Assembly: GCF_900102615.1 (NCBI RefSeq)
Contig: NZ_FMYV01000002.1
Location: 186,001 to 250,000 of the forward strand
Direction: 5' to 3'
DNA length: 64,000 nt
From: Geotoga petraea
GTDB taxonomy: Bacteria; Thermotogota; Thermotogae; Petrotogales; Petrotogaceae
Below the pieces are notes generated by a model, which saw only the letters and a list, made by a program, of their open reading frames with translations, made no database searches and had not been told where the DNA came from. Shown here one piece after another: positions 1 through 64,000 of the stretch. The translations under genes were made by a program, and so were the position numbers. Each line of letters opens with the position of its first letter. Within the stretch, counting starts at the first letter, position 1.

Positions 1-833
1 CTATATTTCTCGATATCATTTTCAATGTTTAATTCTTTTAATGCTTTGTCTAATTCATCATCGGATAAAGGCGAACCATGATATTCATGCCTATTTTTCA
101 TGAATGAAACCCCTTTACCAATTATAGTTGAAGCAATAATGACTGTTGGCCCCATTTTATTATTTTCTGCAATCTCTAATGCTTCATTAATTTGAATTAA
201 ATTGTGGCCATCTATTTCTAAAACATTCCATCCAGCAGATTTATATTCTTCCTTTATATTTACAGGAAGAACGTCTCTCGCTCTACCAGAAATTTGAATA
301 TCATTGTAATCGACCAAAACAATTAAATTATTTAAATTTTCTTTTTTTGCAGTTCTTCTGGCTTCTGAAATCTGGCCTTTAGGACTTTCTCCATCGCTGG
401 AAAAAACATAAACTTTTGAATCTTCATTTTTCATCTTAGCAGCCAATGCAAAGCCAACACCAGCTGATAAACCTTGACCAAGATTTCCAGTGGACCATTC
501 AATGCCTGGTATTCCCCTTGTTACATGTCCCTCAAAAATTGAACCAGGATGTCTAAATCCTGAAATAACGTCATCTATAGCAAAAAAGCCTAACCTCGCT
601 AAAGAAGAATAAACACCAGGAGAAGTATGACCATGAGAGACAACTGTTTTATCTCTTTTTTCATCAAAGGGGTTCTTTGGGTCAATATTTGCTCTATTAA
701 AAACAGAAAGGTATAATTCTATTGATGACATTGAGCCACCTGGGTGGCCAGAAGAAGCTACCGATGTCATTTTTAAAATATCCCCTCTACATAATCTTGC
801 TAATTCTTTTAATTCACTTAAGCTATTTTTCAA
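1..833 (-). CDS. Transketolase, N-terminal subunit (partial, C-terminus off window)
   Basis: This is the thiamine-diphosphate-binding N-terminal half of a split transketolase, which transfers two-carbon ketol units in the non-oxidative pentose phosphate pathway; the pyrimidine-binding half should be the next gene beyond base 1. About 277 codons are visible. They show the early SSGHPGGS motif, a VDYND segment matching the ThDP/Mg Asn site, and GKGVSF followed by HG near the cut end. The usual GDGE motif reads SDGESPKGQ, so the first Gly is Ser. I start at TTG (833-831) because GGAGGTG lies just upstream at 840-846. It is the last visible gene of the dxr-to-transketolase run, 18 bases after ricT. 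Confidence 0.9.
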   Translation of the reverse strand, partial: MKNSLSELKELARLCRGDILKMTSVASSGHPGGSMSSIELYLSVFNRANIDPKNPFDEKRDKTVVSHGHTSPGVYSSLARLGFFAIDDVISGFRHPGSIFEGHVTRGIPGIEWSTGNLGQGLSAGVGFALAAKMKNEDSKVYVFSSDGESPKGQISEARRTAKKENLNNLIVLVDYNDIQISGRARDVLPVNIKEEYKSAGWNVLEIDGHNLIQINEALEIAENNKMGPTVIIASTIIGKGVSFMKNRHEYHGSPLSDDELDKALKELNIENDIEKY

Positions 834-851
834 TCAAAACACCTCCAATTT

Positions 852-1697
852 TTATTCTTTTACTATTTTTTCATCTAAATTATTAAAATACTGAAAAGGG
901 ACTTTTATCAATATTGGCTGGTTTTCTTCAATAATTTGAAGAGTAACCTCTTTCAAAAAAACATTTACAGTTATTACTTTAGCAGGTTTATTGTCATATT
1001 CAATAGTTGAGTTTTCGTTCGGAACATTTCTCAACACTTCTTCATAAAACTCATTTTCATATTTTAAACAACATAATAATTTTCCGCATCTTCCAGATAT
1101 TTTTGCAGTATTAATCATCATTTGTTGAGTTTTAGCAAGTTCCATCTTAATTGATGAAAATTCCCTTAAGAATCTGGCACAACAAGCTACTTGTCCACAA
1201 AGCCCTAATGAACCTTTCATTTTAACTTCATCTCTAATGCCAACTTGTCTAAGCTCTATTCTTACTTTGTACTTTTTAGCAAGTATCTTAACCAATTCTC
1301 TAAAATCAACCCTTGAATCTGCACCGAAGAAGATGATCAATTTTGATTTATCAAATGTATATTTTGCTTTTAAAACTCTCATTTGTAAATTAAGTTCTTC
1401 TGATTTTTCTTGGGTGAATTTCTTAACCTCATTTGCGTCTTTCAAAATATTTTCATGAATTTCTTTATCTTCTTCAGTTAGCTTTCTTATTATAGGAGTT
1501 GGTTCATCATCTAAATCATCAAAATTTCTTTCTTTTAAAGGAGCTATAATCTTTCCAACTTCAAGACCTAAATCAGAGTTTACCAAAACAAGATCATTGA
1601 TATTGTATTCGTCTTCAGGTCCATTAGGTTGAAAAAAATACATTTTATCTTTCTTCATAAGCTCTACACCATAAACATTTATTTTCAATTCAGGCAT
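852..1697 (-). CDS. ricT: PSP1-domain protein, RicT/YaaT family
   Basis: The 281-residue protein belongs to the PSP1 C-terminal family. In Bacillus, RicT works with RicA and RicF to direct RNase Y to particular transcripts and carries Fe-S clusters. The signature cysteine-rich stretch is visible in the middle: GLCGQVACCARFL, then SGRCGKLLCCLKYE, a pattern suited to Fe-S binding. It sits 12 bases after holB, the same yaaR-holB-yaaT order as in Firmicutes. Family membership is clear; the exact role here is inferred, since RicA and RicF are not in the window. Confidence 0.88.
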   Translation of the reverse strand: MPELKINVYGVELMKKDKMYFFQPNGPEDEYNINDLVLVNSDLGLEVGKIIAPLKERNFDDLDDEPTPIIRKLTEEDKEIHENILKDANEVKKFTQEKSEELNLQMRVLKAKYTFDKSKLIIFFGADSRVDFRELVKILAKKYKVRIELRQVGIRDEVKMKGSLGLCGQVACCARFLREFSSIKMELAKTQQMMINTAKISGRCGKLLCCLKYENEFYEEVLRNVPNENSTIEYDNKPAKVITVNVFLKEVTLQIIEENQPILIKVPFQYFNNLDEKIVKE

Positions 1698-1709
1698 TTT
1701 TTGTTCCTC

Positions 1710-2711
1710 CTAATTTTTTGAGTAGGTTTCTTTTATTCTTATGAAATGTGTAATAACTTCCAAAGTAAAATTGTGATTTGATACCGAAGAGTTAATAATC
1801 TTGTTATTATATTCAAAAGTATCAAATAATAATTCTAAATCAATTTTATAATCTTCTATTCCAAAGAATTCAATCAAATCATAATTATACATAAATTTCC
1901 ATTTGTTTGTCATTTTTGAAATTAAAGAATCGTGGATTAAAATATTAGATAAAAGCGATATCATTTTTAAAAATTCTATTGGATTATCTAAAGAATTCTT
2001 TATTCCCTTTAATTTTAAAATAGTTTTATTCAATATTTCATCTGAATTTTCAGTTATAATTTTCTTCAAAATATAATAATATGAAAATATAAAAAACACT
2101 TTTGATCTTGTATCAGATTTATAAGAGATTAAAAATTTTAATGCCTTGTCAAAATCAATTTCATTTACAGTTCTTATAAAACCCGTAAGGCTTTTTTCAT
2201 CTAAGTTGTTAAAATAATAAACATATTCATAACCAAGTGCACTATATATTTGGAATAATTTAATATTATTTTCTTTTATAGAGTTGAATTTTTCAAATTC
2301 TAAATTTTTTATAGGAATATCAAAGCGAGTTAATCTACTTCTTGTAGTTGGTAATAAATTGTTCCAGGAATTTGTATGAGTTATTATTAAAGCAAAAGTT
2401 GGAGGCTCCTCAAGAATTTTCAATAAAGAGTTTTCTGCTGATTCATTTAACTTATCAATTTCATTTATAACTACAATTTTTATATTTGAATAGTTTGGCT
2501 TGTATTTTAGAAATTCATGGATTTCTCTTATTTGATCTATTTTAATGTTGCCTTTTATTGGCTCTAAATTTAGCAAATCAAGTTTGTTAAAGTCATTAAT
2601 TTTTGATATTTTGTCTTCAATAAATTTTCTATTGTTAAAAATTTCAGATGAGTAAAAACAAATTGATTTACCAGCGAATTTATCTAAATTTAAATTTAAA
2701 ATTGAGCTCAT
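1710..2711 (-). CDS. holB: DNA polymerase III delta' subunit-like clamp-loader ATPase
   Basis: The 333-residue protein resembles the delta' subunit of the clamp loader, which opens the sliding clamp together with DnaX and delta. The diagnostic AAA+ segment SAENSLLKILEEPP is present at about residues 90-105, followed by a TTRSRLTRF sensor-like stretch in place of the usual SRC motif. No intact Walker A is seen, which is usual for delta'. The C-terminal half is divergent. AAGGGG lies before the ATG. The matching tau/gamma subunit DnaX is encoded at 51823-53208. Confidence 0.85.
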   Translation of the reverse strand: MSSILNLNLDKFAGKSICFYSSEIFNNRKFIEDKISKINDFNKLDLLNLEPIKGNIKIDQIREIHEFLKYKPNYSNIKIVVINEIDKLNESAENSLLKILEEPPTFALIITHTNSWNNLLPTTRSRLTRFDIPIKNLEFEKFNSIKENNIKLFQIYSALGYEYVYYFNNLDEKSLTGFIRTVNEIDFDKALKFLISYKSDTRSKVFFIFSYYYILKKIITENSDEILNKTILKLKGIKNSLDNPIEFLKMISLLSNILIHDSLISKMTNKWKFMYNYDLIEFFGIEDYKIDLELLFDTFEYNNKIINSSVSNHNFTLEVITHFIRIKETYSKN

Positions 2712-2721
2712 AGCTATCCCC

Positions 2722-3189
2722 TTATCTATATAAATCTAATAAAAGTCCATTTATTTCTTCAACTCTTGAAGCGTAGAATAAAGTATTTTTTTCTTTGTTC
2801 ATAACTGATTCTGTGATTTCTTTTATTTTGTTATCTACCACTTCTGCTATTACATGAAGCCTGGGTGAACCATTTTCCATGTCTATGTCTTCTTTAACTT
2901 TATATATCTTTTTTTCGATCTTTTTTAAAAATTCTTTAATTGACTGCTTATAATTTTTCAGATTACTTTGAGTTGGAGATTTTACAAATCTATTTCCAAA
3001 ATTCAATATTTCATCTAAGAGTTTTTTAATCTCTCTTTCTGTTATTTTATACTCTGTATCAGTCAATATATCAAAAAATCCATCTTCAATTGAACTACTT
3101 TTTAAAGAAGTAGTTTTTTTTCTTTTTGTTTTTTTTGATTTTTTCGTGTTTTCAGATTTGTTGTTCCCCGTTGGGTTGATATACATCAT
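2722..3189 (-). CDS. DUF327 (YaaR-like) protein
   Basis: This is a 155-residue DUF327 protein of unknown biochemical function. The first ~35 residues are Lys/Ser/Thr-rich and probably disordered. The rest is predicted helical, with the family-type pattern around RFVKSPTQSNLKNYK and a C-terminal LFYASRVEEINGLLLDLYR segment. Its ATG overlaps the ispG stop (ATGA), so the two are translationally coupled. A second in-frame ATG follows directly at 3186 and is better spaced from the GAGGTGAT ribosome site. In Bacillus, yaaR lies directly before holB, as here. Confidence 0.82.
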   Translation of the reverse strand: MMYINPTGNNKSENTKKSKKTKRKKTTSLKSSSIEDGFFDILTDTEYKITEREIKKLLDEILNFGNRFVKSPTQSNLKNYKQSIKEFLKKIEKKIYKVKEDIDMENGSPRLHVIAEVVDNKIKEITESVMNKEKNTLFYASRVEEINGLLLDLYR

Positions 3190-4238
3190 ATCACCTCTAT
3201 GTATTCTTTTATAACCTCACTTAATCTTTTTTCAATATCTTCTTTTTTTACATTTTCTATTAATTTTCCTTTTTTAAAAATAGCAGCAGTTTGTTTGCTT
3301 CCTGCTATGGCTATGTCAGCATGTTTAGCTTCACCCGGGCCATTCACAACACATCCCATAACTGCTATAGTTATGTTTTTATCTATGTCCCCAAAATCTT
3401 TTACTATATTTTTAACTCTATTTGTTAATTTTTCAATATCAATTTCTGTTCTGGCACAAGTAGGACAAGATATTACTTTAATACCATTTTTTAGGCCAAG
3501 AGTGGTTAGCAATTTTTTAGCTGCTATTATTTCTTGAACTGGATCACCAGAAATAGAAATCCTAACTGTATCTCCAATACCATTTAATAATAGGGCACCT
3601 ATACCAGCTGAAGAAGAGATAATTGAATCTTCATATACCCCAGCTTCTGTTATTCCCAAATGCAAAGGATAGTCAATTTTTTTAGATATAATTTTGTTTG
3701 CTAAATAAGTTTGTTTGACATCAGATGATTTCATAGATATAACTATTTTATCAAATTCATATTTCTCAAGCAATCTTACTTGATGCAAAGCACTGTTAAC
3801 CATAGCCATTTCTATTGTATCATTTTCATATCTTTTATCTAAAGATCCAGAATTTGACCCCACTCTGATCGGAATATCATATTCTTTTGCTACTTTTACA
3901 ACCTCTGCTACTTTCCAGTCTGATCCTATGTTGCCGGGGTTGATTCTAATCTTTGAAATACCCGCTTTGATCGATTCTATAGCTATTTTATAATTAAAAT
4001 GAATATCAGCTATTAATGGAATGGGAGATGATTTTACTAACTCTTTTAATACTTTTACGTCATCATCGTTCCTAACAGAGATTCTTACTAATTCAGCACC
4101 AGCTGCATTTAATTGTTTAATTTGATTTATAGTCTCTTCAAAATTTGATGAATTAGTATTTGTCATTGTTTGTATAACCACGTGATTATTCCCACCGATT
4201 GACACATTACCCACATTTACAACTTTTTTTGAAAACAT
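3186..4238 (-). CDS. ispG: 4-hydroxy-3-methylbut-2-enyl diphosphate synthase
   Basis: IspG (GcpE) converts methylerythritol cyclodiphosphate to HMBPP using a [4Fe-4S] cluster, the penultimate MEP-pathway step. The N-terminal TIM barrel is visible (AELVRISV, IADIHFNY, KIRINPGNIG). The C-terminal domain carries the cluster cysteines in CPTCARTEID and MGCVVNGPGEA. I place the start at the ATG at 4238 (MFSKKVVNVG) because GAGGTAG precedes it; a 45-base longer frame would run into rseP. It has the usual single-domain length of 350 residues, and it sits with dxr from the same pathway. Confidence 0.97.
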   Translation of the reverse strand: MFSKKVVNVGNVSIGGNNHVVIQTMTNTNSSNFEETINQIKQLNAAGAELVRISVRNDDDVKVLKELVKSSPIPLIADIHFNYKIAIESIKAGISKIRINPGNIGSDWKVAEVVKVAKEYDIPIRVGSNSGSLDKRYENDTIEMAMVNSALHQVRLLEKYEFDKIVISMKSSDVKQTYLANKIISKKIDYPLHLGITEAGVYEDSIISSSAGIGALLLNGIGDTVRISISGDPVQEIIAAKKLLTTLGLKNGIKVISCPTCARTEIDIEKLTNRVKNIVKDFGDIDKNITIAVMGCVVNGPGEAKHADIAIAGSKQTAAIFKKGKLIENVKKEDIEKRLSEVIKEYIEVI

Positions 4239-4248
4239 ATTATCTACC

Positions 4249-5745
4249 TCAATTAAAAAATCTTGTAATATCGTTAAAAGCAATAAAAATCATTAAGCCC
4301 ATCAATATTATAAATCCAATAGCATGAATTAGAGATTCAATCTTAGGATTTACTTTTCTTCTTGCAATTATTTCATATAATGAAAATATAATTCTTCCTC
4401 CATCTAAAGCTGGTAATGGTAGTATATTTATAACTCCTAAATTAATTGTTATCAATGCCAGTATATTTAAAATAGATTCAAATCCAGCTTTTGAAGCTTG
4501 CCCTATGATTGTTGCTATTCCAATTGGTCCAGCAATTTCATTTGTATTAGTCTGCCCTGTGAAAAGTTGTTTTATAACTTGAACTACTGATTCCATAAGA
4601 GTTTTGGCCCATCCAAAAGAAACTGGAATTATTTCAACTAAAGATGGTTTCAGCCTATTATCAGAAATTTTCACTATACCTGGCTGAGAAAATATTTCTA
4701 TGAGATTTTCTTTATTCGATTGTAATTCAATTATTTTATCTTTTCTTAAAACTTTTAGATTTATTGTATTTTCTGTAAATGCTTTTATAATGCTGAACTG
4801 ATTTTCAGATAATTCAACCATAATATCATTTTCAGGTATATTCAACCTACTAATTGTGTTTACAAAATCAATTCCATTATCAATTGCTTCTCCTTCTATT
4901 TCTATAATTTGATCGTCTTTTTCAAAAATTTGATAATCTTTAGCTATGATGTTGGTATATATATCAAAATTTACTCCAATAATATACCTAGACTCCATTT
5001 TTTGTATATTAACAATATTACCTCGGATAGTTTTATCCTTATTAGAAAATGAAATGGGATCACCTGGTTCCATTTTGTTTAAAACTTCTATATCTTGATT
5101 TAAACCATTTATTTTATCTAGTTCATTTATAGAAGTACTCCCAGAAATATTTGATATTTGAACCATATATTCTGCGGGGATTTTTTGAGGAGTTAATTCT
5201 ATTTCTAATGATTTACCTTCTCTTATAATGTCTAAAGTAATTGTTTTTCCTTCTCTTATTTCCAAATTCAGAATTTGAGGATCAAAAACATAATCATTAT
5301 TAACTTTTTTAATGATATCGCCTGAACTTAAGCCCGCTTGTTCTGCTGGGGAATTTTGTAATACATTTTCAATTTGGACCTGGGGTAAACCATATATTAA
5401 TCCAGAGCCTGCAATTACTATTATACCAAGTAAAAATGAAAACAATGGACCAGCAAAAGATATTAACAGTTTTTGCCATGGCTTTTTGTTAAAAAGTAAT
5501 GTTGGGTCATCATTATCTTCAATGTTTTCGAGCTCATCTTCTCCTGCTAATTTAACATAACCTCCCAAAGGGATAGCCCTTATAGCAAAATCTGTTTTTT
5601 TACCTTTTTTAAAAAATAACTTTGGACCAAACCCTATAGAAAATTCCAAAACCTTTGTGTTAAACATTTTAGCAAATATAAAATGACCGAATTCATGAAC
5701 AACTACTATTATTGTAAAAATTATTAAAAACCATACTATAGCCAT
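4249..5745 (-). CDS. rseP: RIP metalloprotease RseP (site-2 protease)
   Basis: This is a membrane-embedded zinc protease that cleaves transmembrane substrates such as anti-sigma factors or leftover signal peptides. HEFGH near residue 18 gives the zinc-binding HExxH in the first membrane helix. The NILPLPALDGGR motif near the C-terminus supplies the third ligand. A PDZ domain is visible at SPAEQAGLSSGDIIKKVN. At 498 residues it is longer than many homologues, with a second PDZ-like stretch in the middle. The start overlaps the dxr stop by one base (TAATG). The dxr-rseP-ispG order is widespread in bacteria. Confidence 0.96.
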   Translation of the reverse strand: MAIVWFLIIFTIIVVVHEFGHFIFAKMFNTKVLEFSIGFGPKLFFKKGKKTDFAIRAIPLGGYVKLAGEDELENIEDNDDPTLLFNKKPWQKLLISFAGPLFSFLLGIIVIAGSGLIYGLPQVQIENVLQNSPAEQAGLSSGDIIKKVNNDYVFDPQILNLEIREGKTITLDIIREGKSLEIELTPQKIPAEYMVQISNISGSTSINELDKINGLNQDIEVLNKMEPGDPISFSNKDKTIRGNIVNIQKMESRYIIGVNFDIYTNIIAKDYQIFEKDDQIIEIEGEAIDNGIDFVNTISRLNIPENDIMVELSENQFSIIKAFTENTINLKVLRKDKIIELQSNKENLIEIFSQPGIVKISDNRLKPSLVEIIPVSFGWAKTLMESVVQVIKQLFTGQTNTNEIAGPIGIATIIGQASKAGFESILNILALITINLGVINILPLPALDGGRIIFSLYEIIARRKVNPKIESLIHAIGFIILMGLMIFIAFNDITRFFN

Positions 5746-6875
5746 TAAAGTTCCTCCTTAATAAATTCTTCTGCAATTTTTCTGCATTCATTATCTAAAT
5801 TAAAAATATCTTGAAAATTTTTTATATTTATTTGTTTTTTTTCAATTTCATTTATTACATAGTTAATAGTTTTGTTTATATCTAAGTATTTGATATTCCC
5901 CTTCAAAAAATAATCAACCGCTACTTCATCTGATGCATTTAGAGCAATATGCAATGAATGATTTCCGAGAATTCTATCTAAATTTTTTAAAACAGGATAT
6001 TTTTGTATATCTGGTTCTTCAAAGTTGATTTCAGTATTTATAATATCTGGGATTTCATATTCATATAATCTGTCAGGATAAGTAAAAGCATAAGCAATTG
6101 GAACTTTCATATTCGGTTTTCCAAAATGCATTTTTATAACTCCATCTTTAAATTTGACCATAGAGTGAATATGAGAGTTTCTATTTATAAAAATTTTAAT
6201 TTTATTTGTGTTAAATAGATAGTAAGCTTCTATAACTTCAAGTATCTTATTAACCATACTTGCTGAATCTACAGTTATTCTCTTTCCCATGGACCATGTT
6301 GGATGATTCAAAACTTGTTCTTTGGTAATGTTTTTTAATTCAAAAGGTTGTTTATCTCTTAAAGAACCACCAGAAGCAGTTAAATATATTTCATCAATGG
6401 AATTTTCACCCAGAACAAGTTGAAAAATAGCACTATGTTCACTATCAACAGGGATTAGTTCATTGCCATTTTTTTTAAAAAGGTTTAAAATCAAGTCTCC
6501 TCCAAGAACTAAAGATTCTTTATTTGCCAGTGCAATTCTTTTTGAATATTTGGAAGCTTGTATGGTGTGAGCTAATCCTGCAGCCCCTGAAGTTGCTATT
6601 AAAGATATATCAGCATTTGCTTTTTCTATGGCATTTTCTGTAGAATTATCCCCTTTAAAAATTTTACATCCCTTATAAAAATTTGGTACTTCATTACTTG
6701 GTTTTGCTAAAGCTGCATATTTTAGACCATATTTTTCTATAATTATTTTTAATTTTCTCCAATTTGAGTTAACTGAACCTCCAATTAAGTTAATAGAATC
6801 ATTCAATGTATTTAAAACATCAAGTGCTTGAGTACCAATTGATCCAGTAATTCCAGTAATAAAAAGAGTTTTCAT
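5745..6875 (-). CDS. dxr: 1-deoxy-D-xylulose 5-phosphate reductoisomerase
   Basis: Dxr (IspC) converts DXP to methylerythritol phosphate with NADPH, the committed MEP step. The sequence shows the NADPH-binding GITGSIGTQ start, LANKESLV, the metal-binding PVDSEHSA segment, ASGGS, and the HPTWSMGKRITVDSASMVNK substrate loop. Its length of 376 residues is typical. It is the first gene of the minus-strand operon that runs to the window start, with GGTGAGGTG upstream of its ATG. It diverges from the HD-GYP gene. Confidence 0.97.
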   Translation of the reverse strand: MKTLFITGITGSIGTQALDVLNTLNDSINLIGGSVNSNWRKLKIIIEKYGLKYAALAKPSNEVPNFYKGCKIFKGDNSTENAIEKANADISLIATSGAAGLAHTIQASKYSKRIALANKESLVLGGDLILNLFKKNGNELIPVDSEHSAIFQLVLGENSIDEIYLTASGGSLRDKQPFELKNITKEQVLNHPTWSMGKRITVDSASMVNKILEVIEAYYLFNTNKIKIFINRNSHIHSMVKFKDGVIKMHFGKPNMKVPIAYAFTYPDRLYEYEIPDIINTEINFEEPDIQKYPVLKNLDRILGNHSLHIALNASDEVAVDYFLKGNIKYLDINKTINYVINEIEKKQINIKNFQDIFNLDNECRKIAEEFIKEEL

Positions 6876-6889
6876 TAATACACCTCACC

Positions 6890-6918
6890 TTGCTAAAATA
6901 TGAAAAATACTTTATAAT
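6890..6918 (+). promoter_or_regulatory. Sigma-70-type promoter for the HD-GYP gene
   Basis: TTGCTA at 6890-6895 and TATAAT at 6913-6918 are separated by 17 bases. They lie directly before the HD-GYP gene, so transcription would begin near 6925. Confidence 0.6.
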
Positions 6919-6950
6919 ATAATTATAATGTAATTATGGGGGTTTTCTTT

Positions 6951-7964
6951 GTGTCAAATATATTATTTATAAATTTATTATTTTCTTTCTTAATAGGCTT
7001 ATTATTGTATATGCCTATAAGTAGATTATACATCATATTAATTTTAATCTTGTTTATATTTTTTAACATTTATCTTATGATGAAAAAATCTACAAAAGAA
7101 AAACTGTTTAAAAACATTAAAACTCAAGATACTATAAAACATCTTAAAGAATTAATTAAGAATGAAACTAAATGTGAAGAGGTTAATATCTCAAAGGACG
7201 ATGAAAGGTTGGACGAATTTGAAAAAATAAATCTGAATTCCGAATACAATATATATATAAAAAATAAAAAATCTTCTTTTGATCCTGATATTAAAAATTA
7301 TGTTAATTATATTTTAGATTTATATTCTAATTATGAAAACAAAATATCTTCTGAAAATGCTATGAGAAGAGAAGTTAAATTATCAAAAATTCAATTTGTT
7401 TCCAAACTCAGAATATTAGCTGACAAATTTGATTCTGGTAAGAGTGGTCATACAAGGCGAATAGGTAATTTATCAAAACAATTAGCTCTGGATATTGGTT
7501 TTAATGAAAAATATTCTTATGAAATTGGATTATACTCTCCTTTGCACGATATCGGAAAAGTTTTAGTTTCTTCTAACATACTAAATAAACCTGGTAAATT
7601 GAACAGAGAAGAATATGAAATTATAAAAAAACATGTGCTTTATGGAGCGGAAATTTTGCAAGGTGTCGACTGGTTAAAAATAGCTTGGGAAATAGCATTG
7701 TATCATCATGAAAGATATGGTGGAGGAGGATATCCTTTTTCTTTAATTGGAGATAAAATACCAGTTTCTGCAAGAATAGTTTCTATAATAGATGTATATG
7801 ACTCAATAAGAGGGAAAAAAGTTTACAAAGAAACTGTAAGCCATGATGAAGCTCTTGAGAAGATGATTCAAATGCAAAATCATTATAAATATTTCGATCC
7901 GGATTTTTTTGATATCTTCTTAAAAAACAATGAAAAATACGATATTATATTTGATAAAAATTGA
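6951..7964 (+). CDS. Membrane-anchored HD-GYP phosphodiesterase
   Basis: This is a putative cyclic-di-GMP phosphodiesterase (EAL-independent HD-GYP type). Two membrane helices occupy about the first 45 residues. A variable linker follows, then the HD-GYP domain over the last ~190 residues with HDIGK, HHERYGGGGYP and a DVYDSI segment. The GYP motif is thus present as GGYP. I prefer the GTG at 6951, which has GGGGG about 8 bases upstream; an ATG at 6936 in the same frame has no ribosome site and lies only ~11 bases from the likely transcription start. No sensor domain is recognisable. A monocistronic role in signalling is inferred. Confidence 0.88.
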   Translation: MSNILFINLLFSFLIGLLLYMPISRLYIILILILFIFFNIYLMMKKSTKEKLFKNIKTQDTIKHLKELIKNETKCEEVNISKDDERLDEFEKINLNSEYNIYIKNKKSSFDPDIKNYVNYILDLYSNYENKISSENAMRREVKLSKIQFVSKLRILADKFDSGKSGHTRRIGNLSKQLALDIGFNEKYSYEIGLYSPLHDIGKVLVSSNILNKPGKLNREEYEIIKKHVLYGAEILQGVDWLKIAWEIALYHHERYGGGGYPFSLIGDKIPVSARIVSIIDVYDSIRGKKVYKETVSHDEALEKMIQMQNHYKYFDPDFFDIFLKNNEKYDIIFDKN

Positions 7965-7972
7965 ATAACATT

Positions 7973-8000
7973 TACTTTAATTTCAATAATTGTTAAAGTA
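7973..8000 (+). other. Hairpin downstream of the HD-GYP gene
   Basis: TACTTTAA (7973-7980) and TTAAAGTA (7993-8000) are exact inverted repeats, with an inner CAA/TTG pairing in the loop. No T-run follows directly, so it is only a weak terminator candidate. It could instead be part of the uraA leader. Confidence 0.35.
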
Positions 8001-8034
8001 GTTAGTGTATTCTCATTTTTAGAAACTTTTAAAA

Positions 8035-8060
8035 ATAGTCCAGTGAGGCTATAAAGGAGG
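8035..8060 (+). promoter_or_regulatory. PyrR-binding RNA loop overlapping the uraA translation start region
   Basis: AGTCCAGTGAGGCT at 8037-8050 matches at every position the mRNA consensus ARUCCNGNGAGGYU recognised by PyrR. It folds as a hairpin: ATAG (8035-8038) pairs with CTAT (8049-8052), with a bulged T, then CC/GG closing an AGTGA loop. The uraA ribosome site AAAGGAGG (8053-8060) follows the hairpin without a gap. PyrR bound with UMP would therefore hide the ribosome site, which suggests translational repression of uracil uptake. The pyrR gene is not in the window. Confidence 0.85.
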
Positions 8061-8068
8061 AATTTAAT

Positions 8069-9301
8069 ATGGTTGAGTACGAAAAAACTATTGGTGTTAA
8101 AGAAGGATTTAGTTTAAAAGGTATAACTTCAAAGAAGTTTATTCTGTCTCTTCAACACTTTATTGCTATGTTTGGTGCTACAATTTTGGTTCCACTTCTA
8201 ACGGGGTTTGATCCACTTGTAACACTCTTTTCTGTAGGTGTTGGAACACTTCTATTTCACTATCTAACAGGATTTATAGTACCGGTGTTTTTAGGATCAA
8301 GTTTTGCGTTTATAGCTCCAGTGCTTATGATAAAAGATGCAACTGGTGATTTAGCATATGCTTCTGGCGCGATAATGATTTCAGGTTTAACTTATCTTGT
8401 CTTTTCACTTATTGTAAAACTAATAGGTTACGAAGTATTGAGAAAACTCTTCCCAACTGTTATAACTGGAACTATGATCATAATTATAGGCCTTACTTTA
8501 GCCCCAGTAGCCATACAATGGGCTTCTTCAAATTGGTTAATAGCTTTATCCACACTCTTCACCGTAATAATATTTTCAAACTTTTTCAAAGGATTTTTGA
8601 GCATGATTCCCGTATTAATAGGAGTTATTGCAGGATATTCTGTAGCTGTTTTAACTGGAAATGTAGATTTTGCTGCAGTTAGTAATAGTTCTTGGATAGC
8701 AATACCAGATTTTATGGCTCCTAAATTTTCAATTTATGCAATTTCTGTAACTGTACCTGTAGTATTTGCAACATTTATGGAGCATATTGGAGATATTACT
8801 ACAAATGGTGCTGTTGTAGGAAAAAATTTTGTTAAAAATCCAGGTTTGCATAAAACTTTATTGGGTGATGGATTAGCAACAGCTTTTGCTGGAATGATTG
8901 GAGCACCAGCAAACACAACATATAGTGAAAATACAGGAGTTTTAGCTTTAACAAAAAATTATAACCCTGCAATATTAAGAGGAGCAGCCTTGTTAGCCAT
9001 ATTATTTTCCTTTCTTTCTAAATTTGGTATCATTTTAAGAACAATACCTCAATCTGTTATTGGTGGGGTTGGAATTGTTCTTTTTGGAATGATTGCATCA
9101 GTTGGGATAAGAACTCTTGTAAACGATAAAGTTGATTTAACTAACTCAAAAAATCTATCAATAGTTTCATTAATGCTTGTTATTGGATTAGGTGGAGCAA
9201 CAATATCTTTTGGTAATATTGAATTTAAAGGGGTTGCTCTTGCAGCCATAATAGGGTTAATTGCTAATATAATAATACCAAACAAAAAAGAGCCTAAATA
9301 A
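8069..9301 (+). CDS. uraA: Uracil permease (NCS2 family)
   Basis: The 410-residue membrane protein has about 12-14 hydrophobic segments and belongs to the nucleobase:cation symporter-2 family. Family features include an early QHFIAMFGATILVP segment, EHIGDITTNG (the conserved E in TM8) and GAPANTTYSENTGVLALTKN (the TM10 substrate site). It is annotated as uracil rather than xanthine transport because of the latter motif and the PyrR element upstream. AAAGGAGG precedes the ATG by 8 bases. It ends in a strong terminator shared with glpK. Confidence 0.93.
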   Translation: MVEYEKTIGVKEGFSLKGITSKKFILSLQHFIAMFGATILVPLLTGFDPLVTLFSVGVGTLLFHYLTGFIVPVFLGSSFAFIAPVLMIKDATGDLAYASGAIMISGLTYLVFSLIVKLIGYEVLRKLFPTVITGTMIIIIGLTLAPVAIQWASSNWLIALSTLFTVIIFSNFFKGFLSMIPVLIGVIAGYSVAVLTGNVDFAAVSNSSWIAIPDFMAPKFSIYAISVTVPVVFATFMEHIGDITTNGAVVGKNFVKNPGLHKTLLGDGLATAFAGMIGAPANTTYSENTGVLALTKNYNPAILRGAALLAILFSFLSKFGIILRTIPQSVIGGVGIVLFGMIASVGIRTLVNDKVDLTNSKNLSIVSLMLVIGLGGATISFGNIEFKGVALAAIIGLIANIIIPNKKEPK

Positions 9302-9302
9302 T

Positions 9303-9344
9303 TTAAAAGAGGAGTTAAATTAAATAATTTAACTCCTCTTTTAA
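9303..9344. terminator. Bidirectional terminator between uraA and glpK
   Basis: AAAAGAGGAGTTAAAT (9305-9320) and its exact complement (9327-9342) form a 16-bp stem with a 6-base loop, extendable by two A-T pairs. A and T tracts flank it on both strands, fitting termination of the two convergent genes. Confidence 0.9.
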
Positions 9345-10838
9345 TTAGTCAATCCACCCAATACTTTTATCTATAGCTTTTTTCCAATTTTTATATAAAT
9401 CCTTTCTTTTAGCTTCTTTCATTTTACTTTTAAATTTTTTATCAATGCTCCAATGTTTTTTCAATTCATCTGTGCTACTCCAAACATTTACAGCCAATCC
9501 TGCAGCATATGCTGCACCCAAAGCAGTTGTTTCTGTAACTCTTGGCTTAATAACAGGAACATTTAAAATATCAGATTGAAATTGCATTAATAAATTGTTT
9601 ACAACCATACCACCATCAACTTTTAATTCTTTAATCTTAACACCAGTTTCTTTTTCCATAACTTCAATTACGTCTCTTGTTTGAAAAGCAGTTGATTCCA
9701 GAGCTGCTCTTGCTATATGATTTTTGTTGGTGTATCTTGTCATGCCAACTATGGTTCCTCTTGCGGTGTCTTCCCAATAGGGAGCAAATAAACCACTAAA
9801 AGCTGGGACGAAAAATACGCCTGAGTTATCTTCGACTTTTTCTGCTAACTCTTCTATTTGAGAAGAGTTTTCTATTATTCCCAAATTGTCTCTTAACCAC
9901 TGGACTAGAGCTCCAGCTATAGCTATTGAACCTTCCAAAGCGTAATGCACTTTATTGTCTCCAATTTTATATGCAACAGTAGTTAGCAAACCATTTCCAG
10001 AAAGAATCTTATTTTCTCCTGTATTCGTTAACAAAAAACATCCTGTACCATAAGTATTTTTTGCATCGCCTTTTTCAAAACATGTTTGACCGAATAAAGC
10101 AGATTGTTGATCTCCAAGAATACCTCCAATTGAAATATTTTCTAATATACCTTTACATTTACCATACACTTCAGAAGATGATTTTATTTCAGGAAGCATT
10201 GCTTGAGGGATGTCAAAAATTTTTAAAAGCTCTTCATCCCATTCTAATGTATCGATGTTCATTAAAAGCGTACGTGAAGCATTAGTAGGTTCAGTGATAT
10301 GCTTTCCGTTTCTAACCCCACCAGTTAAATTCCAAAGAATCCATGTGTCTATCGTACCAAATATCGCGTCACCTTTTTCCGCATCTTCTCTTACACCCTT
10401 TATATTATCTAAAATCCACTTGATTTTACTTGCAGAAAAATATGTATTAACTTTTAAGCCAGTTTTTTTGTTTATTAATTCACCATATTTTTCTTCAATT
10501 TTTTTGCAGATATCTTTAGTTCTAACATCTTGCCATACGATCGCATTATAATAAGGTTTCCCAGTATGTCTATTCCAAACAATTGTGGTCTCTCTCTGAT
10601 TTGTTATACCAACTGTTTCCAAATCATTTGGAAAAATTCCAGATTTAGAAATTCCACCAATAATTACTTTTTGAGTTTTTTCCCAAATTTCAATTGGATC
10701 GTGTTCAACCCAACCAGATTTAGGATAAATTTGTTCATGTTCCAATTGATCTTTTGCGATGATGTTAGCTTCATTGTCAAATATAATAAATCTTGAACTG
10801 GTTGTTCCCTGATCAATAGCTCCGATATATTTTTTCAT
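9345..10838 (-). CDS. glpK: Glycerol kinase
   Basis: This FGGY-family kinase phosphorylates glycerol to glycerol 3-phosphate. The ATP-binding AIDQGTTSSR start, SGWVEHDP, TNQRETTIVW, DTWILWNLTGG and the GGMVVNNLLMQFQ signature are all visible, and 497 residues is the family length. GGGGG precedes the ATG. No glpF, glpD or regulator is adjacent, so glycerol uptake must be encoded elsewhere. Confidence 0.97.
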   Translation of the reverse strand: MKKYIGAIDQGTTSSRFIIFDNEANIIAKDQLEHEQIYPKSGWVEHDPIEIWEKTQKVIIGGISKSGIFPNDLETVGITNQRETTIVWNRHTGKPYYNAIVWQDVRTKDICKKIEEKYGELINKKTGLKVNTYFSASKIKWILDNIKGVREDAEKGDAIFGTIDTWILWNLTGGVRNGKHITEPTNASRTLLMNIDTLEWDEELLKIFDIPQAMLPEIKSSSEVYGKCKGILENISIGGILGDQQSALFGQTCFEKGDAKNTYGTGCFLLTNTGENKILSGNGLLTTVAYKIGDNKVHYALEGSIAIAGALVQWLRDNLGIIENSSQIEELAEKVEDNSGVFFVPAFSGLFAPYWEDTARGTIVGMTRYTNKNHIARAALESTAFQTRDVIEVMEKETGVKIKELKVDGGMVVNNLLMQFQSDILNVPVIKPRVTETTALGAAYAAGLAVNVWSSTDELKKHWSIDKKFKSKMKEAKRKDLYKNWKKAIDKSIGWID

Positions 10839-10911
10839 TTACATACCCCCTATAATTATATTTTATAATATAATACATTAAAAGGGAAAACACAAGCCGG
10901 ATGAATATCGT

Positions 10912-10956
10912 TAATCAAGGTTTTTAATTGATTATTTTAAAATATTATACTATAAT
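10912..10956 (+). promoter_or_regulatory. Promoter of the YfbR-like gene, with an inverted repeat at its -35
   Basis: TTGATT (10928-10933) and TATAAT (10951-10956) are 17 bases apart. The -35 lies within the right arm of an inverted repeat, TAATCAA (10912-10918) and TTGATTA (10928-10934), which could be an operator. Confidence 0.55.
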
Positions 10957-10983
10957 TATATTAAACGTAAGGAGGGATTTTTT

Positions 10984-12075
10984 ATGGGATTGGGGAAATT
11001 CTTTATAAAAATGTCTGATTTATTTACAATTTATAGGTGGAGTAATTTACCGGCGATAGTTAGATTTAATGAAGCTGATAGCTCTTTTTCTAATGCAATG
11101 TTGAGCTTTTTTACATTTTATGATCAAGACAGAGAAGATTTATTAAAACTTATGCATAATAAAATAGTTGAAAATATCCCAAAGATAATTTTGTCTGATA
11201 TACCTTTAAATACTAAAAAGAGAATAATAGAAGAAGATCCTAATATTTGGGATAGAGTTCTTGATATTTCAAAAGAAGAACTGAAAGATTTTGTAAAAGA
11301 TGATAACATAATGTCAAAAATTACCCAGGAATATAATCTTAAAAAAGAAAATATTAAAATAGAACAATATTTACGACTAATCACTGCAAAAAATGAAATA
11401 AATATAAATAAAAGGGTCTTTAAAGAATTCTATGAAGAACCTTATTCTGAAAACGAACGTTCACTTCAAAAACTTAATTTGAATATAGATTTAAAAAGAA
11501 AAATAGATCAATATAATAAAGCCCTATTTGATTTAATAATAAGATTAACCAATCTTAAAAGATGGAATAAAATGCATAGAAATATAAATAGTTCTGTATC
11601 AGCTCATTCGTATTATGTAATGTTTACTTCATATATATTATCTTTGTCAGAAAATGTTGATAACGAGCTTATGTTTAATATAATAACAGCTTCTCTTTTC
11701 CATGATTTGCCTGAAGCTTTTACAGGAGATGTTATAAGTCCTACAAAAAGAAAAGTAGAAAAGTTAGATAAAATTATAACTCAAATAGAGGAGGATTATG
11801 TTTTAAGCTGGTCTTTAAAAAATAAACAAGTTAATGATGTTATAAAAAATATTATGCCATTAATAATCAATCCCTTTAAAGGTGAATACGGGAGATTCGT
11901 AAGAACTGCAGATTTGCTGGCTGCGATAATAGAATGTTCAAACGAAATAAGAACAGGTAATTCAAATGAAAATTTTAGGAGAGCCTTTTTTGGAATGAAA
12001 ACTGAAATAAAGGGAACATCACCTTTTGACATCTATTCTATAATAGACGAAATAGAATACAATACTTTTAAATAA
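10984..12075 (+). CDS. YfbR-like HD-domain phosphohydrolase with N-terminal extension
   Basis: The 363-residue protein ends in an HD domain of the YfbR/HDDC2 type (5'-deoxynucleotidases). RWNKM, SAHSYYVMF and FHDLPEAFTGDVISPTKR parallel the RW, EHS and HDxxEVLTGDLPTPVK motifs of that family and supply the metal-binding His and Asp residues. The first ~190 residues have no recognisable domain and are rich in charged helices, unlike the ~200-residue stand-alone E. coli enzyme. AAGGAGGG precedes the ATG. A nucleotide phosphohydrolase activity is inferred; the substrate cannot be read from the sequence. Confidence 0.75.
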   Translation: MGLGKFFIKMSDLFTIYRWSNLPAIVRFNEADSSFSNAMLSFFTFYDQDREDLLKLMHNKIVENIPKIILSDIPLNTKKRIIEEDPNIWDRVLDISKEELKDFVKDDNIMSKITQEYNLKKENIKIEQYLRLITAKNEININKRVFKEFYEEPYSENERSLQKLNLNIDLKRKIDQYNKALFDLIIRLTNLKRWNKMHRNINSSVSAHSYYVMFTSYILSLSENVDNELMFNIITASLFHDLPEAFTGDVISPTKRKVEKLDKIITQIEEDYVLSWSLKNKQVNDVIKNIMPLIINPFKGEYGRFVRTADLLAAIIECSNEIRTGNSNENFRRAFFGMKTEIKGTSPFDIYSIIDEIEYNTFK

Positions 12076-12103
12076 AAAGCAGAGCTTTTAAGCTCTGCTT
12101 TTT
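12074..12103. terminator. Bidirectional terminator
   Basis: AAAAAGCAGAGCTT (12074-12087) pairs exactly with AAGCTCTGCTTTTT (12090-12103). It overlaps the end of the YfbR-like gene and closes the converging rel-dtd operon. Confidence 0.88.
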
Positions 12104-12114
12104 ATTTAATTTTT

Positions 12115-12309
12115 TCATGGTCTAACATATTTTTTTTCACCATCTGGCATTTTAAACTTAACAATGGTACCTTTAGGTGGCTTTTCATAACCCTTAAAAA
12201 TTTTGTGTACATTTGTTTGATTAACTCCATATTCTGCTCCTTCTTCCGAAATATGAGCATCAAAAGGTTCTTCACTGTAAACAAAGACTGTGATTTCGAT
12301 TTCTTTCAT
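12115..12309 (-). CDS. Small conserved-looking protein of unknown function
   Basis: This is a 64-residue acidic protein that I do not recognise. It starts MKEIEITVFVYSEEPFDAH and ends with a PPKGTIVKFKMPDGEKKYVRP-type basic tail. It looks like a small beta-rich domain without cysteines or membrane segments. GGGGG stands 7 bases before the ATG and the gene begins 11 bases after dtd, so it is probably the last gene of the rel-dtd operon. An overlapping frame at 12102-12284 has no ribosome site and is taken as a shadow. Confidence 0.6.
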   Translation of the reverse strand: MKEIEITVFVYSEEPFDAHISEEGAEYGVNQTNVHKIFKGYEKPPKGTIVKFKMPDGEKKYVRP

Positions 12310-12320
12310 AAAAATACCCC

Positions 12321-12773
12321 CTAAAAATTTTTTTCAGAATCTAATAACAGAGTAACTGGACCATCATTTTGAAGATCTACCTTCATATGAGTTTGGAATT
12401 TACCTCTTTTGATCTTTATATTATAATTATTTTCAATATACTCTATTATTTTTTCATAATATTCTCTACCTTTTTGTTGTGAAGCAGAATTACTGAATGA
12501 TGGCCTTCTTCCTTTTCTACAATCTCCATAAAGAGTAAACTGAGGTATAAGAAGAAGTTCACCTTTTACATCTAATAAACTTAAATTCATTTTACCATTT
12601 GAATCTTCAAATACCCTTAAATTTAAAATTTTATCAGCAACCCATTTGATATCTTTTTCTGTATCATTCTCACCAATACCTATTAAAACCATAAAACCTT
12701 TATTTATATCGCCAACAGTTTGCTCATTTACTGTTACTTTAGAAAAATTTACTCTTTGAATTACCGCTCTCAA
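12321..12773 (-). CDS. dtd: D-aminoacyl-tRNA deacylase
   Basis: Dtd hydrolyses D-amino acids (and glycine mischarged on tRNA-Ala) from tRNAs. The family motifs IPQFTLYGDCRKGRRPSF and NDGPVTLLLDS (containing the cross-subunit Gly-Pro) are present, and 150 residues is standard. It starts with TTG: AGGAGG, lying inside the last codons of rel, is correctly spaced from it. The rel-dtd pairing is common in bacteria. Confidence 0.96.
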   Translation of the reverse strand: MRAVIQRVNFSKVTVNEQTVGDINKGFMVLIGIGENDTEKDIKWVADKILNLRVFEDSNGKMNLSLLDVKGELLLIPQFTLYGDCRKGRRPSFSNSASQQKGREYYEKIIEYIENNYNIKIKRGKFQTHMKVDLQNDGPVTLLLDSEKNF

Positions 12774-12774
12774 A

Positions 12775-14907
12775 TTACATCCTCCTAACGCTAAATATTC
12801 CTTTTATGTCTTGTATTTTGTGAGTTATTCTTATTAAATGTTCTATATTAGTTACCTTTAGCCTAATCTTTGCAGTTAAAATATCAGATTGTTTTAAAAT
12901 TTCAAATTTTTCAATATAACCCTTTTCTGCTTTTAAAACATCTCTAACAGAATTCATAACTTTTTTACTTTCCATGTCCAAAGATAATATAGCAACGAAA
13001 CTTGTTTGATTTTCGGAAGTATTCCATTCAACGTTTAATTTTTTATCTTCTTTAACTCCGCGAATATTCTTACAATTTGTTCGGTGAATTCCGATACCTC
13101 TTCTTCCTATTATACCTATAATATCATCTCCAGGTACAGGCGTACAACATTTTGCAAAATGAGTGTCAATGCCTTCAACTCCATCGACAATAACTGAAGG
13201 CGTAGATAATGATGACTTTGACCTTGGTATTTTTTGTTCTTTTTCTTCATTATCTTTTACAAAAAAAGACCTTATAGTTTGAATATTTACATCTTCAAGC
13301 TCAATTTTTATATATAAATCTTCATCATTTTTTATATTATATTTTATGAAAAAAGCTTCTTCTTTTAATTTATTTAACATATCTTCTATTGATATATTAA
13401 GCTTTTTTGCCAACTCTCTAAATTTATCTTTACCTCTATCAACAAGAATTTTTTCATTTTTTTGTCTATAAAATTTTTTTATCTTGCTGGCAGTTCTTGG
13501 TGATTTGGCATGTTTAATCCAATCAATACTGGGACCGTTGAAATTTCTATTCACTATTATTTCAACAACATCTGAATTTTGCAATTTATATGAAATTGGA
13601 ACGATTCTACCATTTATTTTAGCACCAGCAAAATGATTCCCTATATCTGTATGTATTGCATATGCAAAATCTATAGGTGTTGCTCCCTTTGGTAAATGAA
13701 TTATCTCCCCTTGAGGGGTAAAAACAAATATTTCTTTAGAAAGTAAATTTGTTTCAATATCTTTTATATCAAAAGCACTTTGAGCTATGTCTTTATGTAG
13801 TTCCATAAGATTTTGTAAAAATTTTACTTTTTGAGAACTAACTCCTTGTTTATAAGCCCAATGTGCTGCTAAACCAAATTCAGCTTCTTCATGCATATTC
13901 CAGTCACGAATTTGTATTTCTAAAGGTTCTCCTTTGTTTGTTATTACAGTAGTGTGTAAAGATTTATATCCATTGAATTTTGGTGTTGCTATATAATCTT
14001 TAATTCGACCTGGCATTGGTGCCCACATAGAATGAACGATTCCTAAAGAAGCATAGCATTGATTTTGGTTCTCAGTAATAATTCTAAGTGCAATAATATC
14101 ATAAATATCATCAAAAGTTTTCCCTTTTTTAAGCATTTTATTCCATATACTGTATAAATGCTTTGCTCTTCCAGAAACATCTGCTTTTATTCTATGTTTT
14201 TTGAGTTCTTCTTTAACAGTATCGGCATATTCATCTATACTTTTTTGTCTGTTGGAAAGTTTTGTTTTCAATTTTTGATCCAAATCTGTATATATATCTG
14301 GATGTAAATATTTGAAAGATAAATCCTCTAACTCAGCTTTTATCTTATTTATCCCCAATCTATGTGCTATTGGTGCATAAATTTTTAAAGTTTCTTCTGA
14401 TTTTATAACTTGCTTATCTCTTTTTACAAAATCCAAAGTTCTCATGTTATGTAATCTATCTGACAATTTAACCACTATAACTCTTATATCTGTTGACATT
14501 GCAAGAAGCATCTTTCTAATTGTTTCTATTTTTTCAATTGATTTCATATCACTTCTGGATAGTCTTTCGTTTAACTTCAAATTACTTATTTTAGTAACTC
14601 CGTTTACAATTCTTGAAACATCAATTCCAAACTCTTTTTCAATTTTTTCTATTGGAACATCACAATCTTCAACTGTATCATGAAGCAATCCCGCTATTAT
14701 TGTATCTATATCCATTCTAAACCCAGCCAAAATCAAAGCTACTTCTTTTGGATGTTCAAAAAAAGGATCTCCAGAATCTCTCATTTGTCCTTTATGTGCT
14801 TCTTCTCCAAATTTATATGCTTTTATTAATCTATCCCTATCTTTTCTATTTAACTTATGGCCTAAAATGGATTCTAGTTCCTTTATATAGTCTTTTATTA
14901 TGTCCAT
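12775..14907 (-). CDS. rel: Bifunctional (p)ppGpp synthetase/hydrolase (RelA/SpoT)
   Basis: This 710-residue protein makes and degrades the stringent-response alarmone. Domains in order: an HD hydrolase with LLHDTVEDCD, the synthetase domain with GRAKHLYSIWNKM and KFNGYKSLHT, a TGS domain starting IFVFTPQGEI, a zinc-finger/conserved-cysteine region with FAKCCTPVPGDDI, and a C-terminal ACT domain. Both catalytic halves look intact. I choose ATG 14907 because GGAG is 8 bases upstream; the longer GTG start at 14916 overlaps that site. Confidence 0.96.
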   Translation of the reverse strand: MDIIKDYIKELESILGHKLNRKDRDRLIKAYKFGEEAHKGQMRDSGDPFFEHPKEVALILAGFRMDIDTIIAGLLHDTVEDCDVPIEKIEKEFGIDVSRIVNGVTKISNLKLNERLSRSDMKSIEKIETIRKMLLAMSTDIRVIVVKLSDRLHNMRTLDFVKRDKQVIKSEETLKIYAPIAHRLGINKIKAELEDLSFKYLHPDIYTDLDQKLKTKLSNRQKSIDEYADTVKEELKKHRIKADVSGRAKHLYSIWNKMLKKGKTFDDIYDIIALRIITENQNQCYASLGIVHSMWAPMPGRIKDYIATPKFNGYKSLHTTVITNKGEPLEIQIRDWNMHEEAEFGLAAHWAYKQGVSSQKVKFLQNLMELHKDIAQSAFDIKDIETNLLSKEIFVFTPQGEIIHLPKGATPIDFAYAIHTDIGNHFAGAKINGRIVPISYKLQNSDVVEIIVNRNFNGPSIDWIKHAKSPRTASKIKKFYRQKNEKILVDRGKDKFRELAKKLNISIEDMLNKLKEEAFFIKYNIKNDEDLYIKIELEDVNIQTIRSFFVKDNEEKEQKIPRSKSSLSTPSVIVDGVEGIDTHFAKCCTPVPGDDIIGIIGRRGIGIHRTNCKNIRGVKEDKKLNVEWNTSENQTSFVAILSLDMESKKVMNSVRDVLKAEKGYIEKFEILKQSDILTAKIRLKVTNIEHLIRITHKIQDIKGIFSVRRM

Positions 14908-14992
14908 AGTAATCACTCCAAATAATCAATCATTCTTTATTTAATTATATCATAGCTTTTTTAAAAGGTATATAGAGAATAGATTTTTCAGC

Positions 14993-15044
14993 TTAACATT
15001 TCTTAATATTAGTTAATATAATCCAAATAATAAAAAATTATTAT
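14993..15044 (+). promoter_or_regulatory. Candidate Pho box and promoter upstream of pstS
   Basis: TTAACA (14993), TTAATA (15003) and TTAATA (15013) are three direct repeats with an exact 10-base period, resembling the repeated TTAACA half-sites of PhoP/PhoB-type regulators. Candidate -10 hexamers are TAATAA (15028-15033) and TATTAT (15039-15044), and no good -35 is present, as expected for an activated promoter. The likely regulator is the response regulator encoded at 19107-19790. Confidence 0.5.
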
Positions 15045-15099
15045 GTAGATGAAAGTTATGAAACACAACTACGAAAAAATTATTTAGGAGGTTTTATGA

Positions 15100-15921
15100 A
15101 TGAAAAAAGTTTTATTAAGTTTATTGGTAGTAACATTATTTGTCGTTTCATTTGCAGAAACATTGGTAATAAAAGGATCTAACACAGTATTCCCAATTGC
15201 ACAACTTTGGATTGAAGATTTAAAAGAATCAAAACCAGAATTAAACATCACTCTTGAAGGCGCAGGTTCATCAACTGGAATTGCAGCATTATTAAATGGA
15301 ACTACAGACGTAGCAAATTCATCAAGATTTATGAAAAGTTCTGAGATTGAAAAAATGAACGAAAATGGACAATTTTTCATGCCAATAGTTGTAGGTTATG
15401 ATGGAATAGCAATTGTTGTTAACAAAGAATTAGGAATAGACAATATAACTTTGGATCAGTTAAAATCAATATATACAGGTCAAATAAGAACTTGGAATCA
15501 ACTTAATTCTAATTTACCAAACAGACCTATAATTAAATACTCAAGAGACACAGCTTCAGGAACATATGAGACTTTTACAAATATAGCTTTATCAGGTGAA
15601 AAAATGGATCCAACAGTAAAAATGGGACCATCAACACAATTTGAAATAAACCAAGTATCTCAAAATGCTTATGCGATTGCTTATGCAGGTGTAGGTTATG
15701 TTGATGACTCAGTAAAAGTTTTAACTGTAGAAGGAGTTCAACCAACTGCTTATAACATTTTAAATTCAGTTTACCCTATTTCAAGACCTTTATTTATGTT
15801 TGTTGATGTAACTGATGGTTTTATAACAGGAAATGTAAAGGAATATGTTAACTTTGGACTTTCTAAAAAAGGTCAAGAATTAGTTGAAAAAGCAGGTTAT
15901 GTAGCTGCTTACGGAAAATAA
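15100..15921 (+). CDS. pstS: Phosphate ABC transporter, substrate-binding protein
   Basis: PstS captures phosphate outside the cytoplasmic membrane and delivers it to PstCA. A signal peptide covers about residues 1-19 and has no lipobox cysteine, so the protein should be periplasmic rather than lipid-anchored. The phosphate-site segments KGSNTVFP, EGAGSSTGIAALLNG and SRDTASGTYETF are present. Of two overlapping ATGs, the second (15100) gives this frame with GGAGG upstream. At 273 residues it is compact. Confidence 0.95.
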   Translation: MKKVLLSLLVVTLFVVSFAETLVIKGSNTVFPIAQLWIEDLKESKPELNITLEGAGSSTGIAALLNGTTDVANSSRFMKSSEIEKMNENGQFFMPIVVGYDGIAIVVNKELGIDNITLDQLKSIYTGQIRTWNQLNSNLPNRPIIKYSRDTASGTYETFTNIALSGEKMDPTVKMGPSTQFEINQVSQNAYAIAYAGVGYVDDSVKVLTVEGVQPTAYNILNSVYPISRPLFMFVDVTDGFITGNVKEYVNFGLSKKGQELVEKAGYVAAYGK

Positions 15922-15963
15922 TTAGTTATATTTAAATGAATTATCCTCAAGGAGTGAATTTAT

Positions 15964-16830
15964 ATGACAAGAAGAGAATATAAGAACTCATTCAACAAAT
16001 ACTTGATAACATTGGTAGCAACTCTGGGGATATTCGTACTTGGTGGACTATTTTATTTTATAATACAAGCATCAATCCCAGCTCTGACTGAAGTCGGGGC
16101 TGAGATTTTTACAAGTGCGAATTGGTATCCTACATATGAAGATGCAGAGTATGGAATGTTGGCTCAAATAATTGCTTCTGTTTTAATCACATTATTAGCA
16201 TCAGTTATAGTTTTACCTTTAGGCTATATTGTAGCCTTTTTTATGTATGATTATGCAAAATATCATGAAAAAAATATTATAAAATCCGCTGTTGATTTAT
16301 TATCTGGAGTTCCATCGGTAATTGTTGGTACTTTTTTAATTATTTATATCTCTCCTATAATGTATGAATTTAATATTTGGAATGCCGAGAACTTATTTTT
16401 AGGAGCAGTTGGCCTTGCAATATTATCATTACCATATACTGCTTCATTGATGCAAGAAGCTTTAGACTCTGTTGATATTAGTTTAAAAGAAGGTGCTTTA
16501 GCCCTCGGTTCATCAAGATTTACAGCGGGTTTTAGAGTAGTTTCAAAAGCGGCTATTTCTGGAATATTTAATTCAATAATTTTAACTATAAACAGAGTTA
16601 TTGGGGAAACAATGGTTGTTTTAATGGTAGCTGGAGGAGCTAATCTTATTCCAAAGTCCATCTTTGATCCCGTAAGGCCTTTAACAGCAACAATTGCTGG
16701 GGAAATGGGAGAAGTTGAACTTGGTAGTATTCATTATTCAGCACTTTTTGTAGCTGGATTAATTCTATTAGTTATTTCTTTTTTACTAACTTTATTATCT
16801 AGAAGACTAACCAGGAGATGGTCACATTGA
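15964..16830 (+). CDS. pstC: Phosphate ABC transporter permease PstC
   Basis: This is one of the two inner-membrane channel subunits of the phosphate importer, with about six membrane segments in 288 residues. The ABC permease coupling loop is visible as EALDSVDISLKEGALALG, followed by NRVIGETMVVLMVAGG. AAGGAGTG precedes the ATG. The stop overlaps the pstA start, implying coupled translation. Confidence 0.94.
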   Translation: MTRREYKNSFNKYLITLVATLGIFVLGGLFYFIIQASIPALTEVGAEIFTSANWYPTYEDAEYGMLAQIIASVLITLLASVIVLPLGYIVAFFMYDYAKYHEKNIIKSAVDLLSGVPSVIVGTFLIIYISPIMYEFNIWNAENLFLGAVGLAILSLPYTASLMQEALDSVDISLKEGALALGSSRFTAGFRVVSKAAISGIFNSIILTINRVIGETMVVLMVAGGANLIPKSIFDPVRPLTATIAGEMGEVELGSIHYSALFVAGLILLVISFLLTLLSRRLTRRWSH

Positions 16831-17651
16831 AGAAAGACTTAATAATATCTTCTATTTTTAGAATAATTTCTTATACAATATTTTTAATTATTATAGGTAT
16901 ATTTGCTACTATAATTATAGAAGGAGTTCAATATTTCAGTATAGATTTTTTTACTAAATATCCTTCCAATGGAATGACAGAAGGTGGTATATGGCCTGCT
17001 ATTTTAGGAAGCTTAATTATGATTAGTCTAACATTATTATTTGCCTTACCAATAGGGATTCTAACGGGGATATTTTTGGCTGAGTTTGGAAGAAATACGA
17101 GGCTTGCAAGAATTTTAGATACGGCAATAACTTCTTTATCTGGAGTTCCTTCAATAGTTTATGGACTTTTTGGGTTATCGTTATTTTCTGTTACGTTAGG
17201 CTTTAAAACTTCCATTTTATCAGGTAGTTTAACATTAGCAGTAATGACTCTGCCAATAATTGCTTCTTCGGTTAAAGAAGCTTTATCTTCTTTACCAGGA
17301 ACTCTAAGGGAATCTGCCTTAGCATTAGGAGCAAAAAAAACTGAAGTAATTTATAAAATTTTAGTTCCTGCATCAAAAAATAGAATTATTACAGCTGTAC
17401 TTATTGGAATGGGTAGGGTTATTGGTGAAACTGCTCCGGTTTTATTGACAGGTGCTGTTTTCTATTCAACCTATTTCCCATCAAATATAATGCAACCTGT
17501 TATGACTTTGCCAACACACATTTATTATATTACTATTGCCTATGGTAGAGATGCTCAGTGGATGGCAAAAGGATCATCCGCATTTTTATTACTTATAATT
17601 ATTGCAATTTATTCAATAGCTTTTGCATTTAGGAGGAAGTCAAATGGATAA
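16827..17651 (+). CDS. pstA: Phosphate ABC transporter permease PstA
   Basis: This is the second permease subunit of the phosphate importer, with six membrane helices and the coupling loop [19 protein letters not shown], followed by [16 protein letters not shown] prefer the TTG at 16827, which overlaps the pstC stop as TTGA and has AGGAG 9 bases upstream; the ATG at 16818 touches the ribosome site directly. The 3' end overlaps pstB by 8 bases. Confidence 0.93.
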
Positions 17652-18405
17652 TGATGTTATAATAAGAACTAAAGATTTTAATGGATGGTACGGAGAAAAA
17701 CAAGCTTTAAAAAATATAAATTTAAATTTTTATAAAAATAAAATTTCTGCTATTATAGGACCTTCTGGTTGTGGAAAATCAACCCTTCTTAGAAGTATTA
17801 ATAGAATGAATGATGAGATCCCTACCTATAAAGTGGATGGAGATATGTATTATGGTGAAAAAAATATTTATGATAAAGATTTGGACTTAACTGTTTTTAG
17901 AAAAAAAGTGGGAATGGTTTTCCAAAAACCAGTTCCTTTTCCCATGAGTATATTTGAAAATGTTGCCTTTGGATTGAAAATACACGGAATAAAAAACAAA
18001 AATAAATTGGAAGATGTTGTTGAAAAGTCCTTAAAAGATGCTGCTCTTTGGGATGAAGTTAAAGATGAGTTGGATAAATCTGCTTATTCTTTATCTGGTG
18101 GTCAACAACAGAGACTTTGTATTGCAAGAGCAATTGCTATAGATCCAGAAGTAATTTTATTAGATGAACCCACATCAGCTCTTGATCCAATCGCTACACA
18201 AAAAATAGAAAGATTAATTGAAGAATTATCAGAAAAATATACTATAATAATAGTGACGCATAATCTTGCCCAAGCAGTAAGAATTTCTGATTATATGTAC
18301 TTTATGTATCAAGGAGAACTAATCGAAACCGGAGAAACACCTAACATGGTTAAAGCTCCTAAAGTACAACTAACAGAAGATTATTTAAATGGAAGAATCG
18401 GTTAA
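17644..18405 (+). CDS. pstB: Phosphate ABC transporter ATP-binding protein
   Basis: PstB powers phosphate import. Walker [10 protein letters not shown], a Q-loop in [17 protein letters not shown], the ABC signature LSGGQQQR, Walker [14 protein letters not shown] and the H-loop TH are all present; the KPVPFPMS stretch is specific to PstB. The ATG at 17644 is supported by AGGAGG at 17630-17635, inside pstA, so an upstream ATG at 17623 is not used. It has 253 residues, the normal length. Confidence 0.97.
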
Positions 18406-18418
18406 TAGGAGGGTTAGT

Positions 18419-19081
18419 ATGGATTCTATACATCATTTAGAAAATGAAATGTTAATTTTAAAAGCTGACATATCAAAATTATTATCATTGGTACTTGAAT
18501 CATTTGAAATGTCTATAAAGTCATTAGAAGATTCAAATTTAGAACTTGCCAACCGAGTTTTGGATTTAGACGATAAAATTGATGATATAAACAGAAAAAT
18601 TGAGGATTCTGTTTACCAAATAATAGCTAGATACAATCCTTTAGCAAAAGAACTTAGATATTCAATGACTATGATAAAATTTTCGAATAATTTAGAAAGA
18701 ATAGGAGATTTATCTTGTAATATAGCTAAAAAATCAAAAAAATATACTGATAAAAATATCAAATCTATAATGAATAAAGATATAAAAAACATGTTTGGGA
18801 TATCATTGCAAATGATGAAAGATGCTTTTAAAGCTTTCGGAGAAAGAGACATAAATTTAGCTGTAAAAACATGGAAAACAGATAATGAAATTGATAGAAT
18901 TGAAAATGAAATTAGAAAAGATGCCATAAAAAAGATAGAAGATAAAGATTTTGATAAAGAGCTTATTGTACCATATATTTTAATTGCAAGGGATATAGAA
19001 AGAATTGCCGATCATGCAACTAATTTATGTGAAGAAACTGTTTATATTGAAACATCTAAAGAAATTCATGAATTTCTTTGA
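18419..19081 (+). CDS. phoU: Phosphate-signalling accessory protein PhoU
   Basis: PhoU links the Pst transporter to the phosphate sensor kinase. The 220-residue all-helical protein shows the two repeated metal-binding motifs: SNNLERIGDLSCNI in the first half and ARDIERIADHATNL in the second. The start at 18419 is fixed by AGGAGGG upstream. It lies between pstB and the two-component pair in the same operon. Confidence 0.95.
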   Translation: MDSIHHLENEMLILKADISKLLSLVLESFEMSIKSLEDSNLELANRVLDLDDKIDDINRKIEDSVYQIIARYNPLAKELRYSMTMIKFSNNLERIGDLSCNIAKKSKKYTDKNIKSIMNKDIKNMFGISLQMMKDAFKAFGERDINLAVKTWKTDNEIDRIENEIRKDAIKKIEDKDFDKELIVPYILIARDIERIADHATNLCEETVYIETSKEIHEFL

Positions 19082-19106
19082 TAATTTTTGAATAGGAGGC
19101 TTTTAT

Positions 19107-19790
19107 ATGCCTACGATTTTAATAGTTGAAGATGATCCTGATATAAGAGACATTTTAAAAACATATTTGCAAATAGAAAAATTTCATATTTTAGAGGCTG
19201 AAACTTTATCTGAAATGAGAAATGTTTTAAATAGAGAAAAATCTATTGATATAATGCTCTTGGATATCATGCTTCCTGATGGCGATTCAGTTGATGAACT
19301 ACCCAGAATAAGAATGATGAATAGAGATATGGGGATAATTATAATTTCTGCAAAAAATACTGACAGAGATAAAATATGGGGAATTGAATCGGGTTCAGAT
19401 GACTATATTACAAAGCCCTTTAACCCAAAAGAGGTAGTTGTTCGAGTTAGAGCACTATTAAAAAGAATAAAAAATGACAATGAGATAATAAAGTATGGCA
19501 ATTTAGAAATTTATCCTAACAATTATTCAGTTAAGTATAATAATGAAGTTATTGAATTTACTTCTAAAGAATTTGAGATTTTATACTTATTGGCAAAAAA
19601 ACCAGAAAGAATATATACAAGAGATGATATAATTTCGAAAATTTGGTTTGATGATAATTTTATTACGGATAGAGTAATAGATGTTCACGTATCAATGATT
19701 AGGTCAAAAATTGGAAAAGAATGGATTAAAACAATCAGAGGGGTTGGATATAAATTTAATCCTGACGCAGATTTATTAAATAAAGGATGA
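19107..19790 (+). CDS. OmpR-family response regulator (PhoB/PhoP-like)
   Basis: The 227-residue protein has a receiver domain with D9/D10, phosphoacceptor D53 (LLDIMLPDG), S81 and K103. A C-terminal winged-helix DNA-binding domain follows (FTSKEFEILYLLAKKP to TIRGVGYKF). Its place in the pst-phoU operon marks it as the phosphate-response regulator, and the repeats upstream of pstS are its likely target. AGGAGG precedes the ATG. Confidence 0.93.
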   Translation: MPTILIVEDDPDIRDILKTYLQIEKFHILEAETLSEMRNVLNREKSIDIMLLDIMLPDGDSVDELPRIRMMNRDMGIIIISAKNTDRDKIWGIESGSDDYITKPFNPKEVVVRVRALLKRIKNDNEIIKYGNLEIYPNNYSVKYNNEVIEFTSKEFEILYLLAKKPERIYTRDDIISKIWFDDNFITDRVIDVHVSMIRSKIGKEWIKTIRGVGYKFNPDADLLNKG

Positions 19791-19795
19791 TTAAT

Positions 19796-20758
19796 ATGAT
19801 TAATGAAGAGTATTTTGAAATATTCGACACAATTAAAGACGCAGTAGTACAAGTAAAACATACTGCTGTAATAAATTCTAATTTAAAAGCTAAAAAATGG
19901 GGTTTTTCAAAAGCCCATGATATCTTAAATATAATTACTTATGAGGATATCGATAACTTAATAAAAGCTATTTTAAACAATGAAGAATACCAAACTGAAG
20001 ATAACATTTATTTTTTATCCGGAAATTCAAAATATTGTCGAATATCTTATAAACCGAACCAACAAATATTGGTTTTAGAAGACAGAACAGAAATTCAATT
20101 ATTAAATAAAGTAAAATCTGATTTTATATCTTCGTTATCACATGAATTAAGAACTCCGTTATCTGTTGCAAAAGGTAATGCCCATATTTTAAACGATTTT
20201 TTAGAGGATGATAAATTTAAAAATTATGTAAATAAAATAAGTGATTCTATTAATAAAATTGAAAATATAATCTCTCAACTTACGATGTTGTCAATGGCAC
20301 AATTGGGTAATTATGTTATTAAACCTGAGATTTTAGATACTAAACCATTAGTTGAAGAGGTGATAAATGATTTAAACGGTAAGATTCTTAATAAAAATAT
20401 AGAAATAAACCAAAATATAGAAGCTGATGTATTACATGGCGATAAGTTTATACTATACACAATTCTAAGAAATTTAATTTCAAATGCTGTAAAATATTCA
20501 TATAAAAACTCAAAAATAAATCTGACAATAAACGAAAATGAAATTATAATAGAAGATTTTGGAATTGGTATAAGAGAAGATGAAAAGAAAAGAATATTTG
20601 AAAGATTTTTCAGAGGAAATGAATCACCTAAATATGCTAAAGGATCTGGTTTAGGCCTTGCTGTAGTTAAATATTTCTGTGAGATCGCAAATTATAAAAT
20701 TAAATTTAATTCAAAATGGATGATTGGTAGTAAATTTATAGTAGAATTGAAGCAGTAA
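19796..20758 (+). CDS. Soluble sensor histidine kinase, PhoR-like
   Basis: The 320-residue kinase should phosphorylate the preceding response regulator. The H-box SSLSHELRTPLSVAKGN places the phospho-His near residue 116. The N-box RNLISNAVKYS, the G1 segment EDFGIGI and the G2 segment GSGLGLAVVK are intact. The N-terminal ~100 residues look PAS-like. No membrane segment is seen anywhere, unlike typical PhoR, so the input probably comes from PhoU/Pst in the cytoplasm (inference). ATG 19796 is chosen because AAAGG is 9 bases upstream; ATG 19787 abuts it. Confidence 0.92.
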   Translation: MINEEYFEIFDTIKDAVVQVKHTAVINSNLKAKKWGFSKAHDILNIITYEDIDNLIKAILNNEEYQTEDNIYFLSGNSKYCRISYKPNQQILVLEDRTEIQLLNKVKSDFISSLSHELRTPLSVAKGNAHILNDFLEDDKFKNYVNKISDSINKIENIISQLTMLSMAQLGNYVIKPEILDTKPLVEEVINDLNGKILNKNIEINQNIEADVLHGDKFILYTILRNLISNAVKYSYKNSKINLTINENEIIIEDFGIGIREDEKKRIFERFFRGNESPKYAKGSGLGLAVVKYFCEIANYKIKFNSKWMIGSKFIVELKQ

Positions 20759-20779
20759 TAAACTGCTTCAATTTTTTTT
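20747..20779 (+). terminator. Rho-independent terminator of the pst-pho operon
   Basis: TTGAAGCAGT (20747-20756) pairs exactly with ACTGCTTCAA (20762-20771) around a 5-base loop and is followed by eight Ts. It begins inside the last codons of the kinase gene. Confidence 0.92.
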
Positions 20780-20806
20780 ATGTTTTTATTTATGAAATAT
20801 AAATAA

Positions 20807-20822
20807 TCGTTCAAGTATTATA
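20807..20822 (+). repeat. Direct repeat copy 1, before galM
   Basis: TCGTTCAAGTATTATA here is repeated exactly at 21833-21848. With the six bases before it, 21 of 22 positions match. It lies between the terminator of the pst operon and the galM start, in a position suited to an operator or promoter element. Confidence 0.75.
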
Positions 20823-20843
20823 AAAGGTGGTGAAGTTTTATAT

Positions 20844-21815
20844 ATGAAAAAATATTTTGGTCGGATTATGGGAAAAGACATTTTTATCTTTGAACTTAAA
20901 GACAAGGATCTTAAAATAAACATATTAAATTATGGAGCTATTATAAAAAATATACTCTTTAAAGGTAAAAACACAATCCTTGGCTTTAATACTCTTGAAG
21001 ATTATATTAATGATACTCTTTATACAGGAGCTTTTGTGGGGAGAAATGCAGGAAGAATTTCTAATGCTTCATTTAAAATTAATAATAAAAGCTATTTTCT
21101 TGAGAAGAATAACGAAAATATTAATCTTCATAGTGGTTCTTATTGTTTATCAAAAAAAGTTTTTGAATATAATTTAATCAGTAATAAAGAATTGGAATTA
21201 AAATTAGTTGAAGAAGAAAACCAATTTCCAGGTAATGTTGATATAAAAATACATTTCAAAATAAAAAATAATGGATTATTTATAAATATTTTAGCAACAA
21301 CTGATAAAGATACAATTTTCAATCCAACATATCACATTTATTTCAACTTCAACAAAAATCTTAACAAAGATATAGGAAATCATTACTTGAAAATAAATTC
21401 AGATTTTTATCTTGAATTAAATAAAGATTCACTTCCTACGGGAAAAATCTTCAGTGTAAATAGTACTCTTGATTTCAATAAATTCAAAAGAATATCAAAA
21501 AACTTAAATGATGATTTTCTTAAAGATCAGAAAGGCTATGACCATCCTTACTTACTAAGTAATTCGATTATCAACGCTGAAATATTAAATAGAGATCAGA
21601 AAATCCATATGAAATTAAAAACAGATTTACCTTCACTGATTTTTTATTCAGGAAATTTTATTCAAGAGAATTATTATGCTAATAATTCATCAGAAAGATG
21701 TGGTTTTTGTTTAGAACCACAGTTTTATCCAGATTTTATAAACAAATTCAATAAAAATTATATTCTTAAAAAAGGTGAAATATATAAACGAAATATTTCT
21801 TATAGTTTTTTTTGA
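20844..21815 (+). CDS. galM: Aldose 1-epimerase
   Basis: The 323-residue mutarotase interconverts alpha and beta anomers of hexoses such as galactose or glucose. Family landmarks are GAFVGRNAGRISNA with NENINLHSG, the catalytic His region NPTYHIYFNF, and the catalytic Glu in CLEPQFYPD. A GGTGGTGAAG stretch precedes the ATG but is rather distant. The gene stands alone on its transcript and is flanked by a 16-base direct repeat. Confidence 0.92.
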   Translation: MKKYFGRIMGKDIFIFELKDKDLKINILNYGAIIKNILFKGKNTILGFNTLEDYINDTLYTGAFVGRNAGRISNASFKINNKSYFLEKNNENINLHSGSYCLSKKVFEYNLISNKELELKLVEEENQFPGNVDIKIHFKIKNNGLFINILATTDKDTIFNPTYHIYFNFNKNLNKDIGNHYLKINSDFYLELNKDSLPTGKIFSVNSTLDFNKFKRISKNLNDDFLKDQKGYDHPYLLSNSIINAEILNRDQKIHMKLKTDLPSLIFYSGNFIQENYYANNSSERCGFCLEPQFYPDFINKFNKNYILKKGEIYKRNISYSFF

Positions 21816-21832
21816 TATATGATAAAAAATAG

Positions 21833-21848
21833 TCGTTCAAGTATTATA
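21833..21848 (+). repeat. Direct repeat copy 2, after galM
   Basis: This is an exact copy of TCGTTCAAGTATTATA from 20807-20822. It sits just downstream of galM and about 10 bases before the -35 of the EamA transporter promoter. Confidence 0.75.
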
Positions 21849-21858
21849 TATTTATGGT

Positions 21859-21887
21859 TTGTGTGATTAATTTATATGTGGTATAAT
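21859..21887 (+). promoter_or_regulatory. Promoter of the EamA transporter gene
   Basis: TTGTGT (21859-21864) and TATAAT (21882-21887) are 17 bases apart, and TGG directly before the hexamer makes an extended -10. Confidence 0.65.
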
Positions 21888-21918
21888 CTTATAAATTAAT
21901 TGTTATTGGGGGGTTTTT

Positions 21919-22845
21919 ATGGAAATAAATAAAGATAGAGTAAAAGTAATATCTGCGGGGTTAGGTATGTCAATAATTTTTGGTTTATCTTTTCTTTTTA
22001 CTAAAAATGCTTTAGATTTTGTTTCACCAATAGAATTTCTGTCTTTCAGGTTTTTAGTTAGTTCTTTGTCAATGATTTTTTTATTAATCCTTGGAGTAAT
22101 TAAAATAGCCAAAAAACCATATCATAAACTTATTCCTTTGATAATTTTTCAACCAGGATTGTATTTTATTTTCGAAAATTTTGGAGTAAAATATATTCCC
22201 GTATCTGAATCTGGAATAATTATTTCAACAATACCAATTTTTGTAGCTTTATTATCACATTTTGTTTTAAAAGAAAAAACATTGAAAATTCAATATGTAT
22301 TTATATTTTTATCACTTTTAGGAGTATTTTTAATCATGGGAGTTAATTCTTTAAAAGGAAATCTTTTAGGTGATTTTTTGATGTTTTTAGCTGTTATTTG
22401 TGCCTCTTTATTTAATATACAATCAAGAAAATTATCTGTTAATTTTAAACCCTCTGAAATTACTTTTTTTATGATGATTAGTGGGGCTATAATTTATAAT
22501 TTCATATATATTATTAGTTTTGATTTTGATTATAGTAATATATTAATTCCTGAAGTTATAATTTCAGCTATTTATTTAGGTATATTATCTTCAACAGTAA
22601 CTTTCTTTTTAATAAATTATATGTTATCCAAAGTTACTGCAGTTGAATCTTCTATTTTTGCAAATTTAACAACAGTTATTACTGTTCTTGCTGGATTTTT
22701 TTTCAGGGGAGAACAATTATATTGGTATTATATAGTGGGAATGATTCTTATTATTAGTGGAGTATGGGGAGTAAATTATTACGGTGCTAAACACAAAAGA
22801 AAAATAAGAAATGAAGAAATAAAATCAAATATGAACATAAGATAA
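21919..22845 (+). CDS. EamA/DMT-family transporter
   Basis: The 308-residue membrane protein has about ten helices arranged as two EamA repeats (roughly residues 10-140 and 155-295), the fold of drug/metabolite transporters. The ends of the repeats are typical: ISTIPIFVALLSHFVLKE and ANLTTVITVLAGFFFRGE. The substrate cannot be predicted. GGGGGG precedes the ATG. The C-terminus is basic and cytoplasmic, and the stop lies inside the shared terminator. Confidence 0.88.
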   Translation: MEINKDRVKVISAGLGMSIIFGLSFLFTKNALDFVSPIEFLSFRFLVSSLSMIFLLILGVIKIAKKPYHKLIPLIIFQPGLYFIFENFGVKYIPVSESGIIISTIPIFVALLSHFVLKEKTLKIQYVFIFLSLLGVFLIMGVNSLKGNLLGDFLMFLAVICASLFNIQSRKLSVNFKPSEITFFMMISGAIIYNFIYIISFDFDYSNILIPEVIISAIYLGILSSTVTFFLINYMLSKVTAVESSIFANLTTVITVLAGFFFRGEQLYWYYIVGMILIISGVWGVNYYGAKHKRKIRNEEIKSNMNIR

Positions 22846-22867
22846 TGGGAGCTTTATCGCTCCCATT
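22844..22867. terminator. Bidirectional terminator between the EamA gene and trkH
   Basis: AATGGGAGC (22844-22852) pairs exactly with GCTCCCATT (22859-22867) around a 6-base loop. The stem overlaps the stop codons of both convergent genes. Confidence 0.82.
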
Positions 22868-24410
22868 TTATTATATCTTTTATATCTTTAAATAATTTCA
22901 TTAAAGCAAATATTATTGCGTAAAATTCTAATCTACCTAAATACATTCCAAATATTTCTATCCATAATACTCCACTTGGAGCATCAGGAGTAGTTATTCC
23001 AACTGATAATCCTACAGCTGATAAAGCTGATGCATATTCAAACAAGGAATCTTGAAGGTTATAACCATGGCTTACTAATACGAATACTCCTATAAAATAT
23101 ACTATAAAATACATTGTAAATATTGATAAAACATTTTTAAGAGATTCTAATCCAATTTCTTTCTTTGATACTCCTTTATACAATTCAAAATGAAACTTTA
23201 CTCCTTGTGGTTTAAAATATGATTGTATTTCTATTATAATCATTTTAAAAGCAATATAAACCCTATACAATTTCAACCCACCAGAAGTCGAATCCATCAT
23301 ACCACCAAGTATCATTAATATAGTTAAAAAGAAAATACCAAATGGATTCCAATTTAACAAAGAAGTCGAGGCAAAACCTGTACCTGTTAAAGAGGATATC
23401 ACTTGAAATGCTGAATGCCTTATACTATCCCAACCATTAAAAATTTTTATGGTAGAAAAAAGAGTTACTAAAATAAAACTAAAAACTAAAATATATAACA
23501 TTAACTTTGGTTCTGGATTTTTTAAAAAAGGTTCTCTTTTTATTCTATCTCTAAATTCTAATTTATCTATTTTTTTATTTCTTAAATCTTTAAAAGTTTT
23601 ATAACTATTTTTAATTAATAAAATACCAGCATAATGAACTCCAAATCCAGTTCCACCCATTATCATTAATACCATAATGATAATTTCAAGAGGTACACTA
23701 TTAAATCCACCAATACTTGCATTATTAGTTGAAAATCCACCAGTAGCAAGGGCTGTAAATGTTTGATTTAAAGATTCAAAAAAATTCAAATCAGTAAAAA
23801 AGTATATGGCAGCAATACCAATTAAAGCCCAAGATATGTATATTGTTCCAATTAATTTTGTAGAATCTTTTAAATTAGGAACTAAATTATCTGTTCTACC
23901 TTCAGCTTGATATAAACCTGCACCCATCGCACCAGCAGTAACAACCATAATCAATGCAAAACCTGCTCCACCAATATATTGAATAATAGATCTCCATAAT
24001 AATATTATTTTTGGTAATGATTCAACATCAAGAAACATAGATAACCCTGTAGTTGTCCACCCTGAAGTAGATTCAAAAATAGCTTGTGTGAAATTTAATA
24101 ACCCTGAAAAAATAAATGGTAAAGATGAAATAACAATTGCTGATGTCCATACTAAAAATATTATCATAACAGCATCTTGTATATTAAGAAAATCGTATTT
24201 ATCTTTTCTTGTAAAAAATTTCATTAAAAGACTAATTCCAAAACTTATTAAAAATGTAGAAAAAAATGGGTAAAACATGTTAAATTCTTTCATTAATAAA
24301 GTTAAGATACTTAGTGCAAATATAAGAATAGATAAAGCTAATAATACATCTCCTGTTGCTTTAAAAATACTTTTATATCTTGATTTCAAAAATATTAAAT
24401 AATTAGGCAT
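22854..24410 (-). CDS. trkH: Potassium uptake protein, TrkH/KtrB family
   Basis: This is the 518-residue ion-conducting subunit of a Trk/Ktr potassium uptake system. Four pore-loop repeats are visible around SGWTTTGLS, TALATGGFSTNN, SSLTGTGFAST and ALSAVGLSVGITTPD, each centred on the selectivity-filter Gly, with GGMMDSTSGGLK in the third gating region. It lies downstream of two cytosolic RCK subunits in the same operon, which should gate it. Confidence 0.95.
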   Translation of the reverse strand: MPNYLIFLKSRYKSIFKATGDVLLALSILIFALSILTLLMKEFNMFYPFFSTFLISFGISLLMKFFTRKDKYDFLNIQDAVMIIFLVWTSAIVISSLPFIFSGLLNFTQAIFESTSGWTTTGLSMFLDVESLPKIILLWRSIIQYIGGAGFALIMVVTAGAMGAGLYQAEGRTDNLVPNLKDSTKLIGTIYISWALIGIAAIYFFTDLNFFESLNQTFTALATGGFSTNNASIGGFNSVPLEIIIMVLMIMGGTGFGVHYAGILLIKNSYKTFKDLRNKKIDKLEFRDRIKREPFLKNPEPKLMLYILVFSFILVTLFSTIKIFNGWDSIRHSAFQVISSLTGTGFASTSLLNWNPFGIFFLTILMILGGMMDSTSGGLKLYRVYIAFKMIIIEIQSYFKPQGVKFHFELYKGVSKKEIGLESLKNVLSIFTMYFIVYFIGVFVLVSHGYNLQDSLFEYASALSAVGLSVGITTPDAPSGVLWIEIFGMYLGRLEFYAIIFALMKLFKDIKDIIKWER

Positions 24411-24421
24411 ATAAACAACTC

Positions 24422-25105
24422 CTACTTCAGTGCTTCTTTTGTAGCCTGAACTTCTTCTTTTAAAGCAAAAATTATTAATTTATCTTCATCTTTTATTTCC
24501 GAATTTCCTTGAGGAACAAAAATAGAACCATCAGATTTTACTTGTACTCCAATAATTGTATTTTTAGGTAATTTTATATCTTTTAATTTTTTATCGCATG
24601 ATTTATCACCTTTGTTAATAGTTAATTCTAAAATAGATAATTTATCTACATATGGATTAAAAAAATCTGTGATATCTTCGTAATTAAGTGATGCTTCTAT
24701 TAGTTTTTCCATCCAGGAAATTGGGGTTAATGTACTAACATTTATACTTTTAAACATAAATTCATTTTCAGGAAAATTAACCAAAGCCATTATTCTAACA
24801 TCTTCATAAAATTGTCTCAGAAGCCAAGTAATTACAAAATTCAAAGCATCATCTTCAGAAATTACAATGACTGCTCCAACTTTTTTTGACATATCTAAGT
24901 TTTTTATCCAATTGATATCTGTAGGGTCATTATTAATTAATTCTAATGATTTATGATAAGCTTTTAACCCATCTAATATTTTAATATTTTCTTCATCATT
25001 TGATATATAAAATACTTCATTTCCAAGTAAAAGTAATTTTTTAGCAAGAGAAAAAGCTAAATTTTTACCTTCAAAGATATAGAATAACTTTCTAGACATA
25101 ATCAA
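24422..25105 (-). CDS. TrkA-like potassium-channel gating subunit (RCK N plus C domains)
   Basis: The 227-residue protein combines a Rossmann-like RCK_N domain (about residues 1-140, with VGAVIVISEDDALNF) and a C-terminal TrkA_C domain ending DKLIIFALKEEV. The usual GxGxxG is degenerate (FEGKNLAFSLAKKL), so nucleotide binding here is doubtful. The given start is TTG, which overlaps the preceding stop as TTGA; an ATG two codons on (25099) is the alternative. It matches the larger partner of the two-subunit TrkA ring described in Thermotoga maritima (TM1088A/B). Confidence 0.85.
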   Translation of the reverse strand: MIMSRKLFYIFEGKNLAFSLAKKLLLLGNEVFYISNDEENIKILDGLKAYHKSLELINNDPTDINWIKNLDMSKKVGAVIVISEDDALNFVITWLLRQFYEDVRIMALVNFPENEFMFKSINVSTLTPISWMEKLIEASLNYEDITDFFNPYVDKLSILELTINKGDKSCDKKLKDIKLPKNTIIGVQVKSDGSIFVPQGNSEIKDEDKLIIFALKEEVQATKEALK

Positions 25106-25539
25106 TCATTCCCTTCGATTCTTTCAAAATCTTCAACAAGATCATTTACAGAATTTTCTATTGGGCAAAATAAAGTTACTCCTGCTTTGTTAAAGATTCC
25201 CTTTTTAACAGGATCATTAACTCTTGCAATGAGTTTTATATCATATTTCATCATCTTTATTCCATATGCTAACATAAAATTCAAATTATCATCAGGAGTA
25301 ACAATATAAACTAAATCAGCTTTATCTAATTTCATTTTTTTCAATGCTTCTATATCAGTTGTATCAATTGTATGAGTAAAACCAGTAAAATTTCTATTAC
25401 TCAATCTATAAAATGATTCTTCATTTTTATCAATAACAACAACATTATGTGTTTTGGAAAATTTTAAAGCTAACTCTGAACCTAATCTTCCACACCCTAT
25501 TATAACTATATATTTAATATTTTTTTTATTTCTAAACAT
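25102..25539 (-). CDS. TrkA-like RCK_N subunit
   Basis: The 145-residue protein is a single NAD-binding RCK_N domain with an intact VIIGCGRLGSELA dinucleotide motif and a VVVIDKNEES acidic strand end that should select NAD(H) or a similar nucleotide. It has no TrkA_C domain; that part is in the next gene. The pair therefore looks like a TrkA split into a nucleotide-binding and a regulatory subunit, as in Thermotoga. It ends overlapping the next start. Confidence 0.88.
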   Translation of the reverse strand: MFRNKKNIKYIVIIGCGRLGSELALKFSKTHNVVVIDKNEESFYRLSNRNFTGFTHTIDTTDIEALKKMKLDKADLVYIVTPDDNLNFMLAYGIKMMKYDIKLIARVNDPVKKGIFNKAGVTLFCPIENSVNDLVEDFERIEGND

Positions 25540-25554
25540 ATAGATTCTCCTCTA

Positions 25555-26181
25555 TTAATCATCATTTTCCAATACATTTGCAGCATTATAATGTTTTTTA
25601 GCAAGTTCTTTTTTATCAGTTCTATTGTATAAATCAGCCAATAAAAAATGTCCTATAGGATTTGAAGGAAATTCCCATAATAAATTCAAAATTTGATTTT
25701 TTATTTTATAATACTCTATCTTATTATTTACATCCAAATTAATTATTTCGTTTTTCAAATCTTCAATTCTTTTTTCATAATAATATCCTTTGAATAATGA
25801 ATTATACATTATTTTATCAAATTCTTCATTTGTAACTGGTTTTTCTATCCAATCATCTGCCCCAAATTTCAAGCAACTTTTTAGTCTTTCAATAGTAATA
25901 TTATTACTAAGAACATATAAATGTGTATTTCTCAAAAGTAATTTGATTTTTTCTAATTTTTTAGTTATATCAGTTCCTTTTATTTCAATTTCTGATAAAA
26001 CCAAAGAATATTTTTCTTTTTCAGTTATATCGAAATCTTCAATAAAATTATCTATACTTTCTACATCATTTAAAACTTTTATATGAATTTGTTCTTTTGT
26101 ATTATTTTCAACCATTCTTTTATATAATCTTATAATTGCTTCATCTTCTTCAATGATAAGAACTCTGTTTTGTTTTATCAT
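25555..26181 (-). CDS. Receiver-domain protein with Glu at the phosphorylation site
   Basis: The 208-residue protein has an N-terminal receiver fold (about residues 5-125) and a helical C-terminus with a TPR-like motif (NPIGHFLLADLYNRTDKKELAKKHYN). The acidic pocket E11/E12/D13, S92 and K114 (EKPVT) are kept, but the phosphoacceptor position reads Glu64 in LVLSEIEIKG. It cannot be phosphorylated in the usual way and may be permanently active or a scaffold. It lies between hslU and the trkA-like genes with gaps of 15-17 bases. Confidence 0.85.
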   Translation of the reverse strand: MIKQNRVLIIEEDEAIIRLYKRMVENNTKEQIHIKVLNDVESIDNFIEDFDITEKEKYSLVLSEIEIKGTDITKKLEKIKLLLRNTHLYVLSNNITIERLKSCLKFGADDWIEKPVTNEEFDKIMYNSLFKGYYYEKRIEDLKNEIINLDVNNKIEYYKIKNQILNLLWEFPSNPIGHFLLADLYNRTDKKELAKKHYNAANVLENDD

Positions 26182-26198
26182 AAAAAACCCCCAGAAAA

Positions 26199-27614
26199 TT
26201 ATAAAACATACTCTCTTAAATTTTCATCTCCGACTACATCATCTAATCTATTTTTTACATATTTAGAGTCTATATTAAGTGAATATTCAGTTGATGATGG
26301 TGCTTCGTAAGATACTTCTTCTAAAACTCTTTCAACTACTGTGTACAATCTTCTTGCACCAATATTTTCTATTTTTTCATTTAATTCAAAGGCGATGTGT
26401 GCAAGTGAATTAATTCCATCTTCTGAAAATTCAATTGTAACACCATCTGTTTTCAATAACTCTATATATTGCTTTATTATAGCGTTCTGTGGTTTTGTTA
26501 AAATTGACTTAAAGTCTTCTTCTGTTAAATCATTTAGTTCCACTCTAACAGGGAATCTACCCTGTAACTCTGGTATTAAATCAGAAGGCTTGGATGTATG
26601 AAAAGCTCCGGCTGCAATAAATAAAATATAATCAGTTTTTACAGGGCCGTATTTTGTCATTATATTTGTACCTTCTACTATTGGTAATAAATCTCTCTGA
26701 ACACCTTCTCTTGATACCCCAGCTCCAGATGATTTTTCATTATTATCTGTTATCTTGTCTATTTCATCTAAAAATATTATTCCCCTATTTTGTGCTCTCT
26801 CCATTCCCTCTTGTTGCATCTTATCTTGATCAACTAATTTTTCAGCTTCTATGGGTAGAAGCACTTTTCTTGCATCAGATATTTTCATTTTTCTCTTAAT
26901 TGTCTTTTTTGGCATCATGTTTGAGAACATTTCACCTAATTGCAATCCCATATCTTCAAATTCTTGTCCCATTCCGCCAAACATAGGTTTTTGGTCTTCT
27001 TCTACTTCGATTTCAACTTCTACATCTTCAAGTTCTTTATTTTTCAATTTTTCTCTTAACTCGGCTTTCCTGTTTTTGTTTTGTTCATTTTCTTCTTCAT
27101 TATTTTTTTCATAATCATTGTCAACATATTGATTATTCTGCCCAAACATTGAAAGCATATTCATCAATGGTTGTTTATTTTGGTTTTTCTTTTTTGAAGG
27201 AACAAGAGCATCAAGTATTCTTTCTTCAACCATAACCTCCGCTTGATCTTTAACATCTTCCATCATTTCTTTTTTTACTAAATTAATAGATACATCTACA
27301 AGTTCTTTCACCATAGTTTCTACATTTTTACCGACATATCCCACTTCGGTAAATCTTGTAGCTTCAAATTTTACAAATGGAGCACTCGCTATTTCTGCAA
27401 GTCTTCTTGCAATCTCTGTTTTACCAACACCCGTTGGACCTATCATCAAAATATTTTTTGGGATAACATCTTTTTTTAATTCGTCTTTTAACTTTAGTCT
27501 CCTAATTCTATTTCTTAAAGCAATAGCAACTTTCTTCTTTGCATCATCCTGACCTATAATATACTTATCCAATTCTTTAACAATCATTTTTGGAGTTAAA
27601 TCATCTAATTTCAT
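26199..27614 (-). CDS. hslU: ATP-dependent protease ATPase subunit HslU
   Basis: HslU is the AAA+ unfoldase of the HslUV (ClpYQ) protease. IGQDDAKKKVAIALRNR, Walker A GPTGVGKTE, the pore loop GYVGKNVE, Walker B IIFLDEID and the sensor segments are present. The intermediate domain is long, acidic and lysine-rich (about residues 140-250). The C-terminus DENLREYVL keeps the tail that inserts into HslV. No hslV gene is adjacent, so the peptidase must be elsewhere. It heads the operon leading to trkH. Confidence 0.96.
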   Translation of the reverse strand: MKLDDLTPKMIVKELDKYIIGQDDAKKKVAIALRNRIRRLKLKDELKKDVIPKNILMIGPTGVGKTEIARRLAEIASAPFVKFEATRFTEVGYVGKNVETMVKELVDVSINLVKKEMMEDVKDQAEVMVEERILDALVPSKKKNQNKQPLMNMLSMFGQNNQYVDNDYEKNNEEENEQNKNRKAELREKLKNKELEDVEVEIEVEEDQKPMFGGMGQEFEDMGLQLGEMFSNMMPKKTIKRKMKISDARKVLLPIEAEKLVDQDKMQQEGMERAQNRGIIFLDEIDKITDNNEKSSGAGVSREGVQRDLLPIVEGTNIMTKYGPVKTDYILFIAAGAFHTSKPSDLIPELQGRFPVRVELNDLTEEDFKSILTKPQNAIIKQYIELLKTDGVTIEFSEDGINSLAHIAFELNEKIENIGARRLYTVVERVLEEVSYEAPSSTEYSLNIDSKYVKNRLDDVVGDENLREYVL

Positions 27615-27633
27615 TTTTTATCACCTCTATGTA

Positions 27634-27663
27634 ATTTTAACATAACTAGTTATCAATTAACAA
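27634..27663 (-). promoter_or_regulatory. Promoter of the hslU-trkH operon
   Basis: On the minus strand, TTGTTA (27663-27658) and TAAAAT (27639-27634) are 18 bases apart, just before the AGAGGTGAT ribosome site of hslU. The -35 abuts the pyk terminator T-run. Confidence 0.5.
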
Positions 27664-27684
27664 AAAGCGTGGTAACAACCACGC
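27664..27684 (-). terminator. Terminator of the pfkA-pyk operon
   Basis: On the minus strand a GCGTGGT/ACCACGC stem (27684-27678 with 27673-27667) with a 4-base loop is followed by a run of Ts. Confidence 0.82.
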
Positions 27685-27687
27685 CAA

Positions 27688-29112
27688 TTAAACTTTATGA
27701 ACTTTTAATAAATTGGTTGTGCCTGAAAAACCATACGGAATTCCAGCAGTTACTATTATTTCATCACCTTTTTTACAAAGCCCTAATGATTTTGCGATAT
27801 TTGATACATTGTCAAGCATAGAATCTGTGTCAATAAATTTAGTCATTATTACTGGAGTAACCCCCCAAACTAAAGCCATTCTATTGAATGTTTCTTCTCT
27901 TGGGCTAGCAGCAATAATATTTAAATCACGTCTAAATCTTGATATTGCACGCGCAGTATAGCCACTATAAGTTGTTGCAATAATTGTTGATAAGCCAAGT
28001 TCCTTCGCAGTATCTACAGCAGCTCTTGATATTGCATTAGTTGCAGCATCTCCCCCTGAGTTTACAAATTTTTCAAATTTAGAAGAATAGTCGTTTATAT
28101 ATTTTTCTGTTTCTAAAGAAACGTCAACCATGACTTGGACTGCTTGTAATGGATAATTTCCAATTGAAGTCTCGGCTGATAACATCACTGCATCTGTTCC
28201 ATCTAATATTGCATTTGCAATATCAGTAGCTTCTGCTCTTGTAGGAACAGGATTATCTATCATAGTTTCCAACATTTGAGTTGCTGTAATTACAGGTTTT
28301 GATTGAGCATTTGCAATCTCTATAATCCGCTTTTGTAATAATGGAACTTTTTGTACTGGAACTTCTACTCCAAGGTCTCCCCTTGCTACCATTACCCCAT
28401 CTGATTTATCTATTATTTCTTCTAAATTGTCTATCGCTTGTAATGTCTCTATCTTTGCAATCACTGGTATATCTGGAGCTCCAAATTTTGTTAATAATTC
28501 TTTTGTTTGACTTATATCTTCTGCTTTTCTAACAAAAGATTGGGCTATATATTCAACTCCCCATTCTACAGCATGTTCAAGGTACATTAGGTCTTTTTCA
28601 GTTAGCGCGGGTAATCTTATATCAACAGATGGAATATTGATACCTCTTCTATCTCTAATCACCCCACCATTAATTATCTTTGTCTTCACATTGACACCAT
28701 CAGTAGATATTACTTCTAATTTTATTTTACCGTCGTCAAGTAAAATAATATCTCCTTTATTTACATCTTCTGGAAGACCTTTATAAGTTAAACCAACTTT
28801 TTTTTCATCTCCATCTATATCTTCTGATGTTAAAACAAATTCATTTCCATCTATTAATTCAACTTCTTTATCTTTAAATGTAGTAGTTCTCATTTTTGGC
28901 CCTTCAAGATCTAAAAGTATAGCTAAAGGTTTCCTCAACTCTTTTCTTACTTCTTTTAGCCTCTTAATTCTATTAGCATGAATTTCTGGATCACCATGAG
29001 AAGTATTTAATCTTGCAACATTCATACCCGTTTTCATTAAATCTTTCATCATTTCTTTTGATTCAGTAGCTGGTCCAATTGTACAGACAATTCTGGTTTT
29101 CTTTTCAGACAT
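27688..29112 (-). CDS. pyk: Pyruvate kinase
   Basis: This enzyme converts phosphoenolpyruvate and ADP to pyruvate and ATP, the last step of glycolysis. RIVCTIGPAT, NVARLNTSHG, the catalytic-loop MVARGDLGVEVP with preceding IAKIET, and VMLSAETSIGNYP are all visible. The C-terminal regulatory domain is complete, and 474 residues is normal. It follows pfkA by 11 bases, so two control points of glycolysis are co-transcribed. Confidence 0.97.
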   Translation of the reverse strand: MSEKKTRIVCTIGPATESKEMMKDLMKTGMNVARLNTSHGDPEIHANRIKRLKEVRKELRKPLAILLDLEGPKMRTTTFKDKEVELIDGNEFVLTSEDIDGDEKKVGLTYKGLPEDVNKGDIILLDDGKIKLEVISTDGVNVKTKIINGGVIRDRRGINIPSVDIRLPALTEKDLMYLEHAVEWGVEYIAQSFVRKAEDISQTKELLTKFGAPDIPVIAKIETLQAIDNLEEIIDKSDGVMVARGDLGVEVPVQKVPLLQKRIIEIANAQSKPVITATQMLETMIDNPVPTRAEATDIANAILDGTDAVMLSAETSIGNYPLQAVQVMVDVSLETEKYINDYSSKFEKFVNSGGDAATNAISRAAVDTAKELGLSTIIATTYSGYTARAISRFRRDLNIIAASPREETFNRMALVWGVTPVIMTKFIDTDSMLDNVSNIAKSLGLCKKGDEIIVTAGIPYGFSGTTNLLKVHKV

Positions 29113-29123
29113 AAAATCACTCC

Positions 29124-30092
29124 TTAAGAAAGTGTATTGGTTAATTTAATGAGGTCAAGATCTAAATCTTTTTTCTCAGTCAACACTTTATCTATGGCAA
29201 CTCTTTCCATACTCGATCTGTTTAAAGCAATCATAACATTGGACTCGCCTTCCAAAAGAGCTTGAATTGCTTCATATCCCATTCTTGAAGCCAAAATCCT
29301 ATCAAAGGCCGAAGGTGATCCGCCTCTTTGAATATGCCCAAGAATTGTAATTCGTGTTTCAAAACCAATTCTGTTTTCTAAATGTCTTGCAACTGTGTAT
29401 GCACTAGCTGCACCTTCAGCTACAACAACAATTGAATTAATCTTACCTCTTTTTCTTTCCTCCCATAATCTTTCACCCAAAGCTTTATAATCAACAGGAT
29501 TTTCCGGTATTATTGCAGCTTCCGCTCCTGTTGCTAATGCGGACATTAAAGCAATGTAACCTGATCCTCTGCCCATCACTTCAACTATAAAAGCTCTTTC
29601 ATGTGATGAAGCAGTATCTTTTAATTTTTGAATAGAATCTACTGAAGTATTTAAACAAGTATCAACACCAATACACATATCTGTTCCAGAAATATCATTA
29701 TCAATAGATCCAGGTATTCCTATAACTTTAATATCATTTTCTTCAGACATAAGTTTTGCACCTGTTAAACTACCTTCTCCGCCAATAACAATTAAAGCTT
29801 CTACTCCTAACTCTTTTAGATTGTCTGCTGCTTTTTTTCTGATTTCTGGTAATTTGAATTCTGGTACTCTTGCAGTTCTAAGTATAGTTCCACCTTTCTC
29901 CATAATTCCACCAACATCAGAGAAATTGAATTTTTTATATTCTTTATCTAATATACCTGCATATCCTCTAAAAAATGCAAAAACCTCAATACCTTCGGAT
30001 ACTGCAGTTCTTGTGACCGATCTAATTACAGCATTCATCCCCGGAGCATCTCCTCCGCTTGTTATAATACCTATTCTTTTTATTTTTTCCAT
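29124..30092 (-). CDS. pfkA: ATP-dependent 6-phosphofructokinase
   Basis: PfkA phosphorylates fructose 6-phosphate. [36 protein letters not shown] and [14 protein letters not shown] are present. The nucleotide site reads GGEGSLTGA, with Gly (not Asp) at the position that separates ATP from pyrophosphate enzymes, so ATP use is expected. The preceding Glu replaces the common Asp. The 322-residue length fits the bacterial type. A ribosome site GGGAGGG precedes the ATG, and the minus-strand -10 TGATATAAT near 30139 may be its promoter. Confidence 0.97.
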
Positions 30093-30326
30093 AATATCCC
30101 TCCCAAAAATGGTTAAAAAAATTCTTCCATTTTATTATATCATTTAATAAAATAAATTTTCATTAAAAAAAGGTTGAATATTATATAAGATATTTAATTA
30201 TAAGACATATTACTTAATATGTTATATTATAATTAATTATGATAACAATATTTAAAAAATAGATTTTTTTCAGTTTTATTTATTTATTGTTAATTTTTTT
30301 AATTTATTTTTAATTTTCGTAACTTT

Positions 30327-30363
30327 TTGAATTACTTATAATTTTATGTTATAATAATAATAG
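30327..30363 (+). promoter_or_regulatory. Promoter of the Fur/PerR gene with PerR-box-like site
   Basis: TTGAAT (30327-30332) and TATAAT (30350-30355) are 17 bases apart. The -10 is inside TTATAATAATAATAG (30349-30363), which matches the Bacillus Per box TTATAATNATTATAA at 12 of 14 defined positions. This would suit autoregulation, but the AT-rich background weakens the match. Confidence 0.5.
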
Positions 30364-30377
30364 AGAGGAGGGCTATA

Positions 30378-30794
30378 ATGACAGAGGTTTATGATAAAGA
30401 CAAAATCGTCAATATTCTTAATGGGTACAATATCAAAGTAACCCCTAACAGACTGAAGGTTGCAGAAGTTATTTTAAATTCAAAAAAACACCCCTCTATT
30501 GACGAAATACATACTACTTTGACTAGAAACGGTAAGAATATATCTTTTACTTCAGTGTATAATATTATAAAAATGTTCCAATCTGCTGGAATAGTAAAAG
30601 AAATAAAATCTAAGGACAGATCCCGGTATGATGCTAATACAAAACCGCATTCGCACTTTATTTGTAAAAAATGTGGTAAAGTAATAGACATAGAAGACGA
30701 CTTAAAATTGGAGTTTCCTAAATATGTAAATTCAATGAAAGTCGATTCAATTGAAATCAATTATTTTGGTGTTTGCAATGAATGTTTAGAATAA
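30378..30794 (+). CDS. Fur-family regulator, PerR-like
   Basis: The 138-residue repressor has an N-terminal winged helix (KVTPNRLKVAEVILNSKKHPS, FTSVYNIIKMFQSAGIV) and a C-terminal metal-binding dimer domain with PHSHFICKKCGKVIDIED and VCNECLE. The two CxxC pairs form the structural zinc site. The arrangement fits PerR (peroxide sensing) at least as well as Fur (iron). GAGAGGAGGG precedes the ATG. It is monocistronic and ends in a strong terminator. Confidence 0.9.
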   Translation: MTEVYDKDKIVNILNGYNIKVTPNRLKVAEVILNSKKHPSIDEIHTTLTRNGKNISFTSVYNIIKMFQSAGIVKEIKSKDRSRYDANTKPHSHFICKKCGKVIDIEDDLKLEFPKYVNSMKVDSIEINYFGVCNECLE

Positions 30795-30796
30795 CC

Positions 30797-30828
30797 AAAA
30801 GAAGGTGAATTTTAATTCACCTTCTTTT
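30797..30828. terminator. Bidirectional terminator
   Basis: AAAAGAAGGTGAATT (30797-30811) pairs exactly with AATTCACCTTCTTTT (30814-30828), separating the Fur-family gene from the converging gcv operon. Confidence 0.9.
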
Positions 30829-30831
30829 TTA

Positions 30832-32265
30832 TTAGAATCTAACTTTTAATTCCTTGTTTGCTTTTAACTCATCCAATCTTTTTACTGGTGTAGAAAACGG
30901 TGCGTCTTTTAACAACCTTGGATTCTTTTTTGCCTCTTCTGTTATCTTTTTGAATATATCTATCACTTCATCTATGGTTCCTTTTGATTCAGTTTCAGTT
31001 GGTTCAATCATCATCGCTTCTTTTACAATTAAAGGAAAATATATAGTCGAAGGATGTATTCCGTAGTCCAACATTCTTTTTGCAAAGTCTAAAGTTTTTA
31101 CGTTATATTTTTTTAAAAAAGATCCTTCTATTACAAACTCATGTTTACATAAACCTGGGTAAGCAACAGTCATAAATTCTGAAAGTTTTTTTCTCATATA
31201 ATTAGCATTTAATACAGCCATTTCACTTGCTTTTTTTAGCCCGTCTCTTCCCATTGAAAGAATATATACATAAGCTCTTAATAGCACTAAGAAATTCCCA
31301 TAGAAACTCCTCATTTGGCCTATACTATTTTTAATATCATAATTGAAATAAAATTTACCTTCTTCATCGTGCTCAACTACTGGAACAGGTAAATATTCTT
31401 TTAAGTAAGCTTTAACACCTACTGGTCCACTTCCTGGCCCCCCCATTCCATGAGGAGTCGAAAATGTTTTATGTAAATTTAGATGAACTACATCAAAGCC
31501 ATTGTCTCCAGGTCTAATTTTACCCATAATAGCATTTAAATTTGCACCATCATAATACAATAAAGCATGATGATCATGAGCTATTTTAGAAATTTTTAAT
31601 ATGTCTTTTTCAAATAACCCTAATGTATTTGGATTTGTTAGCATAACAGCTGCAACATCCTCATCCATAATGTTTTTAAACTCTTCTAAATCAACTCTAC
31701 CATACTCATTAGATTTAACTTCTACAACATCAAACCCGGCCATTTTTGCACTTGCAGGATTGGTCCCGTGTGCAGAATCTGGTACAATAACCTTTGTTTT
31801 ATTTTTATATCCTTGATCCTCTAAATACTTTTTGATAATTAGCATTCCAGTTAACTCACCATGAGCTCCGGCAGCTGGCTGTAGGGTTACATTATCCATA
31901 CCAGTTATTTCTGCTAAATAATGTTGTAAATTGTACATTACTTCTAAAGAACCTTGCATTGTATTTAAATCTTGATAAGGATGTATAAATTTAAACCTTT
32001 CCCAATTTGCTATTTCATCAGCAAAAATCGGATTATATTTCATGGTACAAGAGCCGAGTGGATAAAATCCTTTATCAACTGAGTGATTTAATCTTTCTAA
32101 GGAATCATAATGACGAACAATTTCCAACTCGTGAACTTGTGGAAGTTTAGGTTCTTCTTTTCTTATATATTTGTTATCTATTTCTATTTCTGTTTTTTCT
32201 ATATCTAACCTTGGAATTCTAAAGCCAGTTCTCTCTTCTGATGATTTTTCAAATATTAAGCTCAT
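30832..32265 (-). CDS. gcvPB: Glycine dehydrogenase (decarboxylating) subunit 2
   Basis: This is the PLP-carrying half of the split P-protein of the glycine cleavage system. The PLP lysine lies in [20 protein letters not shown], and the [12 protein letters not shown] and [10 protein letters not shown] segments are conserved. The length is 477 residues. The ATG overlaps the gcvPA stop. With GcvPA and the missing H-protein it decarboxylates glycine. Confidence 0.97.
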
Positions 32266-33608
32266 ATTAATCCCTCCACAAAAGCAGTTAGAAATAACAC
32301 ATCTTCTTTAGAAGTTAATTCTGTAGCACAAAATAATGCAACATTTTTAAATTTATCATAATTCTTTTCTAAATCGTATGGCCCAAAATAATTTTGATCT
32401 AATAATTTATTATTCAATATTTTTAGATTACCATTATACTTGATGGTAAATTCGTTAAAAAAATCAGCTTCGAAAAAAGGCTCAAATTTCTCTGTTTCCA
32501 AAAGTTTTTTAGCTAAATAATGAGCTTTGTAATAGTTTTGGTAAGCAATATCTCTTAAACCTCTTTTTCCTATTACATTTAAATAGATAGTTGCTAATAA
32601 AGCGTTGTGGGCATGATTTGAACAAATATTTGAAGTTGACTTATCTCTTCTAATATGCTGTTCCCTTGTTTGTAAAACCATTACATATCCAGGTTTCCCT
32701 TGTTCATCAACAGTTTCACCAATTATTCTGCCTGGCATTTGCCTAATATACTTTCTCTTGGAAGTAAAAAATCCAAAACTTGGTCCCCCCATTGCAGGGG
32801 CATTTCCTAATGGCTGCCCTTCTCCGACTACTATATCAGCTCCTAAATTACCTGGTGCTTCAAGCATTCCTAAAGCGATTGGGTTTGCTACTACAATCAT
32901 CATAACTTTTTCAGGCAACATTTCTTTTATTTCATCTAAATGTTCAATTATACCAAAGAAATTTGGATACCCAACCACAATTGAGGATGTTTTAGAATCA
33001 ATTTTATTTTTCAAATCTTCTAAATCCAATCTACCTGTTTTTTCGTCATATTTTATGTAATCAAACTCAATGTTTTGGGGTTTAATATATGTTTCTGAAA
33101 CATTTTTATATTCTGGATGTATAGATTCTGATATAAGAGTTTTTTGTTTTTTATTTACTCTTGAAGCCATTAAAATGGCTTCTGCCATCGATGTAGCACC
33201 ATCATACATAGAAGAATTTGATACTTCCATACCAGTTAATTCACTCATCATTGTTTGAAATTCATACATTATTTGCAGAGTTCCTTGAGATACTTCTGCT
33301 TGATAGGGGGTATAAGCAGTTAAAAAACCTCTTTTAGCTCCAATTTGATAAACTAATGATGGAATATAGTGAGCATAAATTCCTGCCCCTCTAAAAGTTC
33401 CATATTCTCTTATATGTCTATTATTTGCGGCTAAATCTTTCAAATGTTGGTTAAGCTCAATTTCTGACATTGACTCTGGGATATTTAACTCATCTTTGTA
33501 TAAATTAGTAACATCAGAATATAATTCGTCTACATTATTAACCCCTATTACATCAAGCATTTCTCTTATTTCTTCTTTAGTATGTGGAAGAAATGGATAC
33601 ATTGGCAT
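32262..33608 (-). CDS. gcvPA: Glycine dehydrogenase (decarboxylating) subunit 1
   Basis: This 448-residue protein is the non-PLP-lysine half of the split P-protein and forms a heterotetramer with Gcv[20 protein letters not shown] at the N-terminus, [27 protein letters not shown] and the C-terminal AFVEGLI are typical. It starts 17 bases after gcvT. The split GcvPA/GcvPB form is usual in Thermotogota and Firmicutes. Confidence 0.96.
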
Positions 33609-33625
33609 AAAATCACCTCACAATA

Positions 33626-34735
33626 TTATTTAGATGGATTAGAACTTCCTTTATAAAAAGGTGTCTTGACAACAATAGACTCTAATTTTTTATTTCTTGC
33701 TTCAACAAATAATTTTGTTCCGATTTTTGTGTTTCCTTTTTTCAAATAAGCCAGAGCTAAATTTTTGTTTAATGTTGGAGATTTAACTCCACTTGTAATA
33801 AAACCAACTTCCTCATCATTTTCATTAAATATTTTATAACCATGTCTTACAGGCATTTTATTGTTAATCTCTAAACCTCTTAAATGCCAATTTAAGCCTT
33901 TTTCCTTTTGTTCTAACAATTTGTCTTTTCCTACAAAATCTTTATCAAAATCAACAGTCCATTTTAATGAAGCATTCAATGGTGTTTTTGTTTCGTCCAT
34001 ATCATTTCCATATAGCAATAGTTTTGCTTCAAATCTTAAAGTGTCTCTTGCTCCAAGTCCACAAGGTTTACCGTTATTTTTGATAACTAATCCAATTAAA
34101 TCAATCCATATTTTTTCAGCAATTTTTTCCGGCATATATAATTCAAAGCCATCTTCACCAGTGTAACCTGTTCTTGAAATGATAACTTTTTCACCATCAA
34201 TCGTTTCGTAATCAAATTTATAAAAACCTATTTTATCTAAATCTATTTTTACATATTTTTGTAGGATTTTTTCTGAATTAGGCCCTTGAATAGCAATTTG
34301 TCCCCATTCATCAGAAACATTTTTTACTTCTACATCAAAATTTCTGGATTGACTTTTAATCCATTCAAAATCTTTTTCAACATTAGATGCATTTACAACT
34401 AATAAAAAATTTTTTTCATTTATCATATAAGCTAACAAATCATCAATTATACCCCCATCTTTGTTAAGCATAGGAGTATAAATGGCATCCTTTTCTTTCA
34501 TTTCATGTATTTTATTTGTAAGAATATAATCTACAAACTTCTTTGTTTCTTCACCTTTTATATCTATCTCTCCCATATGAGAAACATCAAAAAGTCCGCA
34601 ATTTTCTCTTACTGTATTATGTTCTTCAATAATTGAGCTATACCATACTGGCATCTCCCAACCACCAAAATCAATCATTTTAGCCCCTAATTTTTTATGC
34701 TGTTTATTTAACGGTGTTTTTTTTAAATCAGCCAT
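33626..34735 (-). CDS. gcvT: Glycine cleavage system T-protein (aminomethyltransferase)
   Basis: GcvT releases ammonia and transfers the one-carbon unit from aminomethyl-lipoyl H-protein to tetrahydrofolate. The 369-residue protein shows MIDFGGWEMPVWYSS, CGLFDVSHMGEI, SRTGYTGEDGFELYMP and GLGARDTLRFEA. The ATG overlaps the preceding small gene by 8 bases, with AAGGAGG inside it, so the two are translationally coupled. In most genomes gcvH comes next; here gcvPA follows directly. Confidence 0.97.
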   Translation of the reverse strand: MADLKKTPLNKQHKKLGAKMIDFGGWEMPVWYSSIIEEHNTVRENCGLFDVSHMGEIDIKGEETKKFVDYILTNKIHEMKEKDAIYTPMLNKDGGIIDDLLAYMINEKNFLLVVNASNVEKDFEWIKSQSRNFDVEVKNVSDEWGQIAIQGPNSEKILQKYVKIDLDKIGFYKFDYETIDGEKVIISRTGYTGEDGFELYMPEKIAEKIWIDLIGLVIKNNGKPCGLGARDTLRFEAKLLLYGNDMDETKTPLNASLKWTVDFDKDFVGKDKLLEQKEKGLNWHLRGLEINNKMPVRHGYKIFNENDEEVGFITSGVKSPTLNKNLALAYLKKGNTKIGTKLFVEARNKKLESIVVKTPFYKGSSNPSK

Positions 34736-34952
34736 TATTAAAACCTCCTTCTTTGTATTGTTCTATGATTTCTAAAGATTTTTGATAGTATTCTTCTGGT
34801 ACATATATATCGCAGTTTGTAGAATCTCCAAAAAAGGCCACACCTATGTTTCCTGTTTGCTTTAATTGAACTTCAATTCCGTTTTCTTCTAATATTGACT
34901 TAATAATATCGTACTCAGGGTATTTTACAAAACTTTTCAGTAATTTCATCAT
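34728..34952 (-). CDS. DUF2007-like small protein leading the gcv operon
   Basis: The 74-residue protein resembles the DUF2007 'putative signal transducing' family. It has a beta-alpha-beta start (LLKSFVKYPEYDIIKSILEE), a short central NIGVAFFGDSTNCDIYVPEE and a C-terminal helix. Its function is unknown. It is the first gene of the gcv operon and its end overlaps gcvT, which suggests a regulatory or accessory role. GAGGTGATTTAA precedes the ATG. Confidence 0.75.
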   Translation of the reverse strand: MMKLLKSFVKYPEYDIIKSILEENGIEVQLKQTGNIGVAFFGDSTNCDIYVPEEYYQKSLEIIEQYKEGGFNNG

Positions 34953-34969
34953 TTAAATCACCTCAATGA

Positions 34970-35003
34970 ATTATAACATGAAACCATGAAATATTTTTCA
35001 TGG
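34970..35003 (-). promoter_or_regulatory. gcv operon promoter region with palindromic operator candidate
   Basis: A minus-strand TATAAT lies at 34975-34970, 18 bases before the DUF2007 start codon. The expected -35 position is covered by a perfect palindrome, CCATGAAA (34984-34991) and TTTCATGG (34996-35003) with a 4-base spacer. The leader is too short for a glycine riboswitch, so a protein repressor or activator is more likely. Confidence 0.5.
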
Positions 35004-35081
35004 GTTATCATCATTTTTAAGTTATTTAAAGATATTATTCTTGATTAGATAAATAATTTTCTAATATAGTAAAAATTATCT

Positions 35082-35104
35082 AAAAACATAGGGCTTAAAC
35101 CCCG
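35082..35104 (-). terminator. Possible weak terminator of the hyd operon
   Basis: On the minus strand a GGGG/CCCT stem with a 6-base loop lies just after the hydA stop and is followed within two bases by five Ts. The stem is short. Confidence 0.4.
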
Positions 35105-35107
35105 TTT

Positions 35108-36820
35108 TTAACCTCTTACAGTATAATGAGTATGTAATATTTCATGCGCTATTCCTCCATTTGGTTCTCCTAAATATTCTTCATATAATTTTTTTATGTA
35201 AGGATTTTCATGGGACTTTCTAATTTTACTATTTTTATCAATATCGTATAATGAAGTCATTCTTTCTATCAAAGTTTCTTCATCTGTTGGAATTGGTTGT
35301 CCACCACCACCTATACATCCACCAGGGCATGCCATAAACTCAACAAAATGATATTTCTTTTCTTCTTTTTTAATTTTTTCCATCAAAATCCTGGCATTTC
35401 CAAGACCATTTGCAACTGCAATGTTTATATCTTTAGAACCTATTTTAATTGTTGCTTCTTTAATTCCTTTAATTCCTCTAACGTTGTTAAAGTCTAAATT
35501 TTCCAATTCAAGGCCAGTAATAATTTCATAAGCTGTTCTCAAAGCTGCCTCCATAACTCCTCCACTAGTCCCGAATACAACCGCAGCACCTGTTGATTCT
35601 CCTAAAGGATTATCGTATTTCGACTCAGGCAAGTTACATAAATCTATTCCTGCATGTTTAAACATTTTTGCTAATTCTCTTGTTGTAAGAACAAAATCAA
35701 CATCTTTGCTCATTTCATTTCTCTGACTTTCATATTTTTTTGCTGTACAAGGCATAACTGAAACAACTTTTAATTTATCTGGTGAAATATCTAATTTTTT
35801 TGCATAATAATTTTTTACTATTGCACCAAACATTTGCTGTGGGGATTTACAAGAAGATAAGTTATCTAAATATTCAGGATAATTATGTTCGATGAATTTT
35901 ATCCATCCAGGACTGCAAGAAGTGAATAATGGAAGTTTTCCATTATTCTTTAATCTATTAATGAATTCAGTTCCTTCTTCCATAATTGTTAGATCTGCAG
36001 CAAAATTAGTATCAAAAACCTTATCAAAACCTAACAGTTTCAAACCTTCTACCATTTGACCTGTAACAATTGTTCCTGGTTTTTGTTTGAATTCCTCTGC
36101 AATTGCAACTCTAACAGCGGGAGCGGTTTGAACTACCGTTATATATTCATCATTTTCTAACAAATTCCAAACATTTTCCATATGGTAAACTTCATGCAAT
36201 GCACCTGTTGGACATTCTAAAATACATTGACCACAATTAGTACAATCAACATTTCCCATTCCTTTATCCATAAATGTTGTTATATGTGTTGATGGGCCTT
36301 TATTGGAAATGGTCAAAATATTAACATTTTGAACCTCAGCACACTTTCTAACACATCTATTACATACTATACATTTTTGTGGTTCTCTAACTATAGAAAA
36401 ACTACTGTTGTCTATTGGTTCATAATTATCGATTGGAGGTATTCTTATTTCTGTTATTCCTATTTCTTCAGCTACTTCTCTAATTTCACATGTTCCTGAT
36501 CTGGAACAATTTAAACAATTCAAATTACAGTTTATACCATGGGAAGCTATAATAAGCTCCATAATAATTTTTCTAACTCTTCTCACTTTTTCTGAATGTG
36601 TTTTGATTTCCATCCCTTCTTCTATTCTTGTTACACAAGCAGGCATAAGTGTTTTTTTACCTTTTACTTCTACAGAACAAAGTCTGCAGCTACCATAAGG
36701 GGCTAACTTTTCATTGTAACAAAGTGTTGGTATTTTCAAATTAGCCTTTTTAGCGGCATGAAGTATTGTAATTTTTTCTTCAAAACTGTATTCTCTATTG
36801 TTAATTTTAATATTAATCAT
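35108..36820 (-). CDS. hydA: [FeFe] hydrogenase catalytic subunit
   Basis: This 570-residue subunit reduces protons to H2. From the N-terminus: a [2Fe-2S] domain (C34, C45, C48, C62); a His/Cys cluster region (H94, C98, C102, C105, C111, one Cys more than usual); and two ferredoxin [4Fe-4S] motifs (C150-C160, C193-C203). The H-cluster domain follows with TSCSPGW (near 301), MPCTAKK (near 357) and FMACPGGCIGGGGQP (near 495). The C-terminal [2Fe-2S] extension of the Thermotoga maritima enzyme (645 residues) is absent. The start overlaps the hydB stop. Confidence 0.96.
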   Translation of the reverse strand: MINIKINNREYSFEEKITILHAAKKANLKIPTLCYNEKLAPYGSCRLCSVEVKGKKTLMPACVTRIEEGMEIKTHSEKVRRVRKIIMELIIASHGINCNLNCLNCSRSGTCEIREVAEEIGITEIRIPPIDNYEPIDNSSFSIVREPQKCIVCNRCVRKCAEVQNVNILTISNKGPSTHITTFMDKGMGNVDCTNCGQCILECPTGALHEVYHMENVWNLLENDEYITVVQTAPAVRVAIAEEFKQKPGTIVTGQMVEGLKLLGFDKVFDTNFAADLTIMEEGTEFINRLKNNGKLPLFTSCSPGWIKFIEHNYPEYLDNLSSCKSPQQMFGAIVKNYYAKKLDISPDKLKVVSVMPCTAKKYESQRNEMSKDVDFVLTTRELAKMFKHAGIDLCNLPESKYDNPLGESTGAAVVFGTSGGVMEAALRTAYEIITGLELENLDFNNVRGIKGIKEATIKIGSKDINIAVANGLGNARILMEKIKKEEKKYHFVEFMACPGGCIGGGGQPIPTDEETLIERMTSLYDIDKNSKIRKSHENPYIKKLYEEYLGEPNGGIAHEILHTHYTVRG

Positions 36821-38028
36821 AAAATCACCTTCTTAAGCAATTTTTTGTTCAATATAGACAAGATTAAATTTACAGAAGATCGTCCAAAACCACAACGAGC
36901 TGCAAGTCCAATAGCTTCTTTTATTTCATTAATAAGTTTAGTTTCTTCCTCTGTAATTATGTTTTCATTTAATACTTTCTCTAAAATTACGTTAATATTT
37001 TTATTTCCCTCTCTACAAGGAAAACATGTTCCACAGGTTTCATTCTTAAAAAAATCTGAAACGTTTTTAATTATTTCGAATAAATTTCTTTGATTGTTAA
37101 TTACTATCATTCCACCAGATCCTAAAGAACTACCTATTTTTTCAAGATCTTCGTATGTATATTTAGTATTTAACTCATCCTCAGTTAAACATTCAGTAGC
37201 AATCCCACCTGGAATTACAATTCCAACTCGATTACCTCTTACACCACCAGCTAATTCTATTATTTCTTTTATTGTCAATGAACCAAACTCTATTTCATAA
37301 ACATCTGGACCATTAACGTCTCCACTAATTGAAATCAATTTTGTTCCTCTGCTATTTTCTGTTCCCATTTTTAAATAAGGATTATCATCATATTTCATAA
37401 TTTCTGCTGCTGAACTTAATGATTCAACGTTATTGACTATAGTAGGTTGTTCATACAGGCCTTTTTCAATGGGTAAAGGTGGCTTTATTCTAGACCTTCC
37501 CCTTTCACCTTCTATAGAATTTATCAAAGAAGTCTCATCACCACAAACATAGGCACCAGCACCTTTTATCAATTTAACATCAAAGTCAAAATTTGAATCA
37601 AAAATATTTTTACCCAAAAAATGGTTTTTGTACATATATTTAATCGTCTTTTCTATATTTTCAATAGCTTTTTCATACTCTCCTCTTATATAAATATAAC
37701 CATATCTGGCTTTTACGGCATACGCACAAATCACAATACCCTCAATTACTTTGTAAGGTAAATTTTCCATAAGAAATCTATCTTTAAATGTTCCTGGTTC
37801 TCCTTCATCTCCGTTACATATAACTATTTTGGAAGTAGATTTAATTTTGTTTGCATACTCCCACTTCACTCCCGTAGGAAATCCAGCTCCACCTCTTCCC
37901 TTCAAATTTGATTCTTTTATTTTTTCAACAATTTTTAATGGTTCAATATTGAGGGAATTTTTCAAACCATTAAACTTATAATCGTCTATTTTAATTCCCA
38001 AATCATTTTTTAAAAAGTATTTTTCCAT
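36817..38028 (-). CDS. hydB: Hydrogenase NADH-binding subunit, NuoF-like, short form
   Basis: This is the flavoprotein subunit that takes electrons from NADH. The NADH/FMN segment LKGRGGAGFPTGVKW, CNGDEGEPGTFKDR and GAGAYVCGDETSLINSIEG are intact. The [4Fe-4S] ligands are in CGTCFPCREG and RCGFG. At 403 residues it lacks both the N-terminal thioredoxin-like [2Fe-2S] domain and the C-terminal ferredoxin domain of the long HydB of bifurcating enzymes. It lies between hydC and hydA. Confidence 0.94.
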   Translation of the reverse strand: MEKYFLKNDLGIKIDDYKFNGLKNSLNIEPLKIVEKIKESNLKGRGGAGFPTGVKWEYANKIKSTSKIVICNGDEGEPGTFKDRFLMENLPYKVIEGIVICAYAVKARYGYIYIRGEYEKAIENIEKTIKYMYKNHFLGKNIFDSNFDFDVKLIKGAGAYVCGDETSLINSIEGERGRSRIKPPLPIEKGLYEQPTIVNNVESLSSAAEIMKYDDNPYLKMGTENSRGTKLISISGDVNGPDVYEIEFGSLTIKEIIELAGGVRGNRVGIVIPGGIATECLTEDELNTKYTYEDLEKIGSSLGSGGMIVINNQRNLFEIIKNVSDFFKNETCGTCFPCREGNKNINVILEKVLNENIITEEETKLINEIKEAIGLAARCGFGRSSVNLILSILNKKLLKKVIL

Positions 38029-38037
38029 AATTACACC

Positions 38038-38457
38038 TCACTTTAAATTATTTATAATTTCCAGTGCTTTTTGAGAATTCAAATAATTATAAATTTTACC
38101 GTTAATTGTCATCACGGGTCCTTCACCGCAATGTCCCAAACATTCTACTACTTCAAGAGTAAATTTTTTATCTTTTGTCGTTTCTCCATTCTTAACACTC
38201 AACTTTTTATGCAATATCTCTATTAATTCTTTTGACTGATTTATCCTACAACTAACGCTATCACAAATACGGATAATGTACTTTCCTGTAGGTTGTAAAT
38301 AAAACATAGAATAAAAACTTATAACTCCATACAAATGAGCTTTTGGAATATCTCTATTTTTAGAAATTCTTACTATATCTTCTTCTGAAATATAACCATA
38401 AGTATCTTGTATTTCATGTAGTTCTTCTATTAACTCTTTTTCAAAAAACTTTTGCAT
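38038..38457 (-). CDS. hydC: Hydrogenase [2Fe-2S] subunit, NuoE-like
   Basis: The 139-residue thioredoxin-fold subunit carries one [2Fe-2S] cluster. Its ligands lie in CDSVSC and VECLGHCGEGP. The N-terminal helical part (YGYISEEDIVRIS, GVISFYSMF) is typical of NuoE/HydC. I use the ATG at 38457, which has GGGGGG 6-7 bases upstream; a 13-codon longer frame reads through that site. It is the first gene of hydCBA. Confidence 0.93.
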   Translation of the reverse strand: MQKFFEKELIEELHEIQDTYGYISEEDIVRISKNRDIPKAHLYGVISFYSMFYLQPTGKYIIRICDSVSCRINQSKELIEILHKKLSVKNGETTKDKKFTLEVVECLGHCGEGPVMTINGKIYNYLNSQKALEIINNLK

Positions 38458-38570
38458 TTTTGTCCCCCCTTTTTTATAAATAAATATTTTTTTCACATTA
38501 TCATATATTAATATTTTATTCTTTTATTATTAACTATTGTTATATTTATTTTAACATTTGTATTTTTATG

Positions 38571-38600
38571 TTCACATTTTCACTTTATGAGTGTTATAAT
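38571..38600 (+). promoter_or_regulatory. Promoter of the HAD-tex operon
   Basis: TTCACA (38571-38576) and TATAAT (38595-38600) are 18 bases apart, with TGT before the -10 forming an extended -10 element. Confidence 0.6.
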
Positions 38601-38631
38601 TTTAATACGCTTAAAAACTTAGGAGATAATT

Positions 38632-39264
38632 ATGTTATATAAAAATTTTATTTGGGATTTTGATGGAACAATCATTGATACTTATCCTGCAACCATAAAC
38701 AGTATATTAAAAACAATGAAAGAATATAATGTCAATCTAAATTACGAGGAAGTTTACAAAAAAGCGAAAGTAACATTAAGATATGTATTTGATTACATAA
38801 AAAATGAATATAATTTTAATAACGAAATTGTAGATAAAATATTATATGATTTTTCTAAAATTTCACCTAAAGATAGAATTAAATATGATAAAATTGAAGA
38901 AGTGCTAATATATATCAAAAAAAATGATGGTAAAAATTTTTTAGTTACTAATAGAGATAGTAAAAGTACTCTTGATATTTTAGATTTTTATAATTTAAAA
39001 TATTTATTTGAAGAAATTGTTACTTCTGATGATGGATTTAAATTAAAACCAAATCCAGAAAGTTTTAATTTCTTAATTAACAAATATAGTTTATCACTAA
39101 ACAAAACCATAGGTATTGGAGACAGGAAATTAGATATTGAAGCAGCTAAAAATTCTAATATAGCGAGTGTCTTTATGAATTTTGATATTATAAAATCAAA
39201 TTACAATGCTGATTTTGTTTTTAATAACTATAATGATTTTTATAAAAATATATTAATGAGGTGA
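38632..39264 (+). CDS. HAD-family phosphatase, phosphoglycolate phosphatase-like
   Basis: The 210-residue hydrolase has all four HAD motifs: DFDGT with the nucleophile and acid Asp, VTNRD for motif II, the LKPNPE lysine and the GIGDRKLDIEAAKNS metal site. An alpha-helical cap at residues 15-85 places it with the Gph/PgmB-like subclass. The substrate is not predictable. AGGAGATAATT precedes the ATG. It is followed 4 bases later by tex. Confidence 0.88.
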   Translation: MLYKNFIWDFDGTIIDTYPATINSILKTMKEYNVNLNYEEVYKKAKVTLRYVFDYIKNEYNFNNEIVDKILYDFSKISPKDRIKYDKIEEVLIYIKKNDGKNFLVTNRDSKSTLDILDFYNLKYLFEEIVTSDDGFKLKPNPESFNFLINKYSLSLNKTIGIGDRKLDIEAAKNSNIASVFMNFDIIKSNYNADFVFNNYNDFYKNILMR

Positions 39265-39268
39265 TCGA

Positions 39269-41416
39269 ATGGACATAAATGGAAAGATTTCAGAAGAGTT
39301 AAACGTTAATAAGAAACAAGTAAATAGCACTATTAAACTTCTTGAAGAAGGGAACACAGTTCCTTTCATAAGTAGATACAGAAAAGAAGCTACAGGGAAC
39401 TTAAATGAAGAACAAATAAGAAATATAGAAGAAAAATTCAATTATTATACGAAATTAGAAGATTACAAACAAACGGTTATTAAAAATATCAATGAACAAG
39501 GAAAATTATCAGATTCTTTAAGAGAAAAAATATTAAAATCTGAAAAACTTTCTGATGTAGAAGATTTATACCTTCCTTATAAAAAAAGAAAAAAAACTAA
39601 AGCTGATATTGCTGTAGAGAATGGACTAGAACCAGCTTCCATTAAAGTTATGCTTGGAGAAGATATAGATGACGAGTATTTAAAAAATTTTATAAATGAC
39701 AATTTCAAAAGTAAAGATGATATAAAAGAAGGTATTGGAAATATAATTGGTCAAAGCTTTGCTCATGACAAAGAAAATAGAGATTATTTTAGAAATCTAT
39801 TTTTCAAATTTGGTAGAATTTCTACAAATAAAAAAAAGAAATTTAAAGAAGAATTTACAAAATACGATGTTTATGACAATTTTTCCCAGCTTGTAAAAGC
39901 AATTCCAGATTATAGAGTTTTAGCTATTAATAGAGGTGAAAAAGAAAATATTCTCTCTGTTAAAGTTGTGTTAGAAGAAGAAAAATATAAAAGCAAAATA
40001 AAAGAATTTCTAAAAGGCAAAAAGTTAAATGATGAAATAATTAGCATGGGGTTAAACTATGGACTAAAAAATATGTTACTTCCTTCGTTGGAAAGAGAAA
40101 TCCGACAGACATTAACTGTAAGAGCAGAAGAAAATTCAATTTCTCTATTTTCTGAAAATTTAAAACAACTATTATTAACTCCGCCATTAAAAAACAAAAG
40201 AATTTTAGCAATGGATCCGGGTTTTAGAACAGGTTGTAAAGTAGTTGCTTTAGATGAATACGGTAATCTACTTGAAAACACTACCATTTTTCCTGTTGAA
40301 CCAAAAAATGAAGTAGAAAAATCAATGAAGATTATAGATAAAATAATTGATCACCATAAACTCAATTTGATAGTAATAGGTAACGCCACTGCTTCAAGAG
40401 AAACACAACAGTTCATAGTTCAATATATAAAACAATACGATAAGAATTTAAAATATATTTTTGCAAACGAATCTGGAGCCTCAGTTTATTCTGCTTCTAA
40501 GCTTGCAAAAAAAGAGTTCCCAGATAAAGATGTTACAGTTAGAGGTGCTGTTAGCTTAGGGAGAAGAGTACAAGATCCTTTGGCTGAATTGGTTAAAATA
40601 GATCCAAAATCAATTGGCGTTGGCCAATATCAACATGATGTTGATCAAAAAAGTTTAAAAGAAAAGCTAAGAAACACTGTTGAATCAGTTGTTAACAACG
40701 TAGGAGTTAACGCTAATACTGCCTCTTATGCATTATTAGAACATGTATCAGGACTTAATAGTAATATTGCCAAAAAATTAGTTGAATATAGAGAAAAAAA
40801 CGGTCCATTCAAAGAAAGAAAGGATATTTTGAATGTAAAAGGTATAGGGGCAAAATCATTTGAACAGGCCGCGGGTTTTTTAAAGATATATGGTGGAATT
40901 AATCCTTTAGAAATAACCAGCATCCATCCTGAATCTTATGAAATAGCTGAAAAATTATTAAATCATATTGGATTTAAAAAAGATGACATTTTGAATAAAA
41001 ATGATGAAATAAGAAGTAATTTAATTTCTTTTTTAAATGATGAAAATCGAATTAATGAAATGAGTGAATCTTTAAATACTGGAATATACACATTGAAAGA
41101 CATTATAAATGACTTACTTAAACCTGGAAGGGACCCAAGAGATGAATTACCACAGCCAATACTCTTTGACGATATTTTAAATTTTGAAGATCTTAAAGAA
41201 GGTATGAAACTTGAAGGTAAAGTAAACAATATAACTGACTTTGGTGCATTTATTGATTTAGGCATAAAAGAAAATGGATTAATACATAAATCAAATATAG
41301 CAGAAAAATTTGTTAAACATCCATCTGAATATTTAAGTATAAATCAAATAGTAACTGTTGAAATTATAGAAATTGATCCCCAAAGGAAAAGAATTAGTCT
41401 TAAACTTATTAAATAA
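39269..41416 (+). CDS. tex: Tex-like RNA-binding transcription accessory protein
   Basis: Tex is a conserved nucleic-acid-binding protein thought to act with RNA polymerase or in RNA metabolism. The 715-residue protein has the helical N-terminal domain (FISRYRKEATGNLNEEQIR), a YqgF-like RNase H fold (ILAMDPGFRTGCKVVALD), helix-hairpin-helix motifs (GPFKERKDILNVKGIGAKSF) and a C-terminal S1 domain (GKVNNITDFGAFIDLGI). All domains appear complete. Confidence 0.96.
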   Translation: MDINGKISEELNVNKKQVNSTIKLLEEGNTVPFISRYRKEATGNLNEEQIRNIEEKFNYYTKLEDYKQTVIKNINEQGKLSDSLREKILKSEKLSDVEDLYLPYKKRKKTKADIAVENGLEPASIKVMLGEDIDDEYLKNFINDNFKSKDDIKEGIGNIIGQSFAHDKENRDYFRNLFFKFGRISTNKKKKFKEEFTKYDVYDNFSQLVKAIPDYRVLAINRGEKENILSVKVVLEEEKYKSKIKEFLKGKKLNDEIISMGLNYGLKNMLLPSLEREIRQTLTVRAEENSISLFSENLKQLLLTPPLKNKRILAMDPGFRTGCKVVALDEYGNLLENTTIFPVEPKNEVEKSMKIIDKIIDHHKLNLIVIGNATASRETQQFIVQYIKQYDKNLKYIFANESGASVYSASKLAKKEFPDKDVTVRGAVSLGRRVQDPLAELVKIDPKSIGVGQYQHDVDQKSLKEKLRNTVESVVNNVGVNANTASYALLEHVSGLNSNIAKKLVEYREKNGPFKERKDILNVKGIGAKSFEQAAGFLKIYGGINPLEITSIHPESYEIAEKLLNHIGFKKDDILNKNDEIRSNLISFLNDENRINEMSESLNTGIYTLKDIINDLLKPGRDPRDELPQPILFDDILNFEDLKEGMKLEGKVNNITDFGAFIDLGIKENGLIHKSNIAEKFVKHPSEYLSINQIVTVEIIEIDPQRKRISLKLIK

Positions 41417-41444
41417 AAAAGGACAGCTTTAACGCTGCCCTTTT
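41417..41444. terminator. Terminator between tex and the HU gene
   Basis: The stem AAAAGGaCAGC/GCTGcCCTTTT spans 41417-41444 with a 6-base loop. On the minus strand the central pair becomes G-U and Ts follow, so it works best for the HU gene; on the plus strand it holds an A-C mismatch. Confidence 0.75.
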
Positions 41445-41454
41445 ACTATTTTCA

Positions 41455-41727
41455 TTATTTTACTTTTTCTTTCAAATCTTTACCTGCTACAAATTTAGGA
41501 ACCTTTCTTGCAGGAATTTTAATTGACTTACCAGTTTGAGGATTAACTCCTTTTCTGGCTTTTCTGTCTTGCACTTTAAATGTGCCAAAGCCAACTAATT
41601 TAACTTCTTCCCCTTTTGAAAGTTGTTCTGATACTACCTCAACAAAGCTATCAACAAAAGATTCTGCCATTTTTTTTGTAGTTGAAGCTTTTTCAGATAA
41701 AGTATCTACTAGTTCTTTTTTGTTCAC
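41455..41727 (-). CDS. hup: DNA-binding protein HU
   Basis: The 90-residue nucleoid protein has KKELVDTLSEKAS at the start, the GFGTFKVQDRKARKGVNPQTG DNA-binding arm with the conserved Pro, and a KIPARKVPKFVAGKDLK end. HU bends DNA and compacts the chromosome. It starts with GTG, preceded by AAAGGGGG. Confidence 0.97.
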   Translation of the reverse strand: MNKKELVDTLSEKASTTKKMAESFVDSFVEVVSEQLSKGEEVKLVGFGTFKVQDRKARKGVNPQTGKSIKIPARKVPKFVAGKDLKEKVK

Positions 41728-41759
41728 TGAAAATTCCCCCTTTCGATAGATTGAAAAAC

Positions 41760-42326
41760 CTATTTAATTCCTTCTGAAATTTTATAAAATTTTGATATAA
41801 TTCTAACTCTTTTATCCTTAATAAGAGTATTAAGAAGCTCTTGATTGTTTTTCATATAATGTTTGTTATTTAACAAGTCAATATGCCCAAATGATTCTTT
41901 ATTTTCATTTTCATCCGAAAGATAAAGTCTTGCTTTTGAATGTTTATACCAAGGATTAATTTGTATCATATAGTCATATTGAAGTTGATTAATCAATTCT
42001 GTTATTTTAGCTCTTCTATTAAAAACTTCTTTGTTTGCTTTAATAATTAGGTCTTTTAGTAATTCAGGTTTTTCAAAAGAATCAAAAAGATATATTTCTT
42101 TGTTTTCTTCATCTGTAATAAAATTTTTTTGGTCTTTTATTATAAAATCTGAAAATTCATTTCTATTTAAATTAAACTTTAAAGAAGTAATCGCATCGCT
42201 TACTTTTGTAATATTATAAATAAATAAGTCAAGATTCTCAATGAACTCGAATGAATTTTTTATATAAAAATCTTTTTTATGGTCACCAAAATTTTTTGCT
42301 TTTGCAGATATAAATATTTCACTCAT
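41760..42326 (-). CDS. Protein of unknown function
   Basis: I do not recognise this 188-residue, Lys/Asn-rich protein. It has no signal peptide, membrane segment or cysteines. It appears mixed alpha/beta, with a helical middle (KPELLKDLIIKANKEVFNR) and a KARLYLSDENENKES stretch. It overlaps the DUF1175 gene by 8 bases and lies 32 bases before the HU gene, so it probably belongs to the same transcript. The ATG at 42326 follows a weak AAGTGA site; a GTG three codons earlier is possible. Confidence 0.65.
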   Translation of the reverse strand: MSEIFISAKAKNFGDHKKDFYIKNSFEFIENLDLFIYNITKVSDAITSLKFNLNRNEFSDFIIKDQKNFITDEENKEIYLFDSFEKPELLKDLIIKANKEVFNRRAKITELINQLQYDYMIQINPWYKHSKARLYLSDENENKESFGHIDLLNNKHYMKNNQELLNTLIKDKRVRIISKFYKISEGIK

Positions 42327-43086
42327 AATTATCACTTAATATTTTAAATCTATAAAAACCTAAAAAATTTTTATTCTCTTTGTTTGCTATCCATGAAGGA
42401 TCTGCGTATTTCAAATCTTCAAAATTTGTCAATCTTAGTTCTCCTGGATTATTTTCAGATATTGGTCCAGTATGGTAGATAACATACCTTTCCCTATTTT
42501 GTTCAATATATACCATGAGATGATAAGGATATTCTATGTCATAAGGATGAAAAAAAGCTAATATATCACCAGTTTTGATATTAACAATATTACTACCTAA
42601 GTAATCCATGTTAAATTCTACAAGGTATCTTGCTGAAGCAAAATTTGAATAATTTTTTTTGACAAAAATATCTTCTCCTAAATAAAAAATGTCTGTACCT
42701 ATAAAGGGTATTTCAGGATAATTGTATTTTTTAATATCTTTAAAAATATTCCCTTTATAACCAGTCTCTTTTATCCAAGTTTGATCATGTTTTTTGAGAG
42801 ATTCTTTGTATGCATATCTTATCAAACCAGCACAATCAGAATAGCTATCAGGAATTTTCATATCATTATTCACAACATTAATTATTATATTAGAGAACCA
42901 TAGATAAAAAGATTTTGAATCTTCTATATTTAACTCTAAAATGTCTAAATAATTATTATTATTATGATCATTAAGTTCTATTTTATATATGTCATTATAA
43001 TCGTAAAATATTATATATACAAAAATAATAATACTTAACATTAACAAAATTATTGTTAAACTTTTTAATGTGTTTCTTTTATTCAT
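42319..43086 (-). CDS. DUF1175 (YfaT-like) membrane-anchored papain-fold protein
   Basis: The 255-residue protein has one N-terminal membrane anchor (about residues 8-30) and an extracytoplasmic domain. A DSYSDCAGLIRYAYKE motif supplies a candidate nucleophile Cys near residue 85, and YPYHLMVYI a His near 189, as in NlpC/P60-like proteins. It resembles DUF1175, whose E. coli member YfaT is encoded beside an alpha-2-macroglobulin gene. Here the alpha-2-macroglobulin gene lies 2.4 kb away. ATG 43086 is chosen because AAAGGGCG lies just upstream. Peptidoglycan or peptide hydrolysis is inferred. Confidence 0.72.
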   Translation of the reverse strand: MNKRNTLKSLTIILLMLSIIIFVYIIFYDYNDIYKIELNDHNNNNYLDILELNIEDSKSFYLWFSNIIINVVNNDMKIPDSYSDCAGLIRYAYKESLKKHDQTWIKETGYKGNIFKDIKKYNYPEIPFIGTDIFYLGEDIFVKKNYSNFASARYLVEFNMDYLGSNIVNIKTGDILAFFHPYDIEYPYHLMVYIEQNRERYVIYHTGPISENNPGELRLTNFEDLKYADPSWIANKENKNFLGFYRFKILSDNYE

Positions 43087-43110
43087 AAAATCGCCCTTTA
43101 AATAAATCAT

Positions 43111-43266
43111 ATATATTATACATGTTTTTTTTTATATTTCAAAATGCTATAAACAGCTTGTTATAAAAGATATTTTTTAATATAAACGATTTATTGCTTA
43201 TTTATTAACTATATCTATAATTAATGAAATAATAGATTAATATTTTTATTATATTTCAGAAAATAT
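43111..43266. other. AT-rich intergenic region without a gene
   Basis: I see no coding potential here. An imperfect palindrome around 43148-43165 (TATAA...TTATA) and a minus-strand TATAAT close to 43120 may belong to the promoter of the DUF1175 gene. Confidence 0.4.
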
Positions 43267-43419
43267 TTATATAACCTTTTTATATGTGTTGCCACAATTT
43301 TTACATAAATAAACTTTTATCTTGTATTTTTTCTTAGCTTTCATCCTTCTTTTAGTTACAAAGATCATTTTGTTATTACAGTTAGGACATTTTTCTCCAA
43401 GAACTTTTTTGTTTATCAC
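43267..43419 (-). CDS. Small zinc-ribbon protein (50 residues)
   Basis: This short gene encodes two CxxC pairs, CPNC (residues 11-14) and CKNC (39-42), separated by a very basic segment KRRMKAKKKYK. The layout is that of a four-cysteine zinc ribbon. It starts with GTG at 43419, and GGTAGGTGA lies 5 bases upstream, good support for so short an ORF. It sits alone on the minus strand between the DUF1175 gene and uppP. The function is unknown; nucleic-acid binding is plausible from its charge. Confidence 0.7.
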   Translation of the reverse strand: MINKKVLGEKCPNCNNKMIFVTKRRMKAKKKYKIKVYLCKNCGNTYKKVI

Positions 43420-43504
43420 AAAAATCACCTACCATTCTATCAATTAACTTTTTGTTCAAATTTTTATGTTATTATTTAATTTGAAAATATTTTAGGAGGT
43501 TATC

Positions 43505-44254
43505 ATGAGTGAGATAATATTAGGAATTATACAAGGTTTTACAGAATTTCTACCTGTTTCTTCCTCTGGACATTTAACGATTTTTTCAGAATTTATTAGT
43601 TTTGAACAAGATCCTTCATTTTTTGCTTTACTACATTTGGCTACATTTTTTGCCGTATTTATTTTTGTTTTTAAAGAAATAAAAGACATTTTAATTGGTA
43701 TTTTCAAGCTAGATTCCGAAATATTATCTTTAGTTTTTAAACTTATCGTTTCAACAGTTCCGGCAGTTCTTGCTGGTTTTCTTTTAGAAGACTTTTTTAA
43801 AAATATGTTTAATTCCGTGGATATGGTAGCTACATTCTTAATTATAACATCTATAATGATGTTTTTATCAGACTTTTTTAATAATAATCAAAAGGATATG
43901 AAAAATATTAGTTATAAAACTGCATTAATCATTGGTTTATTTCAAGCTTTTGCAATTCTACCTGGAATTTCACGAAGTGGAGCTACTTTATTTGCAGCTT
44001 TAATGTTAGGCATGACAAAAAAGTCCGCGGTTAAGTATTCATTTTTAATGAGTCTTCCAGTAACATTTGGAGCCGGGATTTTAGAAATTGGAAAGGTGGA
44101 TATGTCTTTAAATGTAATATTCGGTGCTATAGTGGCATTTTTATCTGGTTTAATAGGGTTAGTTTTGGTTAAAAAAAGTGTTATTAATGGAAAACTCAAA
44201 ATATTTTCATTATATACTCTTGTATTAGCAATATTTACATACATTTATTTTTAA
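43505..44254 (+). CDS. uppP: Undecaprenyl-diphosphatase
   Basis: UppP (BacA) dephosphorylates undecaprenyl diphosphate at the outer face of the cytoplasmic membrane so the lipid carrier can be reused for cell-wall synthesis. The signature GFTEFLPVSSSGH is at the N-terminus, and LPGISRSGATLFAALM carries the second catalytic region. The 249-residue protein has about eight membrane segments. AGGAGG precedes the ATG. It is followed 13 bases later by the DUF368 gene. Confidence 0.96.
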   Translation: MSEIILGIIQGFTEFLPVSSSGHLTIFSEFISFEQDPSFFALLHLATFFAVFIFVFKEIKDILIGIFKLDSEILSLVFKLIVSTVPAVLAGFLLEDFFKNMFNSVDMVATFLIITSIMMFLSDFFNNNQKDMKNISYKTALIIGLFQAFAILPGISRSGATLFAALMLGMTKKSAVKYSFLMSLPVTFGAGILEIGKVDMSLNVIFGAIVAFLSGLIGLVLVKKSVINGKLKIFSLYTLVLAIFTYIYF

Positions 44255-44267
44255 TAAGGGGGAAAAT

Positions 44268-45059
44268 ATGAATACTATAAAAAATTTTATACTTGGAATA
44301 TTGATGGGAATAGCCAATTTAGTTCCAGGAGTGAGTGCTGGAACAATAGCAATAATAAGTGGTAAGTATGATGACATTTTAACTTCTGCTTCTGAATTTT
44401 TATCCCTTAAATTTTCAAAGAAAATTTTATTGTTATTAGTGCCTTTATTTTTAGGTCTTATAATAGCAATATTTTCTTTCTCTAGTCTTATTATTTTATT
44501 ACTTGACAATTACGAATTGTATTTGATGAACATCTTTGTTGGACTTATATTAGGCGGGTTATTTTTAATCTTCAAGGAAATTGATATTAAAAACACAGCT
44601 AATTTAATCTCTTTTATATTATCTCTTGTTATATTCAGTTTAATATTCTTTTTCATGAATGGAAGTGCAGAAAATAATGTAAATTTTATAAATCTATTTT
44701 TTGGAGGTATAATTGGAGCTTCAGCTATGGTTTTACCGGGGATAAGTGGATCATCTATGCTTTTAATAATGGGAGTTTATGAGCCTATATTACAAGGTGT
44801 TTCAGATCTTGATTTTTCAATTTTATTACCCGTTGCAGCGGGAATAGTTTTTGGAATTATCTTCATAGTTAAACTACTTAGTTATTTGCTTAAAAATTAT
44901 TATCAAATTATTATGTCCATATTACTGGCTTTAACTCTAAGCGGTGGATTAAAAATTTTACCTTTAACAGACAATTATTTTAGCTATCTTTTTATAATAC
45001 TTGGTATAATATTTGGAATTCTCTTAGAAAATTTCTTTAAAATTAACAAGAGAGCTTAA
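44268..45059 (+). CDS. DUF368-family membrane protein, candidate undecaprenyl-phosphate translocase
   Basis: The 263-residue protein has about eight membrane segments and two internal repeats: MGIANLVPGVSAGTIAIISG at the start and GASAMVLPGISGSSMLLIMG in the middle, both with the VPG/LPG-(S)-G-S pattern of DUF368. Members of this family (PopT) are known to return undecaprenyl phosphate to the cytoplasmic face. Placement directly after uppP fits that role. A GGGGG site precedes the ATG. Confidence 0.88.
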   Translation: MNTIKNFILGILMGIANLVPGVSAGTIAIISGKYDDILTSASEFLSLKFSKKILLLLVPLFLGLIIAIFSFSSLIILLLDNYELYLMNIFVGLILGGLFLIFKEIDIKNTANLISFILSLVIFSLIFFFMNGSAENNVNFINLFFGGIIGASAMVLPGISGSSMLLIMGVYEPILQGVSDLDFSILLPVAAGIVFGIIFIVKLLSYLLKNYYQIIMSILLALTLSGGLKILPLTDNYFSYLFIILGIIFGILLENFFKINKRA

Positions 45060-45074
45060 TAAAGCTCTCTTGTT
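45045..45074. terminator. Bidirectional terminator
   Basis: AACAAGAGAGCTT (45045-45057) pairs exactly with AAGCTCTCTTGTT (45062-45074) around 4 bases. It overlaps the ends of the DUF368 gene and the converging HExxH gene. Confidence 0.9.
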
Positions 45075-45538
45075 TTTATATAATTAATTATCTCATAATA
45101 ATCCATTTTTCTATACTCACTATATCCCTCTTCATTTTTGAAATCATTTAAAAGGTATAAAATAACCCCTTCTTGCTCATAGCTGGTTAAATCAGTTTTC
45201 TCCGTTAAGTAATAATGTAATATTTCATGGTTAACTGTTTTTCTAACGTCTAATAGATTATCAAAATATTTGAAAGGCGTTATAATTATATACTTTTTTC
45301 CGTCGATTACTAATAATGCCCCATTATAATAACTGTATGGCAAATTGGTTAATTGCGTGAATTCATTTAAAGTTTTTGTTTCAATTACTTGCATACTTAT
45401 CTTTTTATATCCCAAGTCGTCAAGGATTTTCAATATTTTGCTTTCTTTATTTATAAATCTATCGGAAGAATAAACATCATAAGAAAAACCAAAAATAATT
45501 ATAATAAAATAGATTGAAATGAAAAATTTTTTCATCAT
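45056..45538 (-). CDS. Small secreted HExxH protein, putative metalloprotease
   Basis: The 160-residue protein begins with a signal peptide (about residues 1-24). The mature part contains VNHEILHYYLTEKTDLTSYEQEGVILY, in which HEILH is an HExxH zinc motif and the downstream Glu of EQEG could be the third ligand, as in gluzincins. The domain is too small for a standard peptidase family that I can name. Its ATG overlaps the stop of the alpha-2-macroglobulin gene (ATGA), so both should be made together. Confidence 0.68.
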   Translation of the reverse strand: MMKKFFISIYFIIIIFGFSYDVYSSDRFINKESKILKILDDLGYKKISMQVIETKTLNEFTQLTNLPYSYYNGALLVIDGKKYIIITPFKYFDNLLDVRKTVNHEILHYYLTEKTDLTSYEQEGVILYLLNDFKNEEGYSEYRKMDYYEIINYIKTRELY

Positions 45539-48500
45539 TCTACCTTTAAAATTGTTTTTGTATTTATTCCATAAGAATTTGGTAGGTACATGTTGTATCC
45601 AAAGTCTGGTTTTATATAATATTCTCCTGTTGAAAGTATTTTAAAATAGTAATCATAATCACCTGAGTTATAGTAATCATTGAAAAATGTGATTTTATTT
45701 TTTCTAAAATTATACGATGTGTATGAATAACTCCAATCAGAGTACCAATAATTGTAGTATTTACCAGAATCAGTTATCCTTTTTTCTTGATAATTTTCTA
45801 ATAACTGAGAATTAGATGGTATATAGCTTTCAATTGTTAAGTAGTTTTTTATGTTAGAATCGATTTTTATTTCTGATTTTAAAATATCTCCAGATTTTAC
45901 TTTTATCTTTTCTTTATTGTAATTAATTTTGTAAATTCCTTCTATATCTGTCCAGCTATTGTTCCCAGAAAATTTTAAACCACCATAAAAAGTTATTTCA
46001 CCATTTTTATCCTCTTTTATCTTTTTCGATACCATAGGAACTCTTTCATATAAAGTAAGGTCTTCTTCATTAAATATAAAGGTCTTATCTCCAAAAAGGT
46101 ACAATTCTTCGTTTAAAGTATCCAAACTAAAAATATCATCACTTAACTCAATATCATATTGGTTAAATTTTAAATATTTTTCCCCATCTTTTTTGAACAA
46201 ATAAGTAAAATTACCTTTATGATAAGTCATAGACAAGACATTAAGATCATTTTTGTATAACAAGCCACTCTCATATTTAAAAAGGTTATTTTTTGTATCA
46301 ATCACATAAATTTCATCCTTATGAATCATAACTTCTTTTGCATTTTCTATTTTTTCCCCGAAAACGTATAGCGTTAAATCTTTATAGGTATAGTATATAT
46401 TATCACTGTATTTAAAATCCTCATCTTTTAGATAAATGTACTCATGGTCTGTTTTTTTCAAAATGGTGTCTTTAGATATATATTTAATATTTTCGACGTT
46501 AAAATCTTTAGAAATATCAATAAAATAGTCTACTATGTAAACATCATGACCCTTATATAACTTAGTACTAAACTTTTTATAAAAATTTTTGTTGATAACC
46601 ATATTTGATAAGTTTTCCTCAATCTTTTCATTTGAAAATATCTCAATTAAACCTTTATTTCTAATAACAGAACTTTTTGTGACTTCATGGAAATCAGACT
46701 CATTGTCTGATAAACTGAGATAGTTCTTTGCTTCTAAAATGGCTCTTAAAGCTATAGCAGTATCTTTTGTAGAATACCAATAATATCCTGATCTAAGATT
46801 AACAATAGTGTTCATTAACTTTATAATTGATTCATCCTTATACCCATTTTTAATCATACTTAAAAGTAAATAAGAGTTTAATTCTAAATCTGTATTATAA
46901 TAATTGTTAAATTCAAAAGCTATCATATCTTTATTCTCTTCTATTTTTTCCAAAAGTAATTCAAAAGCATTTTTATCATAAAGTGACATGAATAACAAAT
47001 CTATTTTTTCTACCTTATTAAGAGGTAAGTTAATAGCTGAATCATATAAATTCAAAACATAATTTTGATAACCGGATATTGTATTCGAACTCAAATAATT
47101 CAAACCATTATTAACAACTTGTTGACTAACTTGATAACCATATTGTTGGATAATATGAAAAGCTTCTAAAACATACGTTGTCATTAAAAGATTTGATTTT
47201 TCTGAGTTCATCCACCATCCCCAGCCTCCATCAGATCTTTGATATTTGTATAAAATTTGAAGTGATGAAGTAACTTTTTTATCTATGTCATCTATCTCAT
47301 AGCCATTTTTATCTGCTACTAAAAGAGGTATTAATGTTGAAACTGTTTGTTCAGTACATCTATATTCATATTCATCTAAAAATTTTATATTGTCTTTAAT
47401 TATGTTTTCAACTGAAAATTTTCTCCAACTATCACCTTTTTTTACTTTTACTTCTTGCATATCAGAATCAATAATCTTTACAAAATTTTGATTTATATCA
47501 TTGGCATATACATCAATAGGTAGTTTTACTATATCATCCTCAAAATCAAATATTAGATTATCCTTACCAACTGCTATAGCCTTGAGATCAAACGACACTA
47601 TTTTTGTTTCATTTGGATCTAATTGAATTTCTCCTTCAGACTTATTTATAGAAACAGATTTTTCTTGATTGTATATTTTGTAAGAAATATTCTTGGTTTT
47701 GGTAGAATTGTTTGTAACCGATAATTTCAAAGTCATTGTATCGTTTAAAGAAATGTTTTCTGGAATATACGGAGTAACATAAAACTCCTTTTTAGAAGTA
47801 TAATTAATCTTTTTGTCCTCTATTTTTTCGGAATTTATACCTAATACATTTACTCTCCACCTTGTTAAACTATCTGGATTTTTGAATTTAATTTCTTTTT
47901 CTCCATCAACTTCTATAAAAGGTATCCACAAAGCATTCTCTGGGAAGTATTCTCTAACATTTTCATTCGCTCTTGATCCCTTGTAAGAAGCAAAAACATG
48001 AGAATCCTCCGTAGACAATTCAGATAGCCTCCTAACGTAAAAGTATTCTTCTCTTCCTGATAACAAGATATTCGAAGAATATAGCTCTGGATAAAGAGAA
48101 TCTTTCATATCGTAATTATCTTCATACACATCGTATAAAGCGTCGTCTACAACAGAAATATTGTAAATACTTTTTTCAGGAGATTTTATTTTTATAGTTA
48201 CTTCTTCTCCTGGTTTATATACATCTTTTTCAATTGATAAATCAAAATTATAATTTATGTTCTCTTTTGTCATAATGGCTTTAGAACTTTTATAAACATT
48301 GCCTTGATAAATTCCAATAACCTCTACAAATACATTTCTTTCTAAAATCTTTTCAGGTAGCTCAAATTCATATTTATTTTTATCTTTTTTTAATTCTTTT
48401 TTTTCATATACATTTAAACCAGATAAGTAAATATATCCCGTCATATCTTTCGGCTTATTAATATTCACTTCATAAGTTTTAGAATTTATTTTATTTGTTT

Positions 48501-50034
48501 CTATAGATAGCTCTACTTGATCTTCATTAGGAGATATATTTAGATAAAAGCTTTTAATAGTGTCTTTATAAGAAAATTCTATTGTATAAAATCCATTGGA
48601 TAGATTCTCAATAGAAAAATCACCCAGTCCGTTTTGTACCTCTATAGATTCTTTTTGAATTATTTTTTCATTATACTGTTCGTTTTCATATACGTCTTTT
48701 TTAATAGTGAGGTCTACAAAACCAGAAATTGTATTTCCCTCTCTATCTTTCAAAGAAAGTCTATAACCATTGTTGAGTTTTAAATAAAAATCTTCTTTGC
48801 CTAAAATTTCAATATTGTATTTACCTTTGAGAACTTCAACATAATCTCTCTTTTCCATTTGCTTTTGTGATTGGTCAATCGAAATTATTTCAAGAGTGTA
48901 ATATCCATCTTCTTTAATATCAACACCTATTGGGATATTTAATACTCCATTTTCATTAGTGAATGATTTTCCATCATAAACAAGTCTATCTCTATTCATT
49001 GGATAACGTCCATAATAAACATAATATTTAATTTCTGCATTAGAAACAGGATTTCCATCATAATAATTCAGCTCAATTTCATAATCAATTGTATCCTTGT
49101 TGTAGTAAACATCATCTCTATTTATCTCAATTTCATAAGTTGGTTTCTCATAATTTTCCACAATAAAACCTGTATTTTTAACTTCTTCATTTGTTTTTAT
49201 TGTGACAGAATAATATCCAAAAGGTGCACTTTCTGAAATATAATAACTATCTGTATAAATTCCTAAATTATTTGTGGTTATTTCTTTTTCTACAAGTTTG
49301 TTCCCCGCTGGATCAGAGATGAAATAGCTCATTTTTTCATTTGGTTTTAACACATAATAATTTTCATTTCTGACGAAAGAATATATATTGAATTTAACTT
49401 CTTGATCGTTTTTGTAAATAGGTTTATCTTTTAAAAATTCAATGGGATTATTAGGATAATTATTTCTATAATAATAGAAATTTTTAAAAGCTATCCCTTT
49501 CTTACTTTTGACATAAATTTCACTTATATTTTCTATTTCATAATTTAAAACCTTTTTATCGTTTAAAATAGTAGTTTTTCCATTTTCAGTTTTAATGTAT
49601 ATATCTGAATTAACTTGATTTCCATTTTTGTCTCTCATATCAAGAAACAAATTCTTGCCGTCATAAAAAGCTATAAAATTAAGATCAGAAACCAAAAATG
49701 AATCAGAAGATATTATCTCGTTATTTTTAATGAATTCAACAAAGTACAATCCTATTTCATTTACAGTAAATTTCTCGTCTATGTTCCCTTCACTATTTGC
49801 ATTTAATATCTTGGTTTTGTATACTTTTCTTTCTTGATTTTCAACTTCTCTATTCATAATAACGTTTATATCATTTTCTATATTATAGACTTTCATAAAG
49901 ACCTGTTTTTCGTTGTATCCTTTAATAAAAATTGGATCACCAGAATTCAAGACGTTTTCACCTTGTAAATAAACGTAAGAAAATCCTAAACTAATAATTA
50001 TAAGAAAAATATTAACTAACAAGATTTTTTTCAT
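45535..50034 (-). CDS. Secreted alpha-2-macroglobulin with thioester motif
   Basis: The 1499-residue protein resembles bacterial alpha-2-macroglobulins, which trap proteases through a bait region and a reactive thioester. A signal peptide lacking a lipobox Cys comes first, then macroglobulin-type beta domains. Next are the A2M segment (WIPFIEVDGEKEIKFKNPD, SLTRWRVNVLG) and the thioester motif CTEQ at about residue 893, followed by the helical TED (SDGGWGWWMNSE). After the TED, roughly residues 1190-1370 look like repeated short strands resembling a propeller. ATG 50034 is 9 bases after GGGAG. No pbpC is adjacent. Confidence 0.88.
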   Translation of the reverse strand: MKKILLVNIFLIIISLGFSYVYLQGENVLNSGDPIFIKGYNEKQVFMKVYNIENDINVIMNREVENQERKVYKTKILNANSEGNIDEKFTVNEIGLYFVEFIKNNEIISSDSFLVSDLNFIAFYDGKNLFLDMRDKNGNQVNSDIYIKTENGKTTILNDKKVLNYEIENISEIYVKSKKGIAFKNFYYYRNNYPNNPIEFLKDKPIYKNDQEVKFNIYSFVRNENYYVLKPNEKMSYFISDPAGNKLVEKEITTNNLGIYTDSYYISESAPFGYYSVTIKTNEEVKNTGFIVENYEKPTYEIEINRDDVYYNKDTIDYEIELNYYDGNPVSNAEIKYYVYYGRYPMNRDRLVYDGKSFTNENGVLNIPIGVDIKEDGYYTLEIISIDQSQKQMEKRDYVEVLKGKYNIEILGKEDFYLKLNNGYRLSLKDREGNTISGFVDLTIKKDVYENEQYNEKIIQKESIEVQNGLGDFSIENLSNGFYTIEFSYKDTIKSFYLNISPNEDQVELSIETNKINSKTYEVNINKPKDMTGYIYLSGLNVYEKKELKKDKNKYEFELPEKILERNVFVEVIGIYQGNVYKSSKAIMTKENINYNFDLSIEKDVYKPGEEVTIKIKSPEKSIYNISVVDDALYDVYEDNYDMKDSLYPELYSSNILLSGREEYFYVRRLSELSTEDSHVFASYKGSRANENVREYFPENALWIPFIEVDGEKEIKFKNPDSLTRWRVNVLGINSEKIEDKKINYTSKKEFYVTPYIPENISLNDTMTLKLSVTNNSTKTKNISYKIYNQEKSVSINKSEGEIQLDPNETKIVSFDLKAIAVGKDNLIFDFEDDIVKLPIDVYANDINQNFVKIIDSDMQEVKVKKGDSWRKFSVENIIKDNIKFLDEYEYRCTEQTVSTLIPLLVADKNGYEIDDIDKKVTSSLQILYKYQRSDGGWGWWMNSEKSNLLMTTYVLEAFHIIQQYGYQVSQQVVNNGLNYLSSNTISGYQNYVLNLYDSAINLPLNKVEKIDLLFMSLYDKNAFELLLEKIEENKDMIAFEFNNYYNTDLELNSYLLLSMIKNGYKDESIIKLMNTIVNLRSGYYWYSTKDTAIALRAILEAKNYLSLSDNESDFHEVTKSSVIRNKGLIEIFSNEKIEENLSNMVINKNFYKKFSTKLYKGHDVYIVDYFIDISKDFNVENIKYISKDTILKKTDHEYIYLKDEDFKYSDNIYYTYKDLTLYVFGEKIENAKEVMIHKDEIYVIDTKNNLFKYESGLLYKNDLNVLSMTYHKGNFTYLFKKDGEKYLKFNQYDIELSDDIFSLDTLNEELYLFGDKTFIFNEEDLTLYERVPMVSKKIKEDKNGEITFYGGLKFSGNNSWTDIEGIYKINYNKEKIKVKSGDILKSEIKIDSNIKNYLTIESYIPSNSQLLENYQEKRITDSGKYYNYWYSDWSYSYTSYNFRKNKITFFNDYYNSGDYDYYFKILSTGEYYIKPDFGYNMYLPNSYGINTKTILKVE

Positions 50035-50048
50035 ATTTCCCATCTCCC

Positions 50049-51050
50049 TTATATAATAAATATCTTTTCTCTTTCTATAAATCTATTCAAATAATTTATC
50101 AAAGAATTTATTGCAGTTTCTTTTTCTTTTAATGGATATGTAGCTATGGAATCTATGACCTCAAAATTATTAAAAATTATTGGCGAATTAGAATGCTTTT
50201 TTAAATTTTTTAAATATACATTTGGAATTCTAAAAAAACCTATGCTTAAGTCTCTTATAAATTCATGATTTAAAAAATTAAAGATTTTATCGATTAGTAG
50301 TTTATACTCTTTTAAAAAATCACCTTCAATTATTATAGGATCAATAGATAATCTAACTTTAATTCCCATATCTTGAACCTTCTTTATTGAAACCAGCCTT
50401 TCATCTAAATTAGCTGTTTTCTTTTCATATTTTTCTATAAACTTTTGTGGGTTTAATGTCCAGGCAGGTATAACATTATCAATATTTTTATTTGAAAGAA
50501 CATTATGAAAGATATTTGATTTTGTTCTAATTTCCATCTTAATATTACTTAATTCATTTATTTTGTTAATCCATTCACCTATAAAAGGATATATATTTTC
50601 AAAAATTGGTATATCTGTATCATATCCATAACTCAAATAAATATTCTTGTAAGATTTTGATATTTTTTCTATTTCATAGAAAAATTCTTCTATATTTACA
50701 AAAACCACTATATTACTTGATGGATACATACCACCTAAATAACAGTATTTACAGTCAAAAAGACAGTTAATTATATTGTTAGCATAAAAAAAAGCAGAAT
50801 TGTTGAAATCGTGACACATTTTACTTCCTTGATAGATAAAATTATCTTTTTTTTCAGCAATTATGATTTTTTGAGATTGTTTTTGAATTGAAAAATTTTG
50901 ATCGAACCCAGAAAACACTTCCTTGTAATCATCAATATAAATTACTTTAGAATCTTTAAACTTAGATAAAATATTTTTTGTAATGTAATTATTAGCGACT
51001 TGTTTTTCCACATAAATATGCGAAAAACTACGATTTAATAATTTGCTCAA
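50049..51050 (-). CDS. Spore photoproduct lyase-like radical SAM protein
   Basis: The 333-residue protein contains a CX3CX2C cluster motif (C96, C100, C103: INCLFDCKYCYLGGMYPSS) and the VFVN/LSYGYDTD strands of the spore photoproduct lyase family. No Cys follows C103, so the H-donor corresponding to Cys141 of Bacillus SplB is missing; Tyr occupies the region. A thymine-dimer repair role is therefore doubtful. It starts with TTG, overlapping the preceding gene by 23 bases, with AAAGGA upstream. The organism is not a known spore former. Confidence 0.8.
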   Translation of the reverse strand: MSKLLNRSFSHIYVEKQVANNYITKNILSKFKDSKVIYIDDYKEVFSGFDQNFSIQKQSQKIIIAEKKDNFIYQGSKMCHDFNNSAFFYANNIINCLFDCKYCYLGGMYPSSNIVVFVNIEEFFYEIEKISKSYKNIYLSYGYDTDIPIFENIYPFIGEWINKINELSNIKMEIRTKSNIFHNVLSNKNIDNVIPAWTLNPQKFIEKYEKKTANLDERLVSIKKVQDMGIKVRLSIDPIIIEGDFLKEYKLLIDKIFNFLNHEFIRDLSIGFFRIPNVYLKNLKKHSNSPIIFNNFEVIDSIATYPLKEKETAINSLINYLNRFIEREKIFII

Positions 51051-51813
51051 AATAACAATTCCTTTCTCTCTTATTATTAAATTCTTTTTTAATTATTTCA
51101 TCCAATAAGTTGTTTATTTCTTTTCCATCTAATAAAAATTGGTATAATTTTTTAATAATTAGATCTTTTTGAACTTTGGTGAAATTACTTTTAATCATAG
51201 AGCTTTTTATGTATTTGAGTTCTTTTATTTTATAAATTTTCTCCTGCTCATCGCTTATATTATATAACTTTTCAAATGTTTTATCTAATCCATCATTTAA
51301 ATCTATATTTTTTAAATCAAAATTGTTTTTACCATTATCACTGATTTTTTTTATCATAAAAATGTTTTGTCTATCAAAAAACTTTCTTGATATTTGATAA
51401 AAGGCATAGCCTTCCATATCGTACAACATATTCTTTTCCATTTCATTATTTTCAACAGGTTTTGGCATTGTTACTAAACTTCTTTCTTGTAATCCCAAAT
51501 CGTAAGTCAAGTCAAAGTACATATTTTTATTTAAGCAAAAGTCCTTTACTGTATTAATCCTAAAAATATTGTTTACATATTTTATTTCTTTTGTAGCAGC
51601 AAATCCATAATTTAATATTAGGTCATTTTTTTGAGGCTCAAATAATCTACAGATATAAGAAATGGAGGAGCTTACATTGTAAGCTCCTATGCCTGATATT
51701 ATTAATTTAATTTTTGTATTCTCATAAATATCAAAAAAATAGTCTTTTATCTTTACTAAATTTTCTTTTATAAATCTTTTTTCTTGTTTAGAAGATACTA
51801 CAACATAAATCAT
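51028..51813 (-). CDS. Nucleoside phosphorylase/nucleosidase-like protein
   Basis: The 261-residue protein resembles the PNP/MTA-SAH nucleosidase superfamily. LIISGIGAYNVSSSISYI and LNYGFAATKE match the phosphate- or ribose-side strands, and YDMEGYAFYQISRKF carries the DMEG(A) motif that binds the ribose, followed by KKISDNGKNN. The C-terminal ~80 residues are a helical addition. It is translationally coupled to the radical SAM gene. Cleavage of 5'-deoxyadenosine, a radical SAM by-product, is an attractive but unproven guess. Confidence 0.75.
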   Translation of the reverse strand: MIYVVVSSKQEKRFIKENLVKIKDYFFDIYENTKIKLIISGIGAYNVSSSISYICRLFEPQKNDLILNYGFAATKEIKYVNNIFRINTVKDFCLNKNMYFDLTYDLGLQERSLVTMPKPVENNEMEKNMLYDMEGYAFYQISRKFFDRQNIFMIKKISDNGKNNFDLKNIDLNDGLDKTFEKLYNISDEQEKIYKIKELKYIKSSMIKSNFTKVQKDLIIKKLYQFLLDGKEINNLLDEIIKKEFNNKRERNCYFEQIIKS

Positions 51814-51822
51814 GGTAACTCC

Positions 51823-53208
51823 TCAAAATAATTGTTTTGATTGGCTTTTTGGTTTTTCATCATAAGTTTTTATGTTGCCTTCATAAAAAATATTCAAATG
51901 TGTATCGTCATTAAAAATATTGTTTAAGGCAACTTTTATATCATTTTTATACTTGTTAATCAATTCATATTCCAAAGATTGATCCTTTTTAATTTTTATA
52001 ATAAATTCATTACCTTCCAATTTATACTCGGAATATTTGAGAGCATAAACTATAGCTAAGTTAATTTTTTTCTGATTTTTAGTGAAATAATCAAAAATTT
52101 GAGTTACATTTTTATCGATTTTCTTTTCTTCGGCAGGATCTGACTCAAATGTATCCAAATTGCTTTCTGATTGTTTTTCCATCTTTTTTTCATCTATATT
52201 AGATAGATTAAAAGAAAATGTCGCCACCATAGTCTCAAAAACAAGCTTAGTGTTTTCACTGTATTTGAGTTCTTTATGTATTTTTTGAAGATTTTCAAGT
52301 ATATAGAAATATTTGTCATTTTTATCATTTCCTATAATTGTTATTATTTTTTCCATACTTTCTTCAACTAACAACTCAGGATCTTTACCAAGGTTAAATA
52401 TTTCATTTGAAATTTCAAGTATTTCATCTATGTCAGAATTGTATATTGCGTTTATAAAATTCATTATATACTGTTCATCATAAATACCAAGTATATTGAC
52501 TATATCTTGTTTAGTTATTTCTTTATCAGAAAATTTCATTACTTGTTCTAAAAGAGATATAGCATCTCTCATTCCACCTTTTGCTTTTCTTGAAATAAGA
52601 TTTATTGCTTGATCTTCAATATTTATTTTTTCATTTTCAGAAATTAATTTCAAATTATCAGAAATATCAACTTCTGATAAATTTCTAAAATTTAATAATT
52701 GTGACCTGGATATTATTGTGTCAGGAATCTTTTCCAAGTTGGTAGTAGCTAAAACGAATATAACATGCTCAGGTGGTTCTTCTAATGTCTTTAACAATGC
52801 ATTGAAAGCTTCTTTTGTTAGCATATGAATTTCATCAATGATATAGACTTTATATTTACCTTTCACAGGTCTGTAATTAGCAGAATCTCTTATCTGCCTT
52901 ATTTCATCTATACCTCTATTTGATGCAGCATCTAATTCTATAACATCCATAAAATTATTTTCGTTTATTGCCTTACAATTAGAACATTCATTGCAAGGAT
53001 TTGATCCATTGGGATTTTCACAATTTACAATTTTTGACAATATTCTTGCAGTTGTAGTTTTTCCAGTACCTCTTGGCCCAGAAAAAATATAGGCATGAGA
53101 TATGTTTTCATTTTTAACTGCATTTTTAAAATATCTTTTTATGTGTTCCTGTCCAAATATTTCATCAAAAATCATAGGTCTATAAACTCTATATAAACTT
53201 TGTTTCAT
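51823..53208 (-). CDS. dnaX: DNA polymerase III gamma/tau subunit
   Basis: DnaX is the AAA+ motor of the clamp loader. Walker A GPRGTGKTTTA, a zinc-binding loop (C-x8-C-x2-C-x2-C from CENPNGSNPCNEC), Walker B VYIIDEIHML, LKTLEEPPEHVIFVLATT and the RS(Q) sensor are visible. At 461 residues it is shorter than long tau forms, with a charged linker before a short C-terminal domain. It partners the delta'-like protein at 1710-2711. Confidence 0.96.
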   Translation of the reverse strand: MKQSLYRVYRPMIFDEIFGQEHIKRYFKNAVKNENISHAYIFSGPRGTGKTTTARILSKIVNCENPNGSNPCNECSNCKAINENNFMDVIELDAASNRGIDEIRQIRDSANYRPVKGKYKVYIIDEIHMLTKEAFNALLKTLEEPPEHVIFVLATTNLEKIPDTIISRSQLLNFRNLSEVDISDNLKLISENEKINIEDQAINLISRKAKGGMRDAISLLEQVMKFSDKEITKQDIVNILGIYDEQYIMNFINAIYNSDIDEILEISNEIFNLGKDPELLVEESMEKIITIIGNDKNDKYFYILENLQKIHKELKYSENTKLVFETMVATFSFNLSNIDEKKMEKQSESNLDTFESDPAEEKKIDKNVTQIFDYFTKNQKKINLAIVYALKYSEYKLEGNEFIIKIKKDQSLEYELINKYKNDIKVALNNIFNDDTHLNIFYEGNIKTYDEKPKSQSKQLF

Positions 53209-53209
53209 A

Positions 53210-53839
53210 TCAATCCCTCACTTTATAAGGTTTTTCTTCTTGCCTTAGAAAATCTAATTTAATAGATTTTTTTTCAATAATATTTTTAATCGGTTCAATT
53301 TTTTCCTCGTCAATTGATATTTCAAGATAGACATTTTCAGTAAATTTCGTCTCTATTATTTCCCATCCAATTTCTCTTTTCAATAATCTTTCTATTTCTG
53401 CGTGTTGTGAGTAATCAGTAACAATTCCATAAATAAAGGCGTTTCGATATTCAACTATTTTTGAGTTTTTAACAGTTTCAAAAGTTGTCTTAGAATAGGC
53501 ATCAATTAGACCTCTTACTCCTAATTTAACACCACCAAAAAAACGGGTTACAACGCAAACAATGTTGTTCAAATTCATTTTTTGAATTTCACCAAAAATT
53601 GGTTTCCCTGCGGAACCAGATGGTTCACCATTATCAGTGTAGTTGAAATACTCTCGATTTTCATCAGTTACAAAATAGGCCCAACAATTGTGATTGGCAT
53701 TTTTATACAATTCGCTTATCGATTTTATAAATTCTTTAGCCTGTTGCTCAGAGTTAACTTTAGAACAGTTACCAATAAATTCTGATCTTTTAATGTTTAT
53801 TTTTGTTTCTTTATTTTTTAATATGGATTTGTATGGCAT
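53210..53839 (-). CDS. YigZ/IMPACT family protein
   Basis: The 209-residue protein has the UPF0029 N-terminal domain with SEFIGNCSKVNSEQQAKEFI, NHNCWAYFV and DNGEPSGSAGKPIFGEIQ, plus the C-terminal DUF1949 domain. Family members interact with ribosomes or translation factors, though the bacterial role is unclear. It overlaps the SAM-hydrolase gene by one base and is 1 base from dnaX. Confidence 0.92.
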   Translation of the reverse strand: MPYKSILKNKETKINIKRSEFIGNCSKVNSEQQAKEFIKSISELYKNANHNCWAYFVTDENREYFNYTDNGEPSGSAGKPIFGEIQKMNLNNIVCVVTRFFGGVKLGVRGLIDAYSKTTFETVKNSKIVEYRNAFIYGIVTDYSQHAEIERLLKREIGWEIIETKFTENVYLEISIDEEKIEPIKNIIEKKSIKLDFLRQEEKPYKVRD

Positions 53840-54630
53840 TATTTGATCTTCTTTATTTCAAACTTAGTATTAAAGTTTTTTATATTAAGATAAGAAGCTG
53901 CCGAGCCTTTGTAAATTGAAATTTCTAAATAATTAGAACTGTCAAAATGCATTAATAATTTATCGTCACCACATTCCGAATAATATTCTTTATAGTTTAA
54001 AGGATATTCTTTACCTTCAAAAGAAATAACATAACTACTATGTTTGTCAAAATTAAATGTATTATTATTCTCAACATCTGTTTCTAAATTTCCAAAACTA
54101 TCTTTATACAAAAAATGTCCTATTATATTATTTTTATTGTAGAAAGGATTTTTTATATTCAGCTCATTAATTTTTAAAAGCTCGTTTCCAAAATATTTAA
54201 AATTTATGTTTTTTGATAGATAAGCTGCAAATGCTCCAAAAATATCTCTACCATGAAAAGTGTTACTTTCTTTCCAAAAATAGTTTTTGTTATTTAATTC
54301 AATAATCTTATTAATTCCATATTTTCTTTTAACCTGAGTTAAAATTCCATTGTCAGGGGCTATAAAATAATATTTTGGTTGATTTGTTTCTACTAAAATG
54401 GCTTTTCTTGAACTCCCTACAGTTGGATCGATAACAACCAAAAATATTGTATTTTCTTGAAATTCTTTGGACGCTCTTAGCAAAATGTGTGAATAGGAAT
54501 AAATATCATATTTTCCCATATTATGCGTAATATCTATTATCTCAGCATTTTTATTTATATTTTTTATTACTGATTTTACAGAAGAGACATAATAACTATC
54601 TTCTCCCCAATCTGTAATAAAAGCTATCAT
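53839..54630 (-). CDS. SAM hydroxide adenosyltransferase (DUF62 family)
   Basis: The 263-residue protein belongs to the fluorinase/chlorinase-like superfamily whose common bacterial members hydrolyse S-adenosylmethionine to adenosine and methionine. FITDWGEDSYYV, VIDPTVGSSRKAI, FIAPDNGILT and FHGRDIFGAFAAYL are present, the last supplying the His and Arg expected of the water-activating Asp-His-Arg set. The halogenase loop is absent. Its biological purpose is generally unknown. Confidence 0.88.
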   Translation of the reverse strand: MIAFITDWGEDSYYVSSVKSVIKNINKNAEIIDITHNMGKYDIYSYSHILLRASKEFQENTIFLVVIDPTVGSSRKAILVETNQPKYYFIAPDNGILTQVKRKYGINKIIELNNKNYFWKESNTFHGRDIFGAFAAYLSKNINFKYFGNELLKINELNIKNPFYNKNNIIGHFLYKDSFGNLETDVENNNTFNFDKHSSYVISFEGKEYPLNYKEYYSECGDDKLLMHFDSSNYLEISIYKGSAASYLNIKNFNTKFEIKKIK

Positions 54631-54639
54631 ATAAAATCA

Positions 54640-55815
54640 CTACCTTTTATTTTTTATATACATCAATGTATAAGATGAAATCAAAAATACCAAACCAAAT
54701 GTCAATAAATATATAATTTCTTTTGATATATTGTCCATTGAATATCCCAAAATAGAAAGTTTTCTCCAAGATTCTATAGAATATTTAATCGGTAAAAAAT
54801 TAGAGAATTGTAATACTATAGAATCTTTTGGTATAGGTATTAATACATCTCCAAACAAGACTAATCCTCCCGTTAAAGCCGTTAAAAAAAATGATGTTGA
54901 CTTTGAATTACTTGTTATACTTGATATAAGGATTCCTAAAGATGTATAAACAAATACATTTAAAGAGATAATCAACAATATGTTTATTTCTGATGCAACA
55001 GAAGTAACTCCAAAAGCCCTATAAATGTACCAAGAATAAATACTTGCTACAAGGCCAATTAAAAAATAAGCTATAAATTTAAAGCCAATAAACTCATAAA
55101 TTTTTAAACCATTAGCCCTATAGATATCAAACAATCCATTCTCCTTAGTTTGTGAAATACTATTACCAATGCCAATCATTGAAAATAAAAGGATCATAAT
55201 AACAGCAACAACTGGAGAAAATATATCTTTAAATCCTAAACTTGAATTTTCTGAAAGTTTTAGTTCATTTGAATTAACTTGAGGGATTAACAACTTAATT
55301 TCTGGCTTTTTCCTATTTTCATCAACTGATATACCACCTTGAAGTAAAAAATTGGTAGTAGATCCACTTGACAACTCTGGTATACCACTTAATTCTTTGA
55401 ACAAAGCGTCTACAATAGTATAAAAAGAAAAAGCATCCTGTAATTTATCCGGATTTGGAATAATATAAAGTTCGTTTTCTTCATAATTTCTAAGAGAATC
55501 TATAAAACCTTTCGGGATCATCAAAACTGAATCAAAATCTCGAGTTGCTATGAAACTCTGAAGTTCTTCCTCTGAATTAATTTCAACTGTATTATCCCAT
55601 TTTAAAAACTGCTTCAAAAAAATAAAACCAAATCTACCTAAAAATGAATTATCTTGGTTATAAATACCAATTTTATGTTCTCCCATTAAATTTTCTGGAT
55701 AAAAAGAAGCTCCTAAATAAGCTATAATAATCGGTATTAAAATTATCAAAACAAGCATTCCTGGGTTTCTAAATATTTTTTTTATTTCGAATATCGATAG
55801 TTTAAATATCTTCAT
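54640..55815 (-). CDS. ABC-2 type transporter permease without adjacent ATPase
   Basis: The 391-residue membrane protein has one N-terminal helix (residues 18-36), a large extracytoplasmic domain (40-195) and five to six C-terminal helices, the ABC-2 layout of exporters. The ISQTKENGLFDIYRANGLKIYEFI coupling segment is typical. No ATP-binding subunit lies nearby, so it must pair with one encoded elsewhere. The substrate is unknown. GGGGGTAG precedes the ATG. Confidence 0.85.
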   Translation of the reverse strand: MKIFKLSIFEIKKIFRNPGMLVLIILIPIIIAYLGASFYPENLMGEHKIGIYNQDNSFLGRFGFIFLKQFLKWDNTVEINSEEELQSFIATRDFDSVLMIPKGFIDSLRNYEENELYIIPNPDKLQDAFSFYTIVDALFKELSGIPELSSGSTTNFLLQGGISVDENRKKPEIKLLIPQVNSNELKLSENSSLGFKDIFSPVVAVIMILLFSMIGIGNSISQTKENGLFDIYRANGLKIYEFIGFKFIAYFLIGLVASIYSWYIYRAFGVTSVASEINILLIISLNVFVYTSLGILISSITSNSKSTSFFLTALTGGLVLFGDVLIPIPKDSIVLQFSNFLPIKYSIESWRKLSILGYSMDNISKEIIYLLTFGLVFLISSYTLMYIKNKR

Positions 55816-55818
55816 TTT

Positions 55819-57810
55819 CTACCCCCATGTTATATCTATAAAAAGATCTTTTTCTTTTAAATGTTCTATTAGATTTTTATAATAAACATTTTCCTTTAAT
55901 GTCTCTGAATCGCCAATTATTATAAGTTTTCTTTTTGATCTTGTTATTGAAACATTTAATCTTCTATAATCCTCTAAAAATCCAATATCAGAGTTTTCAT
56001 TGCTTCTAACATTTGAAATAATAATAACTTCTTTTTCTCTACCTTGAAAACCATCAACAGTGCTAATTTCAGGAACTAAGTTGAATTTATTTTTTATTTT
56101 TTCTTCTATTAGCTCAATTTGATCAAAATATGGACTTATAATACCAATATTTTCTAAATCAAAATTTCTTTTTTTGAATTTTTCAAGAATTTCAACTATC
56201 ACATCTGACTCAAAAATATTTCTTCTTGATTTTGAACCAAATTTTTGTTCTTCTTCTTTTTTATCAGATGCACTTGTGTTTAAAAAAACAACAGTTTTGT
56301 TGGGATCCAAAATATCATCATAATCGTCAATATTTATCAAATCTTTTATAGTATGATTTTTTACAGAATCGTCAGCTATTAATTCATTTCCATAAAAAAA
56401 CTTGTTTGGAATTTCCATTATTTGCTCATTCATCCTGTACTGAATTTTCAACATGTAGGAATTCTCTGGATATTTATTTATCATTCTTTGAAAAAGTGTT
56501 TTAGATAGAACATCTTTAGCTTTGTCAGAAAGAATAGTAGGAGGTAATTGGTTATGGTCACCAGACATTATAAATTTTTTTGATTTAGTGACACTTATAA
56601 GACTTGATGGCTCCATAGATTGCGATCCTTCATCTATTATTGAAACATCAAAATTTTTATCTTCTAAAAAATCTGAACCAGCCGTAGCATTTGTAGTGAT
56701 TATAATATCAGATTCTTCTATCACAGAATCTAAAGCAAATTCTTCTAAATCTTTAATATTCATGTATAATTCATCTATCATTTCATTGTATTTAATCCAT
56801 TTAGCCATAGATTTCATTTTTTTTGGATTTATTCCTCTAAAAGACTTTTTGTTTCTTGCGTGTTTTTTTATCTGATCATCAGACATTCCGCGCCTTAAAC
56901 TCGGATTTGGTTTTTTATACTTGTTTCTTGTTTCAATAAGTTCATTCATCTCTTCTCTCATTTTCTGAGCATTAATATAACTTTGTTTATTCTTAACGGC
57001 ATTATAAATTAGCATATCTTTTATTCTTTCGCTAACCCTTGCAGGATGCCCTATCCTTATAATTTTAAAATTGTGAGGAATCTTTGTTAAATATTCAACC
57101 AAATTATCTGTAGCAACATTTGATTCTGCAGTTGCAAGTATTTTCTTACCTAATTTTGCTTCTTGCAATATTATTTCAGTTATTGTTCTAGTTTTTCCAG
57201 TACCTGGGGGGCCATATAATAAAAATAAATCATTTTCTTTAATAGATTTTTTTACAGCTTCTTTTTGAAATTTATTTAGTCTATCATCAAAAAAATCAAT
57301 TTGACACTCTAAATTGTTTATAGTAGGCTTTTCTTTTTCCAACAAAATATTTTTGAGATTTTGAAAATATTCAGAATTATTTCTAAACCTTTTCAAGGCA
57401 TCTTTCATTCTTGAATATGTGACATCATTAAAATATAAATCTAATCTTATATTCTTAAGTGCCCAATAAGGAACACCGCCTGCTACAACAACCTCAATAT
57501 ATCTATTTCCTATGTTTGTAACCGTTGCAAGATAATCAGATTTTAGTGGATCTCCTTTGCTTATCAAAACTTCATCTCCAACAGAGATATTAGTGTCTAT
57601 ATATTTTTTTCTACCATATTTTATTACTGTAAAACCACCTATTTCATATCCAGAAATCCTTCCATCAAGATTTAAAATTGCCCTTCCTTTTTCTTCTCTT
57701 TTTTTACCTGATATATTTTTTATTTCTGAAATAGTGGATTCGATTTCTGCTTTTCTTTCTTCTTTTATTGCCTGGTTAAAAGTCTCATAATATTTCTTTT
57801 CATCTATCAT
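55819..57810 (-). CDS. Upf1/IGHMBP2-like SF1B DNA/RNA helicase
   Basis: The 663-residue helicase has Walker A LLYGPPGTGKTRT, motif II IIDEGSQS (DEGSQ rather than DEASQ), motif III SGDHNQLPPTI, motif V GFQGREKEVII and motif VI NVSITRSKRKLII, defining the AAA_11/AAA_12 SF1B group. The N-terminal ~180 residues form a beta-rich domain (ISGYEIGGFTVIKYGRKKYI) as in human IGHMBP2. It could act in DNA repair or RNA processing. Its ATG overlaps the preceding stop (ATGA). Confidence 0.92.
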   Translation of the reverse strand: MIDEKKYYETFNQAIKEERKAEIESTISEIKNISGKKREEKGRAILNLDGRISGYEIGGFTVIKYGRKKYIDTNISVGDEVLISKGDPLKSDYLATVTNIGNRYIEVVVAGGVPYWALKNIRLDLYFNDVTYSRMKDALKRFRNNSEYFQNLKNILLEKEKPTINNLECQIDFFDDRLNKFQKEAVKKSIKENDLFLLYGPPGTGKTRTITEIILQEAKLGKKILATAESNVATDNLVEYLTKIPHNFKIIRIGHPARVSERIKDMLIYNAVKNKQSYINAQKMREEMNELIETRNKYKKPNPSLRRGMSDDQIKKHARNKKSFRGINPKKMKSMAKWIKYNEMIDELYMNIKDLEEFALDSVIEESDIIITTNATAGSDFLEDKNFDVSIIDEGSQSMEPSSLISVTKSKKFIMSGDHNQLPPTILSDKAKDVLSKTLFQRMINKYPENSYMLKIQYRMNEQIMEIPNKFFYGNELIADDSVKNHTIKDLINIDDYDDILDPNKTVVFLNTSASDKKEEEQKFGSKSRRNIFESDVIVEILEKFKKRNFDLENIGIISPYFDQIELIEEKIKNKFNLVPEISTVDGFQGREKEVIIISNVRSNENSDIGFLEDYRRLNVSITRSKRKLIIIGDSETLKENVYYKNLIEHLKEKDLFIDITWG

Positions 57811-58508
57811 GCATTATCATCAAGGTAATTTGCTACCTTATATAGTAATCCTGGTTCTTCATAAAATGTCACAATTTCATCTTTAACAACGAAAAACAGT
57901 CCAAATGTTTCTAATTGCGGTTTATGCAAAGTTCTTAGTCTGCTGCTCGGCCAAAATAACTCCCATGTTTTTTGAAAATATGGTTCTTGTTCTTTTTCCA
58001 ATCGAAACATACCATAATCGCTCAACTCATCATAACTTAAAAATCTGTTTATATCTCCAGTTTCCATTTTTACACTATAAGCAATGCCATCTTTTCCATA
58101 TCCTAAAACAGCGCTTTTAAGGTTTTTTAGTTCATCTAAATTTTTTATTTGACCCAAACCAAAAAAGCAAAAAATAAAATTAAAAGTTTCAGGATCATAA
58201 CCAGCTTGTTTTATAAAACTTTTTAATTCATCAATTTTTCTGTCTTCCATAGAAGCTAAATATAAAAGTGCAGAAGCTAAAGCGATATATATAAACAAAA
58301 ATATATTTGAAACATCAATGATCACTAAAATAACCTGCATTGCCAACAACAAAGTTGATTCAATCATAAAATTAATAGCCCCTTTTCTTCTAATAACAAA
58401 ATAAGAAATTATTAATAATAATAGAGATACCCCAAAAAACAGGTATCCTTGAATAAAAAATTGTAATAAGGGAATTAACCCAAATAAAACAGATAAAATT
58501 ATATTCAT
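57807..58508 (-). CDS. Membrane protein of unknown function
   Basis: The 233-residue protein has three to four hydrophobic helices in residues 3-88 and a cytoplasmic alpha/beta domain after that. The soluble part shows KSAVLGYGKDGIAYSVKMETG and RFLSYDELSDYG, then FGLFFVVKDEIVTFYEEPG. I recognise no family. It lies between mnmE and the helicase gene, and GGAGTGGG precedes the ATG. Confidence 0.7.
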   Translation of the reverse strand: MNIILSVLFGLIPLLQFFIQGYLFFGVSLLLLIISYFVIRRKGAINFMIESTLLLAMQVILVIIDVSNIFLFIYIALASALLYLASMEDRKIDELKSFIKQAGYDPETFNFIFCFFGLGQIKNLDELKNLKSAVLGYGKDGIAYSVKMETGDINRFLSYDELSDYGMFRLEKEQEPYFQKTWELFWPSSRLRTLHKPQLETFGLFFVVKDEIVTFYEEPGLLYKVANYLDDNA

Positions 58509-58520
58509 TTAACCCACTCC

Positions 58521-59861
58521 TTATTTGCCAACACAAAAATTTGAAAATAAATTATTTAACATTTCTTCGTTATAGTTTTTACCATTTAATTCATAAATTT
58601 TTTCCAACGCCTTTCTTATATCAAACATTATAAAATCTTTAGATATGCCATTTTCAATGTTATTCGATGCTTTTTCTAAATGATTTAGGGTTTCTTTCAA
58701 GATATCTTTTTGTCTACTATTTGTAAGTAATGGTTTTTTTATAGTCAATTTATTTATAAATTTCTTATAAATTTCTTCTTCAAGGTCTTTTATATTACCT
58801 TCTTTAGCAGATATACTTATATAATGATAATTTTTTAAAAAAAATGGTTGAACAAAATTTTTATCATCGTTTTTATTTAGAACAATTATTAACTCTTTGT
58901 TTTTATAATCTTTATTAATTTTTTCAAATATTTTTTCATCATCTTTATTTGGGTTTGATCCATCAACAATAAATATAATTAAGTCAGAGTTTTTAATTGA
59001 ATCAATAGATTTTTGAATTCCTATTTTCTCTATTTTATCTTCGGATTCTCTTATACCAGCTGTATCTATCACTCTTAAATATATTCCTTTGATGTTTAAA
59101 TTTTCTTCTATAGTATCTCTTGTTGTCCCTGGGATATCTGTAACTATAGCTCTATCTTTTCGTAATAGAGCATTTAATAGCGTACTTTTACCAGAGTTTG
59201 GTTTCCCAACAATTGCTGTTTTAATCCCATGTACAGCCATAATTCCATTGTCTGCATTTAATAATATTTCTTTGCCAGCTTTTATAATGCTATCCACTTT
59301 ATTTTTAAGGGTATCTGATTCACTTTCAAAGGCTATATCATCTGGATAATCGAGTTCTACTTCTATTTCTGTTGAGAGATCTAAGAGATCTTTTTCTATT
59401 TTACTAATATCCTTTGATAATCCCATAGTTACTTGATTTCTTGAAGCATCAAGAGATAACTCTGTTTCTGAATGAATCATGTTGTTAATAGATTCAGCTT
59501 TTATTAAATCCATCTTGTTATTTAATACAGCTCTTTTTGAAAATTCTCCTTCTATTGCATCTCTTGAATATCTTTTTAAGATAGTTATTAATTCTTCTAT
59601 TATCTTTGGACCACCGTGACAAAATATTTCAAGCATATCTTCTCCTGTATAAGACTTAGGCCCTTTGTGGAATGTCCATGTGATTTCATCAATTTTCTTT
59701 TCATTATCTATAAACCAGTTATAATACATTTTTTTTGGTTTGAAACTCTTTCTTAAATGGTTCCTTATTATATCTTCTACATTATTTCCACTAATTCTTA
59801 TAACACCAATAGCAGATATTCCATATGAAGAACTTAAAGCAACTATTGTATCTTTAAACAT
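58521..59861 (-). CDS. mnmE: tRNA modification GTPase MnmE
   Basis: MnmE with MnmG installs the 5-carboxymethylaminomethyl group on U34 of certain tRNAs. The 446-residue protein has the N-terminal folate-binding domain (FKDTIVALSSSYGISAIGVIRISG), a G domain with GKPNSGKSTLLNALL, GTTRDTIEE and DTAGIRE, and the C-terminal CVGK ending that supplies the catalytic Cys. Its start overlaps mfd by 8 bases, and GGAGAG lies inside mfd. Confidence 0.96.
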   Translation of the reverse strand: MFKDTIVALSSSYGISAIGVIRISGNNVEDIIRNHLRKSFKPKKMYYNWFIDNEKKIDEITWTFHKGPKSYTGEDMLEIFCHGGPKIIEELITILKRYSRDAIEGEFSKRAVLNNKMDLIKAESINNMIHSETELSLDASRNQVTMGLSKDISKIEKDLLDLSTEIEVELDYPDDIAFESESDTLKNKVDSIIKAGKEILLNADNGIMAVHGIKTAIVGKPNSGKSTLLNALLRKDRAIVTDIPGTTRDTIEENLNIKGIYLRVIDTAGIRESEDKIEKIGIQKSIDSIKNSDLIIFIVDGSNPNKDDEKIFEKINKDYKNKELIIVLNKNDDKNFVQPFFLKNYHYISISAKEGNIKDLEEEIYKKFINKLTIKKPLLTNSRQKDILKETLNHLEKASNNIENGISKDFIMFDIRKALEKIYELNGKNYNEEMLNNLFSNFCVGK

Positions 59862-62778
59862 TCTCTTTCTCTCCTATTTTCAAAACTTTGTTGAAGTATT
59901 CTTTAAAATTTTTTATACCATATATAATCATTTCATTTGTTTTTGGATCAAGATTTATTCTTTTAACTTTAAAATTAAAGTCTTCTTTTCTTGGAACAAC
60001 ATCCTCGTCAAATACAAGTTTAACATAATTGTCCCCAATTTCAATTAGCCTAATCCCATTATATGAGGCATTTATTCTAATTCTTGCATAATCAAATAAA
60101 TTGGTTAACTCTTCAGGTATTTTACCAAATCTATCTTCAATTTCTTTATACAGTTCATTTAATTCATCTAAATTTGATAGAATAGATATTCTTCTGTAAA
60201 TTCTCATTCTTTCAATGGAATTTCCTATATAATATTCTGGAATCAATAGTGAACCTTTTATACCTTTTATTTCAGTATAGATTTTTTGTTTTTTCTCTAT
60301 AGTTTCTTTTCCTGTCATTTTATTGACAGTTTCTTCTAAGATATCTTTATATAAATGAAGACCTATAGAATTTATGTGCCCTTTTTGATCAATACCTAAA
60401 ACATCACCATATCCTCTTATTTCTAAATCTCTTAAGGCCAATTTCAAACCTGATCCAGGTTCATTAAATTTTTTCATAGCTTCTAAACGTCTTTTACTAT
60501 CATTAGTAAGTGAATCCTTATATAAGAAATATGCAAAAGCTCTTCTTTTAGACCTTCCTACTCTACCTTTTAATTGATAAAGTTGAGAAATACCATATCT
60601 TTGAGAATCATCAATTATTATGGTATTTACATTTGGTATGTCTACTCCATTTTCTATTATAGAAGTAGTTACTAACATATCAATTTCATTGTTATAAAAT
60701 CTATTAATTATTTTGTTAAACTCTATTTTGTTAGTTCTACCGTGTAGATACTCAATTTTTATTTCAGGAATAAGGTTTTTTAAATATTCATAAATCTTCT
60801 TTAGCCCATTTACTCTATTATGAACATATAATATCTGTCCACCTCTTGACTTTTCTCTTAATGCTGCTATTCTGACTATTCTATCTGAGTAATTACCAAT
60901 ATATGTTTGAATTGGCATTCTACCGAAAGGTGGAGTTGAAATAGTTGATATTTCTCTCAATCCGCTTATAGACATATACAGCGTACGTGGAATAGGTGTA
61001 GCACTCATCATTAAAAAATTAACCCCCAGCTCTAATTCTTTAAGTCTCTCTTTTTGAAGGACTCCAAATCTCTGTTCTTCATCTATTATAACAAGGCCTA
61101 ATTTTTTAATCTTGATTTTTTCTGAAAGAAGTGAATGAGTACCAATTAAAATATCGATTTCACCTAATGATGCTTGTTTAATTATTTCATTTCTTTCTTT
61201 TGGTGTTATATGTCGGTTCAATAATTTTATGTTAACTCCAAATCCCTTTAACCTCTCAACAAAAGTATCATAATGCTGTTGAGAAAGAATTGTCGTTGGA
61301 GCTAAAAAAAGAACTTGATAATTATCAATTATAGCTTTGAAAGCAGCTCTTAGGGCTACTTCAGTTTTGCCAAAACCTGCATCACCAACTAATAGTCTAT
61401 CCATAGGTTTGTTAGACATCAAATCTCTGTTTATTTCTTCTATACTCTTCAATTGGTCATTTGTTTCAACATAAGGAAATGTTTCTTGCAACTTCTTTTC
61501 TAACTCTTCATCTCCTTTTATTATCTTTCCTTTTTTATTCTCTCTTAGGGCATAGATTTCAAGAAGCTTTTTAACTTTTTCATGAATTTTTTTCTCAACT
61601 TCTTTTTTAGTTTTCTTCCACTTTTTCCCATTCAAAGAAGAAATTCTAACTTTAGACTTGTCTCCAATATACTTAGAAATTTTATCCAATCTTTCAACAG
61701 GAACAAATATTTTCGATTTATTGCTATATTCAATAGTTATGTATTCTCTTTTCCCTATGGGAGTTGACTTTATTTTAACCCCTTTGAAAACGCCTATACC
61801 ATAATCATCGTGTACTATAAGATCATCTTCCTTTAAATCTTCCCAATCTAATAGAGGTAAATACTCTAAATCTTTTTCCTTATCTTCTGTTTGTTTCACT
61901 TTTTTTCTTTTTAATTTTATGTCTAATTCTTTATAATTTATAGTATCTAATATTTGAATATTCATACCTGAATATTTTTTGTAAATGGCTTTTTTAACCT
62001 TGGAATCTGACATCTCTATATTTTCTCTTTCTTTTTCTGTAAAAGTCTTTACAATTTTATCTTTTTCAATTATTATAAACTCAGTATCTTTTGGTAAGTA
62101 AGATAACAAAGTAGCTTTATTTTTATGAAAAAGAGAAGGAAAATAATTGAGCATATCTATATTTAGTTCTTCAATTTCTTTAAACTTTTTCATTTCCGAT
62201 TTCAATCTTTCATTCATCAAATTTATGTTAAATTGATCATAGAAAATTTCACTGCCAGGAACTAAATCAAATTTTTCAATCTTTTTTATAGATTTTTGAT
62301 TTAAAGGATCAAAATAATTTAACCTCTCTATTTCATCATCAAAAAGTTCCAACCTTATAGGGTTTTTATATATTGGAACAAAAATGTCTCTTATAAATCC
62401 TCTCTTTGAATATTCTGATGGCTCTGTTATTTCAAAAACATTTTTATAACCTATCTCATATAATTCATCAATGAAATTATCACCATAAGAATAATTTTTT
62501 ATATAAAAATTTTCTGGTGGTATAGTGAATCTTGTCATAGAATGAAGAGTTGTAACAAGGTTTAAATCTTTACCTTTGATTAATTTATACATAATATTCA
62601 GTCTTTGTTTCTTTATTTTCGAAGAGATGTCTATGTCTTCAAAAGGAAAAATATCATAATCAGGAAAAACATTCAGATTTTCATCTTCTATTTCTAAATT
62701 GGTGTATTCAGGGAAAATAAAAACTCTTGTTTTATTTGTAGGGTTATCTTTTATATATTTTATAATATCTTTGTTCAT
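59854..62778 (-). CDS. mfd: Transcription-repair coupling factor Mfd
   Basis: Mfd removes RNA polymerase stalled at DNA lesions and recruits UvrA. The 974-residue protein is shorter than the E. coli form (about 1150), chiefly because the N-terminal UvrB-like region is reduced. The RNA polymerase-interacting domain (DLIVHDDYGIGVFKGV), translocase motifs GDAGFGKTEVALRAAFK, DEEQRFG, SATPIPRTLYMS, RVGRSKR and the C-terminal TRCF domain are present. GGAGGTAATAAA precedes the ATG. Confidence 0.95.
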   Translation of the reverse strand: MNKDIIKYIKDNPTNKTRVFIFPEYTNLEIEDENLNVFPDYDIFPFEDIDISSKIKKQRLNIMYKLIKGKDLNLVTTLHSMTRFTIPPENFYIKNYSYGDNFIDELYEIGYKNVFEITEPSEYSKRGFIRDIFVPIYKNPIRLELFDDEIERLNYFDPLNQKSIKKIEKFDLVPGSEIFYDQFNINLMNERLKSEMKKFKEIEELNIDMLNYFPSLFHKNKATLLSYLPKDTEFIIIEKDKIVKTFTEKERENIEMSDSKVKKAIYKKYSGMNIQILDTINYKELDIKLKRKKVKQTEDKEKDLEYLPLLDWEDLKEDDLIVHDDYGIGVFKGVKIKSTPIGKREYITIEYSNKSKIFVPVERLDKISKYIGDKSKVRISSLNGKKWKKTKKEVEKKIHEKVKKLLEIYALRENKKGKIIKGDEELEKKLQETFPYVETNDQLKSIEEINRDLMSNKPMDRLLVGDAGFGKTEVALRAAFKAIIDNYQVLFLAPTTILSQQHYDTFVERLKGFGVNIKLLNRHITPKERNEIIKQASLGEIDILIGTHSLLSEKIKIKKLGLVIIDEEQRFGVLQKERLKELELGVNFLMMSATPIPRTLYMSISGLREISTISTPPFGRMPIQTYIGNYSDRIVRIAALREKSRGGQILYVHNRVNGLKKIYEYLKNLIPEIKIEYLHGRTNKIEFNKIINRFYNNEIDMLVTTSIIENGVDIPNVNTIIIDDSQRYGISQLYQLKGRVGRSKRRAFAYFLYKDSLTNDSKRRLEAMKKFNEPGSGLKLALRDLEIRGYGDVLGIDQKGHINSIGLHLYKDILEETVNKMTGKETIEKKQKIYTEIKGIKGSLLIPEYYIGNSIERMRIYRRISILSNLDELNELYKEIEDRFGKIPEELTNLFDYARIRINASYNGIRLIEIGDNYVKLVFDEDVVPRKEDFNFKVKRINLDPKTNEMIIYGIKNFKEYFNKVLKIGEKENV

Positions 62779-62782
62779 TTTA

Positions 62783-63475
62783 TTACCTCCGGATAAACTT
62801 CAAATATTTCTCATCTGTTGAAACATCAATAAAAGCTATAGAATCGAGATATAGATCTACGCTTTTTTCTATTTTACACACTAAATTACCTTTATTCCAT
62901 GAGTAAAAAACTTCTTTACCAATTGGAACAGACTTGAAAAAACCAAAAAATTTTACGTTTGATAATTTTAAACTTTCTTCTTGAACCAATTCCAAAACAA
63001 GTTGTTTTATGTAATTTTTATTAACATTTCTCTTCAATTGATTGATAGCTAATTTTTCGATTACTTTTTTTGGTTTTACCTTTTTTAATTTTATATCGTA
63101 ATTAATATCAAATCTATATACCGTTGCATTAAACCCTTCTGAATAAAATAATTTTAGGTCAAATATAAAATTAACAGTATTTTTTAAAGGTTCTTCAAAG
63201 GAAATTTTTGCCAATAGCTTGTTTGTTTCAATATCTAAAGCTTCAATTTTTTTCGTTTCGAACAAATCATATAAATTGCGTTTTTCTACCTTTTCAACTT
63301 CCAATCCATTGTTTATTTCAATGTTAAATCTATCTATTTTATTATTAACACAAACAAAACGCGGACTCATATTGTTCATGTCCGCTGTTTTTAAATTACT
63401 AATATTATTTTCTTTAGGTCTAAGATAAAATTGAATGTCCATTTCTTTTACTTGTGACTTTCGTTTGAAGAGCAT
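62783..63475 (-). CDS. Protein of unknown function upstream of mfd
   Basis: The ~230-residue protein is rich in Lys, Asn and beta-strand-like alternations, with no signal peptide or cysteine motif; I do not recognise it. The longest frame overlaps the preceding gene by 28 bases. A second ATG at 63442 (MDIQFYLRPK) avoids this overlap and may be the true start; neither has a strong ribosome site. It ends 4 bases before mfd, suggesting co-transcription. Confidence 0.62.
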   Translation of the reverse strand: MLFKRKSQVKEMDIQFYLRPKENNISNLKTADMNNMSPRFVCVNNKIDRFNIEINNGLEVEKVEKRNLYDLFETKKIEALDIETNKLLAKISFEEPLKNTVNFIFDLKLFYSEGFNATVYRFDINYDIKLKKVKPKKVIEKLAINQLKRNVNKNYIKQLVLELVQEESLKLSNVKFFGFFKSVPIGKEVFYSWNKGNLVCKIEKSVDLYLDSIAFIDVSTDEKYLKFIRR

Positions 63476-63954
63476 ATAAATTCTAAAGCCTCTTTTAATC
63501 TTATGAATGGTTCAGATAAATTAAAATATTCAGCATTATCTTTAATTTTCCCAATCAGATCTTCTCCAGCTTTTTTGGAAAAAATTAATTTGTATGTTTT
63601 TTTATCTGATATATTTATAAAAGTTTCGTTTTCTTTTTCACTTTTTTCCATATCAGAATAAGATTCTTTTATGTAAACGAGAAGTTTATCAGTATCTATA
63701 AAATCTAAAATTTCATTATCATCTATAAAAAAATAATCTATATCATTTTCACCTTCTAATATTTTTTTACCAATTATTTCAGAAGCCAAAAAACTTTTTA
63801 AATTATTTCCATAAATTATTTTTTGTATTTTACTTGGTTTTATCGGCTCAGTATATTTGAAATTAGTTGGAAGTCCTTTGTCATTCAAAGTCATCAAACC
63901 ACCAGAATATTTGTCTTCGGGAGATTTGTAAATCATAAAATATCCGATCATCAT
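63448..63954 (-). CDS. Protein of unknown function
   Basis: This 168-residue acidic protein is not recognised. It is predicted soluble, with a helical N-terminal part and a C-terminal helix (FIRLKEALEFICSSNES). AAAGGAAGTG directly precedes the ATG. It begins the visible part of the run through mfd and mnmE, 10 bases after an incomplete reading frame. Confidence 0.62.
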   Translation of the reverse strand: MMIGYFMIYKSPEDKYSGGLMTLNDKGLPTNFKYTEPIKPSKIQKIIYGNNLKSFLASEIIGKKILEGENDIDYFFIDDNEILDFIDTDKLLVYIKESYSDMEKSEKENETFINISDKKTYKLIFSKKAGEDLIGKIKDNAEYFNLSEPFIRLKEALEFICSSNESHK

Positions 63955-63964
63955 TTCACTTCCT

Positions 63965-64000
63965 TTAAAGTCTAACGTCTATAGTATTTCCTCGATATTC
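63965..64000 (-). CDS. C-terminal end of an upstream gene (partial)
   Basis: An open frame enters from the right edge and stops at TAA (63967-63965), giving the last eleven residues EYRGNTIDVRL. The close spacing to the next start and the frame reaching the window edge suggest a real gene end, but the family cannot be told. Confidence 0.45.
   Translation of the reverse strand, partial: EYRGNTIDVRL

Follow-up and report, generated by a model that had tools for sequence, protein, structure and literature searches.

What does a relative of spore photoproduct lyase (SPL) do in Thermotogota, a phylum not known to us to form endospores, and what is the role of the nucleosidase-like protein encoded beside it? 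The locus lies in a 64,000-nucleotide stretch of the Geotoga petraea genome (contig NZ_FMYV01000002.1, positions 186,001 to 250,000), analysed as a whole and called the window here. An initial annotation had proposed a two-protein radical SAM system. That finding is real: the linkage of the two genes is stronger than was described, the claim of a missing cysteine was too strong, and the weight laid on a nearby SAM hydrolase gene is unsupported. The pair, commonly misannotated as an enzyme of spore DNA repair and one that cleaves nucleosides, probably carries out an undescribed radical reaction jointly rather than spore repair.

A conserved, overlapping gene pair

Both genes are on the minus strand. 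The upstream one (51028..51813) encodes a 261-residue nucleosidase-like protein of the MTAN/PNP superfamily, with an MTAN-type fold and the catalytic residues E11, E134 and D159; the downstream one (50049..51050) starts at TTG and encodes a 333-residue SPL-like radical SAM protein that matches PF20903 and adopts an SPL fold in its AlphaFold2 (AF2) model. The two reading frames share 23 nt (51028..51050, minus strand), exactly as had been described. The position of the overlap is nearly fixed across the family, the nucleosidase stop lying 1–7 nt before the FSHIY codons of the SPL-like gene in most loci. The window holds no RNA elements or tRNAs, and the pair has no plasmid homologues at the DNA level.

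Genomes were scanned with SPL-like peptide patterns, blind to the neighbouring gene; this yielded at least 571 confirmed relatives, of which 80 loci were kept. The nucleosidase gene adjoins the SPL-like gene, directly upstream, in 77 of these 80, a count that includes one fusion (L080), one locus cut by a contig edge (L059) and one with broken frames (L034); the exceptions are L044, which lies at a contig edge, L094 and L097. Homologues are thus not scattered singly, and the conserved adjacency or fusion expected of a two-protein system is found. Co-occurrence follows the same pattern. In the order of the window's genome, 14 of 38 genomes carry the SPL-like gene; the nucleosidase is present in exactly these 14, and a partial copy of it occurs in one further genome. 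Among 117 genomes of the clostridial family that includes Clostridium hydrogenum, 26 carry the SPL-like gene, and each of these 26, with no others, has a strong adjacent nucleosidase; solo nucleosidases are almost nil, and one further genome gives a weak match. The corresponding Fisher p of ~1e-26 is overstated, as these genomes share ancestry; the spread of the pair over at least eight bacterial phyla is independent of this statistic and of its shared-ancestry problem.

Two loci deserve separate mention. In one Clostridiales MAG (L080:1-1644), the nucleosidase and the SPL-like protein form an in-frame fusion that lies at a contig edge and has its N-terminus cut. In Caloramator sp. mosi_1 (L034:3157-5656), the nucleosidase and an accompanying short-chain dehydrogenase (SDR) are split over several frames, reflecting either a decayed module or sequencing errors.

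The nucleosidase and the SPL-like gene are a conserved, overlapping and co-inherited unit, and the proposed two-protein system is strongly supported by gene order, overlap, co-occurrence and the one fusion. That they form a functional unit separate from SPL is, in our estimate, very likely. We found no paper on the pair, or on the trio with the SDR, in the literature searched, and as far as that literature shows, the pair, with or without the SDR, is an undescribed conserved module.

A divergent family with the fold of spore photoproduct lyase

The SPL-like protein matches PF20903 at 47.8 bits (cut-off 27) and TIGR04070 at 60.1 bits, which does not reach the curated equivalog cut-off of 400 bits. 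Its AF2 model (pLDDT 92.8, pTM 0.90; alignment of 47 rows) has SPL structures as its best six PDB matches, with TM-scores of 0.81–0.83 to Geobacillus SPL, and the CX3CX2C cluster motif corresponds to C96-C100-C103, bearing out the SPL-type architecture read from the sequence. In the tree, the window family and the true SPLs form separate clades (SH-aLRT 100) divided by a very long branch. The two proteins also coexist: of the 20 carrier genomes that were searched, eight, all clostridial (from Clostridium, Caloramator, Thermobrachium, Thermotalea and 14S0207), give both a weak window-type match (52–78 bits) and a strong match that is a true SPL (402–497 bits), and in none of these eight does a nucleosidase of the paired type adjoin the true SPL. 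This coexistence rules out an identification of the window protein with the clostridial, C74-type SPL. The SPL-like protein has the SPL fold and belongs to a separate, deeply divergent family, distinct from true SPL.

Comparison with eight true SPLs separates shared from family-specific residues. The cluster cysteines, Y102, T176-K177, E209 and R218 are common to the window family and true SPLs, and the second relay tyrosine, Y104, is kept by 84 of 92 homologues. Conversely, the residues that the window family conserves and that none of the eight true SPLs possesses include Y143 and the invariant E173, R175 and D237. E173, R175 and K177 alternate along one strand, the strand lysine being K174 in Geobacillus numbering; judged from this alternation, the pocket is probably more charged than that of true SPL. 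The suggestion of a substrate other than spore photoproduct thus gains indirect support from the eight carriers with an additional true SPL, the separate clade and the family-specific charged residues of the predicted active site.

The cysteines require a more qualified reading. The window protein has four in all (C79, C96, C100 and C103), leaving C79 as the sole non-cluster cysteine. No cysteine follows C103, as originally reported, and the Bacillus H-donor position (Cys140/141) is occupied by Tyr143, a Tyr in 91 of 92 homologues. The statement that the repair cysteine is missing holds for the Bacillus position and is too strong as a general one, since it overlooked C79 ahead of the cluster, which is invariant in all 14 members of the order and conserved as Cys in 80 of the 92 homologues. 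In the remaining 12 the residue is Ser, Ala or Ile, and every one of them retains a Cys at position 235; these proteins (L032, L043, L050, L059, L061, L071, L074, L078, L082, L091, L094 and L096) include no named Bacillota.

A pre-cluster donor has a precedent. The SPL of Clostridium acetobutylicum uses a conserved N-terminal cysteine, C74, in place of C141, and ~20% of its product is the escaped sulfinate (PMC5368176). The true clostridial SPLs that we recovered carry this cysteine in a QSCKPS motif. An engineered counterpart, chain u71585 (4rh0), which is Geobacillus SPL with the C140A/S76C mutations, has a Cys at that point of the loop too. The candidate equivalent in the window protein is C79, which lies in this donor loop but is three residues off in either alignment register, the true-SPL cysteine being placed at S76 or at F82. 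The loop is also longer, with C79 17 residues ahead of the first cluster cysteine and the QSCKPS cysteine 14. Because C79 is invariant in the order, the cysteine argument for a different substrate is weakened.

The paired nucleosidase, the SDR and other neighbours

The nucleosidase had been described as a PNP/MTAN-superfamily protein with an extra helical C-terminus, and the AF2 model (pLDDT 90.1) agrees: its best fold matches are MTANs (Foldseek E 2.6e-12, TM 0.57), and residues ~176–260 form a helical extension, with five helices beyond residue 175. E12, E174 and D197 of the Escherichia coli MTAN correspond to E11, E134 and D159, which are kept in 85, 86 and 83 of 86 nucleosidases, respectively. 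Within the order, PF01048 matches 13 of the 14 nucleosidases, the window copy being the one without a match; futalosine hydrolase models likewise match 13 of 14 and HpnG models 8 of 14, and MTAN models score about as well as those for futalosine hydrolase. TIGR01704 (MTA/SAH nucleosidase, MtnN/Pfs) gives no match to the window nucleosidase at E 0.01 and none anywhere in its genome at E 1e-8, and a canonical MTAN above cut-off occurs in none of the 38 genomes of the order. The Clostridium and Caloramator carriers examined also hold a canonical MTAN, which makes the paired nucleosidase an extra, specialised enzyme there. That it substitutes for a missing general MTAN is unsupported, since non-carrier relatives also lack one and the Clostridium carriers have one.

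A third partner, invisible to the initial annotation, is an SDR gene that accompanies the pair at 50 of the 80 loci, downstream at 49 and upstream at one. Its Ser-Tyr-Lys triad is S129, Y142 and K146, and its GxGRD motif suggests a preference for NADP(H). In the clostridial family the SDR occurs in 20 genomes, all of them among the 26 pair carriers; in two (G130 and G172) it is encoded elsewhere in the genome, still together with the pair. Most Thermotogota carriers have no such SDR: in the window's order, a true ortholog was found in one genome (G035, locus L002), and the window's own genome has generic SDRs and no ortholog (best E 6e-23 vs 5e-146).

Among the 86 upstream proteins scanned, no other family recurred more than four times, a control showing how specific the association is. 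The SAM hydrolase-family gene to which the initial annotation drew attention is present in the same gene run (53839-54630, minus strand; SAM hydrolase/hydroxide adenosyltransferase, PF01887, 150 bits), but the suggested link is unsupported, and the gene was rejected as a third partner because none of its kind comes up repeatedly among those upstream proteins. Directly downstream of the pair, at 45535-50043 (minus strand), lies a gene for a 1502-residue protein that resembles bacterial alpha-2-macroglobulins and contains CTEQ, a thioester-type motif; a homologue occupies the same place at L003. The macroglobulin-like gene overlaps by 4 nt a gene (45056-45538, minus strand) for a small secreted-looking protein that has no Pfam match and contains HEILH, an HExxH motif; this is possibly a protease partner. 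In six Thermotogota carriers (L004, L006 and L009-L012), the neighbours of the pair include convergent genes for spermidine synthase and a SAM decarboxylase-like protein, a pathway that makes MTA.

Candidate reactions and known relatives

So tight a link between a nucleosidase and a radical SAM enzyme suggests that the former acts on a nucleoside made by the latter. In the explanation that we tentatively favour, and that as a whole could quite possibly be correct, the SPL-like enzyme would cleave SAM, and the 5'-deoxyadenosyl radical would add to a substrate to give an adenosyl-containing product, the product radical being quenched by C79 or by the tyrosine relay. The paired nucleosidase would then strip the adenine, and the SDR, where present, would reduce the exposed sugar with NADP(H); in the window's genome, where the SDR ortholog is absent, the pathway would end at the deadenylated product or take another reductase. 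Similar chemistry is established elsewhere. MqnB removes adenine after the radical adenosyl transfer by MqnE. HpnG does the same to the product of radical adenosyl transfer by HpnH (PMC12583986), and the matches of the paired nucleosidases to futalosine hydrolase and HpnG models count in favour of this mechanism. The adenosyl addition itself is a tentative proposal: characterised SPLs, whose fold this protein shares, abstract hydrogen rather than add adenosyl; the MTAN-model matches are comparable to those of futalosine hydrolase; and the SDR is missing in most Thermotogota carriers.

The conserved clustering would fit by-product clearance too. Under that explanation, SAM would be a consumed co-substrate, the nucleosidase would destroy inhibitory 5'-deoxyadenosine on the spot, and the SDR would reduce or oxidise the 5-deoxyribose. 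To our knowledge, radical SAM enzymes generally lack dedicated nucleosidases, and the canonical MTAN of the Clostridium and Caloramator carriers examined could already do this job. These two points, and the fit of an SDR to sugar reduction, modestly favour an adenosylated product over free 5'-deoxyadenosine. The paired nucleosidase, for its part, retains the MTAN catalytic residues, 5'-deoxyadenosine, a nucleoside that MTAN cleaves, does inhibit radical SAM enzymes (PMC8102628), and loss of the Bacillus donor cysteine would fit a move from catalytic to consumed SAM. Clearance could also matter more in the window's order, which has no canonical MTAN, but same-family relatives without the pair lack it too, so that the paired enzyme is not a mere replacement. 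On balance, we regard clearance as somewhat less likely than adenosyl addition. Less probable again, and in our judgement unlikely, is DNA repair, in which a divergent photoproduct or cross-link lyase would act in vegetative cells with C79 in place of the Bacillus donor cysteine, as C74 is used in clostridial SPL. The fold (TM 0.82), the retention of Y102, T176-K177 and, in most homologues, Y104, and the place of C79 within the loop of the clostridial donor are all compatible with such a lyase. However, eight clostridial carriers also have a true SPL, from which the clade lies very far, 12 of the 92 homologues lack C79, such a role would hardly account for a nucleosidase and an SDR, and the family occurs in phyla not known to us to form endospores. 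Repair was proposed, in a 2009 genome paper, for a gene of Nautilia that appears to be a member of the SPL-like family, and a figure legend of that paper places this SPL-related gene near an SDR (PMC2628731).

Returning to adenosyl addition followed by deadenylation, the pair might belong to a widespread, undescribed pathway in which deoxyadenosyl is placed on a common metabolite or macromolecule, the nucleosidase removes adenine and the SDR finishes the sugar, a broader proposal that we hold with still more reserve. It would show how the scaffold of SPL, on which the Bacillus enzyme recycles SAM, was adapted to a reaction needing an adenine-removing partner, and would add a further independent case of adenosylate–deadenylate logic, hidden in hundreds of species under a spore photolyase annotation. 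Hundreds of genomes, many of them from phyla in which sporulation is not known, have genes labelled 'spore photoproduct lyase' that appear to belong to a different enzyme family, one whose partners are an obligate nucleosidase and, frequently, a reductase; a misannotation becomes a testable pathway.

Among known systems, SPL (SplB; PF20903, TIGR04070; PDB 4fhc, 4rh0) shares with the window family the fold, the CX3CX2C cluster, Y102 and Y104 at the radical-relay tyrosines, T176-K177, E209 and R218, whereas Tyr143 at the donor position, the shifted donor-loop cysteine, E173/R175/D237, the separate clade, a score of 60 against 400 bits and the obligate nucleosidase neighbour set this family apart. 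The C74-type SPL of C. acetobutylicum and the C140A/S76C mutant (4rh0) resemble it further in having no Cys at 140/141 and a conserved or introduced one in the pre-cluster loop, but true clostridial SPL has its cysteine in QSCKPS, 14 rather than 17 residues before the cluster, and no such nucleosidase beside it. The paired nucleosidase has the fold and the catalytic Glu, Glu and Asp of MTAN (Pfs), yet differs in its low identity (~13–18% in fold matches), scores below model cut-offs, extra helical C-terminus and strict link to the SPL-like gene. In the futalosine pathway of menaquinone synthesis, MqnE and MqnB combine radical SAM adenosyl addition with an MTAN-family nucleosidase, a sequence of steps that the architecture suggests here, although MqnE is of a different radical SAM family and gives only a weak fold match to the SPL-like model. 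HpnH and HpnG of hopanoid side-chain synthesis likewise couple a radical SAM enzyme to an adenine remover of the PNP/MTAN superfamily, after which the freed ribosyl group is reduced; HpnH lies outside the SPL family.
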